From Ulota crispa (Eukaryota; Streptophyta; Bryopsida; Orthotrichales; Orthotrichaceae), in NCBI GenBank assembly GCA_963920765.1, contig OY987244.1, positions 15,936,501-16,000,500 on the forward strand: a stretch of DNA of 64,000 nt. Reading direction: 5' to 3'. This document shows, piece after piece, positions 1 to 64,000 of the stretch. A program made the translations under genes and the position numbers. The stretch's first letter is position 1; each line of letters opens with the position of its first letter. The notes under the pieces were generated by a model, which made no database searches, was not told the origin of the DNA, and saw only the letters and a program-made list of their open reading frames with translations.

Positions 1-3000
1 ACAAATACCAAACTGAGGAAAAATTGTTTAAGTAGGTATCCACAAATTTCTAATACACAAAGATTATTTAAAAGTGCGAACAGGTATTCCGAGCTTAAAG
101 TTGCTCTGCTACCTATCATGCTAATTATATACGCTGCCATGGGCTGCAGTAACTCGACCAAATATTAGGGTCAAACGAGGATAAGAATCATGGAAGGCGT
201 CAAATATACCTGTAAAGACTCAGCGGTCTCTTCAGTTGCCTGAAGTGCCACACGACAATCATCTAGCTCCCATTGTAAGTTGGTCATGCGTTCCCGCTCC
301 GCCCAAACAGCTTGCTGCAATACTTCTCGACTTTTTCGTCGCATCCCGTCCAGCTCACCTTCTAAATCCCTCACCTGCTCAAATACGCCAAAACTTGTCA
401 GCAAATAGACCTCTTATCATAAAAGCCACAAAGTCGGTCCTAGTTCCGTTGGGCTGAACGTATGAAATGAAGACTAATGCTGATGACTGTCAACCTCGCA
501 GGGCAAAAGAATCGTTCTCATGTGACGCCCTGTCTTTTTAAATATGTGGAGTTGAATATATACAACCCTGTAGATCAAAACATAATAATCTTACCTTAAT
601 AGTAAGAAATTCCTTGACGGCTGTTTCTTGATTCAAGCGACCTAGCAGGTCTTCCATGTCCAATTTTGAAGCCACAAGGCGTCTCTGCAATGTAGCCATC
701 ACTCGTCTGACCTTGGTTCGCTGGTCCACTGGCAAAATCAACCCTACTCCTTTAAGAGACTCTGCGTCCATCAGACTGGGATCACCACTAGGATCGCCGA
801 CCGACAAACCCCAGGAGGGGTTTTCAAGAGGTACATCCATAGAAACTCCTCTATACAGCTCACTTCCTGGCGCAGAGCTCATCTCACTGAATAAACTTTC
901 TTGAGATACCCTGCGTCTATGCCGAGGTCTCAAATTTTCCGAGTCCAAACTCAAGGTGGGTCTTATAGCTGTTCCATCCAAGCTTGCTCCTGCCAAGCCC
1001 ACTTGTTTCTCATTTGTACCAGCTTCAATTTCTTGGTCTTTCTGCATTACAATTTGTAACGATGGCTGCACAAACCCAAACAAATACAACCACGCTAATG
1101 AGTATTATCACAATTAAAGATCAAATGCAAAGTGTAAGATTTCACATTTCAATTCTCATACTAACTAAAAATAAAACACAATATAAAAAGGCTCGAACTG
1201 AGTGACAAATATTCATCCAACTATGTCATACGCACTGTAATCCTGAACAAACTAGTCTTGCAAATAGAGGCCCTCGAGGGGACATTAAAGCGTGGAGGAA
1301 AGCCCTCTTTGTTTTAAGGGGACCCTCTTCTCGTTCAATCCTGCCAATTGATTCCCATTAAAATTGGACTCAATAAAACTGGAGCTGCATGTCTTGTATA
1401 CACACATGTACCCTGAAATCTACGTACTACTATAGATAGCCCCTACACGCAAATCATTCCATGCACCCAATACAGTCTTTACATGTATGCCAACAGACAT
1501 ACCTCATCTGTTGCAATGTCATCCGTGAAATCTGCTTGATTCTGCGAATCTGCCCCAACTGCTTCCATATCATTCTTAGTCATTTCCACTGGGATGCTCC
1601 TTTCTTGCTGCTGCCTCTCTACGCCGTCTGTTGATTCAGCAACAACGGCAGCATGCTCTTCAATAGCCAGGCCTTCTATTTCCAGATCCGGACCAACGTC
1701 ACTCCCTTTGCTTGGAGTGCCACCGACAGAATTCTCATAAGTTGCATCACTCCCATAATCCAAAGTAGAGTATCCACCAGATGCAACTGAGGAACCACCT
1801 CCAGTCCATGACAACCCAGAGCGAAGACTAGGAGTGGAATGCAATAACATATTGCTGGTCACACTAAGCTGCGATTGCCTTTCCGAGATGGAGGTTACAG
1901 CTGCTAGCACCAACCATCATCGCTGTAAGAAAAAATAGAATTTGTAGAAAAACACCTCCCAAAATCAGATATGATCATTTTTGTAATTACAGTTCGTAGG
2001 AACATACCAGCTCGAACAGCAGCTTCCAGCTCCAGAAACGAGGCTAGCGGTACGCTACGGGAGATATCGATATCAGCAAGTAACCTTTCCATCCAATCTT
2101 CTAAAGCATGTCTTCTCTGTGCAAGGGCAACGTGCACTTGATTAGTTAAATTCGCCTAAATATACTCAATGAACACAGTTACCGACAAGAACGTGGGAAA
2201 ATCAGATACCGACTCTAAGAACTTCAGTGTTCGGAACATGCCACATGAATACTCATGAAGGCTTTGGACTGTCTACAACCACCTGTACGGTGAAAGAATT
2301 TATCGTTGTAGGAATTTCACCCTTACCTCCTCAAGCAGAGACTGGCTGGAATTAATCCGCATCAAGGAATTCTTAGGAGGAGCCGCTGGCAACTTCTTCT
2401 TGGGAAATAACTTCCTAAGCTGAAAACAAATACAAGACCAAGTCATCGGCGGAACTTGTTGAGCATAAGGATGGTCGACAATATGACCAGACAGCATTTG
2501 TCGAAAGAGCTGAAACACTGCCATCAGCAACAACTGTTCTAGTATGGAGGAAGCAAACAAATAACATGTCAGCTCATGGATACAATAAATGAAATCAGAC
2601 AGAAGCTCGGACTTCATAACATACCGCAGCATACAGCTTCAGGAAATCGCTGAACCTTCGAAGGGTTAGCCGCAAAGTGCTGATGCCATCTGGGGACTGG
2701 ATACCAACTTGGACTTTGAAAAACTGCCACACAAAAATTAATTCGTACCAATATCGCCGCACATATATCAAGACATCCTTTATCAGCGTCCACAGCTTGT
2801 AACCCCAACCAAACATATATCAATCCGATTCCAGCTTATGCAGCACAAATATGTGGCGGTTCGAGAATATTAAAGCTGAAATAATTGAGCAGATAGACAG
2901 GGTCAATGTACGATACCACAGTCGGATTAACAGCTTTTCCGTTGGAATCTTTCGCTTCAGGTACGGCAGCCCATGAAGGGATAAAAACACAATAGCTCCA

Positions 3001-4040
3001 TCCTGTACGAGGATCATGCGGCCACAAAGTCTGAGGACCATTCTGTATCAATCCAATTCACAAAACCTTACGTTGTTAGCCAATTGTAGCTTCATATCGA
3101 ATCCATGCGCATCCAAAATGCGACACTGCAGATTCCTCTGCCTACGTGATACACTTCAGTGTCAAGCTCACGAAAAATGGCCAATTACAAGGCTAGAGTA
3201 AGAAGCCAAAGTACTGTCCAATTCTGGCCTCTCAGATACTTGTGTAAAACAATAACGGCAAAATGTAAAATGAGAGTGCCGGAGGGAACAATGAAGAAAA
3301 ATCTCAAAGAAGTGTCAGATCCTACAATCCAACATCTAATTTACATTGATCCACATTGATACACGCAACAGTCTCAAAGTACATAATAAGCAGCTGCTAC
3401 ACAAGTATGCAGATCTATACCCGATTCAAAAATTTCCTACCCGATCAGTACAAGTAAACACGGCCTTCTAGCAATAGATTTCGCACTAATCAAGCTGTCT
3501 TCCTCGAGAACAGAAATTGCAAGAGTCGAACCACTGAGAGGATTCCACCTAATAAGATCAAGTGCAAATGGCAAACTAACCGTAAAGAGAAAAATCCAAT
3601 GCCTCAAGACTAAGAACAGTGAAGAAATTCTCAAGAACGTATCAGGCATTACACTACAATACCTAATTTCATCAGAGAATAGTGCTACACCAAATTGTAC
3701 AATACCGATACGATCTGTTCCAGTCTCAAAAGGATCCGACCTGGTCGGCACGGCTTCTAACTTAACAATAGAATTAGCAGTGAAATCTGCAAGAGTCAAA
3801 ACCTCGACCTAATAACATTGAATGCAAGTGACAACTAACCTCAAAAACAGAGGAAAGGTCAATCCAAACGCAGAGAATTCATGCGAGCAATCACGAGAAC
3901 AGGAAGGACGAGCAGAAATGCGATTCCGAGAGGAATTCGAAAGTGAATACCCAGCGTTGAGGAGCGGAACTGGCGTCGATCCCGAGCGGCAGAGGCGACG
4001 ATCCATCGTGCCGGTGCCGTGGCGGGCTCCGTCCTGCCAT
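1..4040 (-). CDS. EREX: EREX-like PX-domain protein, 5' and central part (runs off left edge)
   Basis: Plant EREX/EREL proteins bind PI3P on endosomes through a PX domain and act as effectors of canonical RAB5 in transport to the vacuole (family knowledge). Coding exons read from GT-AG borders with consistent phase: 3951-4040, 2917-3042, 2625-2723, 2327-2419, 2008-2116, 1503-1900, 595-1065, 210-374; about 517 residues. The start is the ATG at 4040, opening [13 protein letters not shown], which matches the plant EREX N terminus; exon 2 has [15 protein letters not shown] landmarks: RRFSDF (about 94-99), APPK (about 118-121) and [13 protein letters not shown] (from 137). A Ser-rich, acidic linker follows, then a predicted coiled coil (about 420-517). 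The family is about 700-750 residues, so the coiled-coil C terminus lies beyond position 1; a possible acceptor sits near 13-14. Exon 6 could start at 1903 instead of 1900 (both in frame). EREL paralogues are the alternative name. Confidence 0.92.
3515..3880. repeat. Weak local duplication inside EREX intron 1
   Basis: Two stretches of the 908 bp first intron (about 3519-3610 and 3788-3880) share GCAAGAGTC, CCTAATAA, an AAGTG block, ACTAACC and AATCCAA in the same order with small gaps. It looks like an old tandem duplication. The rest of the intron is featureless. Confidence 0.35.
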
Positions 4041-4289
4041 CACATGGACTCTCCTACTGCTGGTACTGCTACTGATCGTCGTCGTTGTTGTTGTTGTTGT
4101 GGTGGTGGTGGCTGCAACGGTGAATCAGAGGAAGCAAGCACCATGCCTCAAATCCAGCATCGACGCGGAGGAATTGGCACACCTCGCAGCGAGGGTTGGT
4201 GTTGTACGTAGGGCTTGTGTGCAAGCGAGCAAGCAAGGCTTTTCTGTTCGTCGCAAAGGCTTCGTCCACGGCCAAACCCCGCCAACGCC
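4041..4289 (-). promoter_or_regulatory. EREX 5' leader and proximal promoter
   Basis: GC-rich stretch immediately upstream of the EREX start codon. It carries a short microsatellite of GTT then GGT units at about 4080-4112. A leader and promoter are inferred from position only; no TATA box or transcription start can be assigned. Confidence 0.4.
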
Positions 4290-5090
4290 GTCCTTTTCCC
4301 TTTTTTCTTTCTCTGCCTTTATCTTTTTTCCCTCTCTTTTTCTTTCTCAGCCTTTCTTTCTCTGCTTTTTTTCTTTTTTCTTTTTCTGCCTTTCTTTCTC
4401 TGTCGTTTTCATTTCTCTTTCTCTGTCTTTTTAAATTTTCTTTCTCTGCCTTTTTTGTTCTTCATTTTCTATCTTTTTCCTTTAACATTATCTGCTTTTT
4501 TGGTTCTCTGCCTTATTCTTTCTCTGCCCTTTTTGTTCTTCTTTCTGTATCTTTTTTCCTTTTTCGTTCTCTGTCTTTTTTGTTCTTCATTTTCTATCTT
4601 TTTCCTTTAACATTGTCTGCTTTTTTGGTTCTCTGCCTTATTCTTTCTCTGCCCTTTTTGTTCTTCTTTCTGTATCTTTTTTCCTTTTTCGTTCTCTGTC
4701 TTTTTCATTTCTTTCCTTACATTTTCCTTTTTCTTTCTCTGCCTTTTTCCTTTTTCTTTCTGTGTGTTTTTCCTTTCTCTTTCTGTGTCTTTTTCATTTC
4801 TCTTTAAATTGTCTGCCTTTTGCCTTTTTCTTTCTGTATCTTTTTCATTTCTCTTTGTTTGCCTATTTCCTTTTTCTTTCTCTGTCTTTTTCATTTCTCC
4901 TTCTTTATCTTTTTCACTTTTCTTTCTTTGCCTTTTTTGTTCTCTGCCTTTTTCTTTCCTTGCCTTTTTCCTTCTTCATTCTGTTTCTTTTTTTGTTTTC
5001 TTTTCTCTCTCTTTTACATTTTTCATTCTTTGCATTTCCTTTTTTCTTTCTATGCCTTTTTCCTTCTCCTTCTCTCTTGAACTTCTTATC
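4290..5090. repeat. Polypyrimidine low-complexity tract
   Basis: About 800 bp almost entirely of T and C on the plus strand, built from degenerate units such as TTTTTCTTTCTCTGCC. Every long open frame here is an artefact of low complexity (runs of F, S and L, or K, E and R on the other strand). It sits about 250 bp upstream of the EREX start. Confidence 0.93.
4451..4700. repeat. 125 bp tandem duplication inside the pyrimidine tract
   Basis: Copies 4451-4575 and 4576-4700 are near-identical at an offset of exactly 125 bp, including rare purine-bearing words such as TTTAACATT and GCCTTATTC. This is a recent segmental duplication rather than simple-sequence similarity. Confidence 0.85.
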
Positions 5091-6165
5091 TCTACTAGGG
5101 GCTTCCCTAGGATGAAGGGCAAGCAAAGATTGAGATAAGGGAGCTCCACCAATTATTTCCCATCTCTTGTCATTGTTACTACGGTGTGTGACACTTTAAA
5201 CCAGCACACCCAAAGAAGCGGCCAAATTCTTGGGCAACTTCTTTTTCTTCCCTTTTGCCTAGATTTGCTCTAAAGTGCAAAGAAGTACCAATCTCATAGG
5301 CAAATTCTTGGATCTACCACAATGGACATCAATGCCTTGACAACATCTCGATCAATTCAGTTTGTCACTTAGTCAATGGGATTTAAATTAAATATTAATT
5401 TTAGGGCATCAAGTGCCAGAGTAGCCAATTCTTTGCTCTCTTAGAGTAAAATGTCAAATAGTTGCCATTTTTTAATGATGATAACTTTTTTTGGCAATCA
5501 TTGACTCCAATTTGTCTTTGCGACTTTTTCCCTAACATCTCATTGCTTATAGTTACAAAGAGTTATGATTTTTTGAGGTTTTCTATAAATAGTTACTATG
5601 TTTGTTACATCTTTGTTGGTTTATGTTGACTTGCATTATATGATCTTTGATGCCAAAACAACAACAGTGATGGGTAAGGAGAGAGTAATTGGCTCAATCC
5701 CATGGTCTCTCTACTTGGTTGGCCATAGTGCAGAGCAGCCCCAATATATGTTTAATCTTGAGGGGCACCATAAGCTATTGGAATTTTTTTTACAATTCTA
5801 CAAACTTAGCAACTTTGGGAACTCCAAAAATAGGAGTATACATCAAAGTGTGAACCCTATGGGCAATTGTATAAAGTTCTCAACCAAATGAAGCCCTAGG
5901 TTGAAAAAGAAAAAAAAAAGAAAAAGAAAAAAAAGATTCCGTAGTCTAGGGTTTTTTTCCTTACTAGAGTTTTGCCTAAATCTTACCTCAAAATGCCTTT
6001 AGCAATCATTGCACTCAAAATTTTAAGTAGAAAAGTGGAAGAAATTGCCAAATCCTTACTTGTGCAGACACATAATTTGCCAAATTCTGGATGAAAATAA
6101 CTTATATTATAGTAGTAAAAAAATTGGATGAACATGCACAAATCATTCACATTTTCCAATTTTAG
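5091..6165. other. Intergenic, no gene seen
   Basis: AT-rich sequence with an A-rich run near 5905-5935. Phrases such as GGATGAACATGCAC (6126-6139) recur near 36989, and GGATGAAATTGCC-like phrases recur near 29615, so part of this is an old dispersed repeat. The frame at 5598-5891 shows nothing recognisable. Confidence 0.5.
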
Positions 6166-6358
6166 CTACACTAAATATTGCATTTAGGTTGTTCCACACT
6201 AATTCTCATATCTTACACTTTGATTGCTATAAAAATGATTTTCATCACTAATTAATGCAAAAAAGCCAATTTTAAAAAGCCTTGCAACATAACATTTAGT
6301 AGCTTGAAGAGAGGTTGCCTTTCCCTCTCTTTAGGTATCATCCATGAACTTCATCTTG

Positions 6359-6362
<4 letters not shown>

Positions 6363-6389
<27 letters not shown>
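6363..6389. repeat. (AT)n microsatellite
   Basis: Uninterrupted AT dinucleotides within the family A copy. Confidence 0.95.
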
Positions 6390-6396
<7 letters not shown>

Positions 6397-6513
6397 GATT
6401 AATATTAATAAAATTTCCCTGACATGTCTGGGCCCCACATTAAAGTATGTGCATTAAACCGAGCCTCTCTTTCATAAACTTTGACAAATTCAACCAAGTG
6501 TCCCCATAGTTAA

Positions 6514-6543
6514 AGAATGGTGTGGAATATTCCACACCATTCT
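6514..6543. repeat. Perfect 30 bp palindrome
   Basis: Arms AGAATGGTGTGGAAT and its exact complement with no loop. It lies inside the family A copy. Confidence 0.9.
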
Positions 6544-6701
6544 CTTGGAGGGAGGGTAACCTTTACTAATGCTAATAAATGTTATGAACCATTACAAAAC
6601 TGCTGCAGAAAAAATTAGCAAAGTTCAAGTTGTAAACTATGTGAAATCCAAACATGGTCAAACATTAGTGTGAGACAATCTAAATGCAATATTGAGTGTA
6701 G

Positions 6702-7391
6702 TTTTCCTTACCTGCGTGCATTCTGGGCTGCGGGTCGCTCTACCTCGACAAATTAAAAAAATACCCTGCAGAGTGGCCCGTCCTTCTTGGCAACCATCGT
6801 TGCTGTCTTCTGTTCTCTTCCCCGAAACCCTAATTTGCTCCCCGCTGCCATAGCATAGCATTCGTGTTGCGGTATTCGCAGCAGCTCTCCCCAACGCTCT
6901 TCCCCTCGTGTTTTTTATCACACAATTTACATTTCCCCGCTGCTATTACGGCCGTTCCTGCTTTTGTCCAGGTGCTCGCTCCGCGCTCTTCTCACGGTTT
7001 GCAGTAAAAGCATGGAGCGTTGGCGTCTTGTATTGTAATCTCCTTTTTTTTATTATAAAATTTTCATCGTCCTTAAGAACATCACTGGTGGTGTGTCTGC
7101 AGTTGTTCATGCTAGAGCTTAGTGTGTGTTTTGAATTCGTGCAAGGCTGATTCTTGACATTCGAATAGTTCTGGCAGCTACTTAAGGAGTGTGATCGGTA
7201 TATGATACGATTTGAAGGTCGTGAGCTTTGACGGCAGGAATTGGAGGCGGCATGTGATATTACAAAGGTGCAGAATGCAAGACACGCTTGTCGACATGGA
7301 GTGAGAGATTTGCAGCTACAGCCAGTTCAAGGGAAGTAGTCAATTGCCAGTGATCGAAAAAGGCTATGATCGAAGGGGAAGGCTAACAACC
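6702..7391 (+). promoter_or_regulatory. Leader and promoter region of the small-protein gene
   Basis: GC content rises from about 6710. The stretch contains several short upstream ATGs and no long frame of conserved look. Its role is inferred from position; the transcription start cannot be fixed. Confidence 0.4.
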
Positions 7392-9095
7392 ATGCAGATG
7401 ATAAGTTCCGAGGCTGTGGAGGCGGCCGCCATGGCTTCCAAGTACCGCAAGTATGAGCGCGACTATTTGCGACGCATCAATCACCTCTACTTCTCCGGTG
7501 CCAAGCCCGACAACACCGGTAACAATCCTCTGCTGCTACTCACTTCATTCCATGCTTCGAATTTCCCATCGCATTTCTTCCTTTCTTTCTTTCTAGTGAT
7601 TTCAAATAATTTCAATGATTGGACCTCTACACTAATTGCAACATGGCTTTTTTTTCTTTTTTTTTTCATTCCTCGTGCTTCTAGAGTGTTCTAGCTTTCT
7701 AATTCATCAGAGCTCTTGTCCAACGTTGAATTGAGAGACTACAGCTGAAGTGCATAATTTTTCAAAGAAGCATTGACAAGAAAGTAAATGTAGTTAGCCA
7801 TAAACGCAGTCCAAGAAAATTCACTCTCAAACATTGCTGCATTCTTGGTAATCTTGTTCCCAAATCTTGATCTGAGAGAGAGATTGCAGCGTGAGTGCAT
7901 AGATTTTCAACGAAGTTGATATCAAAACGCTGTCCAAATACTTGATTGTGAAACATTTCAGCTTTTTGGTAATCCTTTAATCCTTAATGTTGATCCAAGA
8001 GATTTCAGATCGAATACGGAGTTTTGAAGATTATTTGTTCTATTTTTTGTGTTATTGTCAGTTCGAAGAAGAATTGACAAGAACTCGAAAGTTGTTAGCC
8101 AAATGCTGTTGAATCAATCGAATCTGAAGTATTATGGCTTTCTTGATGAACTAGTAATTGTTTCTGTGTGCATGAACATATAGTACGGTCGGGGTTTAGA
8201 GGTTTAGACATTAGGTGATGCAAAGCGTTAACGCATAATAAATTTAGCAGCTTGTTGATGGATGTCGATGGATTCTGTTTATTACTCCTTCATTGTGTCG
8301 ATATGGATTTGAGCTGGCTGAAGGAAGAGCAGATCATATTTTGTATAGTGTAGTGTATTATTGATAATTTTTTGTTCTCGGAGTCTGCTTTGCTCTCGGA
8401 TGCTTTGGAGGTGTAATTCTCGAGAAGATTAGTTCTGAGCTATATGTAGAAGCAACTTCCGTACTATTACAATTAAACAAGCTGAGTTTTACTGGATAGC
8501 TCTTCCAAATCCTACATGTATTACTTTCACTCTGAATTGGTATCTTTTATAGGGCAGTATTCGTAATTGACTAGAAGAACTAGCCGATTCGTATCCATGT
8601 AGTACTGATAGATGGATGCATATTGCAGGTGACCTATTTGAGAGCGTTGCTACTGTCGACGAGTTTGAAATTAAAGAGGGCAAGTAAGTGACTCAAAAAG
8701 CAATGAAATTTATGTTAGATCTCCTTGAGCTTCTGTTTTTAGCAACATTACACTTGCGAATGAGAGTTGGCTGGGACAATATAGAGCTACACTTTTTCAC
8801 ATGGTCAGTTTGATATATTCTCTTAGACAACTTTGCAATGACCCTGTAGTTCTGTTCATAGATCTGCTACCATTAAAAGTGCGTTTTACCTCGTCCTCAT
8901 TCCCGAGGTTTTGGCTGTGTCAGGGAAGCTCCAATGAAGAAATTTCTTGCGAATTCGGCTCTTGTAAACAGGGATTCTTCAACCCCGAAGATCGAATCCA
9001 AGGATGTGGATTGCAATCTACCGTCAACTTCTAGTAAAAAATCCCAGCGTGCTACCCCAGATGGTAATCGAAAACGAGACAGGAATAATAAATGA
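7392..9095 (+). CDS. Small basic protein of unknown function, three exons
   Basis: Exons 7392-7518, 8629-8683 and 8924-9095 join in frame through GT-AG introns (donor GTAACA, acceptor TTGCAG; donor GTAAGT, acceptor GTGTCAG) to give 117 residues ending at TGA 9093-9095. The start could instead be the in-frame ATG at 7431, which sits in the strong context GCCGCCATGG. The best block is SKYRKYERDYLRRINHLYFS (residues 16-35), then GDLFESVATVDEFEIKEGK, then a Ser/Lys-rich tail ending GNRKRDRNNK that looks nuclear-targeting. No signal peptide or membrane segment. I recall similar short Y-R-K-rich plant proteins without an assigned role, but cannot name the family. Evidence that it is real: three exons in phase, GC-rich exons in AT-rich introns, and a low-complexity disordered tail as in many small nuclear proteins. 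Confidence 0.7.
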
Positions 9096-10558
9096 GCACA
9101 ATTACTCACTAGGCCATCTGATCCATATGACCATTTAAGTTGTGTATACAAGTCTTTGAGCTGTAGAGACCTTCTGAAGCAATTGTGAGGATCATGCTAA
9201 CGCATATAACTCTCACTTTTCTTTGTATTTATGTCGATATAGCTGTACTTTTCTCATAAAAAATGTGGTTACGTGTATACTGGGATGTCAAGTAGCACCT
9301 TTTTTCATGCAACGCAGTTCTTCCTTTCTAAATGCTGCTATGGTTTCTGTCAATGCTTAGTATCTCTTGCAGCCGTTAATAATGTAAAACGATATTAGGC
9401 TACAGCTATGGATGCCCAGGTTTGCATAAGAAATGCTGCTACGCAAGAATCCGCTCCTCATGTCATGAAGGGTACTATCGATTTCTAGCACAAAGACAGA
9501 GATGAAGGTAACTATATACTTCATTGAGAGAGAAAGCTCTCCGTAAGGCATTCGATGCTGTCCTTTGGTAGGTACGAAGTGTTTCTTGCATTTTGTTCAA
9601 AGTTTTATTTCAGATGCATTTGATAACCAATCCTCGTTTTACGGATACACACTCAGAGTCTGTTTAATTTACTTTATGATTTGCGAATCTAATACTCTCT
9701 GGACATTTAATCTGAATATAAGCAGACGGTTTGAGGAAATATCGCCATCCATGGCGTCGTCCGTTCGGAGAAATGGGGAAAGCTGTTGCGCAGAAATGGT
9801 CACCATGTCAACCATGGCAGGCCTTGTTTCGTAGCAATAACCATCACAGTTGAGAGATCAGGTAGCGAAATTCTTAAAGCCTGGGTCATTGAGTTTCCAT
9901 GCAAGTCACTGGACCGATTCAAGTCTCTGCTGATATAAAACAGCCCAAAGTTGCCATGAAGGTTGAACATTTCACCTAAGAAGCTGGTGCGAAAATACGA
10001 GCATTTGCTGTTGTTTTCACTTTTTGATTGATGAAATTGCACTAATGGGGAAACATTCGAGTCTGTGGCATCTGCCTGCTGAGATTCTCACTCTATGATT
10101 ATTGGAGGCCTTGTATGATAAGGCTGGAGTTTTTTTGGTTTATACATCATACAGTTACGTTTTATACTGTTGGTGAAGCCTGGATTATAAAAGTCCGGTT
10201 TATACCTGCGTGCGGCCTTTGGTAGACTAAGATGATGCTTTTCTTTTTTCTCATTGACTTGTTATCATCTAGTTCTGGTTCTTTGCGTCGAGGCTTCTTA
10301 TCTCATACTACGCGTTTTCTGCACGGCAACGCGTACAGACATTTTGGATATTATATTTTACTGTCATATCTTTACACTCGACAACTGTACACGAGGTAAG
10401 TTAGCTCTACCATATGTTTCTTCAGGGACACTTCGTAGACAGGTATTTTCCTCTACTTGCATATATTTACCTCCTTTGGTAGTAAATTCGTACACATCGG
10501 TAATTCTGTGTCATTTGTACTAGTTGGTGAAACCTACTCATAAGGAAATCATGTAATA
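9096..10558. other. 3' flank and intergenic, no gene seen
   Basis: Begins with the probable 3' UTR of the small-protein gene. Frames at 9565-9834 and 9800-10042 lack recognisable motifs or exon-like borders. No repeat family found elsewhere in the window is seen here. Confidence 0.5.
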
Positions 10559-10869
10559 AGGTAGGAGGCTCAAATTCGGAGCACCTCCTCAAATGTACTC
10601 TTTTCTGTACATCTTGTTTTTCATAGCCCTTCAACAATGTACAGTTCATGTACATTTGAGGAGGTGCTCCATTATAGAGCCCTATGGCCTTTCCACTTCA
10701 AATATTCATAGCTAATTCCACAAAGTTCCAAAAATTATGAAACAAGTTGGATTAGATGCGGATTCTTCTTGTCTTTCAAGGAAAGTTTACCGAAAATCAT
10801 TTCAAGGAGTTTCACCTACCCAAAATTCAGTTTCAGCCCTTAGATGCTCCATTTATGAGCCTCCTACCT
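10559..10869. mobile_element. Family B element (TA-flanked, AGGTAG ends)
   Basis: Inverted ends AGGTAGGAGGCTCA, flanked by TA at 10557-10558 and 10870-10871. Internal inverted segments (CACCTCCTCAAATGTAC and its complement) sit near the left end. Other copies: 14238, 16608, 22660, 41764. Confidence 0.85.
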
Positions 10870-10871
10870 TA

Positions 10872-11541
10872 GGTGGTTCTTGATTGAATTGAGCATACGT
10901 CAGTCTCGTTACCTATAAGATCATTAGAAAAACGATCCAGACATAGTGAATCATTAACTCCGTCTTTTACACCTGATTTCTTCCTGTGTTAAGTTGTACA
11001 GACAGATTAAGAGGTGAACTTCAGGAAATCCGACTGACCGACTGCGTGGAAGGCCAGGTCAAAGAATCGGGTGACCCCACCATGAGCTCCCTACTTCTGA
11101 GAAAGGGCATGTTTGCAATTAAAACCATGTCGGATGCACTGCCCCGCTCTGCATATAGAGGTACTGCTCCTGAAACTGAGACGATTGCAACTGTGTATGT
11201 GACTTTCAAGACACATAATCAATTATATTCTCATCGTCAGTAGCAACCAGTTTCCAATTTTGTACTCTTCAGCTTCATTTGGTGAAGCTTTTCTCGTTGT
11301 GATGCACGTGGAGAGGGTTGGCGGTGAAAGACACAGAGTGTTTGGAGGGGTAGAAAATTGGGGATCGCAAGTTGAAAGTGAGGTTGAAGGCTAAGTAAGA
11401 GCCAGGGAGAAAAGATTCAGGGAGTTGCTGACTTTGGAGGGGTAGAGTCCCAAAGGAGAGAGAGAATTGCTGAATTCATTACCACTGAATTTTGCGCAAT
11501 TCTAATTGCAGATTTGAGTTACGTTGTTGAGAAAGAGAATC
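10872..11541 (+). promoter_or_regulatory. Upstream region and leader of the AP2/ERF gene
   Basis: Purine-rich from about 11300 (GGAGAGGG, GAGAGAGAGAA), like a plant 5' leader. The 85-codon frame at 10986-11243 starts with TTG and has no recognisable motif. Role inferred from position. Confidence 0.4.
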
Positions 11542-13222
11542 ATGTCAACGACGTGGAGGAAGTGTCGACGCACAACAGCAGAGCAAGCATCGCCCAGTGG
11601 TGCGAGGAAATCTAGCATTCAGGATATATTTGAGCCAACATCGTCGTCTTCATCCGATTCTCCATCCCCGCCACGCAATCGTCGTCCGGGGTTCAGGAGA
11701 ATGGTGAAGAAAATAGTGCACCACCACCCGCGGAGCAGTAGCATTGTGCCTGATCATGTGGACCCGGAGTGCATGGCCAAAGAGTTCGTGGGAGTGAGGT
11801 ATCGAGTGGAAATCAACAAGTACGTGACGGAGATTCGGCCCACCAGGAGCAACAAGAAGATCTGGCTGGGCACGTACGACACCGCGGAAGAGGCTGCACG
11901 TGCGTTTGATATTGGCAACTTATGTTGTAAGAAAAACCTCCCTTTAAACTTCCCCGACTCGCCTCGTATGCTGCGTAAAATCTCCTCACGGTTGTCTCCG
12001 GATGAAGCTCGCAACGCCATCGCCAAGCTGGCCAAGGAAGTCGCACGCGTGGTCGTTAGTAATGTGCGATCCCCGGAGACGGCGAAACGGAAGGAGGTGG
12101 ATCGTGCTGCGGCGAAGAAAGCTCACCAACTGGTCCAGCAAGAATCTCTTGAATCCGACCAGCTGCAAGAACTACGAGAGGTACATCAGGTATACTGAAT
12201 ATTGCATTTAGGTTGCCTTGACAATTAAGTTGCCTTACCTTGGAAAAGTATGTCGTGACTCATCACTTGACCACTTGTAGGTGCATATAATTCTATATAA
12301 ATTGGATTCCACAAATTTGGATTTCACATGGTCTATGACTTGGAAGGAAGCCGCTAACTTTATTTGCTGTTGTGGAGCTTAGTTATTGTTGCCAGACCTT
12401 TAGAAAGTTATTTAGGGAATTGATATGTGTACCACACCCTTTCAATTACTGTATCACACCGCAAAGTAAATTTTAGATTTCTACCACCATAGAGCTGAAT
12501 TTGAGAATTTGGAATTCAGATTTGAACTTAGAGACCATGATTTTGTTTAGAACTACAAAAAAAAGTTACAATTCAACACCCAATGAAAAAGCTAATCTTT
12601 TTTTACAAATAAAAGTAAAAGTAACACTTTTCTCCCTAGTTAAACTTTTTCATTGGGTGTTGTTGAATTGCAACTTTTTTTATGATTCTAGATTAAATCA
12701 TGGTCTCTAAGTCCAAATCTTAATTCCAAATTTTCAAATTCAGTTTTATGATGGTAGAAATCTAAAATTTACTTTGCGGTGTGATACAGTAATTGAAAGG
12801 GTGTGATACACATATCAATTCCCAATTGTTTATTGCAATAATCATTGATGAAGATTACTATAGCAGCAGTAAATATTTATATGGTGTAAAATGTCGAGAA
12901 ATTAGTCTAGGAGCAACTCAAACGCAATATTCAGTGTAACTTATATCAGTGGGATCCAACACTACAGGCGGATTCTCAAACGCAACGTGTTCGAACTGAA
13001 ACCTTTGCGGCCGTCACGTACACCGAAGCAATTCCGGACACGCAACACGTCGTGGAAGAATCGGACTTGGTGGCGACGTCCATGGCGATGAATGCTGCTG
13101 GTGGCGAAGGAGGCTCCGGAGGCAGCTTTGACGTGACGCTCGTGTTTTTTGACGATGAGCGAGCTCACGTTCCTCTTCACCAGCTCATCAATTTTGGTCC
13201 GGATCAACACAAGTCGTACTAA
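11542..13222 (+). CDS. AP2/ERF-domain transcription factor with a transposon-derived intron
   Basis: AP2/ERF proteins bind DNA and regulate transcription in the nucleus. Exon 1 (11542-12189, 216 codons) and exon 2 (12950-13222, 90 codons plus TAA) join in phase 0 through CAG/GTATAC and TATATCAG/TGG, giving 306 residues. The AP2 domain is at about 82-139: FVGVRYR, then EIRP, KKIWLGTYDTAEEAARAFD, and LNFPDSP. The usual WGKW segment of the first strand is replaced by VEINKYV, so DNA contacts may differ; the C-terminal half is canonical. The N terminus is Ser/Pro-rich, then basic and His-rich (MVKKIVHHHP). The tail has a Gly/Ser linker and ends LHQLINFGPDQHKSY. Read without splicing, the frame would stop at 12196-12198 inside the element. 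Subfamily not determined. See the element entries at 12190 and 13222. Confidence 0.88.
12190..12939. mobile_element. Family A element forming the ERF intron
   Basis: Left end GTATACTGAATATTGCATTT; right end CAATATTCAGTGTAA. Both match family A ends (consensus CTACACTGAATATTGCATTT). The intron is 12190-12949: its GT is the element's first two bases, and its AG lies in 8 bp (TATATCAG, 12942-12949) that repeat 7 of 8 bases of the exon end before the element (TACATCAG, 12182-12189), as a target duplication would. It carries a nested foldback at 12415-12823. Confidence 0.85.
12415..12823. mobile_element. Foldback element nested in the family A copy
   Basis: About 180 bp inverted arms, from GGGAATTGATATGTGTACCA on the left to the complement on the right, around a short loop. 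Related family A copies (30540, 14600) lack it, so it inserted after. Target duplication unclear. Confidence 0.8.
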
Positions 13223-13938
13223 GGTAGGTAGCTCGAAAAGCAACACCTCAAGGGGGTGATATGCCTTTCCATGGGCGTTTGGAGACAAGAAGATTTCTGT
13301 CTAATTTTTAGACAAACAGAAATGGATGTCAAATGTAACACAATTTTTTTCATATTTTTTTGGAGTGTTATTATTTTATTGATGGATATTTGAAGTTTTT
13401 TATAGAAGGCACCTATTTGTGATAAGGTAGGAGCATCCATAAATGTCAATTTAAGGGTTTTGAACATGATGAGTATTAATAAACAACTAGCAAATTATAG
13501 GATCCTATTAGGAACAAAAAAATAATTAGTTTGCACTTTTGAATGTATTATTTGGATATTGTGAGAATAAGTTGTGCATTTTTAAAGAGCAAACTGCCAT
13601 TGCACCCATAACCAACACTAAGGTTTCATGTTCGCATGTTGTACATCCTTGTAATTACATCTATTCATTTCCATAGATTTTCCAAGATTTCAAAAGTGAC
13701 AATTATGGGGACACTAATGCTTATGGGTGTTCCTACCTTACTAGGTCTTTTGTAGACTGTTCCCTTGCAACTTGTAAAGAGATGGGGTGAAATCAATGAG
13801 TATGATTGGCTCTTGTAGTAGAATACATTTTTTCTTTTATGACTAAAGAGGGTCCATTCAAGAACCTCCTCATATCCATTTCTGAGCTACCTATGAGATG
13901 CTTTTCACGTGAGGGGACGCAATTTGAGCTACCTACCT
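13222..13938. mobile_element. Family E element inserted at the ERF stop codon
   Basis: Perfect 13 bp inverted ends AGGTAGGTAGCTC, flanked by TA (13220-13221 and 13939-13940). The left TA plus the element's first A is the TAA stop codon of the ERF gene. It contains a nested family C element; without it the body is about 400 bp and matches copies at 47749 and 53281 (inverted). Confidence 0.88.
13425..13738. mobile_element. Family C element nested in family E
   Basis: Ends AGGTAGGAGCATCCATAA and the complement of AGGTAGGAACACCCATAAG, with TA on both sides. A second copy is at 57979-58290. It splits a stretch that is continuous in the family E copies at 47749 and 53281. Confidence 0.87.
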
Positions 13939-14088
13939 TAATGGCAACTGGCCACCATGCTTGAATCATTTGTGTCTTTCTTTTTGCTTGGAAGGAAATT
14001 GCCGTTGCTCTCCATTTTCCCTTTATTTATGCCACTCATAATCACTTTCTTTCATTCTTTTGCTTCCAATGTTGAAATGGCAAGATTA

Positions 14089-14722
14089 CTACATTGAATA
14101 TTACATTTAGGTTTCCTTAACAATTAAGTTGTGTTACCCTCAAAAATTACAAAATGACTTATCACTTGGTCACTTGGAGATGCATGCAACTCTCTAAATA
14201 CTTGGAATTCACATAGTTTACAACTTAAATGTTGCTAAGGTAGTTTGCTCATAAACTGTCTAGGCATTAAAACCACCCACCTTCTCAAATTTACACTTAT
14301 TGTACATGCTTTTTTTCCTAGGTTTTCAAAATGTACAAGGAGTGTACATTTGAAGAGATGGGCGGTTTTAGAGACCTGTGACCTTTCCACTTCAAAATTT
14401 CATAACTAATTCCACAAAGCTCCAAAAAATATGAAATAACTTGGGTTAGATGTTAATTCTTCTTGTCTTTCACGGAAAATTTGCTGAAAAATAGTTCAAG
14501 AAGTTTCACCTCCTCAAAATTCAATTTCAGCCCTTAGATGGATGGTTTATGAGCACACTACTTTAGTTTTGTTTCTCTACAACTTTGTTGTTGTTGCAAG
14601 GCCCTTAAGATTTGTTCATTGCAGTAATTATTAATGAGATTAATGAGATTACTGTAGCAGCAATAAATATTTATGTAGTGTAAAATGTTGAGAAATTAAT
14701 GTGGGACAACCTAAGCGCAATA
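14089..14722. mobile_element. Family A element interrupted by family B
   Basis: Left end CTACATTGAATATTACATTT; right side ends near CAACCTAAGCGCAATA, with the outermost bases lost. The body matches the copy at 30375-30667 once 14238-14563 is removed. Confidence 0.75.
14238..14563. mobile_element. Family B element nested in family A
   Basis: Ends AGGTAGTTTGCTCATAAA and its inverted partner (AGTAGTGTGCTCATAAA on the other strand); TA at 14236-14237 and 14564-14565. Closest relative is the copy at 16608. Confidence 0.85.
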
Positions 14723-15972
14723 GGGGCGACAGTGGCAAAAGTGCTAGCTACTCCAAGCCCCCAACCTTTTCTTAAGTTTTCAATCCGAGGAAAATGAGTT
14801 GGAAAGCTCTAAGACGAATTTTTGACGTCAAGAATCAATATGTTTTCAAGTGGGTGACAGCTACCTGCATCAATTTGCTAGTGAGTTTTGAGTAGTTAAG
14901 GAGGCAAATCCATTTGCGCTTGATTATTTACCATTTGTGCTTGATTAGTGACCACTTGTGCTTGATTTGAATTTAGGAACAATTCGATTCACCGTTATTT
15001 AGCCTTTTTTACTCTTTTTTTTCCCACCTAGTGAGAACATTCTTATCAATATCAATTAGAAATTGTAATAGAGCTTTGTGGAGCAAGCAATCATAGAGCA
15101 CCCCACCATTTGAGCAAATGATGGTAATTCTTCTAATAGCAAGGATACTTTTGTACAACCTCATTTTCCAGTTGTTTTTTTTGTGTGTTTTGTGCATATT
15201 TTGTTTGGTTTGAGGTTTTTCTATTAGTGTATGGAGCAATAGAGATTTGTGTAGAATTCATAATAAGTTCTAATAGTGAAATGGCACCTTTTGAGAGCTA
15301 GCATAAGAGTTCTTTCAAACAATCTTGTCAAACCATATCAAAAACATGTGACAAGTTCCTCTTCACAAAGGTGTTTGAGAAGGGTTTTCTAAAACATTAT
15401 GGTCTCCCATTGACATTCATTTGAAAGTGGTTGTATAGTCATGACAACAATTGTAAGTAATTGATCACTTTTAATTTAGCATGATCTTGTGAGTTACATC
15501 ACTTTTTGCAAAATAATTGAAACATTGATTTCTTGAAGTAGTTACAAATGTAGTTTCAACCACTTTTTTGCTCTAAGGAAGAATAATTCAACAACAAACA
15601 TGAATTCAAAAGAACCCCTACTAAATGCTTATGATAAATAAATACTCATTAGCATCCATATAATAATTACAAAAGACTTGTTATGAGCCTAAGAAAACAA
15701 ACATAAGAACGCACACAAACACATGAAGCTTCTTTACATTCATCTACAATTCCAAACTCAAATATCTTTGTTCTTGGAGCATTTCCAGTGAAAGTGAGAG
15801 AATACACAACATGGAATACAATCAAAATTCCAAAAAACACTCTTCAATGCAACCATTGTTGGTCCCTTTGTAGTTCATGTCCAACCACTCTTTCCCACAT
15901 ATGGCAATTTGACAAGATATGTAGAGTCCACAAAATGGCTCATAAGAGGAAGATGCACAATTTTAATACCTT
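14723..15972. other. Intergenic, no gene seen
   Basis: AT-rich with no recognisable protein frame, RNA gene or repeat shared with the rest of the window. The frames at 15009-15239 and 15788-16000 have no motifs. Confidence 0.45.
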
Positions 15973-16144
15973 CACTAGAAGAAACCCATGTTTTTCTTGA
16001 TGGATTTTTTTGGACCTCCACTTTTTATATGTTATAATTGATGTTAAAACTAATATATTAATGTTATGTTAGATATCATTATTAACACAAAAAAGGTGGA
16101 CGTCCAAAAAATTCCATCAAGAAAAACACAAGTTTCTTCTAGTG
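15973..16144. mobile_element. CACTA-like miniature element
   Basis: 172 bp with about 54 bp near-perfect inverted ends starting CACTAGAAGAAAC. Flanked by a 3 bp direct repeat CTT (15970-15972, 16145-16147). CACTA ends plus a 3 bp duplication are the hallmark of that superfamily. Confidence 0.85.
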
Positions 16145-16147
16145 CTT

Positions 16148-16605
16148 CTCAAGTTTATTTTATGTGTGCAAGTAAATTGGAACTTCCTTTTTGTAATTTT
16201 ATTTCTCTTTGAATTTTTTTTTTATCTCTCCTTTTTGTAATCTTAAAGTTTGGACTAAATTAGAAGCAAATCAAAATAACTTTCCAAATAGTTACAATGA
16301 TTGGGCCCTCCCACAACATATTTTATTGAAGTTTATGTATCGTGACTCCATACAAGTTTGGAACAAGGATGCTCTTATGGCATCATCAACCCAAACATAA
16401 GATCAAGGCTAGTGATCAAGCTATTCTTACATTGGTTCCTATGCAACTAATTCAAGTGCCAATTGTAAGTTAATTCTGCCCACACTTGACACAATTTTAT
16501 GCTCTTCTAAAGAAAAAGTCTTCTCTTGTGCAAGAATCTCATTTGTGGAAGCCATTGTGGTGTTTGATCCTTTGCTATAGACCCACTATAGAAGTTCAAG
16601 GGCAC
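16148..16605. other. Intergenic, no gene seen
   Basis: The 63-codon frame at 16209-16400 has no recognisable motif. No repeat relationship noticed. Confidence 0.4.
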
Positions 16606-16607
16606 TA

Positions 16608-16933
16608 AGGTAGTCTGCTCATAAATTGTCCAAGCATTAAAACCGCCCAGCTTCTCAAATGTACCCTTATTGTACATGCTTTTTTTCATAAGTTTTCAAT
16701 ATGTATAAATAGTGTACATTTGAGAAAGTGGGCAGTTTTAGAGACCTATGGTCTTTCCACTTCAAAATTTCATAACTAATTCCACGAAGCTCCAAAAAAC
16801 ATGAAATAACTTGGGTTAGATGTCAATTCTTCTTGACTTTCAAGGAAAATTTGCTGAAAAATAGTTCAAGAAGTTTCACATCCGCAAAATTCAGTTTCAG
16901 CCCTTGGATGGACGATTTATGAGCACACTACCT
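16608..16933. mobile_element. Family B element
   Basis: Ends AGGTAGTCTGCTCATAAA and the complement of AGGTAGTGTGCTCATAAA, TA on both sides (16606-16607, 16934-16935). Near-identical in layout to the copy at 14238. Confidence 0.87.
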
Positions 16934-17170
16934 TAGGAAACAAGCAAGTTTGTGATGCTAAAATATTGCATTGATGGGACTTTGTCTTGGTTTTACATTC
17001 CCGTGGTACAACTGGAGCCCTAAAAATACCTACAACTCCCAAAAAATTGATATTCACAAGAAAAAGTGCCATTAAAGTTCCTATTTTACAATGATGATGC
17101 TTTAAATTGCTTACATAGTATTTATTCTCACTATGAAGAATGCTTAAAGACACACCTTCAATGTACTTAA

Positions 17171-17406
17171 CTCCTAACAGACCAATTATCCCCTCCAAGG
17201 ACAAATAGGATTTTGGGCATGTACTTACAACTAAACTATTTTGTATGATTTTTTGAAACTTTTATAAAAGATGGGGAATTCAAAGATCTATGTGGGCATC
17301 TAAATTTTTCTTCATTTTGACATTTATTGAAGAAGTTAAAAATGAATTTATGGAAAAAAGTTGAGATTGGGTAGCTCAAAAGTTCGCATTAAAAAAAAAT
17401 TAAAAA

Positions 17407-17440
<34 letters not shown>

Positions 17441-17891
17441 GAAATAGGTTCTTTAGACTTATGTATAGGTGGGGAGTATTGAATCGTTCAATTTTCATTG
17501 ATGAGATGAAAGTTATGAGAAATTTTTGTTTGCGGGTAGGTTTGGTTTCTCTCAAAATCACACCTACCTGCAAATAAAAACTTCTCATAACTTTCATCTC
17601 ATCAATGAAAATTGAATGATTCAAAGCTCCCCACCTATACATAAGTCTAAAGAACCTATTTCATATTTTTACTTTTTTTAATGCAATTTTTAAAGAACTT
17701 TTTGAGCTACCCAATCTCAACCTTTTTCCATAAATTCATTTTTAACTTCTTCAATAAATGTCAAAATGAAGAAAAATTTAGATGCCCACATGATCTTTGA
17801 ATTCCCCATCTTCTATAAAAATTTCAAAAAATCATACAAAGTAATTTAGTTGTAAGTACATGCCCAAAATCCTATTTGTCCTCCGAGGAGA
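17171..17891. mobile_element. Family I foldback element, about 700 bp palindrome
   Basis: TTAA at 17167-17170, then CTCCTAACAGACCAA. From GACAAATAGGATTTTGGGCA (from 17199) the sequence runs to a centre near 17540 and then repeats as its complement to about 17880, arms about 340 bp. The right terminal bases and right TTAA are lost. A degraded relative is at 55775-56342. Confidence 0.85.
17410..17439. repeat. (AT)n microsatellite
   Basis: AT repeat in the left arm only; the matching position in the right arm has ATATTT. It expanded after the palindrome formed. Confidence 0.95.
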
Positions 17892-19350
17892 CAGTTGAGA
17901 TTTGGCTCACAAAATCTAATCTTCTATCAAACAATAAAATACAATGTGTGAGCATTGTTACTTGGAGGGCATTTGAATTTTTATTGTTTACACATAAGAA
18001 AATTTGGGTTTGGGCAACATATCCCATCAAAGGACTTGATTCACCAAAAGCTCTTCAAATCAAATCCAAGAAATGAATCTATGGCTAGAATCACAACAGA
18101 GTACAACAATTGCAAGCAATTGTATTGCTCCTTTGGCTAAAATTTCGTCTTTTGAGAGTGACTGAAAAGCTTCATTTTTTGGAAATTAGCTAAACTGTGA
18201 TGGGGTGTATCTAAATTAACTAAAGTCCAAACCCAAATTTTCTAATGTTTTCATATTGAAAATTTTCCAATGCCCTTCAAACAACAATATATTCATTTTA
18301 TTTTTTACTTCTTATTGCAAGATTAGATTTCGGGCCTTGTTACACTAGTGTCCATTGTCCAAGGGCCATGACCAAAGCATCTAAAGCATTGTGATTAGAG
18401 GAAAAAAAGAGGATAATCCAAGTTATACAAGCCTCACAATTGAAGAGTGAGCAAGGTTCAAAATGGACAATAAAATGACCTGAAATCCTACTTATCTTAA
18501 AATGAATAAGGTTTTAAAATGAATAAGGTTTCATGGTCACATAGATTTTGTAGCAAGACAACCTCAAGAGGTTTTCTCTTGGATTTTTCAAGTGAGCAAA
18601 CCTTCCTAAAAATGCTAATTGGTTTATTCTGGCCCTTTAATGTTATTTATTATTAGCAATGTTATTTTATTATTAATCTATTCCCATAAACACAATTATT
18701 GGAATGTTGTTTATTTGCTACAAAAAGTGAATTTTTGTTTCAATATTTGCAATTTTATTGCAAAATCTTGTATTTAATGAGATGTTAATTATAACAACTT
18801 TTTTTCCAAAACTATATTTTATTGCAATTGATTCCATTGTAAAAACACATTAAGGCAATGGCATGATTGTTTTCAAAGTACTTTTACTTTGTACTATTAA
18901 CAAGTTATAAAACTAATTTTTCAATCTTCTTGGTTGCAAGATTCTTCCTCTTTTTTTGGCATCCGAATTTCTGAGATTTATTATGAAGAAAAGAGCAAGG
19001 GGAAGAGGAAAGAATAAGAAAGAAAGATAAATAATAAAGTCTTTAGAATAGTGATCAAACATATCCTCCTTGGCCCTTGAGGAATTCATCCAAGTGCATT
19101 GCACATTATTGAAAGTGATTAATGGATGAAAACATTGGCTATTAATCACCAACTGTTGCCAAAGAAACGTAGCCGAGAACCGCAACCAAGAAAAATACAT
19201 GGACAAGCCTCGGGATAAGCTCTTGGTCACTAGTGTGAAGAGGCCCTTTGTATGCAAGGCCTAAGTCCATTAAGGATGTCTTGAGATGTTGACTGCATTG
19301 AAATAATTGTAAATTATAAGCATGGCAATGTCTTGTATATTGGACCTTAA
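17892..19350. other. Intergenic, one weak inverted repeat
   Basis: Segments at about 17942-18022 and 18218-18296 are inverted relatives (AGAAAATTTGGGTTTGG and its partner), perhaps an old foldback element. A 114-codon minus frame at 18913-19257 has no recognisable domain. Confidence 0.4.
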
Positions 19351-19992
19351 CCCCTCAAGGCACAAGGGGCTCAAACTGCGTCCCTCTAAGTTTTATTTAG
19401 GGATGTCCAAAGTTTTTTTAATATTTTTTTAAGTGGTTATTGTTTTGTTAAATTTTTTGTTGAATTCTAGTTTCACCATCAAGAGTTTGATCTTGAAAAT
19501 GAATTAACACGATTTGTCTATTCAAGATTTTGTGCAAGGGTGTCCATTGCAAATCTTCAATTTCTAATGTTGAAGGCTCTTAGAAATGAGCCTCAAGTAC
19601 ACTAGAACTTGTATAAAAATTCATATTAAAAATTCATTTAAAAAATTTGTAGAAAAGATTATGAGAAGCCGTAAATTGATTGGAGTTATGCATGTTATAC
19701 TTTACATAATCATATTTTTTTGGTACCCTCAATTTTAGGTTTGAGATGCAAAAAGAGGATTGAAAGACTTCAAATTACTTTCACAATTTTAACACCCTCA
19801 TGATCAAACATTATAATCTTTCAATCAATAAGTGATATGGTTGTGATTTCCCTATGCAATCCATAACATGTCTACCTTGAATTTGTATGGTTACATTTCA
19901 AAAAAAATTGATAAGATTGATCAAAATGCCAGCATTTTATTCACTTTCAAGCAAATTTTGATATACTCCAAAATTCCAAGGGCATTGAGGGG
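19351..19992. mobile_element. Family K element (TTAA-flanked)
   Basis: Ends CCCCTCAAGGCACAAGG and the complement of CCCCTCAATGCCCTTGG, with TTAA on both sides (19347-19350, 19993-19996). No transposase frame. Confidence 0.82.
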
Positions 19993-19996
19993 TTAA

Positions 19997-20717
19997 TAAT
20001 ATAAGTCAAGTTTTACTAGCAACTATTTGTACAAAATTATTTGCAATTGATCATGTAACAAAGGTGAGCAAACTAAAAACAATGTAAAGTCATCATGTAC
20101 TATTTTGCACATGTTGGATGCCTTGGAGCATATCCATCTGACCTCAAAAGTTTCATCTTTAGGACACAAAGTGTCTCTTGTTTCTAATGTTGACCACTTG
20201 GTTTCTTCCACTTGTCCAATAAAGAGCAACATTACAATACAACAGGCTAGTTTCTAGCGTCTCACACTCCTAATGCTAGCTTTTCATTGGTTAGTCCTTT
20301 AAAATTTACCTGAAGCCCTTAACATTATGAGTTAAGGTCAAAATATCAAAATACATTTTAATATTTTTAAGACTAGATTTAACTAAACTGTAACTCTAAA
20401 ATTTGAGTCCTCCAAAAAGGTTAAGCCATTTCTTGACCTTGGGGCCACTACCCAATATTATTAAAATATAATTTTTTGAATGAAAACAATTCTTTTGAAA
20501 CAGTCAATATTGCAAGATGAAATAAAGATCTCAAATGCCTCTACTTGTTTTCTTTTTGTATCCTTTTTTCTTAAAGTTTTCAAAATTTGTACTAGTAACC
20601 TCAATTTTTTTGACCTTGAAGCCTTTACACTTAAAAGAATTGGCCACGTGTTATGTTTATATTGTACTAGGTGCTTGGGGATGTTCTTGAGGCCAATTGG
20701 GCTAATATTTTGTTCAA
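19997..20717. other. Intergenic, no gene seen
   Basis: AT-rich; frames at 20023-20232 and 20461-20748 carry no motif. Confidence 0.4.
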
Positions 20718-21632
20718 CCCCTAAAGGACCAAGCAGTGTTTTCACCAAAAACTCTTCAAAACTGCCATTTTTAGAGCATCAACCAAATTTGAAAACAAAA
20801 GCATTTTTATGCATATGTGACCATAGGATCTTGTAAAAGAATAGATTTAGAAGACATGGAAAAAATTTCAGAGTTTTTCATTTTGTGGATTGGAAGTTAG
20901 AATGGTTTGAATATTCAAAAATTTCTTGTAGAAAACCGGGCAGCTACCCTTCAAAAGGTGAAATTCCTAAGGAAAAAACATCATGTGGGTGGTGCTTCTC
21001 TAGATTCCTTATTCCACCTAAGTAAAGTACATGTCAAAAAAGTTTCAAACCATTTGGAGTTGTATAACATATGGAAAAAAACTGGTAAGTAAAAAAAAGT
21101 AGAGAATGATTCAAAATACTAAATTGTTAAGAATTTAATTATGGAAATGAAAAATGCCAATCCCAATGGTCATAATGTTGTCATAAAAAGTATTTATCCT
21201 TTGGTTTTGTTCTTTTTCCAAAATGTTGAAAATTGAGTAAAGTAAAGAACTTCAAAGTTTATTTTGGAGTAGAGGATCCATAACTGCTTGTAAACAAAAA
21301 ATCCTCATAACTTTCATGTTGTTGATCCAAACGGAATTATTTAAAGCTTCCTACATTCACATGAATCTCCTAAACGCATCTAAAATTTTTATTTTTGAAA
21401 AAAATAAATTTTAGAAATCTGCCTAGGCTGCCCGCCAAACATAAAAAGCAACATACTAGGCCATAACTTTTTACTCATAATTCCAAATGTCATGAAATTT
21501 AGTGCATATGAAAGATAAACCTCATCCCCACGTTCGATTAAAATTTCAGCCTAAAATATGAAAAGCTCCAATCACAGGTACCTGCCCAAAATTGCTATGT
21601 TTCTATATAAAAAAGGTCTGATCCTTTAGGAG
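20718..21632. mobile_element. Family F element, copy 1
   Basis: Left end CCCCTAAAGGACCAAG after TCAA (one change from TTAA); right end CCTTTAGGAG followed by TTAA. The body matches copies at 32797 and 42701 over its whole length. Contains a 61-codon open frame (20907-21092), without an ATG, that is open in all three copies. Confidence 0.85.
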
Positions 21633-21664
21633 TTAAAATGGCCCCAAGTCTTCGTGCCCTTGAC

Positions 21665-21950
21665 CACTATTTGGGGAGAAAGTTTAGTTTCACTAACTAA
21701 AATCAAGCATTTTTCATTTTTAATTGGTTTTTTACAAGTATGCACTATGCACTAGTTATTTTTTACACATTACCCTATATTTAACACATTTTATACTTCA
21801 GTTAAATTTTTTGAAAAATCAGCTATATTTTTATCTAGTAGTTTCAAGTTTTAATTGGATTTTTTACAAATTTCAACCAATTGACAATACACTAAATGTT
21901 GGTTCTTCTTGGACTCTAACCTTGACTTCTTCTATAATGCAACCCTAAGT
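21665..21950. repeat. Family N dispersed repeat, copy 1
   Basis: Starts near TTTCACTAACTAAAATCAAGC and ends near TTGACAATACACTAAATG. Relatives at 22125-22345 and 42115-42330. Borders uncertain. Confidence 0.5.
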
Positions 21951-22124
21951 ACATCAACTTTCAATTAATAACAAAATCTTACTGTTTGCAAAAGCAAATA
22001 GATTCTCCATTGTTGATTATTCAACCAATTAATTACAAAAGAAAAAATATATTATTTTAAGCAATTACAATGCTCAAAGAAATAACAATTAAACAAATCT
22101 ACAAATTAATTGGTCTACCAATTC

Positions 22125-22345
22125 AGGATGAAATTTTACCTTCATTAGCTAAAATCTAACATTTCCCATATTCAACCAATTTTTTTTTTTTTTTGCTAGA
22201 ACTGAATATGTTCCATATTTACATTGTAATATACTATACTCATTTATTTTGTAAAATTTGACCGGTTTTTAGTAGGCAGTTTTCAAATTGAACTGGCTTT
22301 TTTGCAATTTGATCCGGCTGACAATACTCTAAATGCAGGTTTTCC
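22125..22345. repeat. Family N dispersed repeat, copy 2
   Basis: Starts near TTCATTAGCTAAAATCTAAC and ends CTGACAATACTCTAAATGCA. Same order of blocks as copies 1 and 3. Confidence 0.5.
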
Positions 22346-22402
22346 CCACATTTTGAAATTGCTCCTTTTTTTCTCTAAAAGTCCCCCAACCAACCAAGTG
22401 TT

Positions 22403-22657
22403 TTGCAGTGCAGGTACGGATGCCCTTGCATGGCAATTCACAATCCAGTTTCTGATGACACGACGATTCTGGGAAGATTACAACAACGATTCTGCGAAGA
22501 TTACAACGATTCTGAGGAGATTCTGACAAAGAATTTTCGCACATACAACAACAACAGCTCACGGTGCTTGTCAAGGCAGGCGTCTTCTTCCTCCAGCCCT
22601 CACAACAAAGTCAAGCCTCGCTTGTTGCAAATTCCTAACTCTCAGCCATGGCTGTAC
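22403..22657 (+). other. Coding-like scrap, unrecognised
   Basis: A GC-richer island with an open frame containing GRLQQRFCEDYNDSEEIL and a Ser-rich part, ending QPWLY just before a family B element whose TA plus A supplies TAA. It contains short imprecise repeats of GATTCTG-AAGATTACAAC. Could be a gene fragment or chance; no domain recognised. Confidence 0.2.
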
Positions 22658-22659
22658 TA

Positions 22660-22981
22660 AGGTAGGAGGCTCAAGAACTGGGCATCTAAGGGCAAAAACT
22701 GAAATTTGGGGAGGTGAAACTTCTTGAAATATTTTTCAGTCAATTTTTCTTGAAAGACAAGATTGACATCTAAGCCAACTTGTTTCAATATTTTTGGAAC
22801 TTTATGAAATAAGATATGAAATTTTGAAGTGGAAAGATCATAGGGCTCTAAAACTGTGCATCTTCTTAAATGTACACTACTTGTACATTACTAAAAATTT
22901 TGAAAAATAACATGTATGTATGAGATACATTTAAGAAGGTGCACGGTTTTAGTGCGCGCACGGTTTATGAGCCGACTACTT
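22660..22981. mobile_element. Family B element, inverted orientation
   Basis: TA at 22658-22659 and 22982-22983; left end AGGTAGGAGGCTCAAG. Internal order is reversed relative to copies at 10559 and 41764. Confidence 0.85.
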
Positions 22982-22983
22982 TA

Positions 22984-25370
22984 TACTATATTATACAATA
23001 AGTTCTTGTGTTTCTCAAACCAATATGCATGTATACTCCACTTTTCAAACCATAGCTCAGCTAGTCCCAAACACAATATCATGTGACTCTGACCTAATTT
23101 TGTCACAAACTTTGTTGCCAAGTCCCAATGTAGGAGGTTTTTGGATGCCTTCCAATTCAATCAACCAAGTTTAAAGTGATCATAACACATGTACCAAATA
23201 TATATGACTAGGTAGTCTTCAAGTAATTCTTGAGTTTGATAACCAAGTGGGCAATCACATCAGCTTCTGTATTCTTGTACGTGGGTTTAGAATCATGCAC
23301 TTTACTTTTGATGTGCATTGAAAAGAGTGATATGTTGTCTTAGAACTAGTTGTCTTGAAGACAAGTTCATAATCATCTTTTGTATTGTAGTAGAACTCCT
23401 CTAAACTAATATCACCTAAACTAATATCTTGCATGTCCCAACACTATCCACTCCCTTCCTACCCCACTGTACAACAAACAATCTCTATTCCCAAACATAT
23501 TAGTTTGGAGTTCTATTGTACTTTCCCTTGAAAATTGTGCAAAAGATAGATACTAGTTTATGAGAATGAGAAGAAATGTCCTAAAAATCCAATCTCTAAA
23601 CAATTTCAATGCAAAAGGTACTTGGCAAGGTCAAGGTGAAAAATTAGAGAAATGTGTGTAGTTCACGCCTTCATGGAATCCAAATTTCTGTAGTATTTTA
23701 GTACTTTATTGAATGGCTCTTGCAATTTTGGGTGACATATGTAAACCAACTAGAATTACTACAAACGACAAAGTTCAAACTTGATAAAAGGGTGGGGGAT
23801 AACTCATATTTTGCAAGGGTGTTAAAAAAGTAAGCCTCGGTAAATCCAAATGATACGGATTCCAATGTGAAGTTTCATCAAACTTTGGAGGAATTTGCCA
23901 ATGTGCAAAGTCACGACTCACGATGGTATAACACACTTTTCAAGGGTTTAGGATTTTTAAGAAATTTTGTATTGTATATGTTCTTGTAAACTGTACAAAA
24001 AGTATCTTTAGGGGTAAGATTTACAAGAGCAATAAAAGGATTTAGGTGTTGATTTAGTACTCTTTTATGGATAGGGTGTTATATTCAAGATAGAGCAACC
24101 CAATAGCCTATTTGTTTGTGAGTAACTTGTCAAATATGGGGCTTGACTTGACTTGCTTCCTGACATAAAATGGGTGTTTAACTTGATTCTTGACACAAGG
24201 AGGCTTGATAAAGCAAGCTTCCATTGAGAAATTGAAAGGATCCTTAACCCCTCATTGCCTAAGAAAAAAAATAGGTCCCAATTCTTGTCTATTTTTAGAA
24301 CCACTGACAATGAGAGGTTAACCCATTAAGGTCTGTGGTTGATTCTAGAGGTGGGCAAGGCCTTTTCTAGTGTTATGGAAAAACCCATACTAACAAAGAA
24401 TACAAATGTGTATAGAAGATCCATCCGTAAAGATAACAATGTCATGCATGGTTTATGGGTATGCATCATTTTTATGTTCAATTTTGTTTGCATATAGGTT
24501 TAAATGTGCATGTATGCATTCTATACAAATACAGCAGTCTCTACAGTGTGAATCATATTTCTTTATGGATTGTTCTTTCTCATTGCTTCATGGACCACGT
24601 GGCAATTCTTTAGGGTGATGATGGGTTTAGGGAAAACCTAGATTTTTGGGAACCCATACAAGTACTCAATTTTTACCAATCATGACCATATTTCTACATT
24701 CATTCCTATATTTTGGCAGTCACTACTTCTTGAGTTTTTCCAATGCCCTGATTACGTGGCAGCTTAGCTAAACCTGATTTTTGATCCCAAGCTATGTCAT
24801 TCCTAATGGCCTACACCCCTCCCCTTTGCCGCATACTCAAATTCAATGACATGCTCTCACTAGTCACTACCACCTAAATAGAGTCAAAATTGGTCAACTA
24901 GACCTTTATGGGTTAAAACAAGGGTGAGGCTATTCTACAAAGTTCCAAGAGACTCCTAGTTCTTCTCTTTTCTTCCCCAAATAGACCTGGTTGTCATCAT
25001 GATATTGTTGATTGCACGTTTGCACCTTTCCACTTCACTTGACATGCACAATAACCAATTACAAAACACTATTCCAAGATTCTCTTTTGATGTGCATTTT
25101 AATTAGATGCGTTGATCTAACGTTTCCATTTAAAACACCATAGTTGTTATAATGAGAGAATGGGGACCTCTCAAAATAAACATTATAATGAGAATTTGCA
25201 ACTCAAACCGAGCTAAATTGACATAAAATCTTTCAATTTCAGGTCAAATCTGAAATTTTTTATGTCAATTCATCTCAATTGACTAAAACCTTTTACCAAA
25301 TTACCCTCAAATTTTTTAATTTCAGGTTGTATTTCCTTTAAATTACTCTTATTTCAATAACCCATTTTTC
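22984..25370. other. Intergenic, no gene seen
   Basis: AT-rich, apart from the small element at 24248. No long frame, RNA gene or protein motif noticed. Confidence 0.45.
24248..24317. mobile_element. Very short TTAA-flanked element (family K type)
   Basis: Only 70 bp: CCCCTCATTGCC at the left and GACAATGAGAGG at the right, TTAA on both sides (24244-24247, 24318-24321). It looks like a deletion derivative that kept little but the ends. Confidence 0.7.
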
Positions 25371-25439
25371 TCTTAGCACCTGTATCTTACTGATAGAAGT
25401 CTTATATGGCGCAGCCATTGAGCCTGCTCTAAGAGTACA

Positions 25440-25530
25440 TAACTTACACAAGGTGGTGTGAGTTGTGTAATGAACTGCACACCTGATTCTTGTTTTGATT
25501 GAGGCGCTGAGGGGGGCGGCGGAGGGGCAG
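25440..25530 (-). other. Possible first exon, unrecognised
   Basis: Minus-strand ATG opens MSAPPPPPSAPQSKQESG and runs to a good donor-like TTGTGTAAGTTATG near 25450. GC-rich island in AT-rich surroundings. No downstream exon could be found, so this may be a gene fragment. Confidence 0.2.
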
Positions 25531-25825
25531 ACATTGTGTGGACTGAGATTCTAGGGTAGAGGCAGAGACTTGACATTTGCCCTTTTTACGAGTTTTAATG
25601 GTGACGTCAGACGGCCAGGGTCCAGGGGCAGTGGCGAAAAGTTGCGAGGATTGACGGTTTTGGACAACAGGCATGTACAACCCCTGGTCTGTCAGGACAC
25701 GGAGCTGCACTTTTCTGCCTCCAGCCGGCTTTCTACATTTCAAGTCCTTTCTAACCAGCTACTGTTCACAACAAAAAAACGTAGCCACGTTTCTCAAACT
25801 TACAACACTATACTCCTATACAGTA

Positions 25826-26032
25826 TATAAACATCGGTACTAGGTTTGATGAAATACTAAGTATTTTTAGTAACATCAGCTGCTAGAGTTCGAGAAGCGG
25901 TTGTGCAAGAGTGGCATCTCTGCTCCTATCCAAAATGGGAACATTAATACTGGACTTGATGAATACCAAGTATTTTTAGTAACCTGACCTAGTAGAGTTT
26001 GAGGGGCTTTGGACAAGAGTGGCATCTCCGCA
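25826..26032. repeat. Diverged tandem duplication, unit about 110 bp
   Basis: Two units share AAGTATTTTTAGTAAC, TAGAGTT-GAG and CAAGAGTGGCATCTC in order (about 25826-25923 and 25938-26032). Confidence 0.75.
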
Positions 26033-26159
26033 CGAGCAACACCAGGTGAGCCCATTCGACGCATGTTTGCAAAAGGGATAGAGCCGCAGAATTCAAGGAA
26101 AAGTTAAGCTGACTACCAAAGTAAAAATTTGGCAGGGAGCAGACAATGTTGGCATACAC

Positions 26160-26590
26160 AATGCGCATTGGCTGGCCTTGGTCAGACCTCAGAATGGCAC
26201 ATTTGGCTCTGACTCAGGACTGCATCTTTTCCAGTTCCCCTCGATAGAAGTGCAAGGTTATAGGAAGCTCCATGTTCGGGCAAACCCGGACATGACGCCT
26301 TGAGGATAGCCAAGACTACAGTGGCAGCTCCGAAGACTGTGCGAGGCAGATAAACATTGATGTATAGACTGACATAATCTCAAAGACTAATACCATTGGA
26401 AGTTTGACTCACAAATGTTGCGGAGTATTTTAACTCCTTCACACACTGATACAATAAGTAAAGACATGCATACAGCATCATGAGATTGAGCAAGGTCATT
26501 AACGAATTGCGTACGCATAGTTGCAGGAAAATTTTGGTACTGGAAAATTCATGACATTCATGAGGAAATGTTTCTTGCATAACTGTATCA
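26160..26590 (-). pseudogene. Possible remnant of a membrane transporter
   Basis: Minus-strand frames contain LQLCVRNSLM (near 26515) and then VYLPRTVFGAATVVLAILKA followed by PGLPEHG (near 26300). These faintly recall the C-terminal part of plant organic-cation (major facilitator) transporters, which have a CVRNS motif and VFG...LPE. No full exon set or consistent splice sites. Another frame upstream (about 26720) reads EKGDTAVHVAAS, like half an ankyrin repeat. Weak on both counts. Confidence 0.2.
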
Positions 26591-27105
26591 AAATCTGCAA
26601 TGGTTACTACTTACTACTACTACTACAGGACTACTGTAGTGTAAGCAATCGGTACCATGTCTGACTCCATATTGAGAATGCCAAGAAGATGCTGCTACAT
26701 GCACTGCCGTGTCGCCTTTTTCGATGACTTCGTGAAGATATCAAATCAAAGCCCGCGCGCCCACTGAAGATTTCTTCACACAGATTTCGCTGTGAAAGGT
26801 TGTCACTTCGAAGGCAGTGGAGTGCAGATGGTTTCTCGCTTAGCATGCCGATCTAGAGTTCGCTTTCGTAATCAGCAGCAGCAACAGTTGTTCGAGAGTG
26901 CGGCAAGGGTTTACGGTCACGTAGACCGGCGAAACCCTAATTGTCATAGGCCGTCATGTGAACTACATTTCTGAACACTGCACATCCTCTGTTTTGCAAT
27001 GGTGACCATCAGAAGCACCGATCATGTGCGAGGAAGTGGGAAAAAGAAAAAGGGAAAGCTTATATCCTAGCCGAGAGCAAAATGATGTCGTCTTTTGGAA
27101 GTGGA

Positions 27106-27543
27106 CTAATAAGCAGGGATCCGTGAGTAGGAGTAACCCTTATAACCACGCCATGAGTAATAAGCAATGCGAGTCTCATAGAACCCAGGGAGGAAAAGGA
27201 GAATGCCGAGCACCAGAAACCCATAAGCCTGCGAGGAGTCGCCCTCCATGTGCTCGGTGTAGATGAACTGCGAGATGACCAGAAATAGGCAGCCACATGC
27301 AAGCAAAACCACCGCCAGAGCAATAGACTTCCACGGCACTTCCTCCGGGAGCTCAAAGCGGTACCGCAGGTCCTCGTGAGCGGCCGTCGTCCGCCCGCTG
27401 AACGTCGACTTCTCCCCGCGCCGATCGTCTTGGAGAGACGCAAGCGTCGAGTAACGCAACGAAGCAGCCGACCGTTCTCCCATTTCCCCCCTCGTTGACA
27501 CGCGCACACCTCGCAGATGAGTAATGCACACCTTCGGCGTCAT
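27106..27543 (-). CDS. TMEM230: TMEM230/DUF872-like small membrane protein
   Basis: TMEM230 (DUF872) proteins are two-pass membrane proteins; animal members act in vesicle trafficking, and the plant role is not defined. The single exon encodes 145 residues. The family signature is clear: FELPEEVPWKSIALAV (63-78), a first membrane helix (about 74-95), FIYTEHMEGDSSQAYGFL, a second helix (about 107-121), then LPGFYETRIAYYSWRGYKG (118-136) and the C-terminal RIPAY before TAG. The first ATG is at 27543; an in-frame ATG at 27483 (MGERSAASLRYS) would remove 20 residues and is nearer the usual family length. The N-terminal 60 residues are polar and unlike other plants. Intronless here. Other frames over the same bases are shadows. 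Confidence 0.92.
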   Translation of the reverse strand: MTPKVCITHLRGVRVSTRGEMGERSAASLRYSTLASLQDDRRGEKSTFSGRTTAAHEDLRYRFELPEEVPWKSIALAVVLLACGCLFLVISQFIYTEHMEGDSSQAYGFLVLGILLFLPGFYETRIAYYSWRGYKGYSYSRIPAY

Positions 27544-28298
27544 TCGGCTGCGATCAACGGCTCCTCAAGCTCATTCTAACCACAAAAACGCCTCCAACAA
27601 TAATTCCTCCCAAGACAAAACCAGGACTACCCACTCTCCAGCTATGTCTGTGCTCGCTTAAAGCATCAAGCTATCGCTGTAGGCGAAGACTTCAGAAGAT
27701 ACAATCGAATAAACTTCGAAACAGCGCTTGCAACACCGATACGAGATAGCGATCGAGCCATATGATCGGGAAACCTGCTCGGACCATGGACACTTACTAC
27801 AACTACATGTTTTGAAACAATTGTTGCGCAATGGTGACACTGCGAGAACTGGCTCTGGCACTAGCTATCTCGAACTCAACAGCTTCGAGCAGCAAATACA
27901 CAAGCAATGCAAGGGGGAGAGCTAAGTTGAGGAGAGGTGGGGAAGGAGAGCAGTAGAGAAGAGGAGCGGGAGCGATGGTGGAGGAGCAGCTAGGAGAAGA
28001 GAGAGAGGAGGAGCAAAGGGAGAGCTTGGAAGTCATGAGATGGAGGGCAGTAAGTAAGGTGCGGAATATAATAGCAGGCCTGATTTTGTGTCAGGGGCTA
28101 TTCTGGCGCGCAAGCTACGAAGCGTGCCATCCCCATAGCCAGCATAGCCAGCACTGCATCTCGCACGCACGACCTGACAGCCCCAAATGACGACCGCCAG
28201 GGACACAGGCGCAGAGCAGCGCTTTGCCTCGCTCCCCGGCTCCCCCTCTTGAGAGAGTCCCTCGACGCGTCGACGGTGCGAGACACTGCGAGTCTCCG
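27544..28298 (-). promoter_or_regulatory. Upstream region of TMEM230
   Basis: GC-richer sequence with a purine-rich block at 27915-28050 (GGAGGAGC, GAGAGAGGAGGAG). It probably holds the leader and promoter. It ends at the foldback element starting near 28299. No defined core promoter. Confidence 0.4.
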
Positions 28299-29003
28299 CT
28301 CTCGACCAGTGAAAACGTTTTGTGCTAATTATCCTTTTTTTTTGCTACACCAAGGCTAATTGATTTATAGTACTTTTTGAAAAATTGTAAGATATTTAGC
28401 CAACTTTTATACTTAGATTTGAGATTAGGAGTCTGGCTTTCAAGGTTCCATTTGATGTCGTCTCATCCTACTAGAGTAATATTTTAATTTCTCACAAAAC
28501 CATCATGAAATTTAGCTTTGATGAAAGGTTGAAAGCATCCATCCAACTTTACATTTATAAAAAAAAATGTAGCCACCCTTGCTACTCAACCATTTTTTGA
28601 TTAGAAAAAAAGTTAAGGCCACTTCATCCAAAACATTTTCACTACTCTCGACTAGTGAGAATATTTTGGATGAAGTGGTCTTATCTCTATTTCTAACCAA
28701 AAAATGGTTGAGTAGCAAGGGTGGCTATATTTTTTTTATAGATGTAAAGTTGGATGGATGCTTTCAACCTTTCATCAAAGCTAAATCTCATGATGGTTTT
28801 GTGAGAAATTAAAATATTGCACTAGTAGGGTGAGGCGACATCAAGTGAAACCTTGGAAACTGAGCTCCTACTCCCAAACCCATGTATAAAAGTTGGCTAA
28901 ATATTTTACATTTTTCCAAAAAGTAGTATAGAACAATTAGCCACACCAATTTTGGTGTAGCAAAAAAGCAACAATTAGCACAAAATAATTTCACTGTTCT
29001 CAA
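28299..29003. mobile_element. Long foldback element, about 350 bp arms
   Basis: Near-complete palindrome centred near 28650. Left end TCTCGACCAGTG-AAACG-TTTTGTGC; right end GCACAAAATAATTTCACTG. Arms match through GTAGCCACCCTTGCTACTCA and its complement. The centre reads CTACTCTCGACTAGTGAGAA. No protein frame that is not an arm artefact. Confidence 0.85.
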
Positions 29004-29044
29004 CTACTTCCCAAGTCTTGGAGATGCTGCTTCGTAACCCTCTA

Positions 29045-29466
29045 AGGTAGAAGCACCCAAAAGTAACACTGAAGTTACTTCAAATGTGGTAATTTGGGAG
29101 GGTCTTTTGAGAATCTAATGGCATGTGCTTGTTAGATAATGGGTATAGATTCAAGCAAAAATTGTTTTCGGAATTTTTTGGGATCATATGAATAAATTGT
29201 GAATTGTTGAAGGTAACTCCCTAAATTGACCTACTGTGGACATTAGACTCCTCAAAAAGCGATAACCAAAAGACCATGTCATGACAACAAAATGACCATG
29301 TTACACCTAATCAGAAATTGCCACCTACACAATTTATATTCCTTTTGTCAACTTGCGTGTCTAATTTGGGTGCATGTGTGTCTTGTTTGGGTGCATAAGT
29401 GCTTACTTTTAGGTTTGATTTTAGATGTTGCTAAATGGCTAGTGTTGCTTACGGGTGCTTTTACCT
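29045..29466. mobile_element. Family S element (TA-flanked, AGGTAG ends)
   Basis: Left AGGTAGAAGCACCCAAAAGT, right GGGTGCTTTTACCT, TA at 29043-29044 and 29467-29468. A second copy is at 59196-59553 (shared GGTCTTTTGAGAATCTAATG). Confidence 0.8.
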
Positions 29467-29935
29467 TAACCCAACTAAGTTACCAACCTTCGCTCTCTTC
29501 CTTGTTGCACTTTCAAAAACCTGATCAAGGCTTCTTCTATATTTTGGCTTTTTGGTGCCAGATTGCACTATAAAAAAATAGTTCGGTTCAAAAAATGTCA
29601 AAAATGCCAAAAAACTTGGATGAAATTGCCAAAAAGGCTTCAAATTTAAAAAGAACCTCGATGAAATTGCCAATTTGTGGATGAAAACCAAATTATAGAC
29701 ATGTAATGTGATATTTTCTATCCAATATGAGGAGGAATGTTGAAATTTGGAACACCACTATAACATTTTAAATTGCCATTTTTGCACTTCTTAAAAAATG
29801 AAAAAAATAACCCTGAACCTCACTCTTTAACCCCTCAAGGAGCCTACCAAAAGTGTTGTCTGTATTTATACAAGGGCCATTAGGTACTTCAAAGAAATGG
29901 CTTTATGACCAATGCTAAAATTCCCCAAAAAAACC

Positions 29936-30667
29936 TACAGTGAATATTACATTTAAGGGATGTACACCCATAACCGACCATTTAAGCGTGTGGGGTACCG
30001 TGAGGTCTTAGAAAATTCATGAAAAAATCTGTAGGATTAGCCCTTTAACAAGCTATCATAGAATGTGATTTTTGTGGAAAAAAATATAGTAAATTATTTT
30101 CTATTAAATGGCAAAGTTGCAGCTCATAGGGTCCCTAAAAGTAATTCTAGACTACCCTTGAAAGTGCTTAGATATGTTCCTATACATGTATTTGACGATC
30201 CCAATCCCAACCCCTCCAAACTAGCTCCTAAGCTAACATGTGGCAAGAATTGCTTGTGCAAGTGGCATTCCCTTCTTCACTTTGGGTTCAAAGTGAGTGG
30301 TGAACACTCCAAATTAACGTAGCTTAAGTAGTAGGGTCAGATTTAGGGACCGGTTGGAGAAGGGTGTACATACCTTAGGTTGCCTTGTCAATTAGGTTGC
30401 CTTACCTTGGAAAATTACCTCATGACTCATCACTTGGCTACTTGGAGGTGCATGTAACTCTCTAAAAATTTGAATTTCACATGGTATGAGACTTCCAAGA
30501 AGTTGCTAGTTTGTTGTTTTGGAGCTTTGTTGTTGTTGCTAGAGCTTTTAAATTTTGTTTATTGCAATAATTATTGATGAACATTACTGTAGCAACAATA
30601 AATATATACATAGTGCAAAACCTACAGAAATTAGTGTGGAGCAACCTAAATGCAATATTCATTGTAG
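29936..30667. mobile_element. Family A element, interrupted
   Basis: Left CTACAGTGAATATTACATTT; right CAATATTCATTGTAG. The body after 30375 matches the ERF-intron copy. No clear target duplication. Confidence 0.8.
29957..30374. mobile_element. Harbinger-like element nested in family A
   Basis: Inverted ends AGGGATGTACACCC and GGTATGTACACCC; direct repeat TTA at 29954-29956 and 30375-30377. Removing it with one TTA restores the family A sequence ACATTTAGGTTGCC. A 3 bp TTA duplication fits PIF/Harbinger. Confidence 0.7.
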
Positions 30668-30795
30668 TTAACTAGTAGTTTGCATATGACTTGGCTTGAA
30701 ATTTACAACTCCAATAGGATCATGTGCTACCCAAATGCTCCATCCATATACCACTAGAGTCCGTATACAAAACACCTCCATCCTTTAGGAGTTAA

Positions 30796-31440
30796 TTTTC
30801 TCCCTATTAGGAGGTGTCAAACCTCAAAGTTTTTCACTTGATAACTCCAAGCAAGTTCACCCCATAACTCAATATTTTTTGTGATTTATTAGGTCAAATA
30901 ACTTCTATTAGGCACCTTGGGAGGTGCCCCATAATCCAAACTAGTTATGTCCACTTTTGACAAAAAGTTATCAAGTGATCCTTGTAAGGTTCCATCCAAC
31001 CCTTGTTTTTTGGCACCAAAGTGCCACTTGTCCTCTCCACATTGGAGCAAAACTAAAGGGAAGGAAGTCTAGTGGTGGAAACTGGCACTCTGGTGCCAAA
31101 AAAGAAAAGGGAACTTCCATCCCTTCCAACATGGTGACCTTGTATGCAAATTGCTTATTGACAAGTGTGTAGGGCAGCGCCTTCTTAATTTGCTTAATCA
31201 GTGTGCTGAGTTGTAATAGGTAGGGCATGATTGCGTGTGGGTTGGGAAGCAAGATGATGATGAGATAGGGAAAAAGAGTTATGATGAGGAAGTGATTCAA
31301 GTTATCACTTGATTTGTGAAGCTTTGCAAGGGGTGATAATTATGTGAGTATTGTACAAGCAACCATTCAATAACTCTAGGTAAATTGCAGGATTACTAGG
31401 ATAACATTATGTAGAAATCAAAGGTTTGACACCCACTATT
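30796..31440. repeat. Family M repeat, copy 1
   Basis: Inverted ends include GGTGTCAAACCT and AGGTTTGACACC. The middle (CACCTTGGGAGGTGCCCCATAA, AAGTTATCAAGTGATCC, ACAAGTGTGTAGG) aligns in order with 51183-51640. Its last part resembles the 3' end of the frame at 61228-61554. Confidence 0.6.
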
Positions 31441-32792
31441 TCCCAAACTTCTAACCCAAACTTTTAACGCTATGGAAGAGCCACCTTACTCTAGCTCTTT
31501 AAGGATTTTTTCCATACAAAGCATGCCTTGCACGTCTTTAAGGATTTTTTCATACAAGTGCCTTTCACGCACTTTGCATTGTGTCTCTCTTAATCTCCAA
31601 TGAATTTTTAAGTGAATATTCATCCTCCCTTTCTCTACCTTTCCCTTTCCATTCCTCCTTTTTGAACTTCAAATTTGGGGTGGCCAAGAAACAACCAATG
31701 CTTGACACCTAATGCTTTATAATAGAATATTTCAAACTTTTGGTGCTGATAGACAATTTTTAATATCACGTGAAAAAATGGACACTTCAAGATTTATGAT
31801 ATAAGTTAGATGAAACCAATTTGAAATGTATGTTGAAGTTTATATTTAGACTTTAGAAGGAAGTGAAGAGGATTAAAATTATTAGGTAGTATCAAAAGTA
31901 CATTATAAATATGTATGCCTTAAAAAAATACACATACCAACACCAAGCTTGAGTTAGGCCCTATAAATTGTCGCACCTAATGAGTTTTATTTAGTACATG
32001 CAAGGTCCTATTGACTATTTCAATAGATACCCTCTTTCCCTTGGTGGAAAAGTTCCATCAAGAAGAATAATAAGATTTGCTTTTATTTTGTAATTGTTCA
32101 TTTTACATCTTTACCCAATAATCATGATACTCTACTTGGCTTCTAAATTTGAATTTGAATTCAAAATTTTAAATTTGACCTACTGAGAGAGTTTTTTTGT
32201 ATTTTGGTATTTTCCCTTGAGTGAGAATTTCCACCTAGGGTCCACTTCAAGGAAAATAAGAGATTTTGGAATGATGGAGTGGAGCCTTCAGTTTACCAAA
32301 AAAAACTCACTTCTAGATTGCCTAGTATGTAGCTTAGAATTGACCTTTGAATCTAACCACACAAAGTGTCTAAACATGTTTTAAACAAAAAAAACTGATT
32401 GGTCAATGCATTTGGATTAACATCCTTCCAAGTATATTGTATGTGCAATTGCGCTACCTATGGAATAAGGTCCTTGCATCACCAAAGTTATGGAGCACAA
32501 TCTAACATAGCTCCATGCAATGTACAAGGAGTACCACCATTTAGATATGACCTAGCCAATTGATTTTGAGAATTGATGAATATAATTCCAAAGTTTAGGA
32601 AAAAATCAGCCATTTAAGAGGAAAAAAAGAGAATATTATTTATTTTTATAGGCTTAGCCCAAAGTATAATCTAAACAACTAGTTGCCTAAGAGAATGTAG
32701 GATATTGGCCAATTAAACTAAAAAAAACTCCCTTAAATGTGCCTCCATGCAAAGCATCATGCATCAAAAGAGCCAATATATAATAAACATGT
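31441..32792. other. Intergenic, no gene seen
   Basis: AT-rich, with a short direct repeat TAAGGATTTTTTCATACAA-like near 31500 and 31540. No gene or known repeat. Confidence 0.4.
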
Positions 32793-32796
32793 TTAA

Positions 32797-33707
32797 CCCC
32801 TAAAGGACCAAGCAAAGTTTTCACCAAAAACTCTCCAAAACTACCATATTTAGAGCATCAACCAAATTTGAAACCAAAAGCATTTTTATGCATATGTGAC
32901 CATAGGATCTTGTAAAAGAATGGTTTTAGAAGATGTGGAAAAAAATTTAGAATTTTCCACCTCATGGATTGGAAGTTAGAATGGTTTGAATATTCAAAAA
33001 CGTCTAGTGAAAAACCGGGCAGCTACCCTTCAAAAGGTGAAATTCCTAAGGAAAAAAGGCCATGTGGGTAGTGCTTCTCTAGATTCCTTATTCCATCTAA
33101 GTAAAGTACATGTCAAAAAGGTTTCAAATCATTTGGAGTTGTATAACATATGGAAAAAAATTATTAAATAAAAAGAAGTAGAGAATGATTCAAAACACAA
33201 AATTGTTAAGAATTTAATTATGGAAATGAAAAATGCCAATCCCAATGGTCATAATGTTGTCATAAACAACCTTCATCCTTTGGTTTTGTTTTTTTTCCAA
33301 AATGTTGAAAATTGAGTAAAATAAAGGACTTCAAAGCTTATTTGGAGTAGAGAATCCATAACTACCCGCAAACAAAAAATCCTCATAACTTTCATCTCTT
33401 TGATCCAAATAGAATGAATCAAAGCTTCCTACATTCTCATAAATCTCCTACACTAATTCTAAAAATTTATTTTAGAAAAAGGTGATTTTGAAAATCTGCC
33501 TAGGCTGCCTGACGAACATAAAAAACAACATACTAGGCCATTACATTTTACTCATAATTCCAAATGTCATGAATTTTAGTGCATATGAAAGATAAACCTC
33601 ATCCCCACATTCTACTAAAATCTCAGCCTAAAACATGAAAAGCTCCAATCACATGTACCTGCCCAAAATTGCTATGTTTCTATAAAAGGGGTATGGTCCT
33701 TTAGGGG
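32797..33707. mobile_element. Family F element, copy 2, both TTAA intact
   Basis: Ends CCCCTAAAGGACCAAG and GGTCCTTTAGGGG with TTAA on both sides (32793-32796, 33708-33711). 911 bp. Open frame 32986-33171 corresponds to that in the other copies. Confidence 0.9.
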
Positions 33708-33711
33708 TTAA

Positions 33712-34094
33712 CCAAAAAAAACACTCATAACAATAACATTCTCTATAACTAAACATAATTATATATAATCATAATTATCTTAAAGAATAGTACCAAAGTG
33801 TTGTTTGAACCCATACAAAGAAAAAAAACCAATACTAAAAAGGAATATGCTTCTCAATATATGCAATTGCATGACTCAAAAATAGTTTTCCATTTTGTAG
33901 TCATGAGATTCCCTTTGAATAGTTTAAGTTGTGGTGTTTATTTGAATCTTGATTGCTTCTTCATTCAAGCTTTGTTTCTTGAATTATTGGCAACAACAAA
34001 TATTTTTCTTTTAGACTTAGTGTAGAAAAATTGTAATTTCATTGAATTTACATTAAATGAGGGAGAAGAGTATACACACAGTCTAAATCAATGA

Positions 34095-34142
<48 letters not shown>

Positions 34143-34157
34143 ATATATATATAGTAT
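33712..34157. other. Intergenic, ends in (AT)n beside the gap
   Basis: No gene seen. From about 34098 it is an AT dinucleotide run up to the assembly gap. Confidence 0.5.
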
Positions 34158-34357
34158 NNNNNNNNNNNNNNNNNNNNNNNNNNNNNNNNNNNNNNNNNNN
34201 NNNNNNNNNNNNNNNNNNNNNNNNNNNNNNNNNNNNNNNNNNNNNNNNNNNNNNNNNNNNNNNNNNNNNNNNNNNNNNNNNNNNNNNNNNNNNNNNNNNN
34301 NNNNNNNNNNNNNNNNNNNNNNNNNNNNNNNNNNNNNNNNNNNNNNNNNNNNNNNNN
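34158..34357. other. Assembly gap of 200 N
   Basis: Exactly 200 undetermined bases beside an AT repeat. The round number suggests a placeholder or scaffold estimate. Frames crossing it are meaningless. Confidence 0.97.
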
Positions 34358-35016
34358 AAAAACTACTAAATAGAGATACAAGAACTGCGAGTTTTAGTAG
34401 AAGAGTATACATTATTCTTTGCCTTGAGATACACATAAAATGCTATCCTCCTCATGTTCTAATAACCAATTTTATCATGCAATCCATTGAACACATGTTT
34501 AAAATTTGGTTAAGAATTGATGAATCAACTCTAGGCTCAAGACATATCAAGCAAGTTTTTCTCAATTAGTTCCTACATGGCTACACTTAATTCAATGCTC
34601 CTTGCCTATTCTATTCTATCATGCCAAATTGTTTGGAACCCCCCGTAGAATGGAATTACACTGAGCTTTTGACTAATGCCTAGAATGTGAAATTAGCTAT
34701 AATTTCAACAAGCAATCTCTTGCTGATTAGCCAACCATAGCTCAAGACAAGGATGTATATATATTTTTCACTTTCTCATGGAAGTAATAAACAAAGGTTA
34801 GCTTAGCTTAGAACCTTCCCTACCAAGGACCAATCTGCCCTCCTTCGACCGCACTACAATGTCAGAGTTTCTTATCATTCATTTTTCTAATCTTATTGCG
34901 TATTGTGAGGGTAAAATGTTTCTACATTTTGAAACCGTAGCCTCTAAGTGAAATAAAAAATAAATCTCAAAGAAATCTTGTATTTTGGAATCCACACAAA
35001 AAGAGCTCTGTTATAG
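34358..35016. other. Intergenic, no gene seen
   Basis: Nothing recognisable on either strand. Confidence 0.4.
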
Positions 35017-35018
35017 TA

Positions 35019-35553
35019 AGGCAGGAGCACCCATAAGCTTGAAACTAAGGGTTTAGGGGCAGGAAAATTCAATTGATGAATTCAAAATAGTATTAAGTTA
35101 GGAAGAGGAAATCAAAAACATTGGTATCAGTTTGAAAGTTCCAATTGCAAGTATTTGTTCACAAAGATTTTTTGAAGTCCAAAATCACTAAAAATGTATG
35201 ATTGTGTGTAGGAGATGTCTTTATTGTGCTCATACATTCATAATACTAACTTGAGGAGTTCTTAAATAGTGTGTTTGGGCACTCAAAACTGTCATGCCAA
35301 TCACCCAAAATCATCACTATGTCACCCAAAAGTCATAACCATCACTTTGTCACCAATAACCGACACTCTGTCACCAATAACTGACACTTTGTCACTGATA
35401 ACTGACATTTTGTCATTGATAACCGACACTTTGGCATTGATAACCGACACTTTGTCACCCATAACCAATTTTTTTTATTTGTCAATCATTGACATCACTA
35501 ACACAAGTAGGTATTGGGGATGGGGACACTAATAGTGAGGGGTACTCCTACCT
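35019..35553. mobile_element. Family D element with internal minisatellite
   Basis: Left AGGCAGGAGCACCCATAAG, right GGGTACTCCTACCT, TA on both sides (35017-35018, 35554-35555). A relative at 59747-60216 shares most of the body (ACTTGAGGAGTTCTTAAATAG) but few of the tandem units. Confidence 0.83.
35333..35475. repeat. About 21 bp minisatellite
   Basis: Six or so units of CTTTGTCACCAATAACCGACA with small changes. The apparent protein repeat TLSPITD is only its translation. Confidence 0.88.
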
Positions 35554-35644
35554 TAAACCAACATAGAACATGAAGGAGATTTGCATAGAAGACAACAAGA
35601 AGTTTAAATGCATAGACTAATTGTTTCTATTTGGACACACAACA

Positions 35645-36045
35645 CAATACTATGTTGAAGGTGTCCTTAGTCAACGCACAAGTAAGAGCCCCAAAAATGG
35701 CTAAAAGAAGACTTTATTATGTGTGCAATTTCTGTGGGGATATTTGTGAAAATTTTGTAGCCCCAATGCGCAACCAACTTTGGAGCTACGTACCAACGGC
35801 ATGGGAGCACATGATCAAGGAAACTAATTGCAAAAAGGATGGAGTAATTGCCAAAAGCATTGTAAAAGAATCAATTGCACTTGTCAACCAAATTAATAAC
35901 AACCAACTTGACAAACTTTGCAAATTTTCTTTGAGCGCCAACCAAGACAACTCATATGCCAAGGTTGTGAGCTTCCTATTTTATTTTGTGATTGGATTGG
36001 TAATTACTTTCTCCCATTACACTTTGACCCACTTCTATTGTGCAG
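35645..36045 (+). repeat. Family X dispersed segment, copy 1, coding-like
   Basis: Aligns in order with 39345-39725 (both end TTACACTTTGACCCACTTCTAT or close). In this copy one frame stays open from about 35631 to 36077 and contains MAKRRLYYVCNFCGDICENF, with a CxxC pair that looks zinc-binding, as in BED-type fingers of hAT-like transposases. The other copy is not open. Probably a transposon remnant; family not proven. Confidence 0.5.
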
Positions 36046-36270
36046 CACGGTTTGGGGAGAACCGACGGCTAGTGTAGTGGCAACCGGTTGAAATTGCAAA
36101 AAACTTGGTTGAAACTTGAAACCATCGGCTAAAAAATTGATCCATTATTCAAAAAAATTAAATATAATACTTTTACAATAAAAAATAAGAAGTTTTACAG
36201 AAAATAACCGGTCAGTGAAAATCCGATTAAAACTGGACACTATGAAGCTAAAATTTCTCCCCGAACCCTG
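36046..36270. mobile_element. hAT-like miniature element
   Basis: Inverted ends CACGGTTTGGGGAGAA and CAGGGTTCGGGGAGAA; perfect 8 bp direct repeat TTGTGCAG (36038-36045 and 36271-36278). 225 bp. Ends starting CA(G)GG plus an 8 bp duplication fit hAT. It interrupts the end of segment X. Confidence 0.88.
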
Positions 36271-36431
36271 TTGTGCAGTATTAGTATACCCTCATCTTGG
36301 CCGGACCAAGGATGCCCTAAAATCATCTTTTTTTTTAACGCTGTGATGTTTGTTGAATGCAAATGAAAGAGATGTCGCTGCACATAGAGAGTTGTAAGAT
36401 TCAAGTACGGTAAATAAAGGGGTAAGGTCAA

Positions 36432-36659
36432 CACACCCCTGCCAAATTTACGACTATTTTTAGAAAGTGAGGTTTGAGATGCTTCGGTTCTTCCTCGTTA
36501 AAAAGAAAAAATGTGAAAATCCTTTTGCAGGATTTACTTTGAATTATTTTTTATGGTCCCTGCCCTCCAGGTACAGTAGGTAGAAGACTCAGTTACGATT
36601 TGGCATTTTACAAAAAGGAAGAGGAGATCAACTTAGGGGGTAAGTTAGGGCAGGGTGTG
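36432..36659. mobile_element. Possible miniature element with CACACCC ends
   Basis: CACACCCCTGCCAAATTTAC at the left and the complement of CACACCCTGCCCTAACTTAC at the right. No convincing target duplication. Confidence 0.4.
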
Positions 36660-37125
36660 TGGGGGAAAAGCTGTTGGGCATGCGTCAAATCAACTGAAAG
36701 GGGGGGTTGGGATTTATTTCAGGGGAGAATCAAGATCTGGTGGTTGGCGGTTTTATGTGTTGGAGAATAATCAATTGGTCCCATGAATGTGACAATGAAT
36801 GGCACTTGAACGATCATGTTCCCCCCTTCCCTTCCTCCCTCCCAGGGTTCCCTTTTGTGGCAAAAGTTTGCCTAAAACTTATCTCAATTACACTAAAAAA
36901 TGGATGAAATTGTCAAAAACCTTTCGCAAGCAAATGTCAAAGTTTGCTAAATTTTGGATGAAAGTTTTTAATATTCATAAATTTTATGGATGAACATGCA
37001 CACCTTCGATCCTGTTGTATCCAGTTTTTCCTTGCTTGCATTGTTTGATGCGTGTTGCTCTACCAGCTATAAAATAATATAAAAGAACCCTATGACCGTC
37101 TTTAAAAAATTTGGGCGTAACCAGC
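36660..37125. other. Intergenic, no gene seen
   Basis: Contains the GGATGAACATGCAC phrase shared with 6126. Nothing else recognised. Confidence 0.4.
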
Positions 37126-37129
37126 TTAA

Positions 37130-38031
37130 CCCCTAAAATTCTTTTGTGTTTAGAGGCCCAAAATTGCTTCAAAATACTAATCCCCAAGCCAGGGTCAAAA
37201 TCTCCATTGAAACTTACTTCTTAACAAATCCAATTGTAGGATCCTTTGGTTGACTTGCACAAGTATGTTGTCCCAAAATTTTAGAATGAACATCCCCACC
37301 AACTACAAGATCAATGTGCCTAAATTTCAAAATGGAGGCTTTTCTAGTCCTTCCAAAAGGTGAAATTTTGTTTTTCAAACTTTTTAGAAAAAAACTAATA
37401 TGTTATATTTCTTGTACAATTTTGGCAATATGTTGGAAAATGGGTTAAAAGCATATATAAAAAAACTTGACCAAAAAAATATTTTGGATTCATTTTTACG
37501 AAAATTGTAAAGTGAAAGGTATTGGTGAATGAAAGATATAACTAATATGCTAATAAGTTTTGGAAGAATTTGAAAATTGTCCCAATGATGAGAATGCTCT
37601 AACAAACAATTAGTAACTTTATTTTCATTTTAAATTTTCAAAATTGAGAGTAAAAGATAACTCTACATGTTTTTTCTACCCTCTTCCTACCTTCATTGCC
37701 CGCAAAATAAAATTCCTTTTAACTCTTACCTCATTATTTGGAACTATGTGATTCAACTTTTTTTGAGTAGGCATCAATCTACAAAATTCTATAAAAAATA
37801 AAAATAAAAATTTAGAATATATTTTTTGCTGCCAGGTTTGACATTGAAATTGAAAAAACCTTCTAACTTTTGCATTACTTATCAGAATGACATGAAATAA
37901 AGCTTCACCTGTAGATGATGACGAGTAGCATCCATCCTAAAAATTTCATGAAAAATTTCCAAATTATGAAGTCAATAGAGCTTGCCCGAGTTCTCATAAA
38001 GCCCAAAGTGGGCTCCTTGGGCCTTTAGGGG
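37130..38031. mobile_element. Family G element, copy 1
   Basis: Left CCCCTAAAATTCTTTTGTGT, right AAAGTGGGCTCCTTGGGCC-TTTAGGGG, TTAA on both sides (37126-37129, 38032-38035). Second copy at 50285. Confidence 0.83.
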
Positions 38032-38035
38032 TTAA

Positions 38036-38386
38036 CTCCTAAACGTCCAAAAAGACGTTTTTTGTCCTTTGCCTCTAAAAATACATCTTGTATGGCAGAA
38101 GAAAGCAAATTATCATCTGATTTTTTCCTAGAAGTGATCATAAACACATGCTCCATCATGGAAGGCAAAAAATAACTTCATCAATTACACTCATATTTTT
38201 AGACAATCCAAATTGTGAGAAGATCCATATTGCCCTTCCTACAATTTTTGTGAAGTGAGCTTGTACTGTTCACTTGTGCAACTAGCTGGGCATTTGTTAC
38301 ACCAATCATGGTTATGAAATCTTTAGAAAACATTGTAGAAGTCACTGTAGCGGGCTGGCCACGGGGATGAGCTTGATGTTTAAGGG
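38036..38386. mobile_element. Family J element abutting family G at one TTAA
   Basis: Left CTCCTAAACGTCCAAAAAGA, right GATGTTTAAGGG, then TTAA 38387-38390. Its left TTAA is the same four bases as the right TTAA of the family G copy. Second copy at 58846. Confidence 0.83.
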
Positions 38387-38390
38387 TTAA

Positions 38391-39344
38391 CAACCCCCTC
38401 ACAAAGTCTACAAGTGATTTAGTAAGAGCATCCTCATTGGTACTTCTCAAATTTGACGCACTAAAGGTATACATTTGATTTTGAAGGGTTTTCAAAATTC
38501 TTAACCCCACACTTGCTCACCAAAATGTTTCTCATAAATAGTCAACAAGTCAATTTTCAAGTGGCCAAGGTGTTTTTTTGTTGGTTGAGTGTCAAGCACC
38601 TACAATTGTGTGCAAGTAAGGAAAAAATTGATTAAATCTCCCACACGTGCTTGTTCTTCCATAATATTTACCAATCTTAGTAAGTTTCATCTAGCATTTG
38701 GGCAAACTTAGTGCCTTTTTGGGTGGAGTTTTGGCAAATTATTCCATCTGAGCACCCGATTTTTTTAGCGTCATTGCAGCCACTGCCAAAATGAGGTAAG
38801 ATTGTGGAAGAAATTTCTTAGGAAAACTTCCCTAAAAAAAAATCTAGCTTACCTCAGGATGAATAGTGAATTCAAAAACTATTACTTGAAACACTAGGAT
38901 TGAGTGCATGAGAATATTTCAAGGGTCTAGGAGCCAAGTTTTGCATCTGTGAGATCTTTGGCAAGTGACTGTTTGAATGCTTTCATGTCTCAAACTTGGC
39001 CTTGGTACGACGACTAAAATTTAGACCAGATAAAAGACAATCATTTTCTACCTAGAGCTTGCCCAAGTTCTTCTTGGTTTCCACTACAACAATCTATAAA
39101 TCCAATCATTTATAATCAATCAGGTTGATTTTCTACAATATTTTTAACCTTGTTGAATTCCACTTCATTAAATTACGCCAAAGGACATTAACATTCAAAG
39201 AAAAATTAACATGTGTCATGGCGAAATGCAGTTATTGCAACTTTGCAATGAGGGCAGTGATCTTATGTTCAACCGACCTTGTGAGTAATCTTCCTTGCCA
39301 TTGGAAAATTCAAGAGATACATGCATGGACATGATCTCTTGTAA
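38391..39344. other. Intergenic, no gene seen
   Basis: AT-rich with no recognised gene or shared repeat. Confidence 0.4.
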
Positions 39345-39725
39345 TTAAGGGCGTCTTCAAACGAGGCATATGTAAGGGTCCCAAAACGGCAAAAAGAGGG
39401 TCATCTTGAACAAGAAGTTCTTGTAGTGATTTCTTAGAGTATTCTGCAATCCCCATGAGCAATCGGCTCTAAGCTTAGAGCTGCCAAAGAACAAGCAAAG
39501 GCTAATTGTAAGAGGGATGGAAGAATTACAAAAGGATTTGTCAAGGAATTTATTGCACTTACCAACCATACCAATAGCAATTCTAGCTTTTTGGGATTTG
39601 TAAGTTTTTTTTGAGTGTTAGCCAAGATTGCTCTATATCAAGGGCATGAATATCTTGTTTAACTTTGCAAATGGGCTGAAAACAATTTCTTCCATTACAC
39701 TTGGACCCACTTCCACTATCCTATT
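39345..39725. repeat. Family X dispersed segment, copy 2
   Basis: Degraded relative of 35645-36045: same order of GTAAGAG/GTAAGGGTCCC, CCAAAAGGCT-like, AATTGCACTTACCAACC and CATTACACTTGGACCCACTT. Not open in any frame. Confidence 0.6.
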
Positions 39726-39762
39726 TTTGAACTCTCATCTCAATTGTATTAAGGACACCATA

Positions 39763-40970
39763 AGGTGGAAGCACCCATACATGATACCTTAACCCCTCAG
39801 TGCCCAAGCCGTTTTCACCAAAATTAGGATTTTTGGAAACCGACAACTTTGATGCATTGTATCTCTGTCAATTGGATGATTCAAAAAATGTGACCATTGA
39901 AATTAGTGGAATACCTACTTAGAAAATGGCTTGCAGATTTTGGGAACAATTCACTGTGGGAGATGGGAGATTGTAACATTTGATCAAACATGTGATGACA
40001 AAATCTCATTTTTTGGTAGGTAGTTGTTATTTGGTGATTTTTACAAAATTTTGTAAGCCCCCGATTCATCTTAAATTTTTTGAGCAGCAAGATTAGATGT
40101 GAATGCACACACTTGTAAATCACTAAAGATTGCACTTCTTTTTATGTCAATTTTTAGGGCTTCAAATTGCTATTGCACAAAAAACAATGACCGGCACAGT
40201 TGGTGACGGTTGCCATAATAAGGGTCTAGAACATGCTTGGACCCTTTCAACAATTGTCTTGCTACCACAAAGCACACACAAGGAAGCTTGCAAGGAATAT
40301 TGACCAGTTGCAGCCTATAAAATGCTACTTACCACCATGCCCTGTATGCTTGCCACCACTCCCGGCATGGTGATTCACCCAATCAAATCTCTTGCAACAC
40401 TTGTACAACATTTGGCTTTCCTTGCCATTACTCCATCGGCATGGACAACTTGAATGCCTATGTAATTGTAGTTTATATCAAGATCAAAAAGTTAGATCCC
40501 ATTCCTCAAAACAAGGCTTTGAAATTGTGGGAGGCAATATATGGGGCGCTAGGACGATTAGGGGTTAAGCAATTATGCAACAAACTACAAAGACTTTGAG
40601 GCAACAAATGTTTTTCTCATGTAGGAAGATAAGAAATATTGGAATTGCAAATTTTTCATAATTTTATTTAAAAACTAACATTACTGCAAACTTTGGGAGT
40701 CAAAAAGTGCTTTGAACATAGGGCCAACCTCTAAATTCATGCAATTCCAATAATAGCCAAATTACTTTTTGCTCATTACTCCTACTTCACTTTGGGACAC
40801 ATGGCATGACTTAAGTGGTCCCAACCTTAAATAGCACAAAAGAACGCATCACAAAACATCTATCCTTATTGATATTGAAAATAGCACACCCTATTGACTA
40901 GATTTAGGGCGTTGTTGCCTATGGGACCTAATTGACTATGGGACGTAGTTGGATATGGATGCTTCCACCG
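39763..40970. mobile_element. TA-flanked element split by a TTAA element
   Basis: Left AGGTGGAAGCACCCATAC, right GGATGCTTCCACCG, TA on both sides (39761-39762, 40971-40972). Interrupted 30 bp in by 39793-40564. Confidence 0.65.
39793..40564. mobile_element. Family L element, copy 1, nested
   Basis: Left CCCCTCAGTGCCCAAGCC, right GACGATTAGGGG, TTAA at 39789-39792 and 40565-40568. Body matches 46991-47740. Confidence 0.8.
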
Positions 40971-41016
40971 TAACACATATTTGGGTAAAATGCCCCCATA
41001 TATTTCCAACACCATA

Positions 41017-41416
41017 AGGTAAGAGGCTCATATTGCGTGCGGTCATTTTGAACCGCCCATGTAAACTCCATCAAAGTGAACACGAGGTGGTTCTAAAATC
41101 ATCCACTTACAATCATTGAATGCGTGGGAGAAAAGTTGTAAGAATCAATCATCCTCCTTGATTCCCCAAATCTCTTCACAACTTGCAAGTGAATAATTTT
41201 TAAAAGGTCTAAGATTATAAATGGAGACCTATGACACATGCCCTTTAAAATTTCATAAGTAACTCCAAAATGTTTCAAAAAATATGAAACAACTTGTGTT
41301 ACATTCTGCATCTCTTTCTCTTTGTCTGAAAAATGATCTAAAAATCCTCCCATCCACGGAAGACCCTCAAATAGGGGGACGAGCCCTTAGATGGTCGGTT
41401 TACGGCCCTCCTACCT
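41017..41416. mobile_element. Family B-like element, longer variant
   Basis: Left AGGTAAGAGGCTCA, right GGCCCTCCTACCT, TA on both sides. Part of the body resembles family B (CATAAGTAACTCCAAAATG) and part family E (AACTTGCAAGTG), suggesting a mosaic. Confidence 0.75.
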
Positions 41417-41763
41417 TATTTTCTTCTTTTCTTGTCTAGTAAGTTATAAGCACAATTTGGCTGTCTTCATATGGCCATGTAACCTGCTTTTTGTGGGAAA
41501 GACCAACCAGCTATTATTATAATTAAACATCTCAGGTTCTCCCTGGACATTGTCTTCATTGCATTGTGGTTACGATACAATGTCAGATGTAATCAAGATA
41601 CAGTTGAGGCTGCCTCACTGGTTCCATTGAATTGGTTTTGTTTTGTTGTGTTTTTAATTGGGTTTGTGTTTCAGTTAGACTGTTGCTTATGTTGGCCACT
41701 AAGTGTATGCATCGCACTTTCTCTCTTTATGAGTCCTTGACTGGGCCCTAATGAAATTAGCTA

Positions 41764-42086
41764 AAGTAGGAGGTTCTAAAGCATGCATGCTCTAAAATGG
41801 TGCACCTCTTCAAATGTACTCAATTTATACATGTTTTCCATAACCTTTCAACAATGTACATGCAATGTAAATTTGAGGAGGTGCACCATTTTAGAGCCTT
41901 ATGGCCTTTCCACTTCAAAATTTCATTATTAATTTTACAAAGTTTAAAAAAATATGAAACAACTTGGGTTAGATGTCAAGTCCTCTTGTCTTTCAAGGAA
42001 AATTTACTGAGAAATACTTCAAAAAATTTCATCTCCCCAAAATTTAGTTTCAGCCCTTAGATGCTCCATTCATGAGCCTCCTACCT
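41764..42086. mobile_element. Family B element
   Basis: Left AAGTAGGAGGTTC, right GAGCCTCCTACCT, TA at 41762-41763 and 42087-42088. Close to the copy at 10559. Confidence 0.85.
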
Positions 42087-42114
42087 TACACCATTCTTGG
42101 GGCCAGCGTTTGGG

Positions 42115-42330
42115 AATGAATTTTAGCATCACTTGCTAAAGTCTAGCATATTTCATTTTCAAACAGTTTTTCATGGGCATGCGTTAGTTTTTTTTTTTAT
42201 CAGTTTTTCAAGCATAACATATGTAATTAGTTTTTTTGAAAAGTTTGGTTCAAAAATTTTCCAATGTTTCAACTTTTTTGCAATTTCAATTGGTTGACAA
42301 TACACTCAGTGCTTTTTCTCCTCAGACCTT
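42115..42330. repeat. Family N dispersed repeat, copy 3
   Basis: Starts near TTTTAGCATCACTTGCTAAA and ends TTGACAATACACTCAGTG. Directly follows a family B copy. Confidence 0.5.
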
Positions 42331-42700
42331 GCTTGGAGCAACATCAAAGATGGCTTGGTATACTGCATATACACGATTGTGGGTTCAATGCGGAAAAGCT
42401 CAATTGTTTTTTGTTTTTTTTTTCTCGCATGGCAAAGAAATGTTTACAAATTTATCACCAAGAGATTGAATTAAGAAATTTGATTTTTTCTTTTAGATTT
42501 GAAAACTCTGATTTAATTTTAGAATTTAAAAGGAGATTATCTTGATCAGTTGTAAAATATCAGAAAATTCTTACTTTTACCCTTTAGGCCTTTTACCCTT
42601 GTTTGTAAAAAAAAGCTGAGGTTTTCCACCATTGTCAACACGTATGTGGAGTATACTGTACCACCCAAGGTTAGAAGTTTGTGACTCATTCAGCCCTTAA

Positions 42701-43620
42701 CCCCTAAAGGACCAAAAATGTTTTCACCAAAAACTCTCCAAAACTGCCATTTTTAGAGCATCGACCAAATTTGAAAACAAAAAGCATTTTTATGCATATG
42801 TGACCATAGGATCTTGTAAAAGAATAGATTTAGAAGACATGGAAAAAATTTCAGAGTTTTTCATTTTGTGGATTGGAAGTTAGAATGGTTTGAATATTCA
42901 AAAATTTCTTGTAGAAAACTGGGCAGCTACCCTTCAAAAGGTGAAATTCCTAAGGAAAAAACATCATGTGGGTGGTGCTTCTCTAGATTCCTTATTCCAC
43001 CTAAGTAAAGTACATGTCAAAAAAGTTTCAAATCATTTGGAATTGCATAACATATGGAAAAAAATTATTAAGTAAAAAGAAGTAGAGAATCATTCAAAAC
43101 ACAAAATTGTTAAGAATTTAATTATGGAAATGAAAAATGCCAATCTCAATGGTTGTAATGTTGTAATAAACAATCTACATCCTTTGGTTTTGTTTTATTT
43201 TTTCCAAACTTATGAAAATTGAGTAAAATAAAGGACTTCAAAGTTTATTTTAGAGTAGAGAATCCATATTTGCCCACAAACAAAAACTCCTCATAGCTTT
43301 CATCTTGTTGATCAAAATAGAATGATTCAAAGCTTCCTACATTCACATAAGTCTCCTAAACCAATTTTTTTTAAATTTTTTTTTGAAAAAGGTAATTTTT
43401 TAAAGGCTGCCCATGCTGCCCGCCAAGTGAAAAAAACAATATATTGGGCCATAACTTTTTACTCATAATTCCAAATGTCATGAAATTTAATGCAAATGAA
43501 AAATAAACCTTGTTCCCACATTCTACTAAAAATTCAGCCTAAAATATGAGAAGCTCCAATCACAAATACTTGCCCAAAATTGCTATGTTGTTAAAAAAAG
43601 GAGGTGTGGTCCTTTAGGGG
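42701..43620. mobile_element. Family F element, copy 3, both TTAA intact
   Basis: Left CCCCTAAAGGACC, right GGTCCTTTAGGGG, TTAA on both sides (42697-42700, 43621-43624). Contains the conserved open frame at 42890-43075. Confidence 0.9.
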
Positions 43621-43624
43621 TTAA

Positions 43625-44328
43625 AGGACATTTTAGGTCCTAATGGAGCGTCCCCAAGAATCACAAAAAGAATAAGTAGTAAATATAGAGGCTAGTGGTG
43701 GGTATGAATGCACGACCAATTGCAATGTAAAGAAACAACTACAAAATTATAGAACCAATTCAAAATGGGCAAAAATCGAAAGATTTTTTTAATTAACTTC
43801 TTAAGCACACATTACACTCATGCACAAACATTTTAATGTTGCAAACGATTGCAATTGATGACCAACATTTAATTGAATTAAATGACCCTTACCTAGATTA
43901 CCACGACTAAATGAAACCCTTGCACAAAGAAAGATTTTGTTGACATCAGGCCCATGTGGCTAGGTACGTTGTTTAAGGGTTAACTGGTATACTGCAATCA
44001 CCTGTGGTACTCCACATATGTTGCCACAGTTGCTCAATCCAATAGTATTTTGCTATCTGACGAATTTCAAACAGAATCGAGATTTGAGTGTAATGTGGCG
44101 CTTAAATCTCAGTTTTGTACAATTTGAGCAGATCTGATTCACATGGAGCTCAACCACGTGTTTGGGCAAAGGCTGTGGTGGATTCATTAGTACTTGAATG
44201 AATGAATAATAGTAGGGGCTAGGCTGACTTCCATCTGCTAATACGCTTTGGATGAATTTCAAAAAAAACTTTCTTGACGGGACGCACGGGAAGGTCATGA
44301 GAGAAATGCTAAATTCTGAGCAGGGATT
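43625..44328. other. Intergenic, repeat debris likely
   Basis: GTTTAAGGGTTAAC at about 43971 looks like a stray family J/O right end with TTAA. The 94-codon minus frame at 44053-44337 has no recognisable domain. Confidence 0.4.
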
Positions 44329-44512
44329 CATGGGCAATGAGTCTAGATTTTTGTCAAAATATTAAACTTCACCTATAGATGTGTATGTAGAATTTTATAA
44401 TTCTGCATTATAAAAGTTCATCTCTTTAAAACTTGTTACTTTTAAAAGTTTTTTCATTGATTTTGAGCTCAAAATTGATTCTCATGTACAAAATCTTGTC
44501 TCATTGCTCATG
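44329..44512. mobile_element. Miniature element, family W
   Basis: Inverted ends CATGGGCAATGAGTCTAGA and CATGAGCAATGAGACAAGA around TTTTGTCAAAATATTAAAC and TTTTGAGCTCAAAATTGA. A relative lies in the CDC48B intron (62797-62915). Confidence 0.6.
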
Positions 44513-44605
44513 GGTTCACTGTTTAACTATTACAAAATAGCATCATCCCACTCATGAGCTCACCGTTTTACACCCACAAAATAGCTTCATCCAGCTCATG
44601 GGCTA
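44505..44605. repeat. About 45 bp direct repeat, two units
   Basis: GCTCATGGGTTCACTGTTTA-type unit with ACAAAATAGCATCATCC, repeated as CTCATGAGCTCACCGTTTTA with ACAAAATAGCTTCATCC. Confidence 0.75.
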
Positions 44606-44992
44606 GAGAAACCCTTTAATTTTTCTTTTCTTCTTAATCATCTCGTGCTCCACTCGAGATATGGTAACAATTCTTTTTTCTAATAGCATAGCAAAATTTG
44701 TGCAAATGGGCAAGAGATGTTGGATAAATAGTAAGCAACTACAAAATTCGATTGGCCCTCATTGGTACACGTGTTGTTGAGCCATTTGAGTAATGAGGAA
44801 AAAGAGATCAATTGTTGCCGTGGACAATCCTTGACGTCAATAACAAACAGATTTTCCACCATTAGAGCAATGCCAAGGAAGACTCTGAGCTTCCTTGGTA
44901 AAAATGCTACATTTCTTATCTTCAAATGGTTTTTTTAGCGCATGCACATGATATATATCAGCCATTTTCCAAAAATCTAACCCGTTTTTTAA

Positions 44993-45945
44993 TCCTAAAG
45001 GACCAAGAGTGTTTTTTGAGAAAAAATCTCAGAAATTGCCAGCTTTTAGTGCATTGTCCAAAATTGAAAATAAAAACCATTTTTCTCAATTCTAATCATA
45101 CAAAATTGTGTTAAATAGATAAATCAATATGTGCAAAAATATTCAGCCCATTTCACCGCACAAATTGTAAGATTATAATGTTTGAAGTGAGAAAGATAGC
45201 TTTTTTTCATTCTTGCAAAATAAGGTCAACAAAATTTGAGCCATCCTAGAGTAAATTTTTTGCTCTCCACTCATTTGAGCTTTTTGACCATGCACATGTA
45301 TATGATGTTAGGTTCACTCATGAAAATTTTCAAATGCAAAGACAGAATCTAGCTTATTCTAAATCACCATGCAAAGCAAGGAGGTTTATTGAATTGGCAA
45401 TACATTAGTCATTCTTTCTTAATTTCTTGTGCAATGAGGAAGTCTTTTATTTGGAACCTGAATGGCAAAAAGTTAGAGACAATCATTTGGAATATTTAAA
45501 AAAAAGTTTCAAGAGTTTTTATTTTAGAGATTGAAAGATAATAGAGCCTAAAGTTAGAGGAACCTTTTTTTCTTGAAACTACCTGAACATAGTTAACAAA
45601 GTTTGACTCCCTTCCAAATTTGATGAGAGAGTTCAATTTTTATTTTATTTTTGACAATTTTACATTATGTTTTTTTAGCTACATACTTGCCAAGTTTTGA
45701 AAGTTGATGAGAGTTTTAGCATAAGATTCTCCAAAGATGTCCAAGTTGCCCGAGTTGCCCAAATTCATTTGGGTAACATAACTTTTGAACCGGGCATCTG
45801 ATTGGGGAAAAATTACATCTCCACTTACGGGATACATATTTGCACCTTGTGTAACAATTTTGAGAACATCCAATAAAAATTAACTTCATATGACCCTACC
45901 CAAATTCTCAAGTGACTGTTGAACAGGCACTTGGTCCTTTAGGGG
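44993..45945. mobile_element. Family H element (TTAA-flanked)
   Basis: Left TCCTAAAGGACCAAGAG, right CTTGGTCCTTTAGGGG, TTAA at 44989-44992 and 45946-45949. 953 bp, the largest of the TTAA group. No transposase frame seen. Confidence 0.83.
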
Positions 45946-46331
45946 TTAACCGATCGATTCAATTTTCAACAATTTTTTTGACATTTCTTTCAACTGACAT
46001 TTTGTTTCTTTTTGGATCTCCCCGTTAGTACTTTTTTTTTTTGTAACCATGACATTTGCATTTGATGACCGACCAAATGAAACCCTAAAGTGGTCATTAC
46101 ACCAATTCATCCTCTTACAGTGGGGGACACTCTGAGAGGCATGTGTGGAAAATGTTACGTTAATCTCCAGACAATCCATACTGCCAGCAGATTCTGAAGG
46201 CAGGGGCAATCCCCTCCATTCGCTTCCAAATCATGCTTGTACTCAAACCCCCCCACAGTTCTTGCCTCATGGTAACAAACACTTGATCACCATTCATCCA
46301 TTTCACTGATATTCATCCATTCGACTGACAT

Positions 46332-46664
46332 TCATTCAGGTGCCCCCAATGGCTGCAAAAGCCTAAGCCTTTGGATTGATGGGGAGCTCAGAAGTTCAAA
46401 GGAGCTTTGGTTGAGAAGAGAGCAGTACGAATCATAATAAGACTTGGCAGCAAAAAAAGAAAGATAAATATATATATCCCGGGTACAAAATCTCCCGTAC
46501 TTTTCATATCTCAGGGACTGGTACAAGGCTATCCGGGAGTCAGAGCCAAAAGCATGCTGTGATGATGGATGAATTTCATCTGCGTACCACACTACCAGTA
46601 CTGCCGCAGACATCTTGGTCAGGATCTCCTTTATTGTTGGTCGTCTTTTGGTTCTCCAAGTCAC
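46332..46664 (-). other. Coding-like scrap, unrecognised
   Basis: Minus frame with MSAAVLVVWYADEIHPSSQ and a normal-looking amino-acid mix, in sequence less AT-rich than its surroundings. No ATG-to-donor structure can be closed and no family recognised. The rest of 45950-46900 holds nothing else I can name. Confidence 0.15.
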
Positions 46665-46904
46665 TTCATTTGGTTTTTACACCCAAATTGAAAAATAAGA
46701 GCGAGAGCAGATAAAGGGATTTCATTTTATCTGCCAGGGATTTGATCGGAGTCAATCTTTGAAAACAATCCAAATATATTGCAGAATGAATGAATTCTTC
46801 AAACATCATCAAAAAACTCTTTTTACAGGATGACATTATTTGGATGAATGCACATACATCTTGGATGAACCATCACCCGTAATTTACAAGTTTGTGGACG
46901 AAAA

Positions 46905-47009
46905 CGGATTCATTGTTCCACCCAAGTCTGCGAGTTACCCCCTAAGCGTACAAGAAACGGATTCATTGTTCCACCCAAGTCTGCGAGTTACCCCTAAGCG
47001 TACAAGCCA
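46905..47009. repeat. 53 bp tandem duplication
   Basis: CGGATTCATTGTTCCACCCA through CCTAAGCGTACAAG occurs twice in a row, spanning the left end of the family L copy. Confidence 0.9.
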
Positions 47010-47740
47010 TTTTCACCAAAATTAAGGTTTTGGGAGACCTCCAACTTTGATGCGTTATATCTCAATCAGTTAGGTGATCCACAAAAAGCGACCATTAAAA
47101 ATTGGTGAGTCACGTACTTAGGAAATGGTTTGCAAATTTTGGGAACAATTGATAGAGGGAGATGGGAGATTATAATATTTAATCAAACAACATATGATGA
47201 CAAAATCTTGTTTCATGGCAAGTGGTTGTTATTTATTAGTTTTTACAAAATTTCATAAGACCTTGATTCATCTTAATTTTTGTGAGTAGCAAGATTAGAT
47301 GTGAATGCACACACTTGCAAATGATTGAAAATTGTACTTCTTTGTACGTTAAAAGCTAGAGTTTCAAATTGCTATTGCACTGAAAACAATGATCCGCATA
47401 CTTGGTGAGGGTTGCCACAACAAGGGTTTAGAACATGCTTCAACTCTTTCTGGCAAGTTTCTTGCTACCACAAAGCACACACAAGGAAGCTTGCAAGGAG
47501 TATTGACTAGTTGGAGCCCTGTAAGACTTTGCTTGCCTCCTTGCCTCATATGATGTCCCCCCAATTAAGGCTCTTGAGGCACTTGTATGACATTTGGCGT
47601 GCCTTGCCATTGCTCCACTTGCATGGACCACTTGAATGGCTTGATAATTGTACTTTATAACAAGGTCAAAAAATTAAATCCGGTGTCTCAAAAAGGCCTC
47701 TAAAATCACGTGAGGACCATTTTGGTCCTTTGCATTGTTC
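46991..47740. mobile_element. Family L element, copy 2, right end degraded
   Basis: Preceded by TTAC in place of TTAA; opens CCCTAAGCGTACAAGCC. Body aligns with 39793-40564 (CCAACTTTGATGCGTTATAT, CAAAGCACACACAAGGAAGC). Confidence 0.75.
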
Positions 47741-47748
47741 AAAGATTA

Positions 47749-48156
47749 AGGTAGTATGCTCTTAAAATGTCACTTTAAGGGTTGGTCTACATATTCATGG
47801 GCTTTTTGAGACATGATGATTTCTTTTTTTATTTCAAAAAAATAAAAGAAAAAGATGTTAAATGTAACACGATTTTTTTCATATTTTTTGAAGCATTATT
47901 GAATTTTTGATGAATTTTCAAAGTTCTCTATTGCAAGCACCTATTTGTAACTCTTGGTCTTCCATAAATTATTGCCTTGCAACTTGTAAAAAGATGAGGT
48001 GAAACTGAGAAATATGATTGGCTCTTGCTATAGAATACACATTTTTTTGTCCACTCAATGACTAAAAAGGGTTCATTTAAGGACAGCTCCATATCCATTC
48101 TTAAGCTAAGATATAGACACTTTAGGTGAGAGAGTTGCAATTCAAGCACACTACCA
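47749..48156. mobile_element. Family E element, copy 2
   Basis: Left AGGTAGTATGCTC; right GCACACTACCA; TA on both sides (47747-47748, 48157-48158). Uninterrupted relative of the element at the ERF stop codon. Confidence 0.82.
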
Positions 48157-48158
48157 TA

Positions 48159-50280
48159 CTCAAACTAGGAAAATGAAAAATGGATTACACTTAAAAAAAA
48201 TTCAATCATGACAAACACCTTACAAATTTTTGACTTTGAGTACAGAGATAGGAATTCAAGGACAAGATTGTTGGCCATAGAGGATGCATTCACACAACAA
48301 GAATTGAAGTTTCTAAACTTAAACAAGCGCTTGCATATAATCTAGTGTGACTTATGACATAACAATGAAATACACTTTATCCTATGGAGTTGCAATATTT
48401 GCAAACATCCTATGATATAACAATTTGAGTTTTATACCTTGGAAGGATAAATGTGCAAATGTCCATCTAATTCTGTTTGATTTCCGTTATCCATAAGTAA
48501 AAATACAAAACCAATTTCATTTATTAGGCATAGCTTTATGTTTGTTGTTTGCAACTTCTAGTTTGCTATTTGCCTAGTTTATCTATTGCTTGTAAATTTT
48601 TGTCCCCCGTCTGTCAATTTTTGTTCAGAGTCAGTTAGATTTTGTCCACCATCCATCAAAATTTGTCCACCATCTTAATTTCTTTGTAATTTATAGAACT
48701 TAGGCTTTCCAGTGAATGTTTGCCAAATAACGTCCACTTTTAATTTACATAGTGGGTGGCCCGTATACAAAAATTACTGCAAATTCAATGTTTACTAAGA
48801 TATTAAAAAAGTAGTAATCCTTGTTTTTTATGTCATGCTATGCAAATGTCAATAAAATTTGTCATCATGTCAAATGGACGCAATTATTCAAACAACACTA
48901 TGTTTGATAACCTTAGTAAAAATAGGTTAGGGTACTAACCTATTTTGACCAATCTTGTAGCATGTTTTTAACAGAGTCGAGTGTCAAAAAACCACAATAC
49001 ATAATGTACTTAACAGAAACACAAGAGGTTTGACACAACAATTTTATAAAGTTAGCAAAAAAAACTGAAAAACATTCTTTGACCTTATTTTATTTTACTT
49101 TATTGTATATAGCAGCAAGCAATTTAGTTTTTTTATATATATAAAGCGGAACTCAAATGATATTAAGAGCAATGTCTTTTGATAGCATATAGTAAATTCA
49201 CATCAACATGTTTGATTTCTTGTTTGATGCAGATCTTGAGACATCTTTGTATGATGCTCTTCTATATATCAAGAATGACAACATTTCTTCATGGATTGGA
49301 TTATAGATTTGTGTCCCTATAAACAAAATATTCTATGGCTTTTACCACTTATAACTAGTTACTTCATAGCATAGCCTAGAATATGATTGAACCTAATCCT
49401 TTTTTAATAAGTTTGGCTAAATGGGATTAATTTCAAAAACTATGTATGTTTTTTTCATAAGCAATACTAAACGAGTGGCAAAGAAATACTTACATACATA
49501 TATGATTTTGGCAGTGTCATAATCTAGCACAAGAACAATGTATTAGATAAGGCAAAATTAGGTTAAAAACTTTACAATGCAAGCATAATCTTGTTTGGTA
49601 GTTTTTTTAAACAAAAGCTCAAAAATTTGCATATACTAACAAGATAGCCATTATCACTCCCACTCAATTGTACATATAGGACCTTAGAAAAATTCACAAA
49701 TTAGTTCAATCAAAATCAAGGGGGTCAAGATCTAGGGCATTTGGCATCCGCCAAATGTTGGCATACTTACACTAACCACATGTAACTCTTCGCAAATATC
49801 TTATGACATGAATGGCCTAGTTTTTTTACCTTGAATGGAGAAAAATTCTATTGTGTGCCTAGTTTTGTTCGACTAAATATGTTAGCCTATTTCCATTGGT
49901 CATTTGTCAAAAAAATTCAAAAAACAAAAAAAGTTGCTCATGCTCATTGCTTGGAACTATTTATCCATAATCCACAAATACCCTCTATTGTTGTAGCTCT
50001 CTATTTATCATTTACCAAATTATGTTTGTTGTTTACAATTTTTTGTTAGGTTTTGGTTTACATGATGGACAATCCATCTGCAAAAGTTATTGCAAATTTA
50101 GACTTTAGTAGAGAAAAACATAATGTATCTCCCTATATATTGTGTCACATGAATAGTTTCAATATAAGCACATTATTTTGTAAAACATAATGCACTTCAT
50201 ATTTGTCTTTTGGCATTTCTTAAGCTTTCAAAACTTAGGATAGTTTAATATGCCATGTGATACTTTTTTACATATAGTGT
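48159..50280. other. AT-rich intergenic, nothing recognised
   Basis: No gene, RNA or repeat shared with the rest of the window seen over about 2.1 kb. Confidence 0.45.
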
Positions 50281-50284
50281 TAAC

Positions 50285-51170
50285 CCCTAAAATTCTTTTG
50301 TGTTTACATCCTCAAATGGCTCAAAATTGACCCCTCTCAATAAAACAGTTAATGGATCAAATGATGGAAGTTTTTTAAATAATTTAACCATAAAAATACT
50401 TATTCACCTACTTATGTACACTCTTTCAAAATTTCAGACTTTGTAAAGACATATTTTATTAGATTTTAACACTCAAAGCAAGGTCAAAACTTTTTTTGAA
50501 ACTTGTCTATAATGTCATAAAAAAATGGGTCATCCAAAATGATATCTTTCACTTTATGAATTACTTGTGCAATTTGAATTTCTTGTAGAGCATGAAGTTG
50601 GCTACATGCTTCACAAATTTCATGATCACCTGATGCTTGAAAAACAATGGAAAAAAAATAGAAACATGAACTAGCTACTTCATTGATATTGTCATTACAA
50701 TAAGAAAAATTCATGAAAAAGATTTGTGTAGTAATAAATCTCATTTACAAAATCCATACCTTATAGATTTAGAACATCTTGTGGAGTACTTGTCAGAGTA
50801 ACTTTTTTTTTAAATGAAAAACAAAATAGAAGTTATTACATAGTCAAAGAGAGTTGATTGCAAATTTTCCTTTTGACCAAGAAATTGTAAAGTGATGTTG
50901 GATTTTTTATGGACAACACCCTTCCTCAATCCTTTTGTTTCTTTTTTTTTTTAACGATGCCTGATTGACATCTAAATCACATATACATAATTTATATGAT
51001 ACCATATCTTACTCAAAAATCATTCAATTCCATTTTTTTAGGACAAATGCAAGCTTTTTAATATGAGCACGTACACCCTTATTTTCACAATCTCATCTCA
51101 AGTATTTACATGGGAAATGCTTGCCCAAATATTCAAAAAGCCCAAAGTGGGTTTCTTGGTCCTTTAGAGG
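50285..51170. mobile_element. Family G element, copy 2
   Basis: Left CCCCTAAAATTCTTTTGTGT after TTAA; right AAAGTGGGTTTCTTGGTCC then AGAGG and TCAA (one change from TTAA). Confidence 0.78.
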
Positions 51171-51182
51171 TCAAATGTAGGA

Positions 51183-51640
51183 ACACAGCTTACCAAAGAA
51201 GTCAATGATGGCATTAGTTTCTATCAAACTTTGGTGTTTTTCACCCCATAATTCCGAGTGACTTCAGCCCCTAAATCAACTACTTTTGCAAGTTAGCAGC
51301 TTCATAACTCTATCATGCACCTCAAGAGGTGCCTCATAACTTAAACAAGTTATGGTCCTTACATAAAGTTATCAAGTGACCTTGGAAGGTTTCCTCTCTT
51401 CTAGGAAGGTGACCTAGTTTAATTGACAAGTGCTTTGTAGACAAGCAATAAAGAGGCACCCTTGGCAACCTATTTAATGACCAAGCTACGCTATATTGGA
51501 TCCAGGAGCAAGATGATAAGACAGGGAAGAGAGTGGGAAAGAATTATGCAAGGAAGCAATCATAATTATCAAATGGTTTCTGAAACTCTATGCTGATGAC
51601 CTTGGAGATGTCACTATTGAATTTTAAGAAAACTATGTGT
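51183..51640. repeat. Family M repeat, copy 2
   Basis: Aligns in order with 30818-31330 (CACCCCATAA, GTTATCAAGTGACC, GAATTATGCAAGGAAGCAAT). It directly follows the family G copy. Confidence 0.55.
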
Positions 51641-53278
51641 GATAAAATATACGGTCAATTTATTCTTTGGAGGCAAATTTTATACTTTTGTTAAATCTAC
51701 CATAGCATTGAAAATAAATCTCTTGCTTCATTATATGTAAAATAGGGTAGTGAATAATACCTCCATTTTAATATACTATAGAAAAAAAAATGTAGAAAAA
51801 TAGGATACTTCTAAAAGTGCTTAGTAGGATGAGTTTAACTATAATGGTATAACCAAAATTGGATGAAAAAATTTGTACTTTTTGTCTAGCTTTTGGATGT
51901 AATGGATGGATGTGTGATTAGGGCTTATCTTTAATTAGACAAGGGTGCATGTGAAGACTAAGTTTGTGGATGGTGTGGGGTTCTAAAATGAAGTTTAGGG
52001 TTAAATTATTGTTGTTACTTGCGCTACTGAGAAACTTGCACTTTGGATTTTGTAAAGGTGCTGCCAAAAGTAGATCACCATAAGAAGCCCATATAAAGAA
52101 CCAAAAATATAGTTTTTACAATATGATTCCAGCAAAACAAAAGATGTGTGGAAAAATATATTTGTTGACAATTTTTTTATACCAAAGTCACTTTTATTTT
52201 ACCAAACGATTATCAGTCAATTTTTTTATACTAAAGACTATCAAGTAACACTTTTTTTTATAAAATACCTACTAATAAGAGGGGATTTATTATTTTTTAT
52301 TTGATGGCATTATCTACTCATAAACAAACACAATCTCAAAAAAATGGATTTCTTAAGAATGACATTCATGTTCGAAACTAATTTATGCTAACGTTGTCTA
52401 AGAAAAACACTAAAAATATTTTGTAAATCAACTACTATTCATCAATATTGTATTTCAAAAATATACCTTCTAAAATATAAAATATATTATTAAGTATTAT
52501 TGAAACATTCATAGTAACATCTTCAAAGGACCCAAAAATTTAAATGGATACACATTTTCAGGCTAAAAAAAATCAATAGTTTTCTATACCGACAAGCATT
52601 TCAATTGAATTCATGAAACAACTCTTTAATGCATATGCAACTAAACTTATTTCATTTCTTAAATCCAAATACTTTATGTAGAGGTTTTGTGGTTCTTTTG
52701 AAATTGGTGCCTTTGAAACCGATAGGAACATAACTAATCAAGTTTGTTTCATTTTAGTTGTGACACATGTTTAGATTTCTAATCTAAAACCCCTCAAATA
52801 TTTTAAGTTCAATTTACTTCTATTAAACACAAAATTTATATGATAGTTATTTGGTGGAACTTTTACATATGTAAATCAATATCATTCAATAATTGTTTAT
52901 ACTCTTATATTCAAAATCTCTATGTACCTTTATGAACATTTTTGTCTTATGACTCAAGTGGTAGTTTCAAGGTGATTATTTCAGTATGACTTAATGATTG
53001 TAACTTACTCTTAAAATAAAACCAGAATTACCAAAATAATAAATTGCTGAGTAAATTACAAAAGGTTCTTTAGAAAATGCTCGTAAAATTGATTTTTGAA
53101 ATTAAAAAATCAATTTTATGATAACTCTTCTACAAGGTTATAGTAACATGACGTTCAATGATTTGTGAAATTGGGTGTCTTTTGAGATATTAACATAAAA
53201 TAAAATAAGCACTACTCTAGCATATATAATTATTTTTATAAAGCATCAAAATCAGTCTTGGAATAATTATTTTTGAAG
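51641..53278. other. AT-rich intergenic, nothing recognised
   Basis: Very AT-rich, no gene or repeat seen. Confidence 0.45.
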
Positions 53279-53280
53279 TA

Positions 53281-53670
53281 AGGTAGTCTGCTCTAATTGC
53301 AACCCTCACATTTAAAGCGTTCCATAGCCAGTCCAAGAATGGATATGAGATAGTTCTTGAATGGACCCTTCTTAGTCTTAAAAGAAAAAGTGTATTTTAT
53401 TACAAGAGCCAATCATACTCCTCTTGATCTTTTTACAAGTTGCAAGGGGATGCTTTATGAGAGACCTAGAGTCACAAATAGGTGCCTACTACACAAATTT
53501 TTGAAAATTCATCAACAATTCAATAATGCTTCAAAAAATATAAAAACAATTGGGTTACATTTAGCATCCATTTCTCTTTGATGGAAAATTAGGCAAAAAA
53601 TCTTCATGTCTTGAAATGCCCATGAAAATCCAGAACAGCCCTTAAAGTGACGATTTTAGAGCAACTACCT
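53281..53670. mobile_element. Family E element, inverted
   Basis: Left AGGTAGTCTGCTCTAA, right TTTTAGAGCAACTACCT, TA on both sides (53279-53280, 53671-53672). Reverse complement of the copy at 47749. Confidence 0.83.
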
Positions 53671-53672
53671 TA

Positions 53673-55770
53673 ATTATTATACTTTTACCAATGCGTCTTT
53701 ACTAAAACCGAGCATACCATTTGTATCCCATATTTGCAAAGCCGTATCCCTTATGATACAAGTACATCCTTAGAAGTTGTCACATGAATGTTGTGATTTC
53801 TTATGAATATTCATGAATTTTTATGTTGTTCATTACTAAAGATTCACCATCTAACACAAACATATATCATAAGTATATACCTAGAGTAATATGAATTATA
53901 TTTCGATGCATAATCCAAGCCAAAGTCTTTGAATCTGCATTTTAATTTTGATTAGGATGTTTTTTAACACTCGGATGACAAGAATTGTGTAAACACTTAC
54001 TAAAAAAATTGAAAAAGTAAAATAAGCTATGCAAATCAAGAAAAAGTCTTTGGAAGCCAAAAAGTGAATTAGCAACATGGAATTTCTTACCCTAAAATGC
54101 TATAGAAGATTGAAATTCATTTCTAAACATTTTGGAAGCTTGAAAATGTTCTTAGCTGGAATTTTCGTTTTGTTTATGTTTAGTTTTATTTTATTGTAAA
54201 CAAATTTAAAAGCCAAAATTCATCATTTAAAAAATAATGTTTTTGGTTATATTTTACAGCTTGTAGCAATGTTTATACTTCATATGAGTTTGAAAGGCCG
54301 TGTATGGACGAGTCATGTTTTTTCCTCTCACAAAGGGGGTTTTCATATGAGTTTGAAAGCATTGCAATTGTTGCAGCATCTATAAATATCAATTTTGGGA
54401 AAATTCGATTCATTTTTATAGCTCTTTATCAGCAAATCATTTGATCAAATACATAACTACAACACAATGCATTCAATGACTAAAGCATTTTATTTTATTT
54501 AAAATATAAAATTAGTGTAAAGAGCATATTCAAACTTATGTTAGTACTAGTATAGAGGCACGTGCTTTGCGCGAGTATTAGCAAATGTCTCACCTAGATG
54601 GGGAAAGGAGAATTTCTAAACTGCTTTGACTTCAATGAGAACTAAAAAGTGATTTTGATCTTTCATACACAATCCTAAAGAAATTCATCAATAAATATTT
54701 TGTGAAAAGGTTTGCAAGCATCACTAGCCCCAAACATCCATGTACGTTACTTTTGTCTAAACCAACCTTCCTTAGAAACAACATGATTGCTTTGAATGCA
54801 ACATCTTTGATTCTCACCTCATTTTGGGACATTCCCAAAATGCAGAGGAACTAAACAATTGTGAGTAACAACTTCGACACGCTTTGATAGAAGGGTCCAA
54901 GAATAAACTCACTCTATCTACAACAACCATTAGTCATTGAAGTTCATGAGTTGATTGTTTGAAGAATTCAAATATATCTTTTGAAATTTTCAACTCTTTG
55001 TAGTATTGAAATTTAGTATCAGCATCGATAAACAATTCATGTGGGATTGACACTTTTGGAAGAAATGGCCCGATTTGTTTTGGCCTCAACAATCCTTCCT
55101 GCAGTTTTGCCTATGTCAAAACGGTAAAAGCATCCCTGTACATGTTGCCACTCTCTTGACATTTTCTTTGGACATTCTCAAGAGTTTTGCTGATGTTTGT
55201 ACAAACACATGCTTTAAAAGTCATGTGTTATGTAATCTTAGTTATAATCTTTCTAATTCTAATTGCACTGCTGATATAGATCCGCAATGCTATGCATAAG
55301 TACTGGTCATCATTTTAGTGCACTGCCACATAAATTTTCATAAGTTGTAAAAACAACACACAGTGCCCCAAATCTAACTTTCTAGAATAGGTTACTACAG
55401 CAATGAAATCAAACTTTGAGGGGCTTTGGGAAAGGTGGAACAAAGGTTTTTATTAGTAGTTCCAAGTTTTCACTGTATAATAAAAATTTGTGATAAATGT
55501 TTAAGCTCCAATAGAAAAACACTTTGTTTTAACAATTGTCATGATTGAGAGGTGTTTGGTGCTTGCAATGCTATTTATTCTTTCAAATTCCACCAAAAAA
55601 TTTTACAAGAATTTGAAAAAGACATGATTAGAGGGTGTTTAGTGTTTTATATCTATGGCATCCTTTGTTGCTTCAACTTATACCAACAGTTCTAGAAGGT
55701 TCTAGAAAAGGGCACACTTAGTGTAATCCTCCCACTTAGTAGTATAGATAGATGAATTATAAGTTAGGGG
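53673..55770. other. AT-rich intergenic, nothing recognised
   Basis: Frames at 54632-54838 and 55075-55299 have no motif. GATTAGAGGGTGTTT / GATTGAGAGGTGTTT phrases near 55550 and 55628 suggest a small local duplication. Confidence 0.4.
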
Positions 55771-55774
55771 ATAA

Positions 55775-56342
55775 TCCCTAAAGGACCAACTGTCCCCTTG
55801 GGGGACAAATGGATTTTGGGCATGTACCTATGGCTAACCTACTGTGCGTGATTTTTTGAATTTTTTTATTGAAGGTGCAGAATTCAAATATCTACACGGG
55901 CATCTAATTTTTTCTTCCTTTTGACATTTATTGAAGAAGTTAAAAATAAATTTCCAAAAACAAGCGAGATTGGGGAGTCCAAAGACTTTTATAAAAATTG
56001 CATTTAAAAAAAAAGAAAAAAAAGAAAAAGGTTCTTTAGACTTATATATACATAGGGAGCTTTGAATCAATTAGTTTTCATTAATGAGATGAAAGTTATG
56101 AGAGAAGTTTTTGTTTGCAGGTAGGTGTGGTTTTGAGAGCTGCCCAATCTTGCCCGTTTTCTAGAAATTCATTTTTAACTTCTTCAACAAACGTCAAAAT
56201 AAGCAAAAATTAGATGCCCACGTAAATTTTTGAATTCCCCATCATCCATAAAATTTTCAAAAAATATTGCAAAGTAGTTTAGCCATAGGTACATGCCCAA
56301 AATCCCATTTGTCCCCCAAAAGGGGGCTTGGTCCTATAGGGG
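55775..56342. mobile_element. Family I foldback element, degraded copy
   Basis: Left TCCCTAAAGGACCAACTG after ATAA; right GGTCCTATAGGGG before TTAT (each one change from TTAA). Long inverted arms share GGATTTTGGGCATGTAC with the element at 17171; the right arm carries a deletion. Confidence 0.78.
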
Positions 56343-56445
56343 TTATTGAAGAGCTAATCACCAAATTGTTCTTTTACTTGTATATTACATCATCTTCATT
56401 TATTTTAAAACTTGGACAAACTCAAGCACCTTGAGAGGATAATGA

Positions 56446-57324
56446 TGTACAGTACTAGGCAAGCATGAATTGTCTGGTACCTTGTTGCAATTCAAAGAAC
56501 TTCCCATAATATATAGCAAAATTGAAATTTTGTTATTTTGAATCATAGAGATTGATTCTTATGCAATTCCAACCAAGCCTACCTAATTTTGATTCCAAAA
56601 AACCAAAACCCTATTTTGGGGGAATTATTTTGTATTAAATTCATGATTTTACATGAAAATTGATTGAAGAAAATTGGTGATGAATTTTTTAGATTTGATT
56701 ACATGGATATGTTGGAAACATCCATAAGCACATTTTCTCTTCTAAAAAGAACCCCCTTAAGTAACAAAATTATGATTGACAAAGAGTTCAATGTGAGGTG
56801 TGGTAAGACCAAAATTTGTAAAATAGATATTTCTTTATGATAATCAATTTTTGTTATGTGATTCATATATCGTGACTAAATTTGTACCTTTGAACATGAC
56901 AATATGTTTTCTTAGCCAAAAACAAGTTTAAAAATAAAAATATCTGTTTTACAAATTTTGGTCTTACCACACCTCACATTGAACTCTTTGTTGATCATAA
57001 TTTTGTTACTTAAGGGGGTTCTTTTTAGAAGAGAAAATGTGCATATGGATGTTTCCAACATATCCATGCAATCAAATCTAAAAAATTCATCACCAATTTT
57101 CTTCAATCAATTTTCATGTAAAATCATGAATTTAATACAAAATAATTCCCCCAAAATAGGGTTTTGGTTTTTTGGAATCAAAATTTGGTATGCTTGGTTG
57201 GGATTGCATAAGAATCAATCTCTATGATTCAAAATAACAAAATTTCAATTTTGCTATATATTATGGGAAGTTCTTTGAATTGCAACAAGGCACCGGACAA
57301 TTCATGCTTGCCTAGTATTGTACA
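56446..57324. mobile_element. Long foldback element, about 375 bp arms
   Basis: Ends TGTACAGTACTAGGC and GCCTAGTATTGTACA. Arms match almost base for base, for example GCAAGCATGAATTGTC and AAAACCCTATTTTGGGGGAA with their complements; the loop is about 56830-56940. Open frames in it are arm artefacts. Confidence 0.88.
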
Positions 57325-57636
57325 ATAAATATAGCATTTAAATTGCTCCACACTACTTTCTCAATTTTACACTAGATGAATACTTATTGATACTAGTAAT
57401 TTTCTTACTAATACTAGTAATTTTCATCAATGATTATTGCAACAAGCAAAATTTAAAGAGCTTGAAAACAACAATAAAGCTGCAAAAAATAAACTAGCAT
57501 CTTATAAGTAATAAACCATGTGAAACCTAGTATCTAAAGAGTTGCATGCACCTCTAAGTGACTAAGCAATGAGTCATGAGGTAACTTTCTAGGATAAGGT
57601 AGCATTAAGAAAACCTAAATGCAATATTTAATGAAG
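57320..57636. mobile_element. Family A element, inverted, unnested
   Basis: AATATAGCATTTAAATTGCTC at the left, CTAAATGCAATATTTAATGAAG at the right; internal GCATGCACCTCTAAGTGACT is the complement of the other copies. Its left end touches the foldback element. Confidence 0.72.
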
Positions 57637-57976
57637 TGAATATTCTTCCGGCCAATAAAGCATAAATCATTCAACTTACATCCAAATCAAACTACCTAAT
57701 GCACGCCTCAAGGTCGGGCCACACATGCCAAAATTGGCTTTTCAAACCGGCAGTTTCTAAAAAACAAGTGGCCAATTTTACATGTTTGTGAAAGAGCATA
57801 TTGTTTGACTTTCTAGGGCCCACTTTTATGGTCTATTCAAAATTGCCAGTTTTTGAGAGTCCACAAACCAGCATCTCAAACCTATTGCCCTGGAATGATG
57901 GAGATGTAATCTTTAGGTGAATAATAGATGAAAACTTAAAATAATGATTGTCTCCCAATGTTCCAAAAATACAAAG
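57637..57976. other. Intergenic, no gene seen
   Basis: GGTCGGGCCACACATGCC here and GGGCCGGTGTGGCCC near 58322, on the far side of the family C insertion, could be two ends of an older element. Confidence 0.3.
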
Positions 57977-57978
57977 TA

Positions 57979-58290
57979 AGGTAGGAGTACCCATAAATGT
58001 CAAACTAAGGGTTTTGAACATGATGACTATTAATAAACAACTAGCAAATTATAGGATCCTATTAGGAACAACAAAAAAAAAGTTTGCACTTTCAAATGTA
58101 TTATTGGATACTGTGAGAATAAGTTGTGAATTTTCAAAGAGCAAACTATCGCTGCACCCATAACCACTTTTAAGATTTCATATTCACATGTTGTACATTC
58201 TTGTCATTACATCTATTCACTTTCACAGCTTTTCCAAAATTTCAAAAATGACAGTTATGGGGACACTGATGCTTATGGGTGTTCCTACCT
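57979..58290. mobile_element. Family C element, copy 2
   Basis: Left AGGTAGGAGTACCCATAA, right TTATGGGTGTTCCTACCT, TA on both sides (57977-57978, 58291-58292). Near-identical to 13425-13738. Confidence 0.88.
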
Positions 58291-58292
58291 TA

Positions 58293-58841
58293 CTCTTCAT
58301 CCGTTTCAAACTGCCCGTTTTGGGCCGGTGTGGCCCTCCAAAATATTGACGTGTCCAAAGCTTATTGGCCCCGGTTTATCAAGCCAGCTCCTTATCTCTA
58401 TCCAAAACCACCCCTTTCGTCAGTGTTTCCTGTTTATAGAACGATACAAAGATGAAAACCACTATCATCCTCATGTATTCATCCATAGCATCGACCCGTC
58501 CCTATCCTGAAGCGTCCTTATGTCACATTAGAATATATTTGATCTGTGTGTTGTCTGCGACCGTGTTTAGATTTCTCTGGCAAAATGACTAGGAAAGGTA
58601 TTTTAATCATTTATAAAGTCTTATAATATTTTAGGTGTTGAATGAATGGCGTCGGCTGATATCGCATCTTTTCGGAGCTCGTTTGGACATACTGTAAGTT
58701 TTGGTCGGTATCTGCTTTGGTAGCGGTGGCGGTGGTTTTAGAAGTTTGCTCTGTATTGAAGGAGAAGCGAGATCGGAACCTTTTCCGTGGCTGAAGAGTT
58801 TTTGAGGCGGAGATGCTGATGAGGCTACCGACAATCTCGGC
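58293..58841. other. GC-richer island, possible gene scrap
   Basis: Minus-strand frames at about 58640-58840 look coding-like (SKLLKPPPPLPKQIP in one, KMRYQPTPFIQHLKYY in another), but two frames are open at once and no splice structure or domain can be defended. Confidence 0.2.
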
Positions 58842-58845
58842 TTAA

Positions 58846-59192
58846 CCCCTAAACGTTGAGGAGTCCTCTGGCTCTGAAAAAAGATTATGTGGTTCAGAAA
58901 AAAGTCGTTTTTCATCTGATATTTTTCAGAAGTGATCATAAACACATGGTCCATCATGGAAGATAAAACATTACCTCTTGAGATGTATTCATTTTTTTTG
59001 TAACCCAAATTTTGATAAGATTCAGAAACATGGTGTTTGCTCTCAAGCTGCCCTTCTTGCAATTTTCATGAGGGCGCCATGCACTATTAACTTTTCCAAC
59101 TTTTTGAAGCAATACTACTAATGCCCATGTGCAAAACACTGTAGAATGCTACAGGCAGGGCAAGCCACGGTGATCCATTTGTCCTTTAAGGG
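58846..59192. mobile_element. Family J element, copy 2
   Basis: Left CCCCTAAACGTTGAGG, right GTCCTTTAAGGG, TTAA on both sides (58842-58845, 59193-59196). Shares AGAAGTGATCATAAACACAT with 38036-38386. Confidence 0.85.
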
Positions 59193-59195
59193 TTA

Positions 59196-59553
59196 AGATA
59201 GAAGAACACAAAACTGACACTTCACATTTGGTAATTTTAAGGGTCTTTTGAGAATCTAATGGCATGGGCTTGTTAGGAAATGGGCACAGATGCAAGCAAA
59301 ATTATTTTTAGATTTTTTTGAGATTGTGTGAATAATTACTAATTGTTGCAGGGGCCCTAAATTGACTTATTGTTTGACACTAGACCCCCAAAAAAGCGAC
59401 AACAAAAAAACCATGTCACATGCAATCCTAAACTATTATTTACATAATTTGTGTCCCTTACCTTGATTTGTGTGTTTGGTTTGCTCGGAGACATTTAGGT
59501 TTCTTTTTAGATGACGAAGAACAACTAGTGTTAATTTTGGATTCTTCTACCTT
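59196..59553. mobile_element. Family S element, copy 2
   Basis: Left AGATAGAAGAACAC, right ATTCTTCTACCT, TA on both sides. Its left TA overlaps the right TTAA of the family J copy, so it inserted into that site. Confidence 0.75.
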
Positions 59554-59746
59554 AGTGGGTGTTTGATTTTGCGGTGTGATGGCGCCTAGCCCTGTGATTT
59601 GGTATGATACAATATTTCTTTGCCGTGATATTGCATTGGAGTTTTACTCGGGAGGCTTGAGGTCCGGTTGTTTTTTTATTTCTTTGCTTGTGGTTGTAAT
59701 GTCAGCCTCCTATCTTGCACAAGGACAATGTGTTCTTTGAAGTCTA

Positions 59747-60216
59747 AGGTAGGAGGACCCGTAAGCGTGAATTTAAGGGTTTAGGGGTAGGAAAATCAAT
59801 TGATGAAATTTGAGAAAAATAGTGTTAAGTTAAGAAGAGGAAATTAAAAATATTGGTATCAATTTGAAAGTTTTAGTTGTAAGTATTTGTTCACAAATAT
59901 TTTTCTAAGTCCAGGATCTCTAAAAATATATAGTTTTGTGTAAGAGATGCTAAAAAAGAAGCTTAGTGAAGTCTTTTGTGTGCTCATACGCTCATAATAC
60001 AAACTTGAGGAGTTCTTAAATAGTGAGATGGAGCACTCAAAATCATCATGCCAATCATCCAAAATCATCACTTTGTCACCCATAAGTCATAACCATCACC
60101 TTGTCACCCACAACCAATTTCTTTTGTATTTATGAGTCACTAACACAATTTTGCACACAATCTCTAGAAGTAGATAATGGCCATGGGAACAATCATGGTT
60201 AGGGGTGTTGCTAACT
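59747..60216. mobile_element. Family D element, copy 2
   Basis: Left AGGTAGGAGGACCCGTAAG, right GGGGTGTTGCTAACT, TA on both sides (59745-59746, 60217-60218). Body matches 35019-35553 but with two or three of the TTTGTCACCCATAA-type units. Confidence 0.78.
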
Positions 60217-60218
60217 TA

Positions 60219-61227
60219 ATAGTTGTTTTAGGTTTGTTGACTTTCTAGAGGCTATCCCTTTGACGTAGTCTCGCTTGTGTTGTTTATGGAGCCCTTTTAG
60301 ATTTGTTCTATGTTATAGTGGGACTGTGTGAGAACCTTCAATATTTCGTTTGTTTGTCACTTGATTTACCTCCTAAGACCTACTTAGTTTTGTGAGTGCT
60401 GATGTGATTACCAGTTTGTTAGCACTTGGCCTTTTTGTTAGCTCTCTAGTCTCTAGTGTCTTGCTGAATGTTCATATAATGAGATCTAAGGTTTGAACAC
60501 AAATTGTGCTCACATGCAATTTTTATGAATACAAACCTTGGCGTTTATAGTAGTCTAAATTTTGGACGGCCCGCATTGGTTATTGTAGCTTCTTTGAGAT
60601 TATTAGCAACATCTTCAAGGCTATTTTTGTGAGGCAGTCTTGCTTTTTGGAAGTATTAAGGTTGTGAAGGTTTTTTTGTGTGGATTATGGCAAATTTTAC
60701 GAGCTTTGAAGATTTTGGTTAATTATCATTGAGTCACTTGAAAACCTATCTAGCTTGGTGAAGGTGATGCGTTTTGTGATAAATTACAAAGTTATTGGTA
60801 TTTTGTCTTTTTGTTATCTTGGCATGTTTGCTAAAATTGCTCACATGACAAAGGCCAAGAGCATCAAGAAATGCTAGTGGTGATAGCAATAAGAAACCGA
60901 GCATTGGAAAGGTTGTTGCAATAGGCATAGTTGCATTACATTGCTTCCTTGTGATTTTGTCAAAATTGAGTCTTGTATTGTATCCTAAAGACCTAAAGTG
61001 TTTGTCTATTTTTATGTGGGGATAATCTTGTTTTGGTCTTAGAGTTTTTCATCTCAATTTTTGTTTTCATTCTCATGTTTTTTTGTCTGTCTCATAGTAA
61101 TTTCCCATATGTTTGTTGAGTTGCTGGAGAAGGTAGCAAGCAAGAGGTTTTGTTTATGTAAATATTCATGTGATTGCTTGTGCACTTTTTCCGAAGATAG
61201 CTAGTTTTTTTTGGAGAGGACTATGAT
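60219..61227. other. T/G-rich stretch upstream of an unknown frame
   Basis: Strong T and G excess on the plus strand, like plus-strand plant introns or leaders. No terminal repeats, primer site or domain seen. Confidence 0.3.
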
Positions 61228-61554
61228 ATGGAGGCTACTACCAACGTGGATGCTTTTGTTGGTGATGCATTTCTGAACTATGACTGTGATACATTCAAAT
61301 TGCAAGATTGGGCGAAGTTCAAGAGATGCCTTGAAGAGCGAGCAATGTGCTTTCTCAAGGATTCGAAGCTTCAGTATGTTGCTGTGAAGAATGTGTCAAC
61401 TTTTGACATTGATCAAATTGATTACCTTTGTACTCATGTGGAGCTCCCGCAAATGAAGATTTTATATGATGAAGAGAAGAGAAGGAATTATGCAAGGGAA
61501 GCAACCTCAATTATCAAGTGGTTTGTGAAGTTCTGTGAGGGTGAAGCTCTATGA
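61228..61554 (+). CDS. Unknown 108-residue frame, repeat-linked
   Basis: ATG-to-TGA frame MEATTNVDAFVGDAFLNYD... with balanced composition; it contains EERAMCFLKDSKLQYVAVKN and ends IIKWFVKFCEGEAL. No domain recognised, no signal peptide or membrane segment. Codons 80-108 (about 61465-61554) are related to DNA in the family M repeats at 31250-31330 and 51505-51580, which are not open. Either the intact source copy of a sequence spread by those repeats or a gene fragment inside one. The T-rich DNA upstream would suit a leader or intron on this strand. May be only one exon of a longer gene. Confidence 0.35.
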   Translation: MEATTNVDAFVGDAFLNYDCDTFKLQDWAKFKRCLEERAMCFLKDSKLQYVAVKNVSTFDIDQIDYLCTHVELPQMKILYDEEKRRNYAREATSIIKWFVKFCEGEAL

Positions 61555-61665
61555 GGGTGACAACACTATGGATTGTTGCACATACAACCATCTGATAATT
61601 TTGTGTGAGTTTCAAGATAAAGTTATCCGTAAATCAGAGGTTTGACACCCACGTGTAGTGGTCCT
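61465..61665. repeat. Family M right part, copy 3
   Basis: GAATTATGCAAGGGAAGCAA, ATCAAGTGGTTTGTGAAG and AGAGGTTTGACACCCAC, then GGTCCTTTATGGGTCTAA, which resembles a decayed GGTCCTTTAGGGG-TTAA end. Confidence 0.5.
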
Positions 61666-61866
61666 TTATGGGTCTAAGTTAGTTGGAGCCCAAATTCTCT
61701 AGGGAGGGTCATAAGGTTTCTTTTTAAAGTTGGTAGAGCGGCATGCACTTAACACTGCACGCAAGTAAGGAAAAATTGGATAGAATTGGATCAATCAACA
61801 ACAACATATGCATGTTCATCCGTAAGATTTACTAGCTCCCAACTCTTTGAGCTCCTAACTCTTTCA

Positions 61867-62102
61867 CCCTAATTAAACATCTAAAAGGCCCTTTGCAGTC
61901 AATACAATATAAGGCGTTTTTCTTTTTTCATATATTTAGAAGGAATACACACCATTACTACATTTAAGATCAACAAGAAAGAAAGTTAGAATACAAATCA
62001 ATGCCGTTCGGTTCTAGTGAGCTATTTGATATCCCAAATTAAAACTTCTCGATGGCCAATAATACTACAATGTATCTACTATGCCCATGGGACATTTAAG
62101 AG
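61867..62102. mobile_element. Family O element, copy 1
   Basis: Left CCCTAATTAAACATCTAAA after TTCA; right GGGACATTTAAGAG then TTAA (62103-62106). Body about 80 percent like copy 2 by eye. Confidence 0.7.
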
Positions 62103-62123
62103 TTAACCTCCCAACCTCTTTAA

Positions 62124-62349
62124 CCCTTAAACGTCTAAGTGTGCCACTGCAACTAGTACAATACAAGGTTTTTTTCTTGTATTTGGAATGGTTTCACACC
62201 TTTACTATATTTGAGATTGACAAAGAAGTTAAAATATAGATCAATGCAATTCTAGTGAGCTACTTGAGATCCCAAATTAAAACTTCTAGTTGATAACAAA
62301 TGCCAATTATACAACAGCATATATACTATGCCCTATGGTCATTTAAGGG
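62124..62349. mobile_element. Family O element, copy 2, 20 bp downstream
   Basis: Left CCCTTAAACGTCTAAG, right GGTCATTTAAGGG, TTAA on both sides (62120-62123, 62350-62353). Flanking words CCCAACTCTTT recur before, between and after the two copies. Confidence 0.8.
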
Positions 62350-62412
62350 TTAAGTTCCCAACTCTTTAAACTCCAATTCTTTGAGCTCCCAACTAACTCT
62401 TTCCGTGGGAGC

Positions 62413-64000
62413 TCATTTGGAGGCTTTGAAAGTGGCGTAGCTGGCGATCTGGAGAGGAGTCAAAGAGGCGCTGGTGCAGTGCCGGGCGCTATCGAAATGG
62501 CGTCCACAGACCACGTTGGAATCCACGTCACAAGCCAAGCTTTCTCGCAACGCCGCCATGACGGCCTCGCGACACAGCCCTGCAAGCTCCGCCCCGGTAA
62601 AACACTCCGTCCCGTCCGCCACCTCCTCCAAGTCCACGTCATCCGCCAGCTGGTTTCGCCTCGTGTGCACCCGCAAGATCTCCAGCCTACTCTCCTTGTC
62701 CGGAGGTGGAACATACAGCACCTGCAAAAACAATCCTCCTCAAAAAAACATTAAAATTAAAATTAAGCTGAAACAGGGAATGTTATATTGTGAGCGGGTG
62801 ATCTGTGAGCCTGGATTCTTTTGTCAAAATACTAAATTCCATTACACCTATAACCGTGTACATTGGTTTTGAGCTCAAAATTGGTTCTCGCTCACAGAAT
62901 CTTGACTCACCACTAGTGGCTCACAATTTTGTCAAAATACTAAATTTCATTTCACCTATAACCGTGTACATAGTATTTCCATTGGTTAGCCAACACCAAA
63001 ATCCTCTGCAAGCTGGGTGGGTGCAAGCCATGATTCCACTAAATGTCTACAGCCCACTGACGTTTGAATGAAGGAGTATTTTCCTGGCTAGTGGTTTACA
63101 ACCTCTTACCTTGAAAATTGCATGAAAAAGTTTCAATGGTACCCTTATATGTAAGCTATGAGGCTTTTTTTATGTAACTCATCAGAATTCAAGGTTTTCA
63201 ACGGATGAAGATGCATCAGGCAGGACACGTCACTTACAGAATCAAAGCGTCCGGGTCGCATCAAAGCTGCATCGATGGCCTGCGGACGGTTGGTGGCTGC
63301 TAGAACAAGCACTCCCTGACACAGCATAAACAATTAGGAATGCTTTAACATATATGGGTAAGGTAGAAAGACCCAATCGTTACCCTTACCCGAGCAGCAT
63401 GAGAGTTTTGAATGAATTGTAGGTACAAACATGGTCAAAACTTTGAATTTTCTGGGTGTATTCATGTGTTTAAGAAAAGGATGCAAAAAATGTGTTCAAA
63501 TCTTGCTTTCTATTTCTTTAATAATTTCTAACAAACAAACAAGTAAGAGTGTTTTTTTTTCCATGACGTGCTATGAGAATTACCTGGGCAAGTTCAAGTC
63601 CATCTATTTCTGTGAGGAGCGTAGAGAGTAACTTTTCCCCTACTGATGTGTCACTCCCACCTCCAGAACTTCCGTTTTCGCCTAACCCCCTGTGTGATCA
63701 GCCAAGAGCAAATGGAACGATAATGAACTGAAACCAAATTTTGCATACTTCAGTTACAATGTTTTAGAGAAGATACGCAAAATGTTGTCAGAAATAATGA
63801 CACTCTCTACTTGACATAAACAATGAAGAAGACAAAGGGTACGTTTAGCAATATCAAAATGGTGTTGAGTAGAAAAACCTTCTTGAAGCAACCGCATCAG
63901 CTTCATCAAAAAAGATAATACTAGGAGCTGCTAACCGGGCTTGTCGAAACGTGTCACGGAGCAAAGCTTCACCTTCACCAATGTACATAGAATATAAATC
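62413..64000 (-). CDS. CDC48B: CDC48B-like AAA ATPase, C-terminal part (runs off right edge)
   Basis: CDC48-family AAA ATPases unfold or extract proteins using ATP. Four exons join in phase: 63879-64000 (continues upstream), 63584-63689, 63238-63315 and 62413-62721, ending at TGA 62413-62415. Exon 1 shown has the pore-side [17 protein letters not shown] and Walker B IIFFDEAD. The next reads [19 protein letters not shown], then [20 protein letters not shown] plus GRFD (second region of homology with arginine fingers), then [20 protein letters not shown] and the lid motif [14 protein letters not shown]. This order and wording match the last AAA module of plant CDC48B. The protein ends SYATFKASK soon after the lid; the Arabidopsis form, as I recall it, has a longer tail with a hydrophobic stretch, so the tail may be shorter here. 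The intron 62722-63237 contains a small repeat. SPATA5/CIP111-type ATPases are the alternative. Confidence 0.92.
62797..62975. repeat. Family W-related element and direct repeat in a CDC48B intron
   Basis: 62797-62915 has inverted ends around GTGAGCCTGGATTCTTTTGT and its partner, like 44329-44512. TTGTCAAAATACTAAATT...ACCTATAACCGTGTACAT then occurs twice (about 62820-62866 and 62931-62974). Confidence 0.65.

What the first reader, a model, noticed from the sequence alone, without database searches (positions are those of the whole stretch)
12182..12949. A plant intron apparently born from a transposon insertion
The ERF gene's only intron (12190-12949) is a family A element (12190-12939) plus 10 bp. 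The donor GT is the first two bases of the element. The acceptor AG lies in TATATCAG, which repeats 7 of 8 bases of the exon end TACATCAG, as a target duplication would. Splicing joins CAT CAG to TGG GAT in frame, so the mRNA equals the inferred pre-insertion gene. The mechanism (splice sites from element end plus target duplication) is known for introner-like elements in some algae and fungi; a clear single case in a plant transcription factor is notable. A second element nested inside shows the intron kept growing.
Basis: partly seen in the sequence, partly recalled or inferred. Interest (0 to 1): 0.85.

Follow-up and report, generated by a model that had tools for sequence, protein, structure and literature searches.

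The report
Moss gene intron made of transposons

Summary
The ERF gene's interruption is almost entirely transposon: a full-length family A element (12193-12936) with a second element nested in it. The gene's one close paralogue (contig C6) is an unbroken reading frame across the site, so gain is likelier than inheritance.

The proposed mechanism is not supported. Family A duplicates 2 bp (TA), not 8: TA stands on both sides in 27 of 31 sampled full-length copies, array neighbours share one TA, and a related empty site holds a single TA. A flank match as good as TACATCAG/TATATCAG turns up in 16 of 380 mismatched flank pairs. The donor is a host G plus the T of the TA duplication; the acceptor is host sequence 11 nt outside the element, or the element's own CAG. 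Joined at TA, the flanks keep 14 extra nt and exon 2 is off by one, so the mRNA does not simply equal the old gene. Either a 1-nt change followed, or the element entered an older intron that then shrank. Splicing is untested; 10 of 18 nearby donor/acceptor pairs are in frame.

Intron gain from transposons is already documented in plants (rice; tabulated for maize). New member of a known kind.

The parts
11542..12189 (+). Exon 1 of the ERF gene, AP2 domain included
   Evidence: Open frame; Pfam AP2 E 1.7e-9; aligned to paralogue L010
12190..12190 (+). Host G, first base of the proposed donor CAG|GTATAC
   Evidence: Lies outside the TA-bordered element
12191..12192 (+). Left TA of the target duplication; its T is the second donor base
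   Evidence: TA at both borders in 27 of 31 family copies; empty site L059/L068
12193..12414 (+). Left part of the family A MITE (includes 12406-12414, left 9-bp repeat of the nested element)
   Evidence: Aligned end to end with the 302-bp consensus, 48 of 302 positions differ
12415..12823 (+). Nested foldback element, Mutator-like by its 9-bp duplication
   Evidence: 149-nt arms; 9-bp flank repeat 7/9 here, 9/9 in L002 and L005; 5.1% from the consensus of 7 relatives
12824..12936 (+). Right part of the family A MITE, ending CAATATTCAGTG
12933..12934 (+). AG in the element's own terminal repeat: alternative acceptor in the same phase
   Evidence: donor 12190 with acceptor 12934 gives a 311-aa frame
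12937..12938 (+). Right TA of the target duplication
12939..12949 (+). Eleven non-element bases ACTTATATCAG with the proposed acceptor AG
   Evidence: outside the family consensus
12950..13222 (+). Exon 2 with stop codon
   Evidence: Open frame; aligned to L010, pN/pS 0.60

Best explanation
The intron arose when a TA-target (Tc1/mariner-type) MITE of family A inserted into the coding exon of an intronless ERF gene, after that gene had separated from its C6 paralogue. The insertion hit a TA beside CAG|G, so a host G and the T of the duplicated TA make the donor CAG|GTATAC; the acceptor is either the host AG at 12948-12949, 11 nt outside the element, or the CAG in the element's own right terminal repeat (12932-12934), which is in the same phase. 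A 1-nt change among the few non-element bases put the two exons in one frame. Later a Mutator-like MITE inserted inside and lengthened the intron. Shown: element borders, TA duplication, nesting, unbroken paralogue, open second exon. Inferred: that it is spliced, which acceptor is used, the 1-nt change, and that the target was exon and not an older intron.
For: The element covers the family consensus end to end (302 columns, 15.9% divergence). TA on both sides in 27 of 31 sampled copies, 19 of 23 outside the arrays L040 and L046; array neighbours share one TA; related empty site L059/L068 aligns over the junction with one TA and no gap there. Only 14 nt of the 760-nt interruption are neither element nor duplicated TA (counting one TA as host). 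Paralogue L010 is one open frame of 318 codons from its ATG through the site; 56 of the 68 other matches listed lie in open frames of 200 aa or more. Exon 2 is open and constrained: pN/pS 0.60 (bootstrap 0.45-0.80) over 87 codons, although the outer copy's divergence (0.16-0.19) and the nested copy's (0.05-0.06) put the insertion well in the past; unconstrained, exon 2 would stay intact with modelled probability 0.001-0.04 at d=0.16 and 0.13-0.38 at d=0.05 (assumed indel rates). The intron is AT-rich (68%) between exons of 46% AT, which suits plant intron recognition (general knowledge).
Against: No transcript was available. Flanks joined at TA are out of frame by one nt, so an extra 1-nt change must be assumed; the spliced form has 31 codons between anchors where the paralogue has 30, which suggests that the 14 nt are foreign to the old exon. 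The 11-nt remainder is AT-rich and looks as much like an old intron end as like coding sequence. No YTNAY branch-site match lies 18-40 nt upstream of either acceptor. The paralogue aligns poorly next to the site and no outgroup is held, so loss in C6 is not excluded; two neighbouring genes tested gave no C3/C6 synteny. pN/pS covers both branches since duplication, not only the time after insertion.
Confidence: 0.57

Rival explanations
1. The gene already had an intron here. The MITE inserted into the TA of its donor GTA, the rest of the old intron was later deleted down to ACTTATATCAG, and C6 either lost or never had the intron.
For: No frame problem arises. The 14 nt left at the joined site (GTAACT...TATATCAG) look like a donor and an acceptor, and the 11-nt remainder is AT-rich.
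Against: Needs a deletion that stopped almost exactly at the element's border on one side and spared the acceptor on the other. C6 has no intron and most listed AP2 matches lie in long open frames (56 of 68).
Confidence: 0.23
2. The element is not removed as an intron. Transcripts end or stop just inside it and give a truncated 224-aa ERF with an intact AP2 domain; exon 2 is a remnant.
For: The frame of exon 1 stops at 12196-12198, giving a complete frame with the AP2 domain. No RNA evidence for splicing; no YTNAY match in the usual range.
Against: Exon 2 is still open over 90 codons and similar to the paralogue to its end; an unconstrained exon 2 of the outer element's age would probably be broken (modelled).
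Confidence: 0.13
3. One reading: this insertion made an 8-bp duplication (TACATCAG), so that intron = element plus one copy of the target and the mRNA is unchanged. For this family it would need an abnormal event, such as capture of the MITE with a few flanking bases in the repair of a staggered break; direct repeats of 4-12 bp are reported at new Daphnia introns (PMC4202315, passages).
For: 7 of 8 bases match; the frame is exact; the codon count (31 against 30) fits.
Against: Family A duplicates TA. 0 of 20 copies show such a repeat, and 16 of 380 mismatched flank pairs do. Capture of exactly one whole MITE plus 3 and 5 bases would be a coincidence.
Confidence: 0.06

Closest known systems
Transposon-derived gained introns in rice duplicates (Lin et al. 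2006, PMC1779517; passages read)
   Same: Intron present in one of two duplicated genes, absent in the other, and similar to a transposon (2 of 5 gained introns there).
   Different: There based on full-length-cDNA-supported models with Arabidopsis as outgroup; here a MITE with both ends preserved, no transcript and no outgroup.
Ds-born intron in maize (Giroux et al. 1994; seen only as a reference-list entry in PMC3443670; details recalled)
   Same: Plant DNA transposon spliced out as an intron.
   Different: hAT element with 8-bp duplication (recalled); here a TA-target MITE with a 2-bp duplication and a nested second MITE.
Introners (Gozashti et al. 2022, PMC9860276; passages read)
   Same: A DNA transposon becomes an intron; families are reported that take both splice sites from the insertion site (Florenciella) or add codons (Aureococcus).
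   Different: Introners are families making many introns; here one case is seen. That survey reports none in land plants.
New ONSEN insertion intronised in an Arabidopsis exon (PMC12112155; abstract and passages read)
   Same: A transposon inserted in a plant exon can be spliced out soon after insertion.
   Different: LTR retrotransposon, seen with cDNA reads.
Tc1-like elements of the moss Physcomitrella (PMC4054914; passages read)
   Same: TA duplications and terminal inverted repeats.
   Different: Their ends read CAGT...ACTG and they encode a transposase; family A ends CACTG...CAGTG and its 302-bp consensus is too short for one.

Membership tests
TA-target MITE (Tc1/mariner, Stowaway-like) | 2-bp TA target duplication | tested here: met
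   27 of 31 sampled copies with TA on both sides; shared TA in arrays; empty site L059/L068 with one TA
TA-target MITE (Tc1/mariner, Stowaway-like) | Short element with terminal inverted repeats and many copies | tested here: met
   302-bp consensus with CACTGAATATTGC repeats; 1901 first-look candidates for the right end, of which 40 were scored
TA-target MITE (Tc1/mariner, Stowaway-like) | Mobilised by a DDE/D transposase gene bearing the same ends | tested here: inconclusive
   134 DDE_3 matches in the genome (150 of 206 candidates scored) and 95 exact ends; their positions were not compared systematically and no link was shown
Intron gain by transposon insertion | Intron consists of an element absent from a homologous gene | tested here: met
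   the homologue is a paralogue, not an orthologue
Intron gain by transposon insertion | Element is removed by splicing | not testable with these tools
   no RNA reads; in-frame GT/AG pairs exist (10 of 18)
Intron gain by transposon insertion | Outgroup or empty allele shows the uninterrupted exon | not testable with these tools
   no other plant genome is held; only the C6 paralogue
Introner | Many members of one family serve as introns in different genes | tested here: inconclusive
   Only 2 ends in the genome read exactly CAGGTAYACTGAATATTGC: this one and L069, whose longest stop-free stretch is 102 codons in 1,501 bp. Introns were not surveyed genome-wide
   0 of 20 copies with 7/8 or better; empty site shows TA only. 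Contrast: the nested inner family has 9-bp repeats of 7/9 or better in 4 of 7 relatives

The most novel reading that the evidence does not exclude
Family A makes introns on arrival: its terminal repeat carries a ready acceptor (ATATTCAG|TGTA) at whichever end lies downstream, and insertion at the TA of an exonic (C/A)AGGTA supplies the donor from the target. The ERF intron would then be one of several, the first introner-like MITE family in a land plant.
Probability: 0.1. Interest if true: 0.7.

Novelty: new member of a known kind. Interest (0 to 1): 0.36.

Why it matters
Cases in which the source of a new intron can still be read are few, and a large survey reports no introner families in land plants (PMC9860276, passages). 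This one keeps both element ends, so how splice sites can be assembled from target and element is open to direct test with RNA reads and one related genome. It also shows that a target duplication should be read from the whole family before a splice-site model is built on one copy.

Tried and rejected
Rejected: the 8-bp target duplication. Rejected as strong evidence: the in-frame junction, since 10 of 18 nearby donor/acceptor pairs are in frame. Tried: family A at exact CAGGTA elsewhere as an introner test; the one other exact hit (L069) shows no long open frame (longest stop-free stretch 102 codons over six frames). Tried: four copies at AAGGTA (L071-L074, 4 of 23 such ends); their flanks outside the element are unrelated to each other, coding status not established. 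Tried: synteny of C3 and C6 with two neighbouring genes; no copy near C6:17.9 Mb. Tried: C-terminal homology in 27 other AP2 loci; no match below E 0.1. Tried: DDE_3 transposases and exact family A ends preceded by G (95); no link established, positions not compared systematically. A Pfam scan of the flanks of sampled copies was considered and not done.

Full report
What is there. The window lies on contig C3 of a 274.8-Mb assembly with ten large contigs among 157. The psaB on contig C157 matches best 8htu, 6l35 and 7ksq among solved structures; I recall these as photosystem I of the moss Physcomitrium, so the organism is probably a moss, though no call names it. The gene at 11542-13222 encodes an AP2/ERF protein. 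The frame of exon 1 stops at 12196-12198, just inside a repeat, and an open frame similar to the paralogue's C-terminal part resumes at 12950.

The element. Family A has a 302-bp consensus with ends CACTGAATATTGC...GCAATATTCAGTG. In 31 full-length copies from 24 of the loci held, picked by their ends without regard to TA, TA stands on the left in 29, on the right in 28 and on both sides in 27; outside the arrays L040 and L046 it is both sides in 19 of 23. The loci are the best matches to this copy's right end, so this is a sample and not a census. In arrays, neighbours share one TA. Of 35 flank pairs joined at one TA, one (L059) aligns over the junction, with no gap there, to a stretch of L068 that lacks the element and holds a single TA; a second (window 6168-6698) aligns at only 67-69% to L008 and to window 36896-37064, with gaps nearby, and does not show the TA cleanly. 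The other hits across junctions listed lie in or between element arrays or are self-matches, and I did not use them. Hence the ERF copy is 12193-12936 with TA at 12191-12192 and 12937-12938. It covers the consensus end to end; 48 of 302 positions differ and there are 33 gap columns.

The nested element. 12415-12823 is a foldback element with 149-nt arms, 91% complementary. Nine-base flank repeats are 9/9 in L002 and L005, 8/9 in L003, 7/9 in L006 and here, and 2-4 of 9 in L004, L007 and L008 in that register. This suggests a Mutator-like MITE, an assignment from duplication length alone. It differs by 5.1% from the consensus of seven relatives. It also shows that the method sees 9-bp duplications where they exist.

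The proposed 8-bp duplication. Searching 14 nt on each side, 0 of 20 copies have an 8-mer match of 7/8 or better (11 of the 31 were dropped by a crude filter for family repeats in the flanks); 16 of 380 mismatched left/right pairs do. So a 7/8 match is uncommon but not remarkable, and CAG at both places is what splice consensus would favour anyway.

What follows for splicing. The donor G at 12190 is host sequence and the T belongs to the TA duplication. The acceptor AG at 12948-12949 lies outside the element; a second AG, at 12933-12934 in the element's terminal repeat, is in the same phase. Ten of 18 combinations of three donors and six acceptors near the borders give a complete frame. Joined at one TA, the flanks keep 14 nt (GTA + ACTTATATCAG) and exon 2 is off by one. 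The spliced form has 31 codons between shared anchors where the paralogue has 30, which mildly favours the 14 nt being foreign to the old exon; this counts against my favoured reading. No YTNAY match lies 18-40 nt upstream of either acceptor, a further point against, though plant branch sites are loose (general knowledge).

Gain or inheritance. The paralogue L010 on C6 is unbroken across the site, and 56 of the 68 other matches lie in frames of 200 aa or more (my count from the table). In 27 other AP2 loci no C-terminal homologue was found below E 0.1. Ks between C3 and C6 is about 1.3, far more than the element's divergence, so the insertion is probably younger than the duplication. Without an outgroup, loss in C6 is not excluded. 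Two neighbouring genes gave no C3/C6 synteny.

Is exon 2 alive? pN/pS is 0.60 for exon 2 (bootstrap 0.45-0.80; fraction 0.001 of 1,000 replicates at or above 1), 0.295 for exon 1 and 0.69 for the end of exon 1. This covers both lineages since duplication. The insertion is older than the nested copy (terminal branch 0.064) and may be as old as 0.19 substitutions per site. Unconstrained, exon 2 would remain intact with modelled probability 0.001-0.04 at 0.16 and 0.13-0.38 at 0.05 (indel rates assumed). Continued use of exon 2 is likely, not proven.

Known or new. A rice study found transposon-like sequence in two of five gained introns of duplicated genes (PMC1779517, passages). A review tabulates 35 transposon-insertion introns in Oryza, Drosophila, Oikopleura and Zea (PMC3443670, passages). 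Full-length ONSEN intronisation was seen for an exonic insertion in Arabidopsis (PMC12112155, abstract and passages). Introner families are reported absent from land plants, and families that take both splice sites from the target are known elsewhere (PMC9860276, passages). A review of plant MITEs, in the nine passages found by the terms intron, exon and splice site, speaks of altered splicing and gives no MITE-born intron (PMC12595863). A study of MSH1 genes reports intron number varying from zero to eight among bryophytes, without tying a gain to an element in the passages I saw (PMC10487979). My searches for MITE, Stowaway, moss or bryophyte cases showed none in titles and abstract starts; that is no proof of absence. 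I file this as a new member of a known kind, of moderate interest as a probable moss case of a TA-target MITE.

Noticed in passing
genome-wide; L071-L074: Of 43 family A ends matching CAGGTAYACTGAATATTGC with at most one mismatch, 23 read AAGGTA and only 2 exactly CAGGTA. Four of the AAGGTA copies have unrelated flanks, so this may be a target preference; unexplained.
   Followed up: partly
L040, L046: Arrays of several family A elements, neighbours separated by a single shared TA, as if the element often used its own TA border as a target.
   Followed up: partly
window 6168-6698, about 14095-14722, about 30375-30666, 57321-57628: Further family A copies or fragments in the window, so the gene sits in a MITE-rich neighbourhood.
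   Followed up: partly
window 27106-27543, minus strand: Open frame of 145 aa that reads like a TMEM230-type membrane protein (name recalled, not searched); a relative lies on C1 (65% identity over residues 20-145).
   Followed up: no
window 34158-34357: Run of 200 N, an assembly gap or a withheld stretch.
   Followed up: no
chromosome-sized contigs C1-C10: 46 of the 48 psaA/psaB matches lie outside contig C157, probably plastid DNA moved to the nucleus.
   Followed up: no
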